Below, one piece after another: positions 1-38,715 of a stretch of DNA of 38,715 bases. This DNA is from Candidatus Thorarchaeota archaeon (GTDB lineage Archaea; Asgardarchaeota; Thorarchaeia; Thorarchaeales; Thorarchaeaceae), in NCBI GenBank assembly GCA_018238375.1, contig JABCTJ010000066.1, positions 1-38,715 on the forward strand. Reading direction: 5' to 3'. A program made the translations under genes and the position numbers. Under the pieces are notes generated by a model, which did no database searches, was not told the DNA's origin, and was given only the letters and a program-made list of their open reading frames with translations. Each line of letters begins with the position of its first letter. Positions within the stretch are counted from its first letter, which is position 1.

Positions 1-201
1 ACAACGAATCTGAATAAGGTGAAAAGCCTAGTTGGAAAATTCCCTGCGTTGAGCGAGCAGCAGAAGCAGATTGTTGTTGAGAAGGCTGACCAGATTCTTG
101 CCTCTCTAGAGGCAGTGCCGAAAAGCCGTTCATGGAAGCTACGAGCGAGAATAGGCCCCTCAAAGAAATGGTATAAGGACATTTACTCGGCTCCGAAATA
201 A
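1..201 (+). CDS. C-terminal part of an uncharacterised protein (cut by window edge)
   Basis: The frame is open from the first base of the window to a TAA at 199-201, so this is probably the 3' end of a longer gene. A GTG at 19 could start a 60-residue protein, but no Shine-Dalgarno (SD) motif or TATA box can be judged this close to the edge. The visible part is helical and lysine-rich and ends in a basic, aromatic tail (GPSKKWYKDIYSAPK). I recognise no family. It converges on the ATC-hydrolase-like gene, with about 87 bp between the two stop codons. Confidence 0.5.
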   Translation, partial: TTNLNKVKSLVGKFPALSEQQKQIVVEKADQILASLEAVPKSRSWKLRARIGPSKKWYKDIYSAPK

Positions 202-288
202 GTGATTAGAACTACGAATTATGTCCTTTCCCACAAAGGGTATTCATCTTCTTTCATCATGTCCCCTAAGCGTTCTCTAAAAGAACTG

Positions 289-855
289 TCAATCTTTGCT
301 TGAAATTATGACTGTGCAGAAGGCTCTATTCTTATTGAGTCCAGTTTCCCCGACTTCCGGTGGTGTCATAATGGTTAGTTCGGGATTGAAACCCTCTACA
401 AAGCCATTCTCAAAGCTCTCTATGATTGGACACAGAAACTGAAGGAAATCATTGGGGAAGTCCCATTCCTTGAAGGTCTTGAGTAGGGCGGGAACAGGGC
501 ATGAACGCCAATGAATGACAACGCGATTTTGGGTTCTCTCGACTATCTCCGGCTTGAAAAGGTCAATTCCACTTGTATCTGTGAAAAGGTCTGTGATTGT
601 AGAGAGATCGTTTTTGCCTAACGCCTTTGCCGCGTTTGCACCGGCTACCTTACCAGTTTCAAAATGAGCTTCTTTGACAACACTGATGATTTCGTTTCCA
701 TGGGCGCGTCGCAACATCTCAGCAAGATATCCTATTATTTGGAATCTTGTTGCTATCTCTCCGGAAACCATTTCTTCGCAAGCTTCAAGGTGTATTTTTC
801 CATTTGACAATGCTCTAACCTCATTGCTCCATTCATGATCGAAATTAGAAAACAA
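289..855 (-). CDS. ATC hydrolase-like protein (L-2-amino-thiazoline-4-carboxylate hydrolase family)
   Basis: This 188-residue soluble protein has an all-helical N-terminal half with the pattern GNEIISVVKEAHFETGKVAG, then an acidic region, then a C-terminal half holding SCPVPALLK and FLCPI. Those cysteine-containing segments and the overall length resemble the ATC hydrolase family, which opens a thiazoline ring toward cysteine. The assignment rests on memory of the family pattern and is tentative; it may act on another small substrate. Its ATG overlaps the last 11 bases of the upstream alcohol dehydrogenase gene, so the two are almost certainly translated from one message and translationally coupled. 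Confidence 0.5.
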   Translation of the reverse strand: MFSNFDHEWSNEVRALSNGKIHLEACEEMVSGEIATRFQIIGYLAEMLRRAHGNEIISVVKEAHFETGKVAGANAAKALGKNDLSTITDLFTDTSGIDLFKPEIVERTQNRVVIHWRSCPVPALLKTFKEWDFPNDFLQFLCPIIESFENGFVEGFNPELTIMTPPEVGETGLNKNRAFCTVIISSKD

Positions 856-1909
856 TTTGCACTTTTATTGATTCTGTCTTTTCCTTATCCAACGCGGTTT
901 CGTAGGCTTCAGAAACGCGATCAAGAGGATACTTGTGTGTGATGATTTTGCCTGCATCAATTCTCCCTCTTTCAAGCAAATCCAACGAGAGTGCGAATTC
1001 CTTCATGCGTGTCCAGTACTCGTAGCCCCAAGCGCCTGTTAGTCTCAGCTCCTTTGTAAGGAGCGCAAAGGTGTCGATGGGCATTGGCTTCAAGAAAATG
1101 CCTGTTAATACAAGGGTCCCTCGACGTTTCAGCATGGCTATGCTGTCAGTGATTGTCGACGATTCTCCTCCAACGGCCTCAATTACTTTGTCCACACCCG
1201 CGCCCTCTGTTAGCTCATTAATTCTATCAACCGGATTCTCTTTCCTTGCGTTAATTGCGGCTGTGACATTGAATCCGTTGGCGGCCTTCAACTGGAACTC
1301 ATGGGTTCCGACGACAAAGATCTCTCTGGCACCTGCAACTGAAGCTGCTTGTGCGGCGAATAATCCGATGCTACCTGCTCCGAGAATGGCAACCGTGTCT
1401 TCACTACACACTTCAGCTCTCTTTACGGCATGCTCTGCGACGGCTATGCAATCCAACGTTGCTGCTTCCTCGAATGATACATTCTCAGGAATCTTGAAGC
1501 ATTTCTCTGCTGGTACTGCGCAATACTCTGCGAAACCTCCGTTGTAATAGAATCCAATCAATTTGGAGTTGGCGCAGAGATTATACCAGCCCATGTGACA
1601 CCAGTCGCATTCCCCACAATTAACGATTGGTTCAACCGCCACTCTATCTCCTTCACTAAGGCCAGTTACCGATGCTCCCAGTTTAGAAATCTCTCCGGAC
1701 AGCTCGTGGCCCGGTACATACAGCCCCTTCCCAAGTTCAGACTCAACTACAATGGAAGTCTTCTCCTTGTAGAGATGAAGGTCGCTCCCGCAGATTCCTG
1801 CTGCTCGCACCTTCAGCAAGACCCAATCTGGCTTAAGTTTGGGAACATCCAACGATTCTATTCTAATATCTCTGGGACCATGGAGCACTGCGGCCTTCAT
1901 ATCTTGCAT
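845..1909 (-). CDS. Zinc-dependent medium-chain alcohol dehydrogenase (threonine/sorbitol dehydrogenase type)
   Basis: An NAD(P)-dependent MDR dehydrogenase that oxidises a secondary alcohol or amino alcohol. Numbering from the ATG at 1909, catalytic-zinc ligands C40 and H68-E69 (GHE) are present, followed by the structural-zinc loop C98-x2-C101-x2-C104-x7-C112 and the Rossmann motif GAGSIG near 175. About 354 residues is normal for the family. I chose ATG 1909 over an upstream TTG (1918) because GAGGT lies 8 bases before it. A TATA-like AAACTTATA sits around 1951-1962 on this strand. The exact substrate is unclear: the sequence fits threonine, sorbitol or butanediol dehydrogenases equally well. 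It is the first gene of a two-gene operon with the ATC-hydrolase-like gene. Confidence 0.88.
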   Translation of the reverse strand: MQDMKAAVLHGPRDIRIESLDVPKLKPDWVLLKVRAAGICGSDLHLYKEKTSIVVESELGKGLYVPGHELSGEISKLGASVTGLSEGDRVAVEPIVNCGECDWCHMGWYNLCANSKLIGFYYNGGFAEYCAVPAEKCFKIPENVSFEEAATLDCIAVAEHAVKRAEVCSEDTVAILGAGSIGLFAAQAASVAGAREIFVVGTHEFQLKAANGFNVTAAINARKENPVDRINELTEGAGVDKVIEAVGGESSTITDSIAMLKRRGTLVLTGIFLKPMPIDTFALLTKELRLTGAWGYEYWTRMKEFALSLDLLERGRIDAGKIITHKYPLDRVSEAYETALDKEKTESIKVQIVF

Positions 1910-2256
1910 AGCTTGCAACCTCTACTATAGGCACGAGGATGATGCTGAACAGGTATAAGTTTCTGATGCCTAACAAAATTTCTACGACTGGATAGTCCTA
2001 CCACTATCCTCTCTCCAAGATTCTCAAAGGGTCTTGAGTTGACACCGCGCGAATTCTCTCAATGCAGCGAATAGCAGCTCGCATGGTGCTTTGCAGTGGT
2101 CAGGTTGCCGCTCGTGACTGAAGGGCCATCTGTTCTTTCTCTCCATATATTGCAAAGCAATTGACACACAGAAATACGCTTATATACGCCGAAGGCCGTG
2201 CTCAAATTCGACCTCACCTCTTTGGTGGTTGGTCATTACAGGAGTGTCTTTGAAGC
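1910..2256. other. Divergent intergenic region between the dehydrogenase and psmA
   Basis: This 347-bp stretch holds no convincing gene. It contains the minus-strand promoter of the dehydrogenase (TATA-like near 1951-1962) and the plus-strand psmA promoter near 2179. The central part around 1990-2160 shows nothing I can name. Confidence 0.5.
2179..2186 (+). promoter_or_regulatory. TATA box of psmA
   Basis: CTTATATA is preceded by a purine-rich BRE-like GAAATACG. Transcription would begin near 2210, giving a leader of about 45 nt with GGAGTG (2241-2246) ahead of the ATG at 2257. Confidence 0.6.
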
Positions 2257-2994
2257 ATGTTCCCGACACAGTCACTAGGCTACGACCGCGCAATCACAGT
2301 ATTCAGTCCCGAAGGACGCCTATACCAAGTTGAATACGCTACAGAAGCAGTCCGTCACGGACCGCTTGCAGTTGGTGTAAAGGCTACTGATGGTGTTGTC
2401 TTAGTTGGTGAGAAACGTTCTCCGCACCCTCTGGTTGATTTGACCACATTGAAGAAACTCCTTCTTATCGACGATCATGTTGGAACGGCAATTGCAGGGC
2501 TGCATGCCGATGCTAGGAAGCTCATTGATCAGGCTAGAGTTCAGGCACAAATCAATAGACTCAGCTATGACGAACCGGTGTCAATACAATCACTAGTTGT
2601 GAATGTGTGTGACACTAAACAGCTTCATACACAGTATGGTGGAGTCCGACCATTCGGAGTTGCACTTCTGGTCGCTGGCGTAGATGACCTCGGCCCCCAG
2701 CTATTCAGCACAGATCCTTCTGGATCCTACTGGGGTTGGAAAGCAACTGCGATAGGCAAGGATTCGGACGTTGTACGTGAATTCTTCGCTGAGAAGTACA
2801 AACCAGATATCAATCTAGATGGTGCGCTAAAGTTGGCAATAGAAGGCGTCCTCACGCCTAGCAACGAGAAGACTGTATCTGACCCAGCTGAGAAGGCAAA
2901 GACCGTAGAGATTGGTCGGGTTGATACCACTAAACGTACATTCAAGATATTACCGCAAGATGAGGTCGAAACTATTCTCGCAGCTTTCGCCTAG
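2257..2994 (+). CDS. psmA: Proteasome subunit alpha (archaeal 20S)
   Basis: Forms the outer rings of the 20S proteasome, gates the pore and docks regulatory ATPases; it is not itself catalytic. The N-terminal gate and signature (YDRAITVFSPEGRLYQVEYA, residues 9-28) match the proteasome A-type signature, and the fold continues through RPFGVALLVAG and DPSGSYWGWKATAIG. The 245-residue length is typical. The start is supported by an upstream GGAGTG and a good TATA box. The C-terminal tail (ETILAAFA) lacks an HbYX motif, as expected for alpha subunits. No beta subunit is in this window. The gene is monocistronic here; the next gene converges on it only 32 bp downstream. Confidence 0.97.
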   Translation: MFPTQSLGYDRAITVFSPEGRLYQVEYATEAVRHGPLAVGVKATDGVVLVGEKRSPHPLVDLTTLKKLLLIDDHVGTAIAGLHADARKLIDQARVQAQINRLSYDEPVSIQSLVVNVCDTKQLHTQYGGVRPFGVALLVAGVDDLGPQLFSTDPSGSYWGWKATAIGKDSDVVREFFAEKYKPDINLDGALKLAIEGVLTPSNEKTVSDPAEKAKTVEIGRVDTTKRTFKILPQDEVETILAAFA

Positions 2995-3026
2995 CTTAAC
3001 CGTTCAGCATTCAAATCTGACTGGGG

Positions 3027-3902
3027 TTAGGCGCCTTTTGATCTCTTCACTAGAAGGTCGACAATCATCCCAGCTATATCGAGATTCGTGACCCTTGATA
3101 ATGCACTCCAGGATGGCGAAGCATTGGCTTCAATAACGCAAGGGCCATCTTTTGATTCAAGGATGTCGACACCCGTATAGTCAAGCTTCAACACCTCTGC
3201 GGTCTTGATGGCACACTCCTTGTATTCGTCATCGAGTTCTACAGCTTCTGCCTCTGCTCCTCCGTGTATGTTGCTTCGCCATTCCCCCTTTGGCACATTG
3301 CGATACATTGCAGCAACAAGTTGATTATCTATGACAAAAGCTCTGATGTCGCGATCAGGTTTCTCAATCATTTCTTGAACATAGAGCACCTGTCCAAGCT
3401 GGTGAATGAATTTCAGAGCACGATAGGTTAGTTCTTGGTTCTCTGCTCGAATCATGCCCATGCCGCGAGCCCCGATAAGAGGTTTGATGATTACATCCCC
3501 CACCTCCTCGGAGAATGCTGTAGCGGCCTCTAGGTTCTCACTCACATGCGTGCGTGGTACTCTGATGCCCGCCTTGTGCAGGGCAGTAAGTGTGGCATAC
3601 TTGTCCTTGGCGCGTCGGAATGAGTAGGCTGGATTCATCACGTAGATTCCAGCATCTTCGAGATGTTCAAGGAGGCTTATTCGGTATGTAATCTGATTGC
3701 CAGTGCCGAATCCAATGGTCCTTACGATGGCACCATCCAGTGTAAGATCCTCTTCGAGGTGTACGAATCTATCAGGAATCTCAGCTGCAACGTCTAGTAG
3801 TCGAAAGGGTTTCACATCGTGACCTTTGGCTTTCATTGCATCAATCAGCCCTTTCGTGGCCCAGTTGTTAACGTTCTCGTGGTAGCTTATTCCGAACCGC
3901 AT
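3027..3902 (-). CDS. RimK-family ATP-grasp alpha-L-glutamate ligase (MptN-like)
   Basis: An ATP-grasp ligase of 291 residues that joins an amino acid, usually glutamate, to a carboxylate. The N-terminal pre-ATP-grasp domain begins MRFGISYHE. The ATP-binding core includes DKYATLTALHKAGIRVPRT, VIIKPLIGARGMGM and the metal-binding end VIEANASPSW. Length and layout match MptN (glutamate addition to tetrahydromethanopterin) better than ribosomal RimK, but LysX/ArgX-type lysine biosynthesis ligases are close relatives, so the substrate is uncertain. The frame runs another 127 codons upstream. I reject that extension because it has no family similarity and because a TATA-like GTTTTTAT at about 3957-3964 puts the transcript start near 3930, just ahead of ATG 3902. 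Confidence 0.82.
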   Translation of the reverse strand: MRFGISYHENVNNWATKGLIDAMKAKGHDVKPFRLLDVAAEIPDRFVHLEEDLTLDGAIVRTIGFGTGNQITYRISLLEHLEDAGIYVMNPAYSFRRAKDKYATLTALHKAGIRVPRTHVSENLEAATAFSEEVGDVIIKPLIGARGMGMIRAENQELTYRALKFIHQLGQVLYVQEMIEKPDRDIRAFVIDNQLVAAMYRNVPKGEWRSNIHGGAEAEAVELDDEYKECAIKTAEVLKLDYTGVDILESKDGPCVIEANASPSWSALSRVTNLDIAGMIVDLLVKRSKGA

Positions 3903-4209
3903 TCGAGGATGGTCTCCCTTTGTTTCAGATGCGCATTGTACTAATAGCTTGGTCCATAAAAACTTGAATGCTTGCACCACAGGTGTAGCTCGTGGAAGAA
4001 GCCTAAGTGAACATGCTGCTATCTGCAGTCTATACCCCTCTCTGGACTCACCAATAAACAGATGGTTGAGATCAGTTCCGTCGAGGCAGAAGGAGCCCAT
4101 TTCTGGGATATCAAAGGATAAAGAAGTTTTAAGTGGTCCACTGGCGCCGAGGCAAAAACAGCAGAGAAGCAGTTTCTGCATTGAACTGGAACGCTTTTGG
4201 TGAGCATCC
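3903..4209. promoter_or_regulatory. Divergent promoter region (RimK-like / carbonic anhydrase-like)
   Basis: This 307-bp gap holds no gene I believe in. On the minus strand GTTTTTAT around 3957-3964 is the likely TATA box of the RimK-like gene. On the plus strand GTTTTAAG around 4125-4132 is a candidate TATA box for the gene starting at 4210. Confidence 0.4.
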
Positions 4210-5220
4210 TTGATCAACAAGATGACTGAGATATCTGACAAGTTGGAGCGGCAAAGAAAGGACGATCCAAAGCTGCTTGTCAAGATGCAGGTGGCCGCTC
4301 AGGGCCAAGACCCTCGTTTCTTCATCGTTTCTCAAATCCATCGAAGTACTCAAGATCTGAAGCTTCTGGGTCTTGAACAAGGAGATGCTTTCCATGGCAC
4401 TCGTGTTTCAGGCTGTCCGCTCCTCTCACCCAGCAAGTCGCCAGTACTGTTTGCTGGACCTGCCGCCTACAATGGGAATTTTCCCCAGAAAGATGGCGTT
4501 GTGATCACGTTTGACATAGATGAACCACAGGAACGAATTCACGAATCGCTTGTCAATCTAACAGAACATCCGGCGCTTTCTGGGATACCCATCATAGCTC
4601 TCAACGTTGACTACGCTCAGGGTCTTGCTCAGGCAATAGGTCACTCCTTCCATCGCAATAGAGATATCGAGGAAATGTTGGTATCAAGGTGTGTCAAGCC
4701 CGAGAGATGCGACGAGAGCGTCCTTGTGCTATTATGCTCAGATTCGCGTGTTCATCCTCCTTCAACTCCAGTCGGTGTACCCTTTGCGATTCAAACCCTC
4801 GGAGCTTACGTTTCCAAGTACAGTGATGCTGATGACGAAACAACGCAGCTGAATGATTTCTTTTCTGACTGGCTTTCTACAGAAGCCAGTACGAAACGGA
4901 TTCTGATAGTTGAACATGGAGGGTTTACGCGGGAAGAACCGCCATGTGGTGCAGGGCAGGCATCCATGAATCCACAGCAGGTGAAAGGGGAGTTTCTGCG
5001 CCCTGTGATCGAGCTGCTCAACCGAGAAGCACTTCGATTCGAAGATGGTATTTCCAAGACAGTCGAAGATAGAGTTCTCGCAATCGGTCAGGCCACTGAA
5101 TACAATCTGCGAAACTACCCTGCGATAGCCAAAGTGCAAGAAGACGGAGTCAGCATGGAATCGCTGTTTCAGATAGTGACAATGGATACTGTTACCGGCA
5201 AACTCCGAGAGATTGGATAA
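4210..5220 (+). CDS. Divergent beta-carbonic anhydrase-like protein
   Basis: A 336-residue soluble protein whose centre resembles beta-class carbonic anhydrase. LLCSDSRVHPP carries the C-x-D-x-R motif (C176, D178, R180), it continues into VPFAIQTLGAYVSK, and VEHGG (H236) followed by CGAGQAS (C246) would supply the remaining zinc ligands. In ordinary beta-CAs the last two ligands are H-x2-C; here ten residues separate them. The N-terminal ~165 residues do not match the family and are unexplained. I take TTG 4210 as start because GGTGA lies 6 bases upstream; ATG 4222 is the alternative. The last 12 codons are duplicated at 8525-8563, on the far side of the inserted gene. Enzyme activity is not certain. 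Confidence 0.6.
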   Translation: MINKMTEISDKLERQRKDDPKLLVKMQVAAQGQDPRFFIVSQIHRSTQDLKLLGLEQGDAFHGTRVSGCPLLSPSKSPVLFAGPAAYNGNFPQKDGVVITFDIDEPQERIHESLVNLTEHPALSGIPIIALNVDYAQGLAQAIGHSFHRNRDIEEMLVSRCVKPERCDESVLVLLCSDSRVHPPSTPVGVPFAIQTLGAYVSKYSDADDETTQLNDFFSDWLSTEASTKRILIVEHGGFTREEPPCGAGQASMNPQQVKGEFLRPVIELLNREALRFEDGISKTVEDRVLAIGQATEYNLRNYPAIAKVQEDGVSMESLFQIVTMDTVTGKLREIG

Positions 5221-5301
5221 GGGCTGGTTGTCATCATCACGACTTCAAGGCGCCTTCGAAGGTGACGTACATACCATCATACAATTGCAGGTCCAGAATG
5301 A
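5181..5301. repeat. 121-bp direct repeat, left copy
   Basis: Aligned by eye without gaps to 8524-8644, with 11 mismatches in 121 positions (about 91% identity). The repeat covers the last 13 codons' worth of the carbonic-anhydrase-like gene, the 16-bp gap after it and the last ~20 codons of the convergent nuclease-like gene. It therefore contains a complete copy of the old gene junction. Confidence 0.9.
5237..5301 (-). pseudogene. Remnant of the C-terminus of the nuclease-like gene
   Basis: Read on the minus strand this encodes ILDLQLYDGMYVTFEGALKS followed by TGA, against ILDLQMYDGMYLTFEGVLKA in the intact gene ending at 8580. Only conservative replacements are seen and the frame is intact, so the copy diverged while still under coding constraint and was then left behind as a fragment. 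Confidence 0.85.
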
Positions 5302-5342
5302 CACTGGCGTTCCCAAAGATTGACCTCCTTCTAAGGCTACTA

Positions 5343-5349
5343 CTTAATA
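5343..5349 (+). promoter_or_regulatory. TATA box of the inserted fusion gene
   Basis: CTTAATA lies 44 bp ahead of the TTG start at 5387, predicting transcription from about 5370 and a leader just long enough to hold the GGAGG at 5378-5382. It lies inside the inserted segment, so the gene arrived with its own promoter. Confidence 0.45.
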
Positions 5350-5386
5350 GAAAATCAGATTCCTGAATCTGAATGCTGGAGGTTGT

Positions 5387-8300
5387 TTGATAGTGTCAAC
5401 AAAGGATAAGATGCGCCCACAATTTTCACAAAATGATGCTGTCAGAATGGCCAAGACAATATATGGTATTGATTGTGCTGCAAGGGAATTACCAAGTGAA
5501 CGTGATAGAAACTTTCTGCTCATTACTAAAACCAATGAGAAATACGTGATGAAAATTTCCGCAACCTCTGAATCCCGAGATATCATTGATTGTCAAAATG
5601 CCGCGTTGCAACATATCCAAGAGGCTGATGAATCAATAGCGATTCCAAGAATAATTCATTCTCTTAATGGAGAATCTGTTCCGCTTATTTCGACCGAAGA
5701 GGGACATGAGCATTTCATAAGGCTATTGACATATCTCCCGGGACGAGTATTCGCGAAAGTTAATCCGCATACTTTGAAACTGATGGAAGATTTCGGAAAA
5801 TTCATGGGTTCCCTTTCTGGGGCATTAGAGAGCTTTTCGCACCCTGCTGCTAATCGCGACTTCTACTGGGATTTGAAAAACTCACCCCAAATGATTGTTG
5901 AATATAGAGAGTTAATTAGTGACAAGAAGAAAAGGGAAATTTCAAACTATTTCTACAATCTATTTGATCAAGAAGTAGTACCCCATATCCGAGAATTACG
6001 ATCAAGTATAGTGCATAATGACGCAAACGATTACAATGTGGTCGTCGATACAAATTGGACTAATGATTCGAGGAAACTCGGAATTTTTGATTTTGGTGAC
6101 ATGTTGTTTACTTGCACAATATTTGAACTAGCAATTGCTACTGCGTACGCAATATTGGACCATGATGATCCAGTAATGGCTGCAGCTGCAATGATTAAGG
6201 GGTATCACTCAGTATTTCCACTAACAGAACTAGAAATGAAAGTTCTATTTCCAGCTATATGTGCAAGATTGCTGTCTAGTGTTTGTGTATCAGCATACCA
6301 GCAGTTTCTGGAACCAGAGAATGAATACTTGGCGATAACTGAAGATCCAGCGTGGCGGACTCTTAGCAGACTTAGAAAAATGCATCCTAAACACGTTTGG
6401 TACATCTTCAGAGATGCGTGTGGATTTCCGCCAAACCCAGAAAATCCGAGAATAGTGCAATGGATAATCGATAATGAAAGTCGCTTTGGCAATGTTCTGA
6501 CTAAAAGCATGGAAGAATACAAGTCCGTAGTAATTGACCTAAGTGTCGGTAGTCTAGATTTCGAGTATCCTGAGGATGTCGTGGTTTTTGAAAGATTCTC
6601 TAGAATAATACAGAATATGAAGGACGACCACAAGGCAGAGATTGCTTTTGGTCGATACGATGAAAGTCGTCTTATCTACACCGGTGACCAATATTCAGAG
6701 AATGAAGGGCTCGTACAGAATTCAAGAGTAATCCATCTTGGCATTGATATCTTTTCACCACCTAAAACTCCCATTTTCGCACCTCTAGATGGTATCGTTC
6801 ATTCACTGAAAAACAATGACATTCCATTAGATAATGGACCAACTATTATCCTTGAACATAACCCCACTTCAGATACTAAGTTCTATACACTCTACGGACA
6901 TCTAAGTCTGGACTCAATTAACGGACTAATAATAGGACAGAGAATAGGTAAAGGAGATGAAATTGCGCGCATAGGGGATTACCCTAAGAATGGTGGATGG
7001 CCTCCACATTTACATTTTCAAATAATCACAGATATGTTGGACATGGAGGGGAATTACAATGGAGCTTGTTGGGTAAATCAACGTGATGTTTGGCGAAGCA
7101 TTTGTCCTGATCCAAATCTGATTCTAAAGATTCCAGAAGACAAGTTTCCAGACCCTCTCCTAACTAAACAAGAGATAATACAGACTAGACAGGAGTATAT
7201 TGGACCGAATCTGAGTATTTCCTATAAAGAGCCATTGAAGATTGTAAGAGGATACATGCAGTACTTGTATGATGAAGATGGAAAGAGATACCTTGACGCA
7301 GTAAATAATGTTCCCCACGTCGGTCATTCAAATCCAACTGTGGTTAAAGCTCTACAGAAACAAGCAGCTGCACTTTACACAAATACTAGATACTTGCATG
7401 ATAACCTTGTTAGGTATGCAGAGAAACTTATTGAAAAAATGCCAGAACCACTTAGTGTCTGTTATTTCGTGAATAGTGGAAGTGAAGCAAACGAACTTGC
7501 ATTGAGATTAGCCAGAACACATACTCAGCGAGATGGAATTATCATTGTGGATGATGCATATCATGGAAACACCGATACCTTAGTCGATCTTAGTCCATAC
7601 AAACACAAAGGACCCGGAGGACGTGAACCACACACACATGTAGTCTCAGTGTTCAAAGCAGATCCATTCAGAGGGAAGTTTGGTTCTGATGACTCCAAGG
7701 CCGGAGAGAAATACGCTTCTTATATCAAAGATTTTGCTATACCAAGGTTGGAAGAAAACGGTCATCCTGTAGCTGCATTCATTTGCGAACCCATTATGAG
7801 TTGTGCAGGACAAATCGTATTTCCAAAGGGATACCTAAAGAACGCCTATGAGCACGTAAGAAATGCGGGAGGCGTGTGCATAGCAGATGAAGTACAGATC
7901 GGATTCGGTAGAGTTGGAAGTCATTTCTGGGGGTTTGAAACACAAGGAGCCATACCGGATATTGTAACTATGGGTAAACCAATAGGAAACGGACATCCAT
8001 TAGCAGCTGTTGTTACAACCCCAGAGATAGCAAAATCATTCGACAATGGAATGGAATTCTTCAGCACTACGGGTGGAAACACTGTTTCATGTGCAGTTGG
8101 ACTAGCTGTTCTTAATGAGATCGAATCAAAGAACTTGCAGGAGAATGCATTCTCTGTTGGGAAATATATGAAAGAAAAACTGCTCGATTTGAAAAAGAAA
8201 CACTCTCTCATTGGAGATGTTAGAGGTCTCGGACTGTTTCTTGGTGTTGAACTAGTAAAAGACCAGGAAGAATTGTTTGAACCAGCAGCAGAAGAAGCAA

Positions 8301-8476
8301 CATATATTGTCAATAGGATGAAAGAACTTGGAGTATTAATCAGTGTGGATGGATATCTTCGTAACGTCCTCAAGATCAAACCCCCAATCATATTCTCTAA
8401 TGAGGATGTAGACTATTTTATTGAACGTCTGGAAACCGTTCTTAACGAAGACTTTCCGCGTGGTATTATAGAATAA
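5387..8476 (+). CDS. Trifunctional fusion: APH-type kinase + M23 domain + class-III aminotransferase/phospho-lyase
   Basis: A 1029-residue fusion of three domains. Residues ~20-330 are an aminoglycoside-phosphotransferase-type kinase (catalytic HNDANDYN: H210, D212, N217; DFG at D235). Residues ~440-560 are an M23/LytM domain with the full metal and catalytic set (H450-x3-D454, H505, H541-x-H543). Residues ~600-1029 are a class-III PLP enzyme (DEVQ, Schiff-base lysine K864 in TMGKPIGNG). In animals a related kinase and lyase act in sequence on hydroxylysine, and related lyases act on phosphoethanolamine, so phosphorylation followed by ammonia/phosphate release from an amino alcohol is the likely role. 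The M23 part is unexplained. Start is TTG 5387 (GGAGG 4 bases upstream) or GTG 5393. Sampled lines are about 32-47% GC against ~50% in neighbours, with many AGA/ATA codons, which suggests transfer. Confidence 0.9.
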   Translation: MIVSTKDKMRPQFSQNDAVRMAKTIYGIDCAARELPSERDRNFLLITKTNEKYVMKISATSESRDIIDCQNAALQHIQEADESIAIPRIIHSLNGESVPLISTEEGHEHFIRLLTYLPGRVFAKVNPHTLKLMEDFGKFMGSLSGALESFSHPAANRDFYWDLKNSPQMIVEYRELISDKKKREISNYFYNLFDQEVVPHIRELRSSIVHNDANDYNVVVDTNWTNDSRKLGIFDFGDMLFTCTIFELAIATAYAILDHDDPVMAAAAMIKGYHSVFPLTELEMKVLFPAICARLLSSVCVSAYQQFLEPENEYLAITEDPAWRTLSRLRKMHPKHVWYIFRDACGFPPNPENPRIVQWIIDNESRFGNVLTKSMEEYKSVVIDLSVGSLDFEYPEDVVVFERFSRIIQNMKDDHKAEIAFGRYDESRLIYTGDQYSENEGLVQNSRVIHLGIDIFSPPKTPIFAPLDGIVHSLKNNDIPLDNGPTIILEHNPTSDTKFYTLYGHLSLDSINGLIIGQRIGKGDEIARIGDYPKNGGWPPHLHFQIITDMLDMEGNYNGACWVNQRDVWRSICPDPNLILKIPEDKFPDPLLTKQEIIQTRQEYIGPNLSISYKEPLKIVRGYMQYLYDEDGKRYLDAVNNVPHVGHSNPTVVKALQKQAAALYTNTRYLHDNLVRYAEKLIEKMPEPLSVCYFVNSGSEANELALRLARTHTQRDGIIIVDDAYHGNTDTLVDLSPYKHKGPGGREPHTHVVSVFKADPFRGKFGSDDSKAGEKYASYIKDFAIPRLEENGHPVAAFICEPIMSCAGQIVFPKGYLKNAYEHVRNAGGVCIADEVQIGFGRVGSHFWGFETQGAIPDIVTMGKPIGNGHPLAAVVTTPEIAKSFDNGMEFFSTTGGNTVSCAVGLAVLNEIESKNLQENAFSVGKYMKEKLLDLKKKHSLIGDVRGLGLFLGVELVKDQEELFEPAAEEATYIVNRMKELGVLISVDGYLRNVLKIKPPIIFSNEDVDYFIERLETVLNEDFPRGIIE

Positions 8477-8523
8477 GACGTAATACCAAGTCAACAGTTG
8501 AAATCCAAGAATTCGCAGGATGC

Positions 8524-8644
8524 AATGGATACAGTTACAGGCAAGCTCCGTGAGATTGGATAAGGGCTTGTTGACATCATCACGCCTTCAAGACGCCTTC
8601 GAAGGTGAGATACATACCATCATACATTTGCAGGTCCAGAATGA
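8524..8644. repeat. 121-bp direct repeat, right copy
   Basis: Partner of 5181-5301, in the same orientation and without gaps. Together the two copies bracket about 3.2 kb that contains only the fusion gene and its promoter. Confidence 0.9.
8525..8563 (+). pseudogene. Remnant of the C-terminus of the carbonic anhydrase-like gene
   Basis: Encodes MDTVTGKLREIG and a stop, identical in protein to the end of the gene at 4210-5220, but with four synonymous base changes in 12 codons. It has no upstream coding sequence. Confidence 0.85.
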
Positions 8645-9260
8645 AGGAGTTTAGCTTGAATATGGGTATCACAGGCACGCCTTCATGGAACTCGATATCC
8701 TCCAACATCCAAGTCACAATGATTGGCACAAGAGAATAGGACCCGTTGGGCAAGGGTTTCAGTTTTTGTGCGAGTCTGTTCATCTGATTCGCCAATCGGG
8801 CGGTCCTTTCCTTCTGCTTTTCCGCCGCGCGCGCAAGTGCCGAAGATTTCCCTGATCTAATCCCCCACATCTTCGCATCTATGGACACGATAGTCTTTCC
8901 TCTCAAGCCGACAACATCGATTTCCATGCCCTTTATGGTGCTGTTACCTCTTCTTCGGAAGCTCTCCACACAATGAAATTCATTCTCTTCCAAGATTTCC
9001 GCAACGAACCCCTCAAAGTCTTTCCATGTCAGCAGTTCAACAATCGCTTCGATAGGTGATCCAAGAGCCACCGCCTTGAATGCGAGTGCGATACGGTTGC
9101 GTCTTGATACACTCCACGTATCATCTAATCCCCTACTAGTCCCTAGGCTTTCAAGAACTCCTACCGTTCCCCTGTCGACAATTTCGAGAGCACCTGAATC
9201 CTTCGTATTCTTCAAGAGAAACAGAATGCTGTCAAGGATGTTCTCGTCCATCTCACTCAT
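8580..9260 (-). CDS. PD-(D/E)XK nuclease-like protein (Mrr/archaeal restriction-endonuclease fold)
   Basis: A 226-residue protein. After ~75 helical residues comes a nuclease-like core: WKDFEGFVAEILEENEFHCV (acidic helix with glutamates), then KGMEIDVVG (metal-binding aspartate) and IVSIDAKMWG (D-x-K catalytic pair). This E...D...(D/E)XK order is that of Mrr-like and archaeal Holliday-junction-resolvase-like nucleases. The substrate cannot be told from sequence. Its end was the site of the fusion-gene insertion: the ORF itself is whole, but a second copy of its last ~21 codons lies 3.3 kb away. The start ATG at 9260 is only ~21 bp from a TATA box shared with the divergent gene, so the mRNA is probably leaderless or starts at the in-frame ATG 9251. 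Confidence 0.65.
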   Translation of the reverse strand: MSEMDENILDSILFLLKNTKDSGALEIVDRGTVGVLESLGTSRGLDDTWSVSRRNRIALAFKAVALGSPIEAIVELLTWKDFEGFVAEILEENEFHCVESFRRRGNSTIKGMEIDVVGLRGKTIVSIDAKMWGIRSGKSSALARAAEKQKERTARLANQMNRLAQKLKPLPNGSYSLVPIIVTWMLEDIEFHEGVPVIPIFKLNSFILDLQMYDGMYLTFEGVLKA

Positions 9261-9277
9261 TCGCTTTTGCGCTCTAG

Positions 9278-9285
9278 TTTATATC
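9278..9285. promoter_or_regulatory. Shared bidirectional TATA box
   Basis: TTTATATC on the plus strand (GATATAAA on the minus) is the only TATA-like element in the 56-bp gap. It lies about 36 bp before ATG 9317 (plus) and 21-30 bp before ATG 9260/9251 (minus), so one near-palindromic box appears to serve both genes. Confidence 0.5.
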
Positions 9286-9316
9286 TCCCACTGCTGTGAT
9301 AATAGTTTGATTGAGT

Positions 9317-9811
9317 ATGTCTGAATCTTCAGAAGGTTGGGGGCGGGTCCTCAAGGCATTCGATGATTGGATCTCCTACGAGAGTTCAGAGTTTGCTCCA
9401 TGGACTGCATACTTTTCCCCAGAGAATCTCCGAGACCTTACTGACAAGGAGCGGATGGGTTGGATGCACTCCATGTACAGTGAGGTGATTCCAGGACGCG
9501 TTGAGAGCTGCAAATCGGTCGCTGTTGCTTTCGAGGATTTCTTGCCATATATGCCCGACCCTGCGTCACAAGAGACTGTGCGATCAATGATTGACTTGAG
9601 CACAAGAATACAGGACAGCATGCGGGGCATGAGTGATGTCATAACTACCATGATGGAGGAGTATAAGGTTGGGGGACTCGATGAAGCCTTTCACTACCTC
9701 TCATCTCTCGCTGATGCTGAAGAAGATATTCGGCACCACATGACTATCTATTCTGCGGGATTCAGGAAGCTGAAGAAGTTGGGACTTACAATCCCTGAGG
9801 AAATGATGTAG
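9317..9811 (+). CDS. Uncharacterised helical protein
   Basis: A 164-residue soluble, acidic protein predicted helical throughout, with no cysteines and no recognised motif. It begins MSESSEGWGR at ATG 9317; a TTG six bases earlier is possible but the ATG better fits the promoter spacing. A centre rich in Met and Asp (SMIDLSTRIQDSMRGMSDVI) suggests a helical bundle. A small membrane protein gene follows 28 bp downstream in the same direction, probably on the same transcript. I do not recognise the family. Confidence 0.65.
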   Translation: MSESSEGWGRVLKAFDDWISYESSEFAPWTAYFSPENLRDLTDKERMGWMHSMYSEVIPGRVESCKSVAVAFEDFLPYMPDPASQETVRSMIDLSTRIQDSMRGMSDVITTMMEEYKVGGLDEAFHYLSSLADAEEDIRHHMTIYSAGFRKLKKLGLTIPEEMM

Positions 9812-9839
9812 GTTATAACCAGCAAGATGTGATAGAGCA

Positions 9840-10160
9840 TTGATTGCACAAGTATCGACGCCAATCTTTGGGATATTCTCTATTCAAATTGTGATATTAG
9901 GGTGGACTTTGCTCTGCGGATTTCTATACATACCAATCAGAATCGGGTTGTCCGATGCCCGTCAGAGTCGTCTGCTAATTATTTGTTTCTTGATTTTCTT
10001 TTCATGGCTGATCCCAGCAGGATTCCTTCTATGCTGGCTGTTGTTTGCTTCTCAAGTGACTATTTTCACATTGGTCAACCCGTTGACGGGTATCTTTTTC
10101 CTACAGCTCGTCGCAATGGTATGGGATATGGTCCGTCAATTCCGAAACCTACGCGCATAG
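9840..10160 (+). CDS. Small integral membrane protein
   Basis: A 106-residue protein with three strongly hydrophobic stretches (about residues 10-35, 45-68 and 70-95) separated by short basic loops, ending in the basic tail RQFRNLRA. It starts with TTG at 9840; GTGAT lies about 6 bases upstream. No family recognised. The hydrophobic periodicity in this frame argues that it is real and that the overlapping 103-codon frame at 9902 is a shadow. Confidence 0.55.
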   Translation: MIAQVSTPIFGIFSIQIVILGWTLLCGFLYIPIRIGLSDARQSRLLIICFLIFFSWLIPAGFLLCWLLFASQVTIFTLVNPLTGIFFLQLVAMVWDMVRQFRNLRA

Positions 10161-10266
10161 CTCACTACTATCGTCTATTCATGCGTGGTTTGAAAAGCCA
10201 ACAGCACGCCTGACAAACCTTAAGTATCAACACACGAGAGGGAATTTGACCCACTAACAAAGTGAG

Positions 10267-10731
10267 GTGATAACACAATGGGTTTTGGAAGTAAAACCAC
10301 AACCTCGGCCCATCGATGTCGGGTCGCGGAATCAACAGGTGAGTGTCAAATTAGCCAACGAGGCGAATGTGTTCTCCAGTGGCCATCAGGTCTCTGAGCA
10401 GTTCACTCATCCTGCTGACAAGCCTACTTTTGAGAGTCTTGCTGCATCGTTCCTACGGTTAGCTGACCTAAGGTTGAGCAGCACTCAGAAGGCCGTCTTG
10501 AGAATGAGTGCTCAACTCCTAGAGCATCATTGTCTAACGGTCACTGGGCTTGCAGATCTGCTATCCCGACGGAGCACTGTTCCATATTCGACTGCGAAAT
10601 GGAATCTACGTTCTCTGATGGACTTGGAGCTGCTTGCTGGGGGCGACACCCAGTGCAGAGGATTGCAGGCAAGTCTAACCCCCTCTGGGCGGATGCTAGC
10701 TGCATATCTCGAAGAATCTGATGTAGACTGA
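10267..10731 (+). CDS. Winged-helix DNA-binding protein (start uncertain)
   Basis: A 154-residue protein. The last ~90 residues look like a winged helix: LSSTQKAVLRMSAQLLEHH, then a recognition-type helix TVTGLADLLSRRSTVPYSTAKWNLRSLMDLELL, then a wing and a final helix (LTPSGRMLAAYLEES). The first ~60 residues are polar and probably disordered. It is likely a transcription regulator with unknown target. The GTG at 10267 has almost no spacing after a possible SD motif, whereas the strong GAGGTGAT is placed ideally for an ATG at 10278 in a different frame. The true N-terminus is therefore in doubt. A strong terminator follows directly. A CTTAAGTAT box near 10219 may be the promoter. Confidence 0.6.
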   Translation: MITQWVLEVKPQPRPIDVGSRNQQVSVKLANEANVFSSGHQVSEQFTHPADKPTFESLAASFLRLADLRLSSTQKAVLRMSAQLLEHHCLTVTGLADLLSRRSTVPYSTAKWNLRSLMDLELLAGGDTQCRGLQASLTPSGRMLAAYLEESDVD

Positions 10732-10777
10732 GAAAGAGGGGACTCCGTCGAGTTTCCCCTTTCTCGTTTCTTTTTTT
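10730..10777 (+). terminator. Intrinsic-type terminator after the winged-helix gene
   Basis: GAGAAAGAGGGGA (10730-10742) pairs with TCCCCTTTCTC (10755-10765) apart from a small bulge. The hairpin is followed by TTTCTTTTTTT (10767-10777). It overlaps the stop codon of the winged-helix gene. Confidence 0.75.
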
Positions 10778-10853
10778 AGTATCCGACAGTCCAATGAAGA
10801 TATCGAGGGACTCCTCGTGCTCTGCTGGTGTTGCACTGCTTTACACACCAGCT

Positions 10854-11543
10854 TCACTGCATCTTCTTGCTGAAGAGCTCCCATGCCGTTGGAATGAGCG
10901 CCTCCGCTTCCTCGTGGCTGATCCCTGATGAGATCACGACGTCGACGAACTTGCTCTCGCCTTTGTCGAGAGTTCCAAGGTTCCATTGCACTGCGACGGC
11001 AACATCCCTTGGTCCCAGCTCGAGGTTGTTCTTCAGGTCGCGGTAGGTATCTGTCACCTTTAGCTTCAGCGGAGGCGATATCTCCCAACCGGTCGGTCTG
11101 GGTTTTGAGGCCAGTTCCACATGGAGTGGCGCTTCATCCCAGACCTGCATGACGCCTGTTTCTGGGTCGAATCTAGCCATGTCGTCCCTGTAGCTGGGCG
11201 GACCACCAATATCGAAGTCCATCAGGCTGTAGACCCTCAGGTCTTCCAGTGGCGAATCGCTTACGTTCGTCGTCCGATGGCGCATCAACAGAAATGGCCT
11301 GTTGAAGGTCCACAGGGCGATATCAAACATAGCCATTGGGGCTGTCTGACCCTCTGGAGTGAATTCCAGAGCTAGTTCGAACCGTTTCTGCTTGTACTCC
11401 CTCCGTTTCACGGAATAGGACTGCTCCTCCGTGGACATGCCACAGAAGACCTGTCCGCCGCTTCTGAATGTTGACCAGAAGCCACTTCTGTACCCAGCTG
11501 GATTCCGAAGCAGTAGGCGGTCTTTGCCGGTGGAATCAATCAA
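10854..11543 (-). CDS. Uncharacterised beta-rich protein, possibly interrupted by an in-frame TGA
   Basis: A 229-residue frame of alternating hydrophobic and polar residues, suggesting a beta-sandwich (for example FDIALWTFNRPFLLMRHRTTN and VAVAVQWNLGTLDKGESKFVDVVISSG). No family recognised. The only start in the open part is a TTG at 11543 without an SD motif. Fourteen codons further up is a TGA (11583-11585), and beyond it the same frame continues for 24 codons to an ATG at 11657, which has GTGAT 5 bases upstream and TATA boxes 30-50 bp upstream. The natural gene is therefore probably 10854-11657 with an internal TGA: a nonsense mutation, a sequencing error, or, less likely, selenocysteine (context C-T-G-TGA). 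Confidence 0.6.
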   Translation of the reverse strand: MIDSTGKDRLLLRNPAGYRSGFWSTFRSGGQVFCGMSTEEQSYSVKRREYKQKRFELALEFTPEGQTAPMAMFDIALWTFNRPFLLMRHRTTNVSDSPLEDLRVYSLMDFDIGGPPSYRDDMARFDPETGVMQVWDEAPLHVELASKPRPTGWEISPPLKLKVTDTYRDLKNNLELGPRDVAVAVQWNLGTLDKGESKFVDVVISSGISHEEAEALIPTAWELFSKKMQ

Positions 11544-11582
11544 GCTGAGGCGTTTGATGTAGAAACCTAGGCGACCTTTTCG

Positions 11583-11657
11583 TCAGCCTGTACACTCGAC
11601 GTTGTATGCGAGGTCAAGCCTAGGACGTCGGCTGCCAGTTTCTAGTATCTCAGACAT
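11583..11657 (-). pseudogene. N-terminal 24 codons of the preceding gene, cut off by TGA
   Basis: ATG 11657 opens MSEILETGSRRPRLDLAYNVECTG and then hits TGA at 11585-11583, in the same frame as the downstream protein, which resumes RKGRLGFYIKRL. SD motif and promoter placement fit this ATG much better than the TTG at 11543. Confidence 0.5.
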
Positions 11658-11702
11658 GACCGATCACTTGTTCCTATGCACTATCACTTTTATTCTAGTC
11701 TT

Positions 11703-11710
11703 GATATAAA
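11703..11710. promoter_or_regulatory. Shared bidirectional TATA box
   Basis: GATATAAA (TTTATATC on the other strand) is the same octamer as the shared box at 9278-9285. Toward the plus strand it would start a transcript near 11732, leading the coiled-coil gene at 11800. Toward the minus strand it would start near 11680, leading ATG 11657. A second minus-strand candidate, AATAAAAG, lies at about 11686-11693. Confidence 0.45.
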
Positions 11711-11799
11711 GATGGTCAGACTTATGTACAGACTTCGCAAGGTCGCAAAGTTGATAAAGCGCGCTCAGAAATCGACGCCCGATTAGGTGAGTTTTCCCT

Positions 11800-13035
11800 A
11801 TGACCACTCTTACTGTCGACCAGCTCGACAAATGGTATCGAAAGCGCTTGGCAACGCAGTCGAAGGACTTCATCAAACGCGCTGAGAAAAGTCATAAGAA
11901 CGTAAGCCAGACTCTCAAGGATGTTGGGGTGATTGCGGGGGATCTGGAAGACAGTGCAAAAGACGACTCTGAAACCATTGGGATTGCCAGCCGATTTGCA
12001 ATGAAACTGGACGGCATTGTCAAGAGCTTCGAAGTTAAGCGTGATATCACGTACGAGAGCACTGAGGCCATGCAAGAGGAGATTCAGCGCTTTATCCAGG
12101 AGTTGTGGGGTGCTGGTGCTCGCTGGATTCGCAGGATGGATAAGAGGCACAAGAATACAATCAAAATGCTTGACACCTACATGAAGGAGCTTTCCAAGGA
12201 GATGAAGGTCCTTGGTAAGTTGCTTTACGAGTTCAATTGGGTTAAGGACTTGGAACGCATTGGCGGTCGAATCCAGACATTGAGCGAACTAACCTACAGC
12301 GCTGAGGGGTTCGAGGAGCAGATCCGTCAGATTCAGCTCAAGATTGATACAGCCACGAAAGAGCATTCAGCTGCTACGCAAGCTTACAACGAATTCACTA
12401 AAACATCTAATGTCGCAGAGCTGCTCTCGCTAGACGAGGAATCGGAGCATATCGCTGCGCTGCTCCGGATGAAGCTCAGTCCTTTGAAGAAGCAAGTCAA
12501 GAAGTTCATGCAACGTGATACCGGTGTGAGGGTGTCCCCTCCTGGTCAGAGGGCATTGGGCGATTACTTCGAGGATCCTCTGACTGCGATAATTGCAGAG
12601 CCTGACGGCACTCCTGGCTTAGTTGAGGGTCTAGAAGGTTTGCAGAAAGCTCTTGACACTGACAAGTTGAAGCTCAAGGATCGGCTAGCACGTCGCGCTT
12701 CTGAGGAGATTGAAGCGATAAAGAATGGTTCCATAAGCGATCTTCAACTGCAAGCAAAGGAATTGGACGAGAAGCGTCGAGCTTTCGCAGGGTCAGATGT
12801 TTACAAGAAAAGCGCCGCCCTCACAGAACGTTTGAACGAAGCTTCAAGGAACTTGGAATATCATACAAATGACCTCCTAAAGGTTGGAGATGACATCAGG
12901 AAACAGATAGCTCGAGTTGAGGAATTTAAAACACGCATTGAATCCGAGATACTGGAGTCCTTTGAAGAGAAAATTACAATCAAAATCGATAAGCTAGGTT
13001 TGGAGCCATTACTGGCACGTTGCGTTGTTAGCTGA
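11800..13035 (+). CDS. Coiled-coil protein, unknown function
   Basis: A 411-residue cytoplasmic protein, almost wholly alpha-helical and charged, with heptad-like segments (about 1-240 and 290-400) and a short loop-rich break near residues 245-275 (RVSPPGQRALGDYFEDPLTAI). No signal peptide or membrane segment is visible. AGGTGA sits 9 bases before the ATG. The D-aminoacyl-tRNA deacylase gene begins 16 bases after its stop, so they are co-transcribed. Two further coiled-coil genes lie downstream (14027 and 16148). I recognise no named family; function by analogy with SMC-like or chemoreceptor-like proteins would be guesswork. Confidence 0.75.
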   Translation: MTTLTVDQLDKWYRKRLATQSKDFIKRAEKSHKNVSQTLKDVGVIAGDLEDSAKDDSETIGIASRFAMKLDGIVKSFEVKRDITYESTEAMQEEIQRFIQELWGAGARWIRRMDKRHKNTIKMLDTYMKELSKEMKVLGKLLYEFNWVKDLERIGGRIQTLSELTYSAEGFEEQIRQIQLKIDTATKEHSAATQAYNEFTKTSNVAELLSLDEESEHIAALLRMKLSPLKKQVKKFMQRDTGVRVSPPGQRALGDYFEDPLTAIIAEPDGTPGLVEGLEGLQKALDTDKLKLKDRLARRASEEIEAIKNGSISDLQLQAKELDEKRRAFAGSDVYKKSAALTERLNEASRNLEYHTNDLLKVGDDIRKQIARVEEFKTRIESEILESFEEKITIKIDKLGLEPLLARCVVS

Positions 13036-13051
13036 CAAGAGGTGCGCAGCC

Positions 13052-13876
13052 GTGCGGATTCTTGTAACATCGGAAAAGGATATCGCCAGCCAAACGATTC
13101 GAAACGTCCTGATAGAAGAACATGGATTCCTGGAAACTGGAGATACATTCGAGGGCAATCCGATTCTATCATTAGATGAATCAATCTTATTGATTACTTC
13201 CACTCGTGACATGATTTTCTGTAACCATCTGGAGTCGCACTTTAATGCCGAAGTGTTCATCTTCTGTTCGCGCCACAGGGCTGAATCCGGACAACCTGCC
13301 TTGCTGGTCCACAGCACAGGCAACCTTGGTCAAGAAGCGCTCTTTGGTGGCAATCCCCAACAGCTCTCCGTGTCAACAGCATCTCTGGTAGCAGTTGCTC
13401 TGAAACGGCTTTGCAAGGAACAAGCAGATCGCAGATTGGACGCCTTCGATGTCACTATGGAAGTCACACACCATGGCCCCACCACAATGAATACCCCCCT
13501 GTTGTTTATCGAGTTGGGCAGCGATGAAGCCCACTGGCGACACGAGGAAGGTGCGCGTGCAGTTGCTGCGGCAGCACTCGACTGCGCAAGAGAGCCGTTT
13601 GCAGAAGACGCAGTCATTGGGTTTGGGGGTACACACTACGCCAGCAAGTTCAACAAATTAGTCTTGGAGCGCGATTTGCATGTTGGTCATATGGCCCCAA
13701 AATATGCAATACCTGGTCTAACTCGTGATGTTGTACTTCAGATGATGAACAGATCGCGCGAGACCGTGAAGACCGCCATTATCGATTGGAAAGGCACAAA
13801 CGCTGAACAAAAGGCGTACCTCCTCCCGATACTTGAGAGTCTTGGCTTGGATGTTGTGCGAGCAAAGCGCGCATAA
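13052..13876 (+). CDS. dtdA: D-aminoacyl-tRNA deacylase, archaeal/plant type
   Basis: Hydrolyses D-amino acids mischarged on tRNA, keeping them out of translation. The 274-residue sequence carries the DTD2/GEK1 hallmarks MEVTHHGPTTMNTPLLFIELGS, WRHEEGA, GFGGTHYASKFN and HMAPKYAIPGL. I place the start at GTG 13052 (MRILVTSEKD) because AGAGGTG lies exactly 7 bases upstream. A TTG at 13025 would add nine residues and overlap the previous gene. It sits directly behind a coiled-coil gene with a 16-bp gap; there is no obvious mechanistic link between the two. Confidence 0.93.
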   Translation: MRILVTSEKDIASQTIRNVLIEEHGFLETGDTFEGNPILSLDESILLITSTRDMIFCNHLESHFNAEVFIFCSRHRAESGQPALLVHSTGNLGQEALFGGNPQQLSVSTASLVAVALKRLCKEQADRRLDAFDVTMEVTHHGPTTMNTPLLFIELGSDEAHWRHEEGARAVAAAALDCAREPFAEDAVIGFGGTHYASKFNKLVLERDLHVGHMAPKYAIPGLTRDVVLQMMNRSRETVKTAIIDWKGTNAEQKAYLLPILESLGLDVVRAKRA

Positions 13877-13970
13877 GCTTCAGCTGCCCTTTCTCATGCA
13901 CTCACGGGTCTCAACGATTCTTGATTCCCGTACAGTATTATTTTGCATTTTCGTAATCTTCTCCCGAAAG

Positions 13971-13979
13971 CCTAAATAC
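13971..13979 (+). promoter_or_regulatory. TATA-like box of the 14027 coiled-coil gene
   Basis: CCTAAATAC sits about 52 bp ahead of ATG 14027, predicting transcription from about 14000. The SD motif AGGAG ends 5 bases before the ATG. Confidence 0.45.
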
Positions 13980-14026
13980 TGGACTCGCATCTAAAGCAGT
14001 ACTCACATGTCTAGGTAGGAGACACT

Positions 14027-15058
14027 ATGCCCACAGAAAAAGAATCAACAGCAGACGAGCTTGAGGAAAAAGTCGACAAACTGGCAGAGAGCCTAGCCAC
14101 GATTGTCGGCGAGCTAAAGGTGCTTTCTTCTATCAAGGACATGGCCAAGAAGATGGGCTCGCTCGAAGCAGAAGTCAAGGACATCAAGAAGGCAATAGCT
14201 CCGGTGTCTAAGATTGATGATTTGCTCGTTTCAGTTAATGGCATCGATAAGAATGTCGTTGAGATTGTCGAGTCAAGGGAATACGAGGTTGTTCTGAAGA
14301 AAATGGATGATCTACTGGTGTCCTCTCACGACTTGAATGAGGGTATAGTAGAGATTAAGGACTCCAAGACCTTAGGTGAGCTTGGAAAGAAGATTGAAGC
14401 AGTGTCAAGCTCGGTATCAGACATTAGCAAGAACATCGAGCTCACTCGCGCAGGGCGCAACCTTGAAACGCTGGAGACCAAGATTGACGACCTTCAGCAG
14501 TATGTCGCTGGTCTTTCATCTCTGGAAAACAGCATTCAGGACCTCTCAGGGACATTTGATGAAACCCGTGAGATTGTTAGCATTATCGTGCGACAGTTGG
14601 ATGACATCGAGCGCAAATACAACAAATCAGTTGAAGAGATCAGCAAGGTTGTTGAAGATGTTACACTGGTAGCCCGTTCGGTCAATGAAGCTCCATCTAC
14701 AACCAAGGCAACCAAGAAAGCATCGAAGGCTACAAAGCACAAGAAAGTTGAACAGAAGACTCCGCCTGCGGCTGAAGAGGTAGTACTCCCAGGCACAATT
14801 GATGGAATCATGAAGCAGCTTCTTGGGAAGGTATCCCCTGCAACTGAGGCTGTTGAGATGGCCGCCGCATTGGAAACCGTTCGGGACCAATTGACCACGA
14901 TGATTACTGGCGGTACCCCTGTCTTGTTCCAATTCGGCAAGAGAGCGAGGGAGCTCAAATCGTATCCACCAACCGCAACTTTGAACGAGAATGACATTGC
15001 GCGACTCAACAGTGAAATCCGCAACTGGTCGTCTAAGCTAAAGGAAGTTACCCAATAG
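14027..15058 (+). CDS. Coiled-coil protein with small C-terminal domain
   Basis: A 343-residue protein. Residues ~5-220 are nearly continuous heptad-like helix with recurring units such as KIDDLLVSVNGIDKNVVEIV / KMDDLLVSSHDLNEGIVEIK, which look like an internal repeat of ~35 residues. Residues ~225-250 are a lysine/alanine-rich linker (TTKATKKASKATKHKK). Residues ~255-343 form a small globular domain (GIMKQLLGKVSPATEAVEMAAALETVRDQ...). It has its own SD motif and promoter. No family recognised. The layout suggests a rod with a C-terminal binding head, possibly structural or scaffolding. Confidence 0.75.
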   Translation: MPTEKESTADELEEKVDKLAESLATIVGELKVLSSIKDMAKKMGSLEAEVKDIKKAIAPVSKIDDLLVSVNGIDKNVVEIVESREYEVVLKKMDDLLVSSHDLNEGIVEIKDSKTLGELGKKIEAVSSSVSDISKNIELTRAGRNLETLETKIDDLQQYVAGLSSLENSIQDLSGTFDETREIVSIIVRQLDDIERKYNKSVEEISKVVEDVTLVARSVNEAPSTTKATKKASKATKHKKVEQKTPPAAEEVVLPGTIDGIMKQLLGKVSPATEAVEMAAALETVRDQLTTMITGGTPVLFQFGKRARELKSYPPTATLNENDIARLNSEIRNWSSKLKEVTQ

Positions 15059-15292
15059 GACTAGGTCTTGCTCTGTCCCATTTGGAGCTAAATGCTTCCT
15101 ACATGATCCCAACACCTGTAACCACGCGTATGAACTGCCTTATCCTAGTTGACCATGCGCATAACTTTATTTCATTGAAAGCACAGATGCGCAATTGAAT
15201 CTCGCTCACGACTGTTTGGGTCGTTAACGAGCGTTGACCATCTCGGTCATAGTACAACTGGGCTATCCTTGAGCAGCGGGTTGAAATCTAAA

Positions 15293-16108
15293 ATGAAACT
15301 GAAGAAGCATAATACGACCTTGGCCACTAAAATGGACCTGTTGGATGTGACAGCTGATAATCAGCTAGCGAAAGAGCTAATGGAATTGCACGAAAACAAG
15401 TGTCGTGAGTGTCAAGAGGATCGATTAAGCTGCACAGTGCGTCCTTCCTGCAAAGATAGGAATTTCCTGAACATGTTGATTGAGCTGGGTATCGAACCGG
15501 AGGATCTCCCAAGTTTCTGCTACAGCCAGTATCTCAATCATATCCAGAGGTTCATTATGGAGCGGAAGGGACGCCGAATGATTGACCGCAGGCTTCCAAT
15601 CAAGGATTTCCTCTCAGCACTGCGTGTGAGTTCGATTAGACACTTCACAACGAAGTTCAAAAAGACTTGGTCCAAGTCGGCCTCAATTCATAAAGGGAAT
15701 ACTATGCTTCTGGCCGGTGACGGCCTGCTTTTCCACTTTGACTTCGCTCGCGGCATAGTCGTAATGAATCCTGTGTACGTAAGGATCAAAAGCCTTGAAA
15801 TGCTCAAGCTCTACGCAGACTTGTTCTCGAAGTACTATGACTTGAAGTCAGAGGTTAAGGATGTAACTCTGAACTGGTGGATACTCAGTATCGCGGTTGA
15901 TGTTGAGAGCACTGTTGAGAGTATAAAGCCCGTAAAAAGTAAACTCTCTGGCTGTTTTGACGCTCTCAATATAGAAGCGTCTGAGAATATCGTAAGCATT
16001 CATGCTGAGGTCATTATCGATGAAAATCGGAAACCTCTTTTTGTGAATGACATTGAAACGGCTTTCACCGTGAGCTCCAAGCTGAGGTCGGGCGAGATAA
16101 GTAACTAG
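15293..16108 (+). CDS. Uncharacterised protein with N-terminal four-cysteine cluster
   Basis: About 271 residues. Near the N-terminus is C-x2-C-x6-C-x5-C (KCRECQEDRLSCTVRPSCKDR, split here by its own spacing), a plausible zinc or Fe-S site. The rest alternates strands and helices with no recognised motif (YSQYLNHIQRFIMERKGRRMIDRRLPIKDF...). ATG 15293 is chosen; in-frame TTGs at 15269 and 15281 are alternatives, and no start has a clear SD motif. A TATA-like ACTTTATTT lies near 15157-15166, leaving a long leader. The giant TrmB-like gene begins about 40 bp after its stop, so the two are probably one transcription unit. Confidence 0.65.
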   Translation: MKLKKHNTTLATKMDLLDVTADNQLAKELMELHENKCRECQEDRLSCTVRPSCKDRNFLNMLIELGIEPEDLPSFCYSQYLNHIQRFIMERKGRRMIDRRLPIKDFLSALRVSSIRHFTTKFKKTWSKSASIHKGNTMLLAGDGLLFHFDFARGIVVMNPVYVRIKSLEMLKLYADLFSKYYDLKSEVKDVTLNWWILSIAVDVESTVESIKPVKSKLSGCFDALNIEASENIVSIHAEVIIDENRKPLFVNDIETAFTVSSKLRSGEISN

Positions 16109-16147
16109 GTAGTACAGTCCAGATTCTGTTTCTTGGACTGTCATTGG

Positions 16148-19100
16148 ATGGGATGCAATTTGACTGAGAATGCAGTTGTAGAATATATGCCTGTCTTGAA
16201 GGCGAATCTAGGTCTATCAGACCTTGAAGCCAAGGTTATGCTGCCCATATACTTGGGTGGGAACATGACACCTGGCGCCGTCGCCATGATTTCAGGCGAG
16301 AAACTTCCCAGAGTGAATCGCACTCTGAGTAGATTAGAGAGCAAGGGATTTGTCGTTAAGGTTGAGGGTGTAGTACCCATTTTCAGACCAGTTCCCGCAG
16401 TACTTTCCATGACTGGTGAGCTCAACTCTATGGTTGAGAATACCGCGGGATTGGCGCATGCCTCTCTCAGTGCGTTGGAAAACCAGATACAACAAACTGA
16501 GGAGTCAGCTGATGAGATTAGGGACATACAAAATACCGCAAGTGAACGCACAAGGACAATCCTAGAGGATTACGAAAACAAAATGCTTCAAGCCGTGCTG
16601 AGTCAGGTAGAGCTAGTCGTCGATACCGCAACCAATGTCTTGACCGGGTACTCACAGAAAATTGAAGAAGCAATGACAGGGCTGGACACGAGTCTGGATG
16701 ACACTCTAGGGACAAAGCTGGCGGACCTTCAAGCCGAATTGGATAAGAGCCAGACTAAACTTAAGCAGGAACTCAAGGTGATATCCCGCGACTTTGACAA
16801 GGGCGTCAAACGGGAACGTGCACCCTCACTAACTGCACTAACAGATTTCGACAAGAAAGTCAAAGCGCTTATCAAGAATTCAAAGAGTGCAATTTCCACT
16901 GCACTCACAGACTCAGAAAAGGCAATTCAGAGTGTATCCCTTGATGTATCCCAAAAGACAAGCTCACAGGTTCTTGGTACCATAGATAAGACTCTTGTAA
17001 ATCTCGGGTCTTCAGCAGATTCCTTGATTGCATCTCTCGATCAGCTAGACAAAGATCTCAGTCAAGCATCAAGGGTCGCTCATGACTCACTCACCTCTCT
17101 GATAAGTCAAACAAGATTGATGTCGAACGAGCAGGCGGATCTAACTCGCACAAAGATTCTCAGTGCATTCAAGGTCACAGAATCCGCTACTGATGCTATA
17201 GACTCCTGGAAAACGGATGTCAGAGGAATCATGGAAGTTGCATCCCAGTCCATGACCGCGCAGTTTGAACAGGTGACACTGACAGAGAGAAATTACCTAG
17301 ACGCAAACAAGAATACGCTTGTAGCCTATCTTGACAAGATTCGAACCATTGTTGGCGTGGAGTACGGCACACTTCAGAGCTTGGCAGTGGCGATTGACAG
17401 CGAGTTCGCCAAGCATCTCGATGACACCAAAATATCGATGATGGGCCTATTCCGCAGCGAGCTTGAGGCTGACGAAACAAACCTTGAAGTCGCAACAGAG
17501 AAGCTGCACAAAGACTTGAATCGATGGTCTGCCAAGACGGGACGATCAGTTGGAAGAAAAGCATCGAAGGCTAGCAAAGATGTGGTCGAGATTCTTGACG
17601 GCAAACTTGCTGAAGTGGACACCGTGACCGGGAAAATGTTCAACGAGGTCAAGTCTTCGCTTGGTGCTGTTACTGCAACAGCGGGAACTAAGAACGAAAC
17701 GATTCTTACTGCTATTAACAAGAGCGCACATAAATTCGAGAAAGATGTTGATGCTAAGCTTGGGAGTGTCACCGCACGTTTCTCCTCGACAGCTGACAAG
17801 TACGTCACTGGAGCGGGAGTGCTCTATGAAAATCTAAATACAAGATTTGACGACCGAGTCAGTCAGTCGGTCAAGTCCTTGAGTTCGAGCGTAGAGCGAG
17901 CGCGACAAGAGATTGACGCCATGATGGAAGACCAGATGACCAGAATTGATTTTCATGCCTCTGAGATTCGAAAGGAGTTCCACATGCAGGTTGAGGATAT
18001 CTCAAGGCAGTTCATCAACATGACTCAAGGATTGGAGGCTGCTTTTGGCGGACTTGTGGCAAGTCAGATAGTCGAAACTCGCGATTTCATTGCATCCACA
18101 CACACCGAGTTCAACGCAGCTCTAAATGCTGAGATGAATGCCCTTCGAGATGATTCTGAGAAGCTCCAGGTTGGGTATTCCTCAGAGATGACTCAGCGTA
18201 TAGAAAATCTCCGAGATTCTGCGAGTGCAATGCGCAAGACCCTAGAAGAGCTTGCCAATGAGAAACGGTTGGAGATGTCCTCTTCCATCGCGAGCACGCT
18301 ATCTCAGCTTGAAAGCGCAACAAATGAAATACAGGAATCGCTCGAGAGCCTCGAAACAGATACCGTTAAGGAAATTAATGATGACCTAGCGGAGTTCTCT
18401 GAGGAATTCACAGAGGCTCTCACGACAGCCAAGACGAATCTAACTGATCAGCTATCAAATCTCAGTGAAGCAACCACAATCGACCTGGAGCGGGGAACAA
18501 AGCTTGTCAGGGACATAGCAGACTCATACTTCACAGAGCATATGGATTTCCATCAAAGGCTTATAGCAAGCACAAGTAAGAAGTTCGACTCACTATCAAC
18601 GACCATAACCACAGGATCATCCCGCAAGGTTGAGGCGTTTCAAGCCAATCTTGTGAAGTCTGAAAAGATTGGATTACGTGGAAGGAATGCTGTGAAGACC
18701 GAGATAGCAGAAGCAATAGAGAGCCACAGGACAGAAGCCAGTCAGGCTTTTGAGGGTGCTGCTGCGCGGGTCGATTCGGGTCTGTCGAACATAGCTGATT
18801 CCGTTACAATACTTGGCGACAACCTCAACAGCGACTTGATGGCGGTTCAGCAGCAAATCGCCAGGGCAGCCAACGATGCTGCGAAGACTCTCGCAGATAA
18901 GAATCGCGAAAATCTAGAAATACTCGAAGAAACGGGGGTTTTGCTCTTCCAGAAAGCGGAGGATACTTTCCGGGAACACGCCATAACCTTTGGCAAAACA
19001 AGTACTGCCGCACTAAAACAAGGTGAGGATAGTATGTCCGACCTACCAGAGCTCATTTCAGATATCGTGGATGGCTGTCTCAAGCAAGCAGTAAGTAACG

Positions 19101-20053
19101 CATCGAAGGATTTTGGCGAGGTTACGGGCAATCTGACTGGATCTTTCTCAGAGTGTGAAAGGTCTGCTGAATCCGCAGCCACTGAATTCAAGGAGTTCGT
19201 GGAGCAGGTGTCAATGAATGTGACGAAAGTCCGTGATTCTGCCTTTGAGAATGCCCAACAGAGTGTGATTTTGGCCAATCAACATGCATCTAGGAAGTTC
19301 GAATCTATTGGTCTGGACCTAAGAGCGCGTTTTAGTACTGAATCGCATGCACTGATTGAAGATGTGCGAAATGATTCTGCATCAAAAACGTTACATATCA
19401 CCAATGCAGGGGCAGATGCAACCAATGCAGCTGAAGAAACAACAGCGGTCCTGTCACAGTCGCGCAGCGAGGCGTTCAACAAGCTGGCTACATCCACCGA
19501 CAAGACCTTGACTCGCTGGTCGAGCAACGAGAAGAAACAAGCAACATCCTTGCACAAACAAGTGGAAGAAACAGCAACCAGTTTGACAGAATCTGTCAAG
19601 AAGACCATCGAAACTATGGATGCAGTTCGCAAGGCTGGTGACGGATTATTGAAGGTTTCAGCCGAGAAGACATGGTATCTGACAGGCGAGGATGAAACAT
19701 GTGCTTACATCATGGATATGGTGCAGAGGGCTGAGGAATCCGTTGTCGTATCCGTTCTGAGCATAGAGTGCTTAAATCTGAAGAAACTGAGTAGGACAAG
19801 AACGCCAAAGCGAAGAGTGCTCATCGTACCCCATACAGACGAACCAGAGCTAGCGCTTGAGGAATTGCACGGTTGGCGAATATGGTACACGAAGACACCT
19901 ATGCTCTTTACGGTAGCAGATGACCGTGAGGTCTTTCTAGGTGGGGCGGAGGAGTCTGACTTTCCGCTTGGTGTTGTATCCACGGACGAAGCGTACTTGC
20001 GCCTTTACCACGATGTTATAGGCCCCCGGCTTATACGTAGTCGAGTCCAATAG
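16148..20053 (+). CDS. Giant TrmB-like protein: wHTH + ~1000-residue coiled coil + TrmB/PLD-like C-terminal domain
   Basis: About 1301 residues. Residues ~15-80 are a TrmB-type winged helix (LGLSDLEAKVMLPIYLGGNMTPGAVAMISGEKLPRVNRTLSRLESKGFV, split by helix boundaries). Residues ~95-1170 are highly charged, Ser/Thr/Ala-rich helix with heptad character, like a chemoreceptor or SMC arm. Residues ~1176-1301 resemble the effector end of TrmB regulators, a PLD-like fold (WYLTGEDETCAYIMDMVQRAEESVVVSV..., RVLIVPH, VADDREVFLGG). Ordinary TrmB proteins are 250-350 residues, so the two known halves look pulled apart by an inserted rod. No membrane segment is visible. Start choice is weak: TTG 16133, ATG 16148 or TTG 16160, none with a good SD motif. 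It may bind DNA and bridge distant sites, or be a structural protein that reused a wHTH. Confidence 0.85.
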   Translation: MGCNLTENAVVEYMPVLKANLGLSDLEAKVMLPIYLGGNMTPGAVAMISGEKLPRVNRTLSRLESKGFVVKVEGVVPIFRPVPAVLSMTGELNSMVENTAGLAHASLSALENQIQQTEESADEIRDIQNTASERTRTILEDYENKMLQAVLSQVELVVDTATNVLTGYSQKIEEAMTGLDTSLDDTLGTKLADLQAELDKSQTKLKQELKVISRDFDKGVKRERAPSLTALTDFDKKVKALIKNSKSAISTALTDSEKAIQSVSLDVSQKTSSQVLGTIDKTLVNLGSSADSLIASLDQLDKDLSQASRVAHDSLTSLISQTRLMSNEQADLTRTKILSAFKVTESATDAIDSWKTDVRGIMEVASQSMTAQFEQVTLTERNYLDANKNTLVAYLDKIRTIVGVEYGTLQSLAVAIDSEFAKHLDDTKISMMGLFRSELEADETNLEVATEKLHKDLNRWSAKTGRSVGRKASKASKDVVEILDGKLAEVDTVTGKMFNEVKSSLGAVTATAGTKNETILTAINKSAHKFEKDVDAKLGSVTARFSSTADKYVTGAGVLYENLNTRFDDRVSQSVKSLSSSVERARQEIDAMMEDQMTRIDFHASEIRKEFHMQVEDISRQFINMTQGLEAAFGGLVASQIVETRDFIASTHTEFNAALNAEMNALRDDSEKLQVGYSSEMTQRIENLRDSASAMRKTLEELANEKRLEMSSSIASTLSQLESATNEIQESLESLETDTVKEINDDLAEFSEEFTEALTTAKTNLTDQLSNLSEATTIDLERGTKLVRDIADSYFTEHMDFHQRLIASTSKKFDSLSTTITTGSSRKVEAFQANLVKSEKIGLRGRNAVKTEIAEAIESHRTEASQAFEGAAARVDSGLSNIADSVTILGDNLNSDLMAVQQQIARAANDAAKTLADKNRENLEILEETGVLLFQKAEDTFREHAITFGKTSTAALKQGEDSMSDLPELISDIVDGCLKQAVSNASKDFGEVTGNLTGSFSECERSAESAATEFKEFVEQVSMNVTKVRDSAFENAQQSVILANQHASRKFESIGLDLRARFSTESHALIEDVRNDSASKTLHITNAGADATNAAEETTAVLSQSRSEAFNKLATSTDKTLTRWSSNEKKQATSLHKQVEETATSLTESVKKTIETMDAVRKAGDGLLKVSAEKTWYLTGEDETCAYIMDMVQRAEESVVVSVLSIECLNLKKLSRTRTPKRRVLIVPHTDEPELALEELHGWRIWYTKTPMLFTVADDREVFLGGAEESDFPLGVVSTDEAYLRLYHDVIGPRLIRSRVQ

Positions 20054-20521
20054 TCAAAGTGTGATGGAGTAGATGATAGCATCTTCATCTTCGTAGTAGT
20101 CGGGTACACTGCCCGACTCCTCCATTCCCATCCTTTCATAGAACCGGCGCGCAGCAAAGTTACCCTCACGTACCTCAAGGGTGATTGTTTTGATTCCTCT
20201 CCCAGTTAATGAGTCAAACACATGTTGGAGTAGGCTCTTACCGAAGCCCCTTCTCTGCAGATTCTTGCTAACAGCGATATTCAGCACTCTACCTTCGGAA
20301 GTATCTAGGCAATCCTCCCAGACGACGTATCCAGCCACACTGCCGTTGTTCTCGATGACTTGCATGGATGCTTGTTTTCCTCTACCTAGAGTGTTACATC
20401 CCCCCGAGCTGGCCAGTGTGGCAAAGACATCTATGTCCCAAGGACTAGGGAAGCAACTGTCCTCAATGGTTTTCACTGCGATTACATCGTCAATTCGCAC
20501 GGATCTTGTTCTGTCTGGCAT
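20054..20521 (-). CDS. rimI: Ribosomal-protein-alanine / N-terminal acetyltransferase (RimI type)
   Basis: A 155-residue GNAT acetyltransferase that transfers acetyl from acetyl-CoA to protein N-termini; archaeal members act broadly, like eukaryotic Naa10. The acetyl-CoA loop RRGFGKSLLQH follows the beta-strand LNIAVSKNLQ, then comes TLEVREGNFAARRFYERMGM, the RimI hallmark, and the tail YYEDEDAIIYS typical of archaeal ArdI/RimI. Its stop codon abuts the stop of the giant TrmB-like gene with no base between them (20051-20056). Confidence 0.92.
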   Translation of the reverse strand: MPDRTRSVRIDDVIAVKTIEDSCFPSPWDIDVFATLASSGGCNTLGRGKQASMQVIENNGSVAGYVVWEDCLDTSEGRVLNIAVSKNLQRRGFGKSLLQHVFDSLTGRGIKTITLEVREGNFAARRFYERMGMEESGSVPDYYEDEDAIIYSITL

Positions 20522-20543
20522 CTGACTCTCTCCTGACGATTAG

Positions 20544-20927
20544 CTAGTCCTCGTTCTCGAAGCCCCTCTGGCATCCATCAATAGGTCTACCGCAACTGGG
20601 GCAGAAAGACGCTCGTGATGGCAGTGCGCTCTCGCAATGGTCGCATAGCGAGTCTACTTTGAGATAACGAGTGTGCAGGCGTGTATCGTCTTCGAATCCT
20701 CCAGCCTGAACTAGATCTAAAACCCCCTTCACAAACCATAGAGTGATTCCCAGAGTAATGATTAGTATGACTACTTCAGCAACTGGACCCAAGCCGCTGA
20801 TGATGACGAACGGGAATGCGAAGACGAAACCTGTTTCTTCGCCTGTCGAGCTAAGAGCAAGCATCCCCATTCCCGCCCCAAGCAGGATGAATCCAACAAC
20901 GATGATTGCCAAGTGTTTCTCCTTCAT
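20544..20927 (-). CDS. Membrane protein with C-terminal zinc ribbon
   Basis: A 127-residue protein with two to three membrane segments (about 7-27, 34-48 and 50-72) and a cytoplasmic zinc ribbon at the C-terminus (CDHC-x10-CPSC). The ATG at 20927 has AGGAGG 7 bases upstream. rimI follows 22 bp downstream on the same strand, so they are likely co-transcribed. The function is unknown; small zinc-ribbon membrane proteins are common in archaea. Confidence 0.75.
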   Translation of the reverse strand: MKEKHLAIIVVGFILLGAGMGMLALSSTGEETGFVFAFPFVIISGLGPVAEVVILIITLGITLWFVKGVLDLVQAGGFEDDTRLHTRYLKVDSLCDHCESALPSRASFCPSCGRPIDGCQRGFENED

Positions 20928-20971
20928 CGCACGGCCTCCTCTTCTCCCTATGACCGCTCCATTGATGGGAC

Positions 20972-20980
20972 TAAAAAACC
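20972..20980 (-). promoter_or_regulatory. TATA-like box of the zinc-ribbon membrane protein gene
   Basis: On the minus strand GGTTTTTTAG lies about 49 bp before ATG 20927. A short palindrome, CCGGC-GTT-GCCGG (20991-21003), sits between this promoter and the divergent one and could be an operator; that is a guess. Confidence 0.35.
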
Positions 20981-21061
20981 TGTGCCACCACCGGCGTTGC
21001 CGGAATCACACAAGACATATCAATATCTAGGCCTGTGCTAAAGGCGCGAAAGTGATTTTAC

Positions 21062-21523
21062 ATGCCACCAGCAAAAGGTCGAAAGAAGTCCAGGCCTAGG
21101 AAGAAGAAACCACGCTATCTCTTCAAGATTACAGTGGTCGGGCCCGATGATAAACTGCTTGAGGAAGTACTTAGTGTGCTCAGCGCAGAAGTTATTGCCG
21201 TTGACGGAATTCGGATTAGCTCAGCAGCGGTAACCGTGGAGAAGACAGATGTTAAGACCCTCTTCATGTCACCAAAGCATTCAGCTCTTGATATCCTGTT
21301 ATCTGTAACTTTTGCGGGTGCCAGCGGAGCTATCATTGTTCTCAAGGAACCAGATCCAGAGATGGAAACTCTCTACAGAAACGAAATTCGGGAGAATATC
21401 GGTACCGGCGTGCCCACACGTGTTATCGCGATTGGATCCGGGATAGATGACTTCAAGAGAAACGAGATTGCTGTTCTCTTAGATGAGATGGTAGAAGAGA
21501 TACTTTCTGTCAAAGTGCACTAG
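21062..21523 (+). CDS. Degenerate small-GTPase-like protein without a P-loop
   Basis: A 153-residue protein with a strongly basic N-terminal tail (residues 1-18, Lys/Arg-rich) followed by what looks like a Ras-like alpha/beta fold: FKITVVGPDDKLLEEVL in the place of beta1/P-loop, a switch-like stretch, ASGAIIVLKEPDPE in the place of beta4, and TRVIAIGSGIDDF in the place of the NKxD strand. The GxxxxGK[S/T], DxxG and NKxD residues are all missing, so it should not bind GTP normally. The match is by secondary-structure order only. GTGAT is 7 bases upstream of the ATG. The acidic-protein gene follows in the same direction 60 bp later; the basic tail here and the acidic partner could interact. Confidence 0.6.
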   Translation: MPPAKGRKKSRPRKKKPRYLFKITVVGPDDKLLEEVLSVLSAEVIAVDGIRISSAAVTVEKTDVKTLFMSPKHSALDILLSVTFAGASGAIIVLKEPDPEMETLYRNEIRENIGTGVPTRVIAIGSGIDDFKRNEIAVLLDEMVEEILSVKVH

Positions 21524-21583
21524 CTTCACCTCTTCCACCGATGTAATAGCAACGCTTTTTTTCTAATCTATAGGTAGCTATGC

Positions 21584-22579
21584 TTGGTGTCATTCGTGAG
21601 CTCAGATGAAAAAGACGAAAAAAACGACAATTATTGGCTAGGAGTCCGTGATGCACTCAGGATGGTGGACTCCTTCGTAAGATGGTCAGCTAGGCATGAA
21701 GACAAGGCTAAGAATCTGCAGGAATTCATTTCTGAAGGATTGATCGCGGCTGCGAAGCGATGTGAGTCGTGTTTAAGCACGACATTAGGTCTTACTTTCG
21801 GAGAGTCGCTGCGTGGCCTTTCTTCGGATGATTTGCTTGAACCTGCCGATCCGGGGGACAGATTGCCAACGCATTACGAGGAGTCAACCGAGGAAAAAGA
21901 TGATACTGTTCCGGATGATGAAGTGCCGGTCGCTGAGGAATCGAGTCCTGAACCGAAATTCGAGTCAGAACCAGTGGCAAGCTCAGAAGTTGAGTCCACG
22001 TCGATTGAAGCCATCGAGCGAACGGAAGATACTGAAATTGAAGATATGCAGATTAAGGGACCTCTAAGGGACTTTAGGACCGAATTCGAGCTAGGTGAGC
22101 CAAGCCCCTTGACAATCGAACCTGAAGATGAAGATCAGGAGTCGTCTGTTTCAGAAGCTTCAGAACCAGGGGAATCTTCTGAGTCTGAACAACCTGCGGA
22201 GATTAAAGATGCTCCCGTCGAACCTGAGCCTATTGATATGATTAGGGAAGAAGTCGATGATACGTCCCCCTCGACGGAGTCTGGGCTCACATGGGGTGAG
22301 TACGAGGACGCTATCACTCCCCCCAAAACAACTGTTACACCTGCCTCTGAAGAGCATGTGACTGAAACCGAGCCTTCAGAAACGCCTACGAAATGGAGTC
22401 CCATTGATGAGCCCACTGTATCAGAGGACGAGCCAGCTGAGGAAGAAGTTGAGTCCCCTGATGAAGTCGACAAAGAAGTGCCTGAAGTCGAACCCCCGCC
22501 GCCTCCACCGCCACCGGAATCTGATGAGAGTGAGGAAGAGCGAAGGCGAAGGGCACGAAGATTATTCTTCGGCACATAA
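21584..22579 (+). CDS. Acidic, largely disordered protein with polyproline tract
   Basis: A 331-residue protein. Residues ~1-80 are helical (WLGVRDALRMVDSFVRWSA...). Residues ~85-325 are low-complexity, rich in Glu, Asp, Ser, Pro and Thr, with an eight-proline run near 305 and a closing ERRRRARRLFFGT motif. That basic end after a long acidic chain resembles an interaction or anchoring peptide. Start is TTG 21584 with AGGT about 8 bases upstream; GTG 21587 is possible. No family recognised. The eight-Pro run could bind a profilin- or WW-like partner, but none is encoded here. Confidence 0.65.
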   Translation: MVSFVSSDEKDEKNDNYWLGVRDALRMVDSFVRWSARHEDKAKNLQEFISEGLIAAAKRCESCLSTTLGLTFGESLRGLSSDDLLEPADPGDRLPTHYEESTEEKDDTVPDDEVPVAEESSPEPKFESEPVASSEVESTSIEAIERTEDTEIEDMQIKGPLRDFRTEFELGEPSPLTIEPEDEDQESSVSEASEPGESSESEQPAEIKDAPVEPEPIDMIREEVDDTSPSTESGLTWGEYEDAITPPKTTVTPASEEHVTETEPSETPTKWSPIDEPTVSEDEPAEEEVESPDEVDKEVPEVEPPPPPPPPESDESEEERRRRARRLFFGT

Positions 22580-22586
22580 AGGGATG

Positions 22587-23609
22587 CTACTGGAGAATGT
22601 CCAGATAGACAGAAAGGGCTTTCTCCGGTGTTTCCACACCTCTTATGGTTGCTGTACCAGTGGTCGATAATGTGACCTTCACTGCATTACTAGTTTCAAT
22701 CAACAGGAATTTTTCTTGTCTAGTCACCTTGTGCTTTCTTGCTAGAAGAGTTTCAATTGATTTCAGGTCGAGATTGAGGATCTTCATAGGAGAAACGTTG
22801 AAGGTGCCCGAACATAGAGCTGTCACAATTGGTCCTTCCTGAACAACCGTGCCGTCTACTCGATTCACTGAACATACCGGACAGTTTTCAGCGCGTGCAA
22901 TCTCAAAGAAATCAAAACTCAAAGAGCTGATATCTATGGTCATCAACCTGTTCTTCAAACGTGCTTCCTTCTTAGTCGTCAAGAGGACAGCTTCTCGCAC
23001 TTCGATTGCGGCAGCGATTGAGAGGAGTGTAGGCGTAACCCCAATCCTTTCACAACTGTTATCGGGATTGTCTTCCACGTTTCCCATAATGCATGAGAAG
23101 CAACCTGTTTCTCCTGGTACGAACGTGGTCAAGTTCGCGTAGTATTCTACAGCTCCAGCAAACACATAGGGAATACCCAACGATTGACTAGCTTTGTTTA
23201 CAGCACGGCGGGAGTGGAATGAATCGAGTCCATCAACGATAATATCACATCCTTTCAGGATATCATTCGCATTGCTCTCCTCAATTGATATGCATAGGGG
23301 CTCGAAGTTGACGTGAGGATTCAAGAGCGCAAGGTTTTCTGCCGCAGCATCTGCCTTCGGTTTTCCAACATCTTTTGTGTTGTAGATGGTCTGTCGCTGA
23401 ATGTTGGATAGTTCAACCACGTCTCTGTCCACAATCCGTATGACACCAAAGCCGATGGCAGTCAGAAGCCTCAAGGCAGGGCTTCCAAGTCCGCCAGCAC
23501 CGACAACCGCCACCTTGGTGCCCATTACGGACTCCATATCTGCTTCTTTGAAGTCGTGGAGAGCAAGCATCCGCGAATACCGCTCTGCTTCGTCTGGAGT
23601 AATCTTCAT
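22587..23609 (-). CDS. E1-like adenylyltransferase (MoeB/ThiF family) with extra C-terminal domain
   Basis: Activates the C-terminal glycine of a ubiquitin-like sulfur carrier by adenylation, for molybdopterin, thiamine, tRNA thiolation or SAMP modification. Numbering from ATG 23609: nucleotide loop GAGGLG (37-42), D61-R-D63, SNIQRQ (68-73), zinc pairs C170-x2-C173 and C243-x2-C246 at almost the MoeB positions, and a candidate catalytic cysteine C186 (SCERIGVTP). The last ~80 residues form an extra domain ending in VTLSTTGTATIRGVETPEKAL, seen in several archaeal ThiF proteins. I prefer ATG 23609 over GTG 23654 because MKITPDEAERYSRML is the usual family N-terminus and the shared TATA box lies 32 bp upstream. 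Confidence 0.9.
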   Translation of the reverse strand: MKITPDEAERYSRMLALHDFKEADMESVMGTKVAVVGAGGLGSPALRLLTAIGFGVIRIVDRDVVELSNIQRQTIYNTKDVGKPKADAAAENLALLNPHVNFEPLCISIEESNANDILKGCDIIVDGLDSFHSRRAVNKASQSLGIPYVFAGAVEYYANLTTFVPGETGCFSCIMGNVEDNPDNSCERIGVTPTLLSIAAAIEVREAVLLTTKKEARLKNRLMTIDISSLSFDFFEIARAENCPVCSVNRVDGTVVQEGPIVTALCSGTFNVSPMKILNLDLKSIETLLARKHKVTRQEKFLLIETSNAVKVTLSTTGTATIRGVETPEKALSVYLDILQ

Positions 23610-23637
23610 TTTGCGGGCCTTGAGAGGTTTAGAGTCA

Positions 23638-23644
23638 CTTAAAG
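23638..23644. promoter_or_regulatory. Shared bidirectional TATA box
   Basis: CTTAAAG (CTTTAAG on the other strand) lies 29 bp before ATG 23670 on the plus strand and 32 bp before ATG 23609 on the minus strand. Both spacings fit leaderless or near-leaderless archaeal transcription from a single palindromic box. Confidence 0.5.
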
Positions 23645-23669
23645 CCTTGGACACAGGCCCAATCTTGGC

Positions 23670-24512
23670 ATGAACTACACATCAGAGGTTGCAATAGCCA
23701 TACGCAGGACGCCACAAGAGTCCCTCTCAGAGGCTCTCTCTAAGCTCCTTGGCCCTCCCACTCCAAAAGGCAAAATAGATCGCGTGATAATTAAGCCTTC
23801 CATCTATGACCCCCGTTTCGCAGGAAACACAAGCTCAGACCTAGTTGGTGCTCTTATCCGTTTGTTCAAGTCTATCGCTCCTGTGCTGGTCGTGGAGAGT
23901 GATAACCCCCTCAGAAACGCGGAAGATGCGTTTCAGCAGTCCTCATATCATGGGCTTGAAGGGAAAACAACAACACTGGTTAACCTCTCGAAATCGGACT
24001 TGGCTCCTGTGAAAATGGCTGGACATCTCTTTGAGAGCAAGCTAATGCCAGCTTTACTGACTGGGTTTCGTATGCTAATCAATGCGGCAACACTGAAGGT
24101 CAATCCTGGGGTTTCAGTCATTGGAGCCAGTATGAAGAATCTTTTTGGATTACTGCCCGAGGTTGATAAATCGGTTTATCACAACCGCATCGATGATGCT
24201 CTAGTCGATCTTCTTCAGGCTTTCAGGCCCGACTTGACAGTCGTTGATTTGACAGAGATTGCAATAGGGCGGCGAGAAGAGGGACGGGTTGCCAAGGTTG
24301 GAGGTGTTGTGGTAGGCACAGACCCTGTTGCAGTCGATACGGTTTGCTGTGATCTCGTAGGAATAGATGCTTTCAATGTTCCCTACATAGTCAAGGCATA
24401 TGAGCTGGGTCTAGGAGAAGCGTTAATCGATCGAATCATGGTTCGTGGAACTGAGTATCAGAAACAGAAAATCTTGGACAGTTTGAAGTCCCAGCTGCCT
24501 CCCCGGAAATAA
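23670..24512 (+). CDS. DUF362-domain protein
   Basis: A 280-residue DUF362 protein. Visible features are VIIKPSIYDPRFAGNTSSDLV, the central VNPGVSVIGASMKNLFGLLP and VVVGTDPVAVDTVCCDLVGID, all typical of the family. Unlike many members it has no 2x[4Fe-4S] ferredoxin domain at the C-terminus. The biochemical role of the family is not settled; members occur near iron-sulfur and redox genes. The promoter is shared with the divergent E1-like gene, so joint regulation is possible. Confidence 0.85.
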   Translation: MNYTSEVAIAIRRTPQESLSEALSKLLGPPTPKGKIDRVIIKPSIYDPRFAGNTSSDLVGALIRLFKSIAPVLVVESDNPLRNAEDAFQQSSYHGLEGKTTTLVNLSKSDLAPVKMAGHLFESKLMPALLTGFRMLINAATLKVNPGVSVIGASMKNLFGLLPEVDKSVYHNRIDDALVDLLQAFRPDLTVVDLTEIAIGRREEGRVAKVGGVVVGTDPVAVDTVCCDLVGIDAFNVPYIVKAYELGLGEALIDRIMVRGTEYQKQKILDSLKSQLPPRK

Positions 24513-24587
24513 TATAATCCCGTCGTAAAGAATAGATTCGTTCTCAATGACTGAGAACTGACACTGGCAACAAAAGGGTGAACTGAA

Positions 24588-25754
24588 TTGGATTGGACTT
24601 CACACATTATGGAACGCATTCCCGCTTCTGGCACCTTGAGGATGTTTGAACTGGCCAAAAAACTCGAGGCTAAGGGTCGCAAGATTTACCACCTTGAGGT
24701 GGGGGAACCCGACTTTCCCACTCCTGCAAATGTGGTGGAAGCAGGAATAAAGGCACTCAACGAAGGGCATACCAAGTATGTTTCCTCTCGCGGAACTCCT
24801 CCACTTCTCGACGCAATAACTGATTACTACAATCAACGAAATATTAAAATCGACAGCCAAGAGAATATCATCGTTACACCCGGAGCCAAGCTGGCTCTGT
24901 TTAGTGGAATCATGGCCGCCATTGATGGTGGCGATGAGGTTCTATGTCTGTCTCCCGCATGGCCAACATATCGCGTTATGATACGCATGGTCGGAGCCAA
25001 ACCCGTGGATGTCCCGATGAGTCCGGACTTCGAGCTTGATGAAGAGGCTCTTAAGAGCGCTATGACGAGAACAGTAACTGCATTAATCATCAACAGTCCG
25101 TCGAATCCAACAGGCGGGGTGTTGTCAAAGGAGCACCTCAAAATCATTTATGACCTGGCCTGCGATCATGACTTTGTCGTCTTCAGTGATGAAATATACG
25201 AATCATTGGTCTATGATGGCTTCCGTCAGGCATCCATGCTTGATGTCGACCCGGACATGAAGCGGAGCCTGGTTATCAACGGGTTCTCGAAATCATACGC
25301 GATGACTGGATGGCGGCTAGGCTATGCTATAGGTAATCCGAAGACGATAGATAACATGATCCGAATACAGCAGAACACCACCTCTTGCGCTGCAGACTTT
25401 TCGCAGATGGCTGCTGTAGAGGCTCTAAAAGGGGACCAATCCTCGATCGAAAAGATGAGGCTCGCATATCAAAAGCGCCGAGACGTCATCACACAGTTGT
25501 TCTGTGATATGGACGGAGTTAGTTGCATATCCCCGAAAGGAGCTTTCTATGTGTTTCCCGATTTCAGTGAATACAACCTTAGCAGTTTGACTCTTGCTGA
25601 ATTACTTCTGAAGAAGGTTGGTGTTGTAGGGACGCCGGGGGTTGCATTTGGGAAAGCGTACGATTCACATCTTAGATTCTCATACTCGGCTTCAATGTCC
25701 GATATTCAGGAAGGCATCACTAAGCTCAAAGAGTACTTGCCCTCATTGAAGTAG
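24588..25754 (+). CDS. Pyridoxal-phosphate aminotransferase, class I/II (aspartate aminotransferase-like)
   Basis: A 388-residue fold-type I aminotransferase that moves an amino group between an amino acid and a 2-oxoacid. Visible are the N-terminal LEVGEPDFPTP, NSPSNPTGG (cofactor-binding Asn), SDEIYESLVYDG (Asp/Tyr that contact PLP), and SKSYAMTGWRLGY (Schiff-base Lys and phosphate-binding Arg). Substrate range (Asp, aromatic, Ala) cannot be told from sequence. TTG 24588 is chosen because GGGTGA lies 6 bases upstream; ATG 24609 is the alternative. The YkgJ-type gene starts 13 bp after its stop. Confidence 0.92.
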   Translation: MDWTSHIMERIPASGTLRMFELAKKLEAKGRKIYHLEVGEPDFPTPANVVEAGIKALNEGHTKYVSSRGTPPLLDAITDYYNQRNIKIDSQENIIVTPGAKLALFSGIMAAIDGGDEVLCLSPAWPTYRVMIRMVGAKPVDVPMSPDFELDEEALKSAMTRTVTALIINSPSNPTGGVLSKEHLKIIYDLACDHDFVVFSDEIYESLVYDGFRQASMLDVDPDMKRSLVINGFSKSYAMTGWRLGYAIGNPKTIDNMIRIQQNTTSCAADFSQMAAVEALKGDQSSIEKMRLAYQKRRDVITQLFCDMDGVSCISPKGAFYVFPDFSEYNLSSLTLAELLLKKVGVVGTPGVAFGKAYDSHLRFSYSASMSDIQEGITKLKEYLPSLK

Positions 25755-25767
25755 GCAGTGACCCGCC

Positions 25768-26373
25768 GTGTCTGAGAAGAGTCGCGAAGCGCAAGAGAAA
25801 GGCGCGAATCTTGTGCGCTTCAAATGTATCAAGTGCGGCGAATGTTGCAGGCGGAAGGGGCTGATTGTGACTGTAACTGGCAGGGACATAGCCCGTTTCT
25901 CCTCAACACTAGGGATGACAGCTCCAGAGCTATTACGTGCACTGGACTTCTATGTTCTTCCAGAAAACGGAACCGCGCCCAAGGGTTTGCGTGATACTCC
26001 GCTACTGAAGACCGAATCTGGCAATGCTTACATGGCGCTTCGGAAGATGGATTCGGGCGACTGTATCTTCCTCAAGGATAACCAGTGTATGATACATCCG
26101 ATTCGTCCGTTCGTTTGTAGGACCTTCCCATTTGTATTTCGTGATATAGCTGGAGAAATGAAGTGGGGTTTCAGCTCAATGAAGGATATCTGTCCTGGAA
26201 TCGGTGAGGGCAGCGAAGTTTCAGAGCAGGAACTAGTTGAGTTGGGCATAGCAGCACTTGAGGATTTGACCATATATGGAGAGTTCGCAGAAGCTTGGAA
26301 TGATACTACAGCAGAACCAACAGCGATTGGTTTCCTTGAGGCAATTCTCTCTGACGTTCGCTTCTCTGTCTAG
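25768..26373 (+). CDS. YkgJ-family cysteine-cluster protein (putative Fe/Zn-binding)
   Basis: A 201-residue protein with the family's N-terminal CIKCGECCR (C-x2-C-x2-CC) and the second cluster C-x7-C-x2-HPIRPFVCRTFPF. It probably binds a metal ion or an Fe-S cluster; YkgJ-like proteins are often annotated as zinc/iron chelators and their function is unproven. Start is GTG 25768. It is likely co-transcribed with the aminotransferase upstream; whether it modifies or supports that enzyme is unknown. Confidence 0.85.
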   Translation: MSEKSREAQEKGANLVRFKCIKCGECCRRKGLIVTVTGRDIARFSSTLGMTAPELLRALDFYVLPENGTAPKGLRDTPLLKTESGNAYMALRKMDSGDCIFLKDNQCMIHPIRPFVCRTFPFVFRDIAGEMKWGFSSMKDICPGIGEGSEVSEQELVELGIAALEDLTIYGEFAEAWNDTTAEPTAIGFLEAILSDVRFSV

Positions 26374-26417
26374 CAACATTTATGAAACTGCCTAGCTGTG
26401 TGCGCCAGCGGGATTGA

Positions 26418-27374
26418 ATGGAATTGAATCGGGTGCTCATTACAGGTGGAGCCGGCTTCTTAGGTAGCCACCTTGTTGACAGGTTGATTGACACCCATGA
26501 GGTGGTTGTGCTAGATAATCTCTCAACCGGTTCAATGGACAATCTTGCTGTTCACGTTGATAACCCACGCTTCACATTCATTGAGGGAAGAATATCGTCA
26601 GAAGCCGTTGTCAAAACAGCCATCGAGGGTGTCCGCACGGTCTACCATTTCGCCGCACAGCCAGATGTTCGACTCAGCACGGAACTCCCATACTGGGATT
26701 TCGAAATCAATGTGGTCGGAACCATGAAGCTTCTCGAAGTCATGCGCAAGTCCGATGTCACCCGCGTGATCTTCGCCTCTTCTGGTGGCACTATCTACGG
26801 TGAAACGGAAGTGCTTCCCACTCCCGAGAGTGTTGCATTCCGGCCGATAAGCAACTATGGTGCTGCTAAAGGTGCCATTGAGATGTATCTCTCATCCTAC
26901 TCTAAACTCTACGACTTCAACGCAATCAGCCTCAGACTTGCGAATACCATTGGGTCTAGACTCGTTCACGGAGTAATCTACGACTTCTACAGGAGTCTCA
27001 AACAGGATTCTACGGTTCTTGAAGTTCTTGGGGATGGAGAGCAAGAGAAATCATACCTGCATGTGACAGACGCAGTCGAAGCGGCTATTCTTCTGACAAA
27101 AGACTTGCAAAGTGGATTCCATCCGGTAAACGTTGCATCTGGCGAGCGACTTAAGGTTTCTCGAATCGCTCAGCTTGTGATTACTGAACTTGGCCTTTTC
27201 GATACACAAATAGAATATGCTGGGGGCAAGCGAGGATGGGCTGGTGATATTACCCGCACAGACATTGACATCAGTCTGTTGAGGTCGCTGGGGTGGCAAC
27301 CCCGTGTGCCACTGAACAAGGCAATTGGCCGTTGTGTAGCATGGCTCGTCAAGAAGTTTGGGCCTGTCGAATGA
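26418..27374 (+). CDS. NAD-dependent nucleotide-sugar epimerase/dehydratase (GalE-like)
   Basis: An extended short-chain dehydrogenase of 318 residues that epimerises or dehydrates a nucleotide sugar for glycan synthesis. NAD motif GGAGFLGS (residues 10-17), catalytic SSGGTIYG, and YGAAK (Tyr and Lys of the active site, about 148-152). The C-terminal half carries the sugar-binding region (YLHVTDAVEAAILL). Sugar specificity cannot be told. ATG 26418; ACATTTATGA at 26376-26385 is a plausible TATA box about 38 bp upstream, so it has its own promoter. It converges on the 27402 gene with 27 bp between stops. Confidence 0.9.
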   Translation: MELNRVLITGGAGFLGSHLVDRLIDTHEVVVLDNLSTGSMDNLAVHVDNPRFTFIEGRISSEAVVKTAIEGVRTVYHFAAQPDVRLSTELPYWDFEINVVGTMKLLEVMRKSDVTRVIFASSGGTIYGETEVLPTPESVAFRPISNYGAAKGAIEMYLSSYSKLYDFNAISLRLANTIGSRLVHGVIYDFYRSLKQDSTVLEVLGDGEQEKSYLHVTDAVEAAILLTKDLQSGFHPVNVASGERLKVSRIAQLVITELGLFDTQIEYAGGKRGWAGDITRTDIDISLLRSLGWQPRVPLNKAIGRCVAWLVKKFGPVE

Positions 27375-27401
27375 ATACACGTAGAATTAGATTTCCACAG
27401 C

Positions 27402-28391
27402 TTAGAGCCGACTAAGGATCTGTAGGATGTTGCTGAAGTTATGCTCGACGGTCCTACTCTTCTCCCCGTAAGACGCGAGATGCTTAAATCTCTCATCATC
27501 CTTCACAAGGCTCGTGAAGCGCATGGACCGAATCTCAGTATGGATGCTCTCGTTCAATACCAGTATCTCATCTGAGGTCTTCAGAATGAATTGTAGCATT
27601 TTTATCAGGAGATTGAAGTCTGCGATGTCTCTAAGTTGCAATGTCTGACTGTAAAACTGGAATTCCAATCTGGCTAGAAGCTCTCTCATCTGCGCTAGCT
27701 TGATGAGCCAATCATCAGCTTTCTCGTTGTTGAGTTCATAGTGAATCTTCGACCAATAAGATTGCTGCTCCAGAAGCTGTACTAGATAGCTCCTCAAGAA
27801 TGCGAAGGAGTCAACACCCTCCTCGATGTCATCCTCACTGCCGATGGATTGCATCATATCGTCCATATCGCTGTGCTTAACGGCAATCATCAGCGAGAAC
27901 TTATCGACATACTTTCTGATTTCGTCCGCCTTCTCCTGCTTAGTCATGGTATCAGCATATGTATCACTTAGCGTTAGTATGAATTTGTATATACAATCAC
28001 TGCATATTTCCATACTTGCAGTCAAATCTTTCGTGGACATAAACTGAAGGGCATCCTCTATGTCACTAGCGGGAACATCTCTGCCATGAATACGGAGAAC
28101 CCATCCTTGTGATATGCAATAAATGCGATTTGTAATATCATCAATAAACACCGAGGCGTAACAAATATTGTCGTCTTCACTCCGTTCTTTGTCCATATCT
28201 TCCTTGGAGCGTGCAAACCCAAACAAGGAGGTGTCTACGTCGACGACATCTACTTCTAGAACTGAATCGTCATTCACACAGAGCTTTTCATCGCCAAAAA
28301 CCTTGAAGCAGGGACATCCCCTGATCAGTCTGATTGTACCTTGGCGATCACTATCTTGGCTTCCACCAATTGTCACTATTCTCTGCTCCAT
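27402..28391 (-). CDS. Uncharacterised cysteine-containing protein, paralogue B
   Basis: A 329-residue protein. The N-terminal ~140 residues contain RGCPCFKVFGDEKLCVNDD (C26, C28, C38), NICY (C77), YCISQG (C92) and CSDC (C130, C133); all are conserved in the neighbouring paralogue. The C-terminal half is acidic and helical (SYLVQLLEQQSYWSKIHYE... to the end). No family recognised. The cysteine spacing suggests a metal or Fe-S site. It lies 78 bp downstream of its paralogue on the same strand, so the two are probably one transcript. ATG 28391 is the start; no strong promoter of its own is visible. Confidence 0.7.
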   Translation of the reverse strand: MEQRIVTIGGSQDSDRQGTIRLIRGCPCFKVFGDEKLCVNDDSVLEVDVVDVDTSLFGFARSKEDMDKERSEDDNICYASVFIDDITNRIYCISQGWVLRIHGRDVPASDIEDALQFMSTKDLTASMEICSDCIYKFILTLSDTYADTMTKQEKADEIRKYVDKFSLMIAVKHSDMDDMMQSIGSEDDIEEGVDSFAFLRSYLVQLLEQQSYWSKIHYELNNEKADDWLIKLAQMRELLARLEFQFYSQTLQLRDIADFNLLIKMLQFILKTSDEILVLNESIHTEIRSMRFTSLVKDDERFKHLASYGEKSRTVEHNFSNILQILSRL

Positions 28392-28469
28392 GTCGTGGTT
28401 CTACTTGCCCTACATTTTCAAACAATCAACGTAGAACAAGCGAGGAGTCATGTTATAGAGTTTATCGTG

Positions 28470-29429
28470 CTATGTTCGAATCTGGCTGAGGGCTCTGAGA
28501 AGGTTACTAAATCGATGTTCAGTGCGCCTACGCTTGTCAGAATGAATCTCAAGCAGCTGCAACACCTGATTTGGTATCCCGCCTGCTTTCACTACCTTAT
28601 GCGACTTCTCACGAATTTCGTTGTTTAAACTTACCACCCTTCCTGCAACTTCGACCATGAACTTCAGGACTCCCAGAGAAACGACTTGATCCGGAGCTTG
28701 GCTCAAAGTTATCACTTGAAATAGGAACACAGTTTCAAGTCTCGCGAGGAGCTTGTAATGCTCCATGAGTTCGATGAGATCTTCGCTGGCTTCCTTCTTC
28801 TTCATTTCATCTATTTGAGACGCCCATTCACTCCGTTGCTTCATGAGGTCCTTGATGCTGTTCTCAACATGCTCAAGGGGATCCACTCCCTCATCCAGTA
28901 CAGTTTCTTTACCTGTTTCCTCGAGATCCGTGGCCATCTTCACAGCCAAATTCTTTACATACGCTGCGATTATCTCTCTTCTTTCAGTTTCGCTGAGGCG
29001 ATCCGCGAAGACCTCAGTATTCATTATCAAATACTTATAGAGACAATCAGAACACACGACGCCGTCACTCGACTGTTCTGTTGATGTGACGAACTGCAAT
29101 GCGTCAAGAACATCTGAAGACTTTACATCGCAATTGTTGATTCGTATTCGCTGACCTTGACTGACACAATACACCTTATCGTCAGTTTCGTCAAGGAAAA
29201 CCAACAGATAGCACATGTTCTTCCTGCTACTCTTGAACTTGAGAAGTTCTTCCGGTGACTGTGACTCAGCGAAGAACGATGGGTCAACTGATATCGAAAT
29301 GATGGGCAGCACGTCATCGTTGTTCAGGCAAACCTTTTCATCGCCGAACTCTCTGTAACAGGGGCAGCCCTTGATAAGACGCGCTGAACCACTGCTGGCT
29401 CCTGCCAGAGATGATGAGCCTAGTTTCAT
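28470..29429 (-). CDS. Uncharacterised cysteine-containing protein, paralogue A
   Basis: About 319 residues, collinear with the next gene downstream: KGCPCYREFGDEKVCLNNDD (C22, C24, C34), NMCY (C73), YCVSQG (C88) and CSDC (C126, C129) are conserved, and helices such as LMEHYKLLARLETVFLFQ correspond to LAQMRELLARLEFQFYSQ in the partner. Overall identity by eye is low, except around the cysteines and the helix core. ATG 29429 is preferred over GTG 29438 because GGTG sits 6 bases upstream. A TATA-like CTACTATAAG lies about 22 bp ahead of it. Function unknown. Confidence 0.7.
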   Translation of the reverse strand: MKLGSSSLAGASSGSARLIKGCPCYREFGDEKVCLNNDDVLPIISISVDPSFFAESQSPEELLKFKSSRKNMCYLLVFLDETDDKVYCVSQGQRIRINNCDVKSSDVLDALQFVTSTEQSSDGVVCSDCLYKYLIMNTEVFADRLSETERREIIAAYVKNLAVKMATDLEETGKETVLDEGVDPLEHVENSIKDLMKQRSEWASQIDEMKKKEASEDLIELMEHYKLLARLETVFLFQVITLSQAPDQVVSLGVLKFMVEVAGRVVSLNNEIREKSHKVVKAGGIPNQVLQLLEIHSDKRRRTEHRFSNLLRALSQIRT

Positions 29430-29513
29430 TTCAGACACCTTTGGTCTTATAGTAGCACACTCCTGGTTTAGTACTAAATGTGGCTAATATTCCGAATTCC
29501 GCGTACAAGTGAT

Positions 29514-29627
29514 ATGAAGCTTTCTTGCACAAACGACCTTTCTGGGCTCAAGAAATACAGTCCAGAAGAAGAGAATTCACTGTTAGCAGGTTGCGCAGCA
29601 TCTCTAACCTGCGATTGTAATGACTGA
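29514..29627 (+). CDS. Candidate 37-residue Cys-rich peptide
   Basis: ATG 29514 to TGA 29627 encodes a 37-residue peptide with four cysteines (C5, C27, C33, C35), starting MKLSCTND and ending TCDCND. A TATA-like CTAATATT (29484-29491) is centred 27 bp upstream of the ATG, the spacing expected for leaderless archaeal genes, and a stem-loop follows 3 bp after the stop. That arrangement supports a small real gene, but length and lack of homology keep confidence low. Confidence 0.35.
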   Translation: MKLSCTNDLSGLKKYSPEEENSLLAGCAASLTCDCND

Positions 29628-29630
29628 ACG

Positions 29631-29656
29631 GGATGCAGGTCGTAAAACCTAGCATC
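29631..29656 (+). terminator. Stem-loop after the small Cys-rich ORF
   Basis: GGATGCAGGT (29631-29640) pairs with ACCTAGCATCC (29647-29657, one bulged base). It lies immediately after the stop of the 37-codon ORF and is followed by TAAAAGGAGG rather than a T-run, so it may be an mRNA-end hairpin rather than a classical terminator. Confidence 0.4.
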
Positions 29657-29687
29657 CTAAAAGGAGGGAATGAGCCGCGGGGTGCTA

Positions 29688-29831
29688 CTATGTGCCCCAC
29701 AGCTCACGCTTCAGCAGATCGCGGATAGCAATCCTGATTGCTTCGGACCTGTTCGGGTAGAGATTGCTTTGAACGAGCTTCTCCAGACCGTCTACATAGG
29801 TTTCGGGAACATGAAGAGTTACTAGTTTAAT
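29688..29831 (-). CDS. Ribbon-helix-helix (CopG/Arc-type) regulator with apparent ATT start
   Basis: A 47-residue protein reading (M)KLVTLHVPETYVDGLEKL, then YPNRSEAIRIAIRDLLKREL: one beta-strand and two helices with the RSEAIR signature of ribbon-helix-helix DNA-binding proteins. No ATG, GTG or TTG lies between the frame's upstream TGA (29838-29840) and the conserved strand. An ATT at 29831 is preceded at 6 bases by AGGTGA, exactly where an SD motif belongs. It may use the rare ATT start or have lost its ATG by a point change. It sits divergent to the ADP-forming ligase gene and could regulate it or itself. Confidence 0.65.
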   Translation of the reverse strand: MKLVTLHVPETYVDGLEKLVQSNLYPNRSEAIRIAIRDLLKRELWGT

Positions 29832-29832
29832 T

Positions 29833-29849
29833 CTATGTCACCTATGTCA
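29833..29849. promoter_or_regulatory. Direct repeat ahead of the RHH gene (candidate operator)
   Basis: CTATGTCA occurs at 29833-29840 and again at 29842-29849, a 9-bp period. It overlaps the SD motif of the ribbon-helix-helix gene. RHH repressors often bind short tandem repeats at their own promoter, so autoregulation is plausible. Confidence 0.4.
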
Positions 29850-29934
29850 TGTCTGGGTCATACCGTAATATCACTGTGAGTAATACTAGGTCGGGGGTCA
29901 AAATGGACCGGTCTTTCTTGGTTCGTAAGGCAGG

Positions 29935-29944
29935 AGTTATATTA
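29935..29944 (+). promoter_or_regulatory. TATA box of the ADP-forming ligase gene
   Basis: AGTTATATTA lies about 50 bp before TTG 29991, predicting a transcript from about 29966 that carries AGGAG (29977-29981) as the SD motif. Confidence 0.5.
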
Positions 29945-29990
29945 CTCTCATCTAGCACACAAGACCAATCAGCAACAGGAGTGGGATCGC

Positions 29991-32114
29991 TTGACCGTAG
30001 ATCGACAGAAAGCCATTGAAATACTGTTCAATCCCAAATCTATCGCAGTAATTGGTGCATCATCTACGAAAGGAAAGCTTGGCAACTCGGTGTTGCGTAA
30101 TATTATTGACAGCGACTACGAGGGTCGAATCTACCCTGTTAATCCGAAAGCGGAGAAAATTCTCGGACTCAAAGTCTACAGGTCTGTGAGTGCCATTGGA
30201 GGACGTGTGGATGTTGCTGTCATCGTGATTCCTGCCAGATTCGTTCTCCCGGTAGTTGAAGAATGTGGCAAGAAGGGTGTAACGGCACTCGTAGTTATTA
30301 CCGCTGGCTTCAAGGAGATTGGTCATGAGGGACAGGAGGCGGAGCGGAAAATAGTAGAGATTGCCGAGAAATACGGCATGATTGTGCAAGGACCAAACTG
30401 CTTGGGTATCATCAACACCTATGCTCCGTACAACGCGTCATTTTCCGCTGGAACCCCTTCCAAGGGATCGATTGCCTTTGCTTCGCAGTCGGGAGCTCTG
30501 ATGACCGGAATTCTTGACTGGAGTCTTATGGAGAAGATTGGCTTCTCCAAGTTTGTAAGTCTTGGTAACAAAGCGCATTTGGACGAGGCTGATTTCGTTA
30601 AGGCATTCGGGAACGACCCGAACTCCACGTTTATTCTACTCTACATAGAGTCCGTTGTTGATGGTCGCAAATTCATGAAAGCTTGCCGAGAGGTCGTTCC
30701 AAAGAAGCCCATCTTCGTTGTGAAATCGGGGGTGAGCGCCGCTGGAGCCCGGGCTGCCTCATCGCACACGGGATCTCTAGCTGGCAGCGATACTGCGTAT
30801 GATGTGGCATTCAAACAGAGCGGTGTCAATCGTGCCGAGAATATGTCTCAGCTATTCGATGTCGCTAGCGTGTTCGATGACATGCATCTCCCTGCAGGCA
30901 ACCGTGTGGCAATAGTCACCAATGCTGGGGGCCCAGGAATCATGACGACTGACGCCTGCGAGGCTTGCGGGCTAGAAATCGCTCAGTTATCCCGGGCGAC
31001 AATCGAGCTTCTGCAGAAAGAATTACCTCCTGCTGCTTCAGTCTATAATCCAATTGATGCTCTAGGTACGGCTCAGCCTAAGGACTACGAGATTTGTATT
31101 GAGGCTGCTCTGAGGGATGAAAACGTTGATTCCGTTCTTGTTCTGGTTACTCCTCAGGCTGTAACCAAAGAGGCAGAAACCGCGAAAACGTTGGTCGAGT
31201 CGCACAAGAAGTATCCTGGCAAGCCTTTGGTTGCGGTATTCATGGGTGGCAACTCAATGGTATACCCACGCATCATCATGAATGATGGAGGTATTCCCGT
31301 CTTCGATTTCCCTGAACGAGCTGTACACGCCTTGGCCCAGCTCTACAAGTACACTGTGCGGAGGGACAATCTGAAGGATGATATTGTTCCCAAGTTCAAG
31401 GTTGATACGAAACGAGTTCAGAAGGTCATGGACTCGGTGCGAGCAGATGGAAGGAGCATCATGATGGGCTACGAGTCGCATGAGGTGGCTGAGGCGTACG
31501 GCATTCCTGTTGCCCGCATACGGTTGGCAACCAGTTCTGAAGAAGCAAGACAGATAGCCGCGGATCTTGGCTTTCCTGTGGTCTTGAAGATTGCAAGTCC
31601 TGACATCGTACACAAGAGTGACATTGGAGGGATTATTCTTGGGCTTAAGACCCAGCAGGAGGTCGAAGATGGCTTCATGCAGATTCTCGCGAATGCGAAA
31701 AAGCATGTACCAAAGGCGATTCTCTACGGTATTGATGTTCAAGAGATGGCTCCCAAGGGAAAGGAATTGATTATTGGCTGTTCGCGAGATATTCAGTTTG
31801 GCCCATTGATAATGTTCGGGGCCGGCGGCATCTTCGTGAACTACCTAAAGGATATCGCATTCAGGCTTGCGCCGATGTCCCGCGCAGAGGCGGGGGGCCT
31901 CATCGGTGACACTAAAATGGGTGCACTACTCACGGGTGTCAGGGGCGAGCTTCCCAGCGATATACCCGCGCTGGAAGACACAATTTTAAAAATCAGTCAG
32001 TTAGTAACTGACTTTGAGGAAATCGTGGAATTGGACATCAACCCTGTGTTTGCCTACGAGAAGGGGAAGGGCATATGTGCGGTTGATGTAAAGATAACAA
32101 TCGCTGGAGAGTGA
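29991..32114 (+). CDS. ADP-forming acetate/acyl-CoA ligase, fused alpha-beta subunits
   Basis: Converts acyl-CoA + ADP + phosphate to acid + ATP + CoA, the main substrate-level phosphorylation step of many fermenting archaea. The 707 residues hold a CoA-binding Rossmann domain (IAVIGASSTKGKLG), two succinyl-CoA-ligase-like domains with the phosphorylated histidine H259 in SSHTGSLAGSD, and a C-terminal ATP-grasp domain (LGFPVVLKIASPDIVHKSDIGG..., ELDINPVFAY). In some species alpha and beta are separate; here they are one chain. TTG 29991 follows AGGAG by ~9 bases. The DRTGG gene starts 4 bp after the stop, so they form an operon. Whether the substrate is acetyl-CoA or branched or aryl acyl-CoA cannot be told. 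Confidence 0.95.
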   Translation: MTVDRQKAIEILFNPKSIAVIGASSTKGKLGNSVLRNIIDSDYEGRIYPVNPKAEKILGLKVYRSVSAIGGRVDVAVIVIPARFVLPVVEECGKKGVTALVVITAGFKEIGHEGQEAERKIVEIAEKYGMIVQGPNCLGIINTYAPYNASFSAGTPSKGSIAFASQSGALMTGILDWSLMEKIGFSKFVSLGNKAHLDEADFVKAFGNDPNSTFILLYIESVVDGRKFMKACREVVPKKPIFVVKSGVSAAGARAASSHTGSLAGSDTAYDVAFKQSGVNRAENMSQLFDVASVFDDMHLPAGNRVAIVTNAGGPGIMTTDACEACGLEIAQLSRATIELLQKELPPAASVYNPIDALGTAQPKDYEICIEAALRDENVDSVLVLVTPQAVTKEAETAKTLVESHKKYPGKPLVAVFMGGNSMVYPRIIMNDGGIPVFDFPERAVHALAQLYKYTVRRDNLKDDIVPKFKVDTKRVQKVMDSVRADGRSIMMGYESHEVAEAYGIPVARIRLATSSEEARQIAADLGFPVVLKIASPDIVHKSDIGGIILGLKTQQEVEDGFMQILANAKKHVPKAILYGIDVQEMAPKGKELIIGCSRDIQFGPLIMFGAGGIFVNYLKDIAFRLAPMSRAEAGGLIGDTKMGALLTGVRGELPSDIPALEDTILKISQLVTDFEEIVELDINPVFAYEKGKGICAVDVKITIAGE

Positions 32115-32118
32115 TGCA

Positions 32119-33183
32119 TTGGCGAAGAATATCGTGATTAGTGGTGAAACGCGTACTGGCAAGACCATGGTTGCTCTTGCCCTCGCTTCGAAACTGCGTG
32201 CAGAGGGGAAATCGGTTAGTTACTTCAAACCCGTGGGAACGAAGAGTTTCGAGTATAGTACAGAGGCGATGGACGTGGATGTAGATGCTGCGGTCATGAA
32301 GGAAGTCTTAGCCATGAAAGCAGATCTTGGTTGCATATGTCCAATTGTCAGAACGTTTGTGAGCCATGACGAGCTTTTGCGGCTCGGTCATGACGTACTC
32401 CTGAAGAAAATTAGGGAGTGCTACTTGGAAGTTTCTGAAGGGGTTGACTACGTGTTGATTGAGGGGACCAAAGCTCCGTGGCATCTTCTTCATGTCAATC
32501 TGTCCACACCCCAGATAGCTAAGGAGTTCGACGCATCAGTCATTTGTCTTGTTAACTTCTCTACCATGGCAGCAATCGATGATATCCTACTCCAGCAAAG
32601 CCTGTTTCAACAACACGGGGTTGATTCAATTGGGATTATACTGAAGAGGGTCCCTCCTATGCTTAGGGACGCCGTCAAGGAAAAGATTCAGCCGTTCCTT
32701 GAGGGAACAGGACTACGGTTCTGTGGTGTCGTTTTTCAAAACAGAGATCTGTTTAGTCCTAATGTTGGTGAAATTCTGCGGGCGCTGGATGGCGAGATGA
32801 CAACTGGCGATGATAAACTGGGCGTTCTTGTTGACCACTTCATGATTGGAAGCATGGCTCCAGAAAACGCTTTGAAGTGGTTTCGACGCACCCATGATAA
32901 GGCGGTTATTACTAGCGGGGATCGCCCTGACATCTGCCTAGCGGCGCTTGAAACAGATACAAACCTGCTGATCCTTACAGGAGGAATCGCGCCTGACATT
33001 CGAACTGTGTCAAGAGCCAAAGAACAAGATGTCCCAATAATGTTGACTGCACACGATACTTACACTACTAGCCGAATTGTTGACGGGCTCTTGGGAACAG
33101 TAACTCCTGAGAGTAAGGATAAGGTGCCAATCATCGAGCAAATTGTTGGTGATGCACTAGACTTGAGTTGCCTAGACTTATGA
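32119..33183 (+). CDS. AAA/BioD-like + DRTGG domain protein (Pta N-terminal-like)
   Basis: A 354-residue protein. Residues ~1-210 are a P-loop dethiobiotin-synthetase-like domain (GETRTGKTMVALALA, residues 8-22; YVLIEGTKAPWHL; VICLVNFSTMAAIDDI). Residues ~215-345 are a DRTGG-type domain (GEMTTGDDKLGVLVDHFMIGSM, DRPDICLAALETDTNLLILTGG). This pair equals the regulatory N-terminal part of long phosphotransacetylases and is often found beside ADP-forming acyl-CoA ligases in archaea, where it may sense a nucleotide or metabolite and control the ligase. TTG 32119 start; the gene is translationally close-coupled to the ligase. Confidence 0.85.
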   Translation: MAKNIVISGETRTGKTMVALALASKLRAEGKSVSYFKPVGTKSFEYSTEAMDVDVDAAVMKEVLAMKADLGCICPIVRTFVSHDELLRLGHDVLLKKIRECYLEVSEGVDYVLIEGTKAPWHLLHVNLSTPQIAKEFDASVICLVNFSTMAAIDDILLQQSLFQQHGVDSIGIILKRVPPMLRDAVKEKIQPFLEGTGLRFCGVVFQNRDLFSPNVGEILRALDGEMTTGDDKLGVLVDHFMIGSMAPENALKWFRRTHDKAVITSGDRPDICLAALETDTNLLILTGGIAPDIRTVSRAKEQDVPIMLTAHDTYTTSRIVDGLLGTVTPESKDKVPIIEQIVGDALDLSCLDL

Positions 33184-33271
33184 TGGGCGTCCATTCAGTT
33201 TCTTGAAGATGGGAAAGAGGGTATGTAACAGCTGCAGAAAACCTGTACAAAATTGGACATCTCTTAGATGA

Positions 33272-33427
33272 ATAGCGAATCGAAGCCCCTTTTTTGTAGA
33301 TGTTAATATACTCCAGAGAGGGACCTGTACATGTAGTGTCAGTCCAGGACGAGAACCAAGTCCAAGGATGACTCTACCGTCACCGTCAGTTGGCCGGGGA
33401 CGTAAAATGCCCGTGGAGAGGACGTAA
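33272..33427 (+). pseudogene. C-terminal remnant of an IS605-type tnpB
   Basis: A 51-codon open stretch between a TGA (33269-33271) and TAA (33425-33427). It reads FFVDVNILQRG, like the end of the TnpB RuvC domain (DxDxNAAxNILxRG with a few residues lost), and finishes GRGRKMPVERT, like the tail of many TnpB proteins. A few bases further, in another frame, MKQEPNNSS resembles the very last residues of TnpB. No upstream tnpB sequence is present, so this is a decayed or truncated element. The assignment rests on short motifs and needs a profile search. Confidence 0.5.
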
Positions 33428-33529
33428 GACATTGCAAATCTTTGATTTGCGAAGCAGCCTCGATGAAGCAGGAACCGAACAACAGTTCATGACCTTGATG
33501 TCCATGATTGTCTAGGTTTCGGGCAACGG
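33404..33529 (+). ncRNA. Structured element, copy A (IS605 right end / omega-RNA-like)
   Basis: A 126-bp element matching 38584-38715 on the opposite strand; the last 67 bp match at 60 positions. Pairings seen in both copies: an outer stem GCCCG (33409-33413) with CGGGC (33520-33524), an inner stem AGAC (33427-33430) with GTCT (33510-33513), and a hairpin GCAAATC-TTT-GATTTGC (33434-33450). In the other copy that hairpin has different bases but still pairs fully. It overlaps the tnpB remnant, exactly where omega-RNA (the TnpB guide scaffold) is found in IS605 elements. Similarity between the two copies stops after CAACGG, where a guide would begin. Confidence 0.55.
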
Positions 33530-33537
33530 AAGAGTGA

Positions 33538-33554
33538 CCCCAGAGTTTCTGGGG
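33538..33554 (-). terminator. Hairpin after the enoyl-CoA hydratase gene
   Basis: CCCCAG (33538-33543) pairs perfectly with CTGGGG (33549-33554) around a 5-base loop, 17 bases past the enoyl-CoA hydratase stop on the minus strand. There is no T-run, so it may be an mRNA-end structure only. Confidence 0.35.
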
Positions 33555-33570
33555 CCTCAAATCCTAAAGA

Positions 33571-34383
33571 CTACTCGCCTGTGAACTTGCCTCTTCGCTT
33601 TTCAAAGACAGAAGAGATACCCTCGGCCAAGTCCTTGGTTTCAAAGCACTTGTACGCAGCTTCGACTTGGAATTCAAGGTTCTTCTTATAGGACTCCTCA
33701 AATGCCATGTGTGTGGCCTGTTTGGCCAACTTCATAGCTAGAGGAGCATTACCCCCCAGCTTGGCGCCGTACCACATGGCTTGGCTAAGTAGTTCGTCGA
33801 CAGAGGTGACCTTGCTTACAAGGCCGCAAGCTAGCGATTCCTGTGCGGTTAATGTGCCGCCTGTAAGAATCATCTCCATTGCCTTGCTCAGACCGACGAT
33901 ACGCGGCAATCGCATGCAACCACCCCAAGCAGGGATTAGTCCAAGGCTGACCTCAGGAGTTCCAATCTTAGCCTCTTCGTCACAAATCCTGATATCGCAC
34001 GCTAGAGCAAGTTCGGTTCCTCCACCCAGGCAGAGTCCGTGAATAGCTGCGATTGTGGGCTTGCTTAATGTCGCAAGCTTGTCGAGAGCTGCTTGACCCA
34101 ACGCGACATAACCCTTGACCTTGTCCATCTCTTTGAACAAACCCTGTGCCATCTTCAGATCAGCCCCGGTACAGAATACCTTATCGTGAGCTGACGCCAT
34201 GACCACAGATCTGACATCAGGATCATTCTCTGCTTCAGTCAAAGCTGCATCTAAGTCCTGGATGAACTGATCGTTGATTGAGTTGAGAGCATCCAACCGA
34301 TTGAACTTGATGACTGCAACGTTCTTGACCGGAGAGAGGAAAGATCCTTCCTTTGAATAGAGTAAAGTCTTGTACTCTGGCAT
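33571..34383 (-). CDS. Enoyl-CoA hydratase / crotonase family
   Basis: Adds water across trans-2-enoyl-CoA to give 3-hydroxyacyl-CoA in beta-oxidation or related pathways. From ATG 34383 it has 270 residues. The two catalytic glutamates are in place: E124 (GGGTELALACD) and E144 (TPEVSLGLIPAWGG), 20 residues apart as in rat crotonase. The oxyanion-hole stretch is ASAHDKVFCTGADL. An in-frame extension to 34464 is rejected: GTGAT lies 8 bases before ATG 34383 and a TATA-like GAATTTATATG near 34428-34438 sets the transcript start near 34405. It has its own promoter and is separated from the dehydrogenase gene upstream by a terminator. Confidence 0.92.
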   Translation of the reverse strand: MPEYKTLLYSKEGSFLSPVKNVAVIKFNRLDALNSINDQFIQDLDAALTEAENDPDVRSVVMASAHDKVFCTGADLKMAQGLFKEMDKVKGYVALGQAALDKLATLSKPTIAAIHGLCLGGGTELALACDIRICDEEAKIGTPEVSLGLIPAWGGCMRLPRIVGLSKAMEMILTGGTLTAQESLACGLVSKVTSVDELLSQAMWYGAKLGGNAPLAMKLAKQATHMAFEESYKKNLEFQVEAAYKCFETKDLAEGISSVFEKRRGKFTGE

Positions 34384-34485
34384 AATAGAATCACTTCGAT
34401 AGTGTTTGTTGTTGTGGAGCTCCCAACCTACATATAAATTCGATTCCTGATAGGCAGGGGACATACTAGTTGTGCACTTGGGGGC

Positions 34486-34525
34486 CTAAGAAAAGGAAGA
34501 GCTAGGCAGGGAGCAAGCCCTGCCT
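34486..34525 (-). terminator. Terminator of the nitroreductase-to-dehydrogenase operon
   Basis: On the minus strand AGGCAGGG and CCCTGCCT form a perfect 8-bp stem with a 6-base loop (34504-34525), followed by the pyrimidine-rich CTTCCTTTTCTT (34488-34500). It lies 17 bp after the 3-hydroxyacyl-CoA dehydrogenase stop codon. Confidence 0.7.
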
Positions 34526-34542
34526 TCTACCACCAGATGGTT

Positions 34543-35667
34543 TTACTGTAGCATCTTCGGAACGCTGTAGCAGTCTCCGAGCTCTTTATGCAGCTTGCCG
34601 ATCTCCTCACGTACCTTATCCATGCCGATTTTCTCAGCAATCTCAAAGGGTCCAGCCGGGAAGCTTGCGCCCAGCTTCATCGCGATGTCTATATCATCCT
34701 TTTCAGCGATGCCCTCGTCCACAAGAATCATGGCCTCTCGAATCACAGGCATTGTGATTCTTGTAACAAGCCAGTCTGTGTCCACACCCTTGGGAGGGTC
34801 TGGCTTGACCTGAGCCCCGCCGTACTCGTAGAAGCCCTTCTTGGATTTAGTGCCAATGTGTCCTGATTCGACCAGCTTTTCCAGAGTTTCCGGAGGCTTG
34901 AAGCAGTCTCCGAGCTCTCGGTAAAGGGTGCTCATGGCGTTGAACGCGATATCGAGACCAACGAAATCACTAAGCATGAATGGACCAGCTGGGAATCTTG
35001 CCTTCGCTGTCATAGCCACATCAATCTCTTCCTTGGTAGCAACACCCTGTTCGTATAGGAGAATGCTCTCCCTAAGAACGGGCATTAGAATGCGATTGAC
35101 AATGAAGCCCGGACTGTTCTTCGCCTTGACGATTTGTTTGCCCTGCTTCTCAGCAACTGCAATCGCTGCTGTAATGGTCTCTTCACTAGTCTTTTCGCCA
35201 ATGATTATTTCTACTAGCTTCATAGCAGCAACAGGAGAGAAGTAGTGCATTCCAATCACCTTATCCGGTCGCTTCGTAGCCGTTGCCAGCTCATCGATGC
35301 TCAATGAGGATGTGTTTGATGCAATCACTGCATGAGCAGGTGCTGCCGCATCAACCTTGCCGAAGACCTCTTTCTTCACCTTCATGTTCTCAAAGATAGC
35401 TTCGATGACTAAATCGGCATCTTTGACAGCCTCCTCAAGAACGGTGGTCGCACTGAGCCTGCCCATGAGACCCTCAGCCTCTGACATTGTCATCTTGCCC
35501 TTGTCGATTCCGGTCATTACATCTGTGCGGATTCGTTCCATTCCTTTATCGATGAACTCCTCCTTGATGTCAACCATCTTGACTTCTAGACCATTCCAAG
35601 CAGAGATGTAAGCAATGCCTGATCCCATCAAACCCGCGCCGATGACTACTATCTTCTTGACGTCCAC
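34543..35667 (-). CDS. 3-hydroxyacyl-CoA dehydrogenase with duplicated C-terminal domain
   Basis: Oxidises 3-hydroxyacyl-CoA with NAD in beta-oxidation or butyrate-type pathways. 374 residues: Rossmann GAGLMGSG (10-17), catalytic H141 (MHYFSP) with upstream SNTSS (118-122), then two tandem copies of the helical 3HCDH domain. The copies start NRILMPVLRESILLYEQGVATKEEID and TRITMPVIREAMILVDEGIAEKDDID (shown here by their first motifs) and each ends in a KELGDC-type motif. The doubled domain in one chain replaces the dimer-made pair of shorter enzymes. GTG 35667 has GGAGGT 7 bases upstream. Last gene of the minus operon. Confidence 0.93.
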   Translation of the reverse strand: MDVKKIVVIGAGLMGSGIAYISAWNGLEVKMVDIKEEFIDKGMERIRTDVMTGIDKGKMTMSEAEGLMGRLSATTVLEEAVKDADLVIEAIFENMKVKKEVFGKVDAAAPAHAVIASNTSSLSIDELATATKRPDKVIGMHYFSPVAAMKLVEIIIGEKTSEETITAAIAVAEKQGKQIVKAKNSPGFIVNRILMPVLRESILLYEQGVATKEEIDVAMTAKARFPAGPFMLSDFVGLDIAFNAMSTLYRELGDCFKPPETLEKLVESGHIGTKSKKGFYEYGGAQVKPDPPKGVDTDWLVTRITMPVIREAMILVDEGIAEKDDIDIAMKLGASFPAGPFEIAEKIGMDKVREEIGKLHKELGDCYSVPKMLQ

Positions 35668-35679
35668 ATCACGGACCTC

Positions 35680-36045
35680 CTAGAATGCACCCATCATTGC
35701 GGCTAGGATGAGGTTAGCAAGTGCGTCGCTCTCATGTGCATTACCAATTACCTCAAGGCTTCCATCCTTCATGGTATCCTTGAACTTGACCTCGCCTGTG
35801 AAGATGCCCACCAAGATTTCTCCGGTCGCTTTGTAGATGACATCCGGACTGGGATAGACACCTTCGTGCAGGGTCATGCCATCCTTTGTCACGACTATGT
35901 ACTGGTCGCCGCCGTCAGGCGTATGGACTTGAAGAATCTTACCATCGTAAGGTCCAACCCAGTCAGCAAGTTGCTTCTTGAGATCTTCCTTTTCTTTCGT
36001 TTTTGCGATGAGGAACTTGAAAAACTCCTGTAGTTGTTCTGACAT
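35680..36045 (-). CDS. SCP2 sterol-carrier-like domain protein
   Basis: A 121-residue stand-alone SCP2-type lipid-binding domain (DGKILQVHTPDGGDQYIVVTKDG, SPDVIYKATGEILVGIFTGEVKFKDTMKDGSLEVIGN). SCP2 domains hold fatty acyl-CoA or other hydrophobic ligands. Its place between acyl-CoA genes suggests it carries or presents lipid substrates to the dehydrogenase. ATG 36045 is chosen; a TTG at 36051 touching the previous stop is possible. GAGGA lies upstream. It is 12 bp from the dehydrogenase gene. Confidence 0.88.
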   Translation of the reverse strand: MSEQLQEFFKFLIAKTKEKEDLKKQLADWVGPYDGKILQVHTPDGGDQYIVVTKDGMTLHEGVYPSPDVIYKATGEILVGIFTGEVKFKDTMKDGSLEVIGNAHESDALANLILAAMMGAF

Positions 36046-36051
36046 CTTCAA

Positions 36052-36324
36052 TCAGTCCTCCTTCGCGATCCATTCATCAAGAGCCTCATGCATTGCAGCA
36101 TCGACTGACACCGTCCACATGTTGCCCTTTCTCTTCTTCACCTTCTCCAAGAAGGCGTCATACTTCTCTCCCTCCATCAAGACGACAACACGACCCTTTC
36201 GGTCATTGATGAACGCCTGGTGGATCATCTTCTTGGTGTTCCAGTATTCATGTTCAATGTCGCCATCCTTAAGCCGAGGGTAGAAAGGCCATTCGCCTGT
36301 TGGATGTGGTCTAAACTTAGCCAT
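36052..36324 (-). CDS. Uncharacterised small protein in acyl-CoA operon
   Basis: A 90-residue soluble protein, Trp- and Lys-rich, beginning MAKFRPHPTGEWPFYPRLKDG and ending in a helix (VSVDAAMHEALDEWIAKED). Its ATG overlaps the stop of the preceding gene (TAATG), which indicates translational coupling. It shares a WPFxP motif with that neighbour (QWPFRP there, EWPFYP here), so the two may be distantly related or form one complex. No family recognised. Confidence 0.7.
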   Translation of the reverse strand: MAKFRPHPTGEWPFYPRLKDGDIEHEYWNTKKMIHQAFINDRKGRVVVLMEGEKYDAFLEKVKKRKGNMWTVSVDAAMHEALDEWIAKED

Positions 36325-36581
36325 TATTCAAGCCTCCATTTCTTAACCATGTTACCAGTTGCCTCACAGAATCCGGGTCTAAAGGGCCACTGGACAACGT
36401 ATCGGAATCCTTTGACTCCATCCTTCTCACCCTTGGACCATCTGCCAGTGTAGACTCTGGATCCGGTGTTGTGGATGAATTGTAACATCACGCACTCGAT
36501 TAACCCCTCAGAAGAGAGGTTAGCCTCGGTAGCGAGCTCCTTCATCTTCTCCGTTGATTCTTTATCAAAACTTACGTCCAT
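36324..36581 (-). CDS. Uncharacterised small protein in acyl-CoA operon
   Basis: An 85-residue protein from ATG 36581 (MDVSFDKESTEKMKEL). A GTG at 36590 overlaps the nitroreductase stop as GTGA, but the ATG has GGTGA 5 bases upstream and is preferred. It has an N-terminal helix, then a strand-rich part (GSRVYTGRWSKGEKDG, GFRYVVQWPFRPGF). Unknown family. It is translationally linked to the genes on both sides. Confidence 0.7.
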   Translation of the reverse strand: MDVSFDKESTEKMKELATEANLSSEGLIECVMLQFIHNTGSRVYTGRWSKGEKDGVKGFRYVVQWPFRPGFCEATGNMVKKWRLE

Positions 36582-36586
36582 GTTGC

Positions 36587-37348
36587 TCACCCCTTCCTGA
36601 AGGCCATTCGTTTGTACGGCTTACCCCATCGCTCTTCATACGCAAGGCCTTCAAGTGGGACCCTGCTTGGACCAAGAGCGCGCGGAGATACCCTATTTCC
36701 AATGCAGAACGCTGTGAGTGGCGTCCAGATTGGTGGAATCCCAAGTCGGTCACGGACAAGTTCAGCATGCCGTGGGTCTGCACATACGAGAGCCTCATAG
36801 CCGCAACCATAGCCAAGCTCGGTTGCAACCAGCCACATGTTCATGATTGCCATGCCAGCAACAACCGAACCAAATAGCTCGTTCTGGTACATGTAACCGG
36901 CATCGTGCCAAGATTCACTCGCACAGACTATGATTGCAGCATCACTTTTTTCTGGATAGCGGAATAGCTTGCCATCCCTTAGTCGTGCATAGACTGCAGC
37001 TCTGTAGGGGTCACTGATGAACCAGTTTCGACCGCTGGTGAGCTCAAAGGGCGCACCACCAAATGCAGTCTGGGCCATCTCTTGCGCGATATCGGCCAGG
37101 AACTCCTTCATCTCCTGGTCATCGCGGATTACTATGAGACGGATCATAAGCATGTTCTCGGGGCTAGGCGCGTGCCTAGCAGCTTCGAGAATCAACTCGA
37201 TATGCTCATCCGGAATCCGTTCTCCTGTAAACTCGCGGATTGAGCGGCGAGATCGTATCAGCTCCAAGGCCTTTAGCTGTCCAACGGCCTGGGGACGCGA
37301 TTCCTCTTTTCCACCTGTGTCCGCTTTGGTTTTTGCAGCACTTCCCAT
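36587..37348 (-). CDS. Nitroreductase-family flavoprotein
   Basis: A 253-residue FMN-dependent oxidoreductase. N-terminal disordered, charged tail (1-25), then the family signature RSRRSIREFTGERIP (FMN phosphate-binding arginines), APSPENMLMIRLIVI, and the C-terminal LGYGCGYEALVCADP...LGIPPIWTPLTAFCIGN. Members reduce nitro groups, quinones, enones or act as dehalogenases; some act on acyl-CoA-linked substrates. First gene of the operon running to the dehydrogenase. ATG 37348 has GAGGA about 8 bases upstream and GATTTATGC near 37402-37410 as a possible TATA box. Confidence 0.88.
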   Translation of the reverse strand: MGSAAKTKADTGGKEESRPQAVGQLKALELIRSRRSIREFTGERIPDEHIELILEAARHAPSPENMLMIRLIVIRDDQEMKEFLADIAQEMAQTAFGGAPFELTSGRNWFISDPYRAAVYARLRDGKLFRYPEKSDAAIIVCASESWHDAGYMYQNELFGSVVAGMAIMNMWLVATELGYGCGYEALVCADPRHAELVRDRLGIPPIWTPLTAFCIGNRVSPRALGPSRVPLEGLAYEERWGKPYKRMAFRKG

Positions 37349-37522
37349 TAATTATTCCTCAGGAATTGTTATTCGCAATCAATGCGAAGCGAGAAGCTAG
37401 CATAAATCTATTGCGAGAAACGTAGCTGGTAGAAAAACAAGCCAAAATGAATGAGTCCGGGGCGGAAATCATCAGTCACCGAATGAAATTCGACACCCCG
37501 GAATGGTCGAACAGGAATCTGC

Positions 37523-38278
37523 CTACTCTTCTAGCTCAATCCAGTACTTCGGAATTCCAGCTGTAGTGAATATGAGGAATATGATAACAAAGTATAGAGC
37601 GATCATCGGGAGGCTATACATTACTAGTGCGCCAATGATTACAAACAGAATGCCAAGTATCATCGGAGGCACAAGCCCTCCATGCAACTCATCCTCTAGC
37701 ATCCATACCGTGACACCCACGAATGCGGAGAGAACCCCAAACAGCGCCTGCGATGCGAATCCTGCAAGGTAGTAGTTGGGCATTCCTAACAAATGTCCGG
37801 TCACTGGATCATGGTATAGAGGGTCCAGACCATAAGTGAGCAGCATAAAAGCCATGGCTCCGAAAGCACATGCAACAAGAACGGATAGGATTGCACTATA
37901 CTTTGCAAGAACCTGCTCGTAGTTGATGTGAAGACCGAACAGGCCTAATGATTGGATTAGAAATCCTACTGAAATGCCGAAAAGTCCAATCCCAACCATG
38001 AATGTCATGAAGATGTAGTCTGGGACGATGGGCTCCGCAAATGCTGCTTGCGCACCAGCAAAGAGAAATGCGAACACAAGCCCTATCACTGCTCCAATCG
38101 CTCCGAGAATGAAATACTTTCGGTCGAATCCTTCTTTTCTCTGAGTCATTGCACCTTTGGCACACGTGGGATGGCTTATCCAGCCCTGATATCGAACTGC
38201 AACCTCGGGATCAACGCCCAAACCACAAAAAATGCATTTGACCACGTTCTCATTTTCAGTTTGTTCTGCCTCTTTCAA
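37523..38278 (-). CDS. Polytopic membrane protein with N-terminal zinc-binding motif
   Basis: A 251-residue protein. The N-terminus is cytoplasmic and carries C-x2-C...H-x2-C (KCIFCG and SHPTCAKG), probably a zinc site. Then follow six or seven membrane segments between about residues 55 and 245, ending in a short acidic tail (YWIELEE). No family recognised. It starts with TTG 38278 with GGGGGAT 7 bases upstream. It stands alone: the next gene downstream has its own promoter. Confidence 0.75.
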   Translation of the reverse strand: MKEAEQTENENVVKCIFCGLGVDPEVAVRYQGWISHPTCAKGAMTQRKEGFDRKYFILGAIGAVIGLVFAFLFAGAQAAFAEPIVPDYIFMTFMVGIGLFGISVGFLIQSLGLFGLHINYEQVLAKYSAILSVLVACAFGAMAFMLLTYGLDPLYHDPVTGHLLGMPNYYLAGFASQALFGVLSAFVGVTVWMLEDELHGGLVPPMILGILFVIIGALVMYSLPMIALYFVIIFLIFTTAGIPKYWIELEE

Positions 38279-38583
38279 TTTTCAATCCCCCAGACATAGG
38301 AGGCTCTAACCCCTCCCACGTAATACCTTGGAATATCCGCATAAAAGGATTGGTGCTCAGCGTAGATCTCATGGCAATATCTTCATAGAGATAGCACTAC
38401 GCGAATGGATACGAGAACACAGTCCCCCGTATTGCCAGGGTGGCATTCAGATACTTGCCGAGTATTGGCTCAGATACACAAGCTAACTTATGGATGATGA
38501 GCCTACGAAACGGTGAAGCGCACGGTACACCTCCCGGCGAATCGTGCGCATTTTCCTTTTTGGAATGGAAGCGCGGTTGCTCC
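38279..38583. other. Stretch without a recognisable gene; one strong hairpin
   Basis: No convincing ORF on either strand. GCGCACG (38518-38524) pairs perfectly with CGTGCGC (38543-38549), followed on the plus strand by ATTTTCCTTTTT (38550-38561). This looks like a plus-strand terminator, although I see no plus-strand gene in front of it, so an unrecognised small transcript may lie in 38300-38520. Confidence 0.4.
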
Positions 38584-38715
38584 CCGTTGCCCGAAACCTA
38601 GACAATCTTGGACATCAATGTCCTTGACTGATGTTCGGTTCCTGATTCATTGAGGTCTGCTCTGCAGATCCTACTGGATCTGCGACTAGTCTCACATCCT
38701 CTCCACGGGCATTTT
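38584..38715 (-). ncRNA. Structured element, copy B (IS605 right end / omega-RNA-like), cut by window edge
   Basis: A 132-bp minus-strand partner of 33404-33529. Its sequence begins at the window edge with the same AAAATGCCCGTGG and ends with the same CAACGG. The outer stem (38706-38710 with 38589-38593) is identical. The internal hairpin is GCAGATCC-AGTA-GGATCTGC (38683-38664), different in sequence from copy A but fully paired, and six bases longer, which accounts for the length difference. The tnpB that would precede it lies beyond the edge, so this copy may belong to a complete element. Confidence 0.55.

Follow-up and report, generated by a model that had tools for sequence, protein, structure and literature searches.

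The window analysed here, the whole 38,715-nucleotide stretch of Thorarchaeota contig JABCTJ010000066.1, contains on its forward strand a 310-bp sequence (33220..33529; copy A) whose left and right ends are common to other copies and change sharply to unique flanks. Judged by its sequence, copy A is a complete non-autonomous element (MITE) of the IS607 family in which a guide RNA scaffold is present and tnpB is absent. It is short, multi-copy, bounded by common ends and free of a transposase gene, with no intact TnpA or TnpB ORF; terminal inverted repeats form no part of the basis for calling it a MITE. The fixed left end of copy A reads GGTATGTAACAGCTGC. The stretch GGTATGTAACAGCTGCAGAAAACC (33220..33243, +) is conserved in the type-1 MITEs described below and more weakly in type-2 MITEs and in a tnpB-bearing element on contig C234, and among the copies compared the type-1 left end starts GGTATG(T/C)AACAGCTGC. 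At the left junction lies the inferred crossover dinucleotide GG (33220-33221, +), within a GAGGG target motif (33217..33221, +) that was delineated from 47 independent left ends and is a published TAM of IS607 TnpB (PMC11061315). The sharp right end common to the copies, ...GTTTCGGGCAACGG, is followed by unique flank; its terminal CAACGG (33524..33529, +) is found in nearly all complete copies, and GG at 33528-33529 would be the matching crossover dinucleotide. The 20 nt of unique flank past this end, AAGAGTGACCCCAGAGTTTC (33530..33549, +), are the predicted guide of copy A.

The right part of the element is a 151-nt reRNA (omega-RNA) scaffold (33379..33529, +). Copy A matches our scaffold model, R1, over model positions 1-157 (166.1 bits, E 3e-42, with copy A itself in the training set), and the same scaffold is found at the tnpB 3' end and in complete IS607 elements, consistent with the first-pass annotation of this DNA, which had suggested that an orphan guide RNA may lie here; no tnpB adjoins copy A. 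Within the scaffold lie a RAGATH-18-like core with a GGAG...CGATGAA motif (33410..33474, +; Rfam RF03064 positions 1-71, 25.4 bits) and an apical hairpin, GCAAATC-TTT-GATTTGC (33434..33450, +), with arms at 33434-33440 and 33444-33450. A C-terminal tnpB remnant, VTVSWPGT*NARGEDVR... (33379..33480, +), was recognised by tblastn with the genome's own TnpB and by three-frame translation; it has an in-frame stop that recurs in nearly all these short copies, and its place within the RNA reflects the overlap of RNA and tnpB 3' end seen in full elements. The annotation had described a structured RNA element from 33404 to 33529 at the end of a tnpB remnant. Its right boundary stands, while the scaffold begins at about 33379 and the element at 33220; a remnant does exist, limited to the last ~40 codons of tnpB, and the element as a whole is not mainly a tnpB remnant. 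Upstream of the scaffold, a TATA-box-like TTAATATA (33303..33310, +) could be a promoter belonging to the orphan RNA itself: TTAATATA or TTATATA is conserved in most type-1 copies, but not in those of genome G013.

A search of the genome with 33350-33580 returned 25 BLAST matches (best E 1e-117, most <1e-25), a repetition well in excess of chance. In all, 24 scaffold copies were counted against three matching TnpB genes, and copy A is one of about 21 dispersed TnpB-less guides in this genome. Type-1 copies measure ~310-320 bp, and ~13 in this genome have the same left end. Type-2 copies (L016, L019, L020 and L022; 271-284 bp) combine a related left end with more of the tnpB 3' end, and the C234 element (1.34 kb) consists of left end, tnpB and scaffold. 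A second MITE, copy B (38584..38715, -), is represented in the window by its rightmost 132 bases, being cut short by the contig end; it is inverted and 82% identical. Its hairpin arms are GCAGATCC (38664-38671, -) and GGATCTGC (38676-38683, -), and its predicted guide lies at 38564-38583 (-). The relatives in which a conserved 24-mer of the element recurs bear, with few exceptions, the name Candidatus Thorarchaeota. A 35-nt scaffold match at the start of an Erythrobacter MAG contig (L300, MEDW01000093.1, 26-60) is probably contamination or chance. Four 139-nt scaffold copies with identical scores in one sister genome (G003:C106, C107, C30 and C159) suggest recent amplification of one subfamily.

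The hairpins of copies A and B differ in their bases with pairing intact (GCAAATC/GATTTGC in copy A), as had been noticed from the letters of the window. That difference had been taken as a sign of selection on RNA; the covariation is real, but A and B represent two subfamilies, and selection cannot be read from this single pair. Across the family, the apical hairpin aligns poorly and was tested apart from an 80-copy alignment: across 80 copies with 64 distinct hairpins the mean paired score was 6.81 of 8, compared with 5.08 (maximum 5.48 of 200) when 3' halves were swapped between copies and the best stem was re-picked after each swap. The consensus of the 80-copy alignment contains 19 pairs outside the apical hairpin, 11 of them with two-sided changes. 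These four other helices have 97.1% of cells paired, as against 93.3% after shuffling, and their 11 pairs with two-sided changes compare with 4.6 in shuffled alignments, a level reached in 0/500 shuffles. The case for the structure comes from covariation only and not from the folding energy of copy A, which taken alone is not special (z = -0.15). Single copies with one broken hairpin pair occur (L007, L009, L010 and L012), which indicates that not every copy is under tight constraint. The all-copy comparison that the annotation had proposed thus confirmed a covarying hairpin family-wide and, with tnpB relatives present in the genome, left its reading standing. In one copy, L091 (G004:C126), the apical hairpin of the orthologue L004 is replaced by a shorter, different and perfect one, CCTCAG-CTTG-CTGAGG.

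In several copies the full-length RF03064 model (1-71) aligns to one and the same place, with 25-30 bits. The best reaches 30.2 bits (E 0.022) and copy A 25.4, below the gathering threshold of 44.9, and at gathering thresholds Rfam gives no match within the window. By sequence comparison the RNA is a diverged, sub-threshold relative of RAGATH-18 rather than a filed member of RF03064. An Rfam match to Xist_exon1 was judged spurious. Ren et al. 2024 (PMC11061315) identify RAGATH-18 RNAs as reRNAs of IS607 TnpB, with AGGAG or GAGGG as TAM; 64% of them adjoin tnpB, and 36% have no adjoining IS607 tnpB.

The insertion sites were reconstructed by joining the flanks across each element with one GG kept and searching the sister genomes. 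At the 47 independent left junctions, purine-GGG is found in 46/47 and an A precedes GGG in 36/47, and the sequence further left is random. The search yielded 46 junction-spanning alignments at 15 sites, nearly all gapless; the exceptions are the tnpB-bearing L017, with ~20 extra bases in the sister sites, and L004, with a single-base gap. Most empty sites read (R)AGGG|guide, for example AAGGAGGG|GACTAGCGATTGG at L002 and ATCAGGG|CATCTATCGTGGG at L019, and the TAM is altered in some sister-species sites. GG thus occurs at both ends of the element and once in the empty site, as expected for IS607 elements, which recombine at GG and whose scaffold includes the fixed nucleotide of the right flank (PMC10711439). 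These matches mean that at each site the sequence past the right end is the would-be TnpB target once the element is gone, and they answer the earlier suggestion that the bases after CAACGG be checked for a target: their match is the unoccupied insertion site of sister species. The left flank of L006 contains a ~50-bp sequence (ACTTCGGTGTCTAACTTTGTACAATTTACAATGAACGG...) that is found at ~35 places in sister genomes and not in the window, and which is a second dispersed repeat family.

The orthologous copy A in genome G006 has one difference in 148 scaffold bases and an identical guide, and the native site of copy A in G004 is empty, with one guide mismatch and the TAM GG missing. No second site for this guide was found within 3 mismatches in its own genome, and no exact AGGG+16-nt match in viral contigs. 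Guide positions in empty sites are barely more conserved than the surrounding DNA (mismatches 0.092, compared with 0.10-0.13 in neighbouring DNA), without clear selection. Of six orthologous pairs in which the site is occupied, four agree in all of the first 20 flank bases, with ~5% against 8% over all pairs by hand count. Selection on the guide is therefore not claimed.

The 5.05-kb segment between copies A and B (33530..38583) is inverted relative to four sister genomes (G003, G004, G005 and G006), with breakpoints at the two copies: in these genomes window position 33221 joins 38585 directly and the segment runs reversed to 33530. Another contig of the same genome, C266, carries the native left flank of copy A, adjoining a left end that shares 99% identity with the one in copy A. 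Either inverted-repeat recombination between A and B or an assembler misjoin at the repeats would produce this arrangement. The overlap of copy B with the C266 half-copy differs at two bases, so the assembly is not fully reliable there. What stands to the left of copy A in the window should not be matched with its guide, but neither inversion nor misassembly affects what the element is. Elsewhere in the window, a 122-nt direct repeat (5180-5301 and 8523-8644, 91% identical, 3.3 kb apart) covers the end of the ORF at 4210-5220.

Potential protein partners are few. The TnpBs of this lineage in the genome are an intact one on C234, one cut by a contig end on C275, and one on C98 that has a stop codon and is also cut. 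The C234 protein (404 aa) has RuvC-type residues D190/E274/D356 and four zinc-ribbon cysteines, and scores 335.7 bits with the NCBIfam guided_TnpB model (cut-off 100); on C234 and C275 the scaffold overlaps the tnpB 3' end (the last ~40 codons). In two related genomes TnpA, TnpB and this scaffold follow in direct succession (G022:C338 and G012:C57). Their TnpBs are ~69% identical to that of C234 and get a slightly higher score from the IS200/IS605 NCBIfam model than from the IS607 one, neither reaching its cut-off, and their TnpAs match the IS607 transposase model NF033518 with 191 and 186 bits (cut-off 110). Since these related full elements encode a predicted IS607-type serine recombinase TnpA, the short copies can be assigned to IS607 as non-autonomous derivatives. 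No serine recombinase (PF00239) was found in the genome itself (2.5 Mb, 92.6% complete); such recombinases are present in related genomes, and one of its own copies, L013, keeps a tnpA 5' remnant. Counting TnpB matches at E<=1e-60 with fragments included, the ratio of scaffolds to TnpBs is 24:3 in this genome, 28:2 in G003, 20:1 in G004, 4:0 in G005, 38:6 in G006, 35:19 in G010, 16:1 in G013 and 12:6 in G022. The sole matching TnpB of G013 (C2:235701-236945) has an in-frame TGA, while 16 scaffold copies persist; together with G005, which has no matching TnpB, this means that action of TnpB in trans is not always possible. Five more TnpB-like (PF07282) genes above cut-off (C79, C31, C169, C276 and C137) represent other TnpB lineages in the genome, and searches did not find this scaffold beside them.

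Very probably, copy A is a guide-carrying IS607 MITE that would be moved in trans by TnpA and whose orphan RNA would be used in trans by TnpB. Supplied in trans, an IS607 serine recombinase would excise and insert the element, crossing over at GG dinucleotides in (R)AGGG targets. The transcript of the orphan RNA, for which the TATA-like motif may serve as promoter, would include ~20 nt of the flank as a guide, and a TnpB encoded by one of the few copies still intact would bind this RNA in trans. The complex would then cut alleles that have lost the element, and repair from an element-bearing copy would restore it. The boundaries, scaffold, TAM and guide at the empty site, like the full relatives with TnpA and TnpB, are read directly from the genomes, while we infer movement by TnpA in trans, transcription and retention through TnpB in trans from the IS607 literature.

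The copies might instead be passive MITEs, moved by TnpA in trans through their kept ends; they would form no RNP, and the scaffold would persist merely through its overlap with the right end. We regard this as a serious contender that falls a little short of an even chance. The element is several-fold less diverged than its flanks in three orthologous pairs (L106/L093, L111/L124 and L015/L106; 1/283 versus 19/304, 4/306 versus 23/200 on the right, and 7/283 versus 21/304), and the conservation extends to its left half as well as the RNA, so that homogenisation of the copies or transfer among them is as probable a cause as selection on the RNA; two other orthologous pairs have no lower element divergence, one of them with the exchanged hairpin. 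The broken hairpin pairs of some copies, the guides without clear selection and the genome holding four copies without a detected TnpB also fit passive elements. Against them stand the apical hairpin, which lies deep inside the element and whose pairing survives extensive change, including the replaced stem of L091, the retention of the whole 151-nt scaffold throughout the subfamilies, which exceeds what a short recombinase site should require, and the TATA-like motif conserved in most type-1 copies.

The annotation had also considered a scar, and a degraded full tnpB element at this one site would account for the recognisable ~40 C-terminal tnpB codons with their in-frame stop, and for the resemblance of type-2 copies to internal deletions of a tnpB element. 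Type-1 copies, however, are found at many sites in several species with the same left end, a length of 310-320 bp and nearly always the same stop, and this uniformity at different sites points to one deletion event followed by spread of the short form; copy A has both transposon ends and ~13 repeats share its left end, which makes a local scar very unlikely. Least probable of all is a resident gene for a structured RNA, or a riboswitch-like element, with no connection to transposition: the RNA is structured and covarying, and one copy is common to two species at the same site (L001/L102), but such a gene is contradicted by the empty sites and stands against the sharp ends, unique flanks and full IS607 relatives. 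The earlier observation is thus real and its central reading as an orphan omega-RNA right, with its interpretation overall partly supported.

The guide-carrying MITEs can be set beside known systems. The ISFba1 TnpB reRNA, as described in PMC11061315, likewise has its scaffold (~150-190 nt) at the right end, a RAGATH-18-like core, a GAGGG TAM and a guide past the right end; it starts 13 nt downstream of tnpB, whereas in the tnpB-bearing copies here the scaffold reaches back into the 3' end of the tnpB coding sequence. The copies described here are, in addition, orphans, and their Rfam score is below gathering. ISXfa1 of IS607 shares the GG crossover, the GGG-type TAM and the fixed right-flanking bases in the scaffold, but carries tnpB, which these copies are without (PMC10711439). 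The complete Thorarchaeota elements at G022:C338 and G012:C57 have the same scaffold family and right end and differ in encoding TnpA and TnpB. PATEs, non-autonomous derivatives of IS200/IS605, are also short derivatives of TnpB-carrying transposons, but their transposase is of the HUH Y1 type and their ends are different. A literature search of limited coverage found no description of guide-bearing IS607 MITEs.

These results tie orphan RAGATH-18-like RNAs to a concrete entity, Asgard non-autonomous IS607 elements that retain the guide RNA but have shed the nuclease, an explanation that the available part of Ren et al. does not give for its 36% of RAGATH-18 RNAs without adjoining tnpB. They also show how an archaeal assembly or genome can become distorted by copies of this kind. 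Service by TnpB to elements other than its own becomes testable, the pairs of occupied and empty sites being ready-made sets of guide, TAM and target. More tentatively, and in our judgement less likely than not, the ~21 TnpB-less guide transposons may share the few TnpBs in trans, each with its own guide, as a scattered CRISPR-like set in these archaea; if so, this set would shield non-autonomous elements from loss and let them spread by homing.
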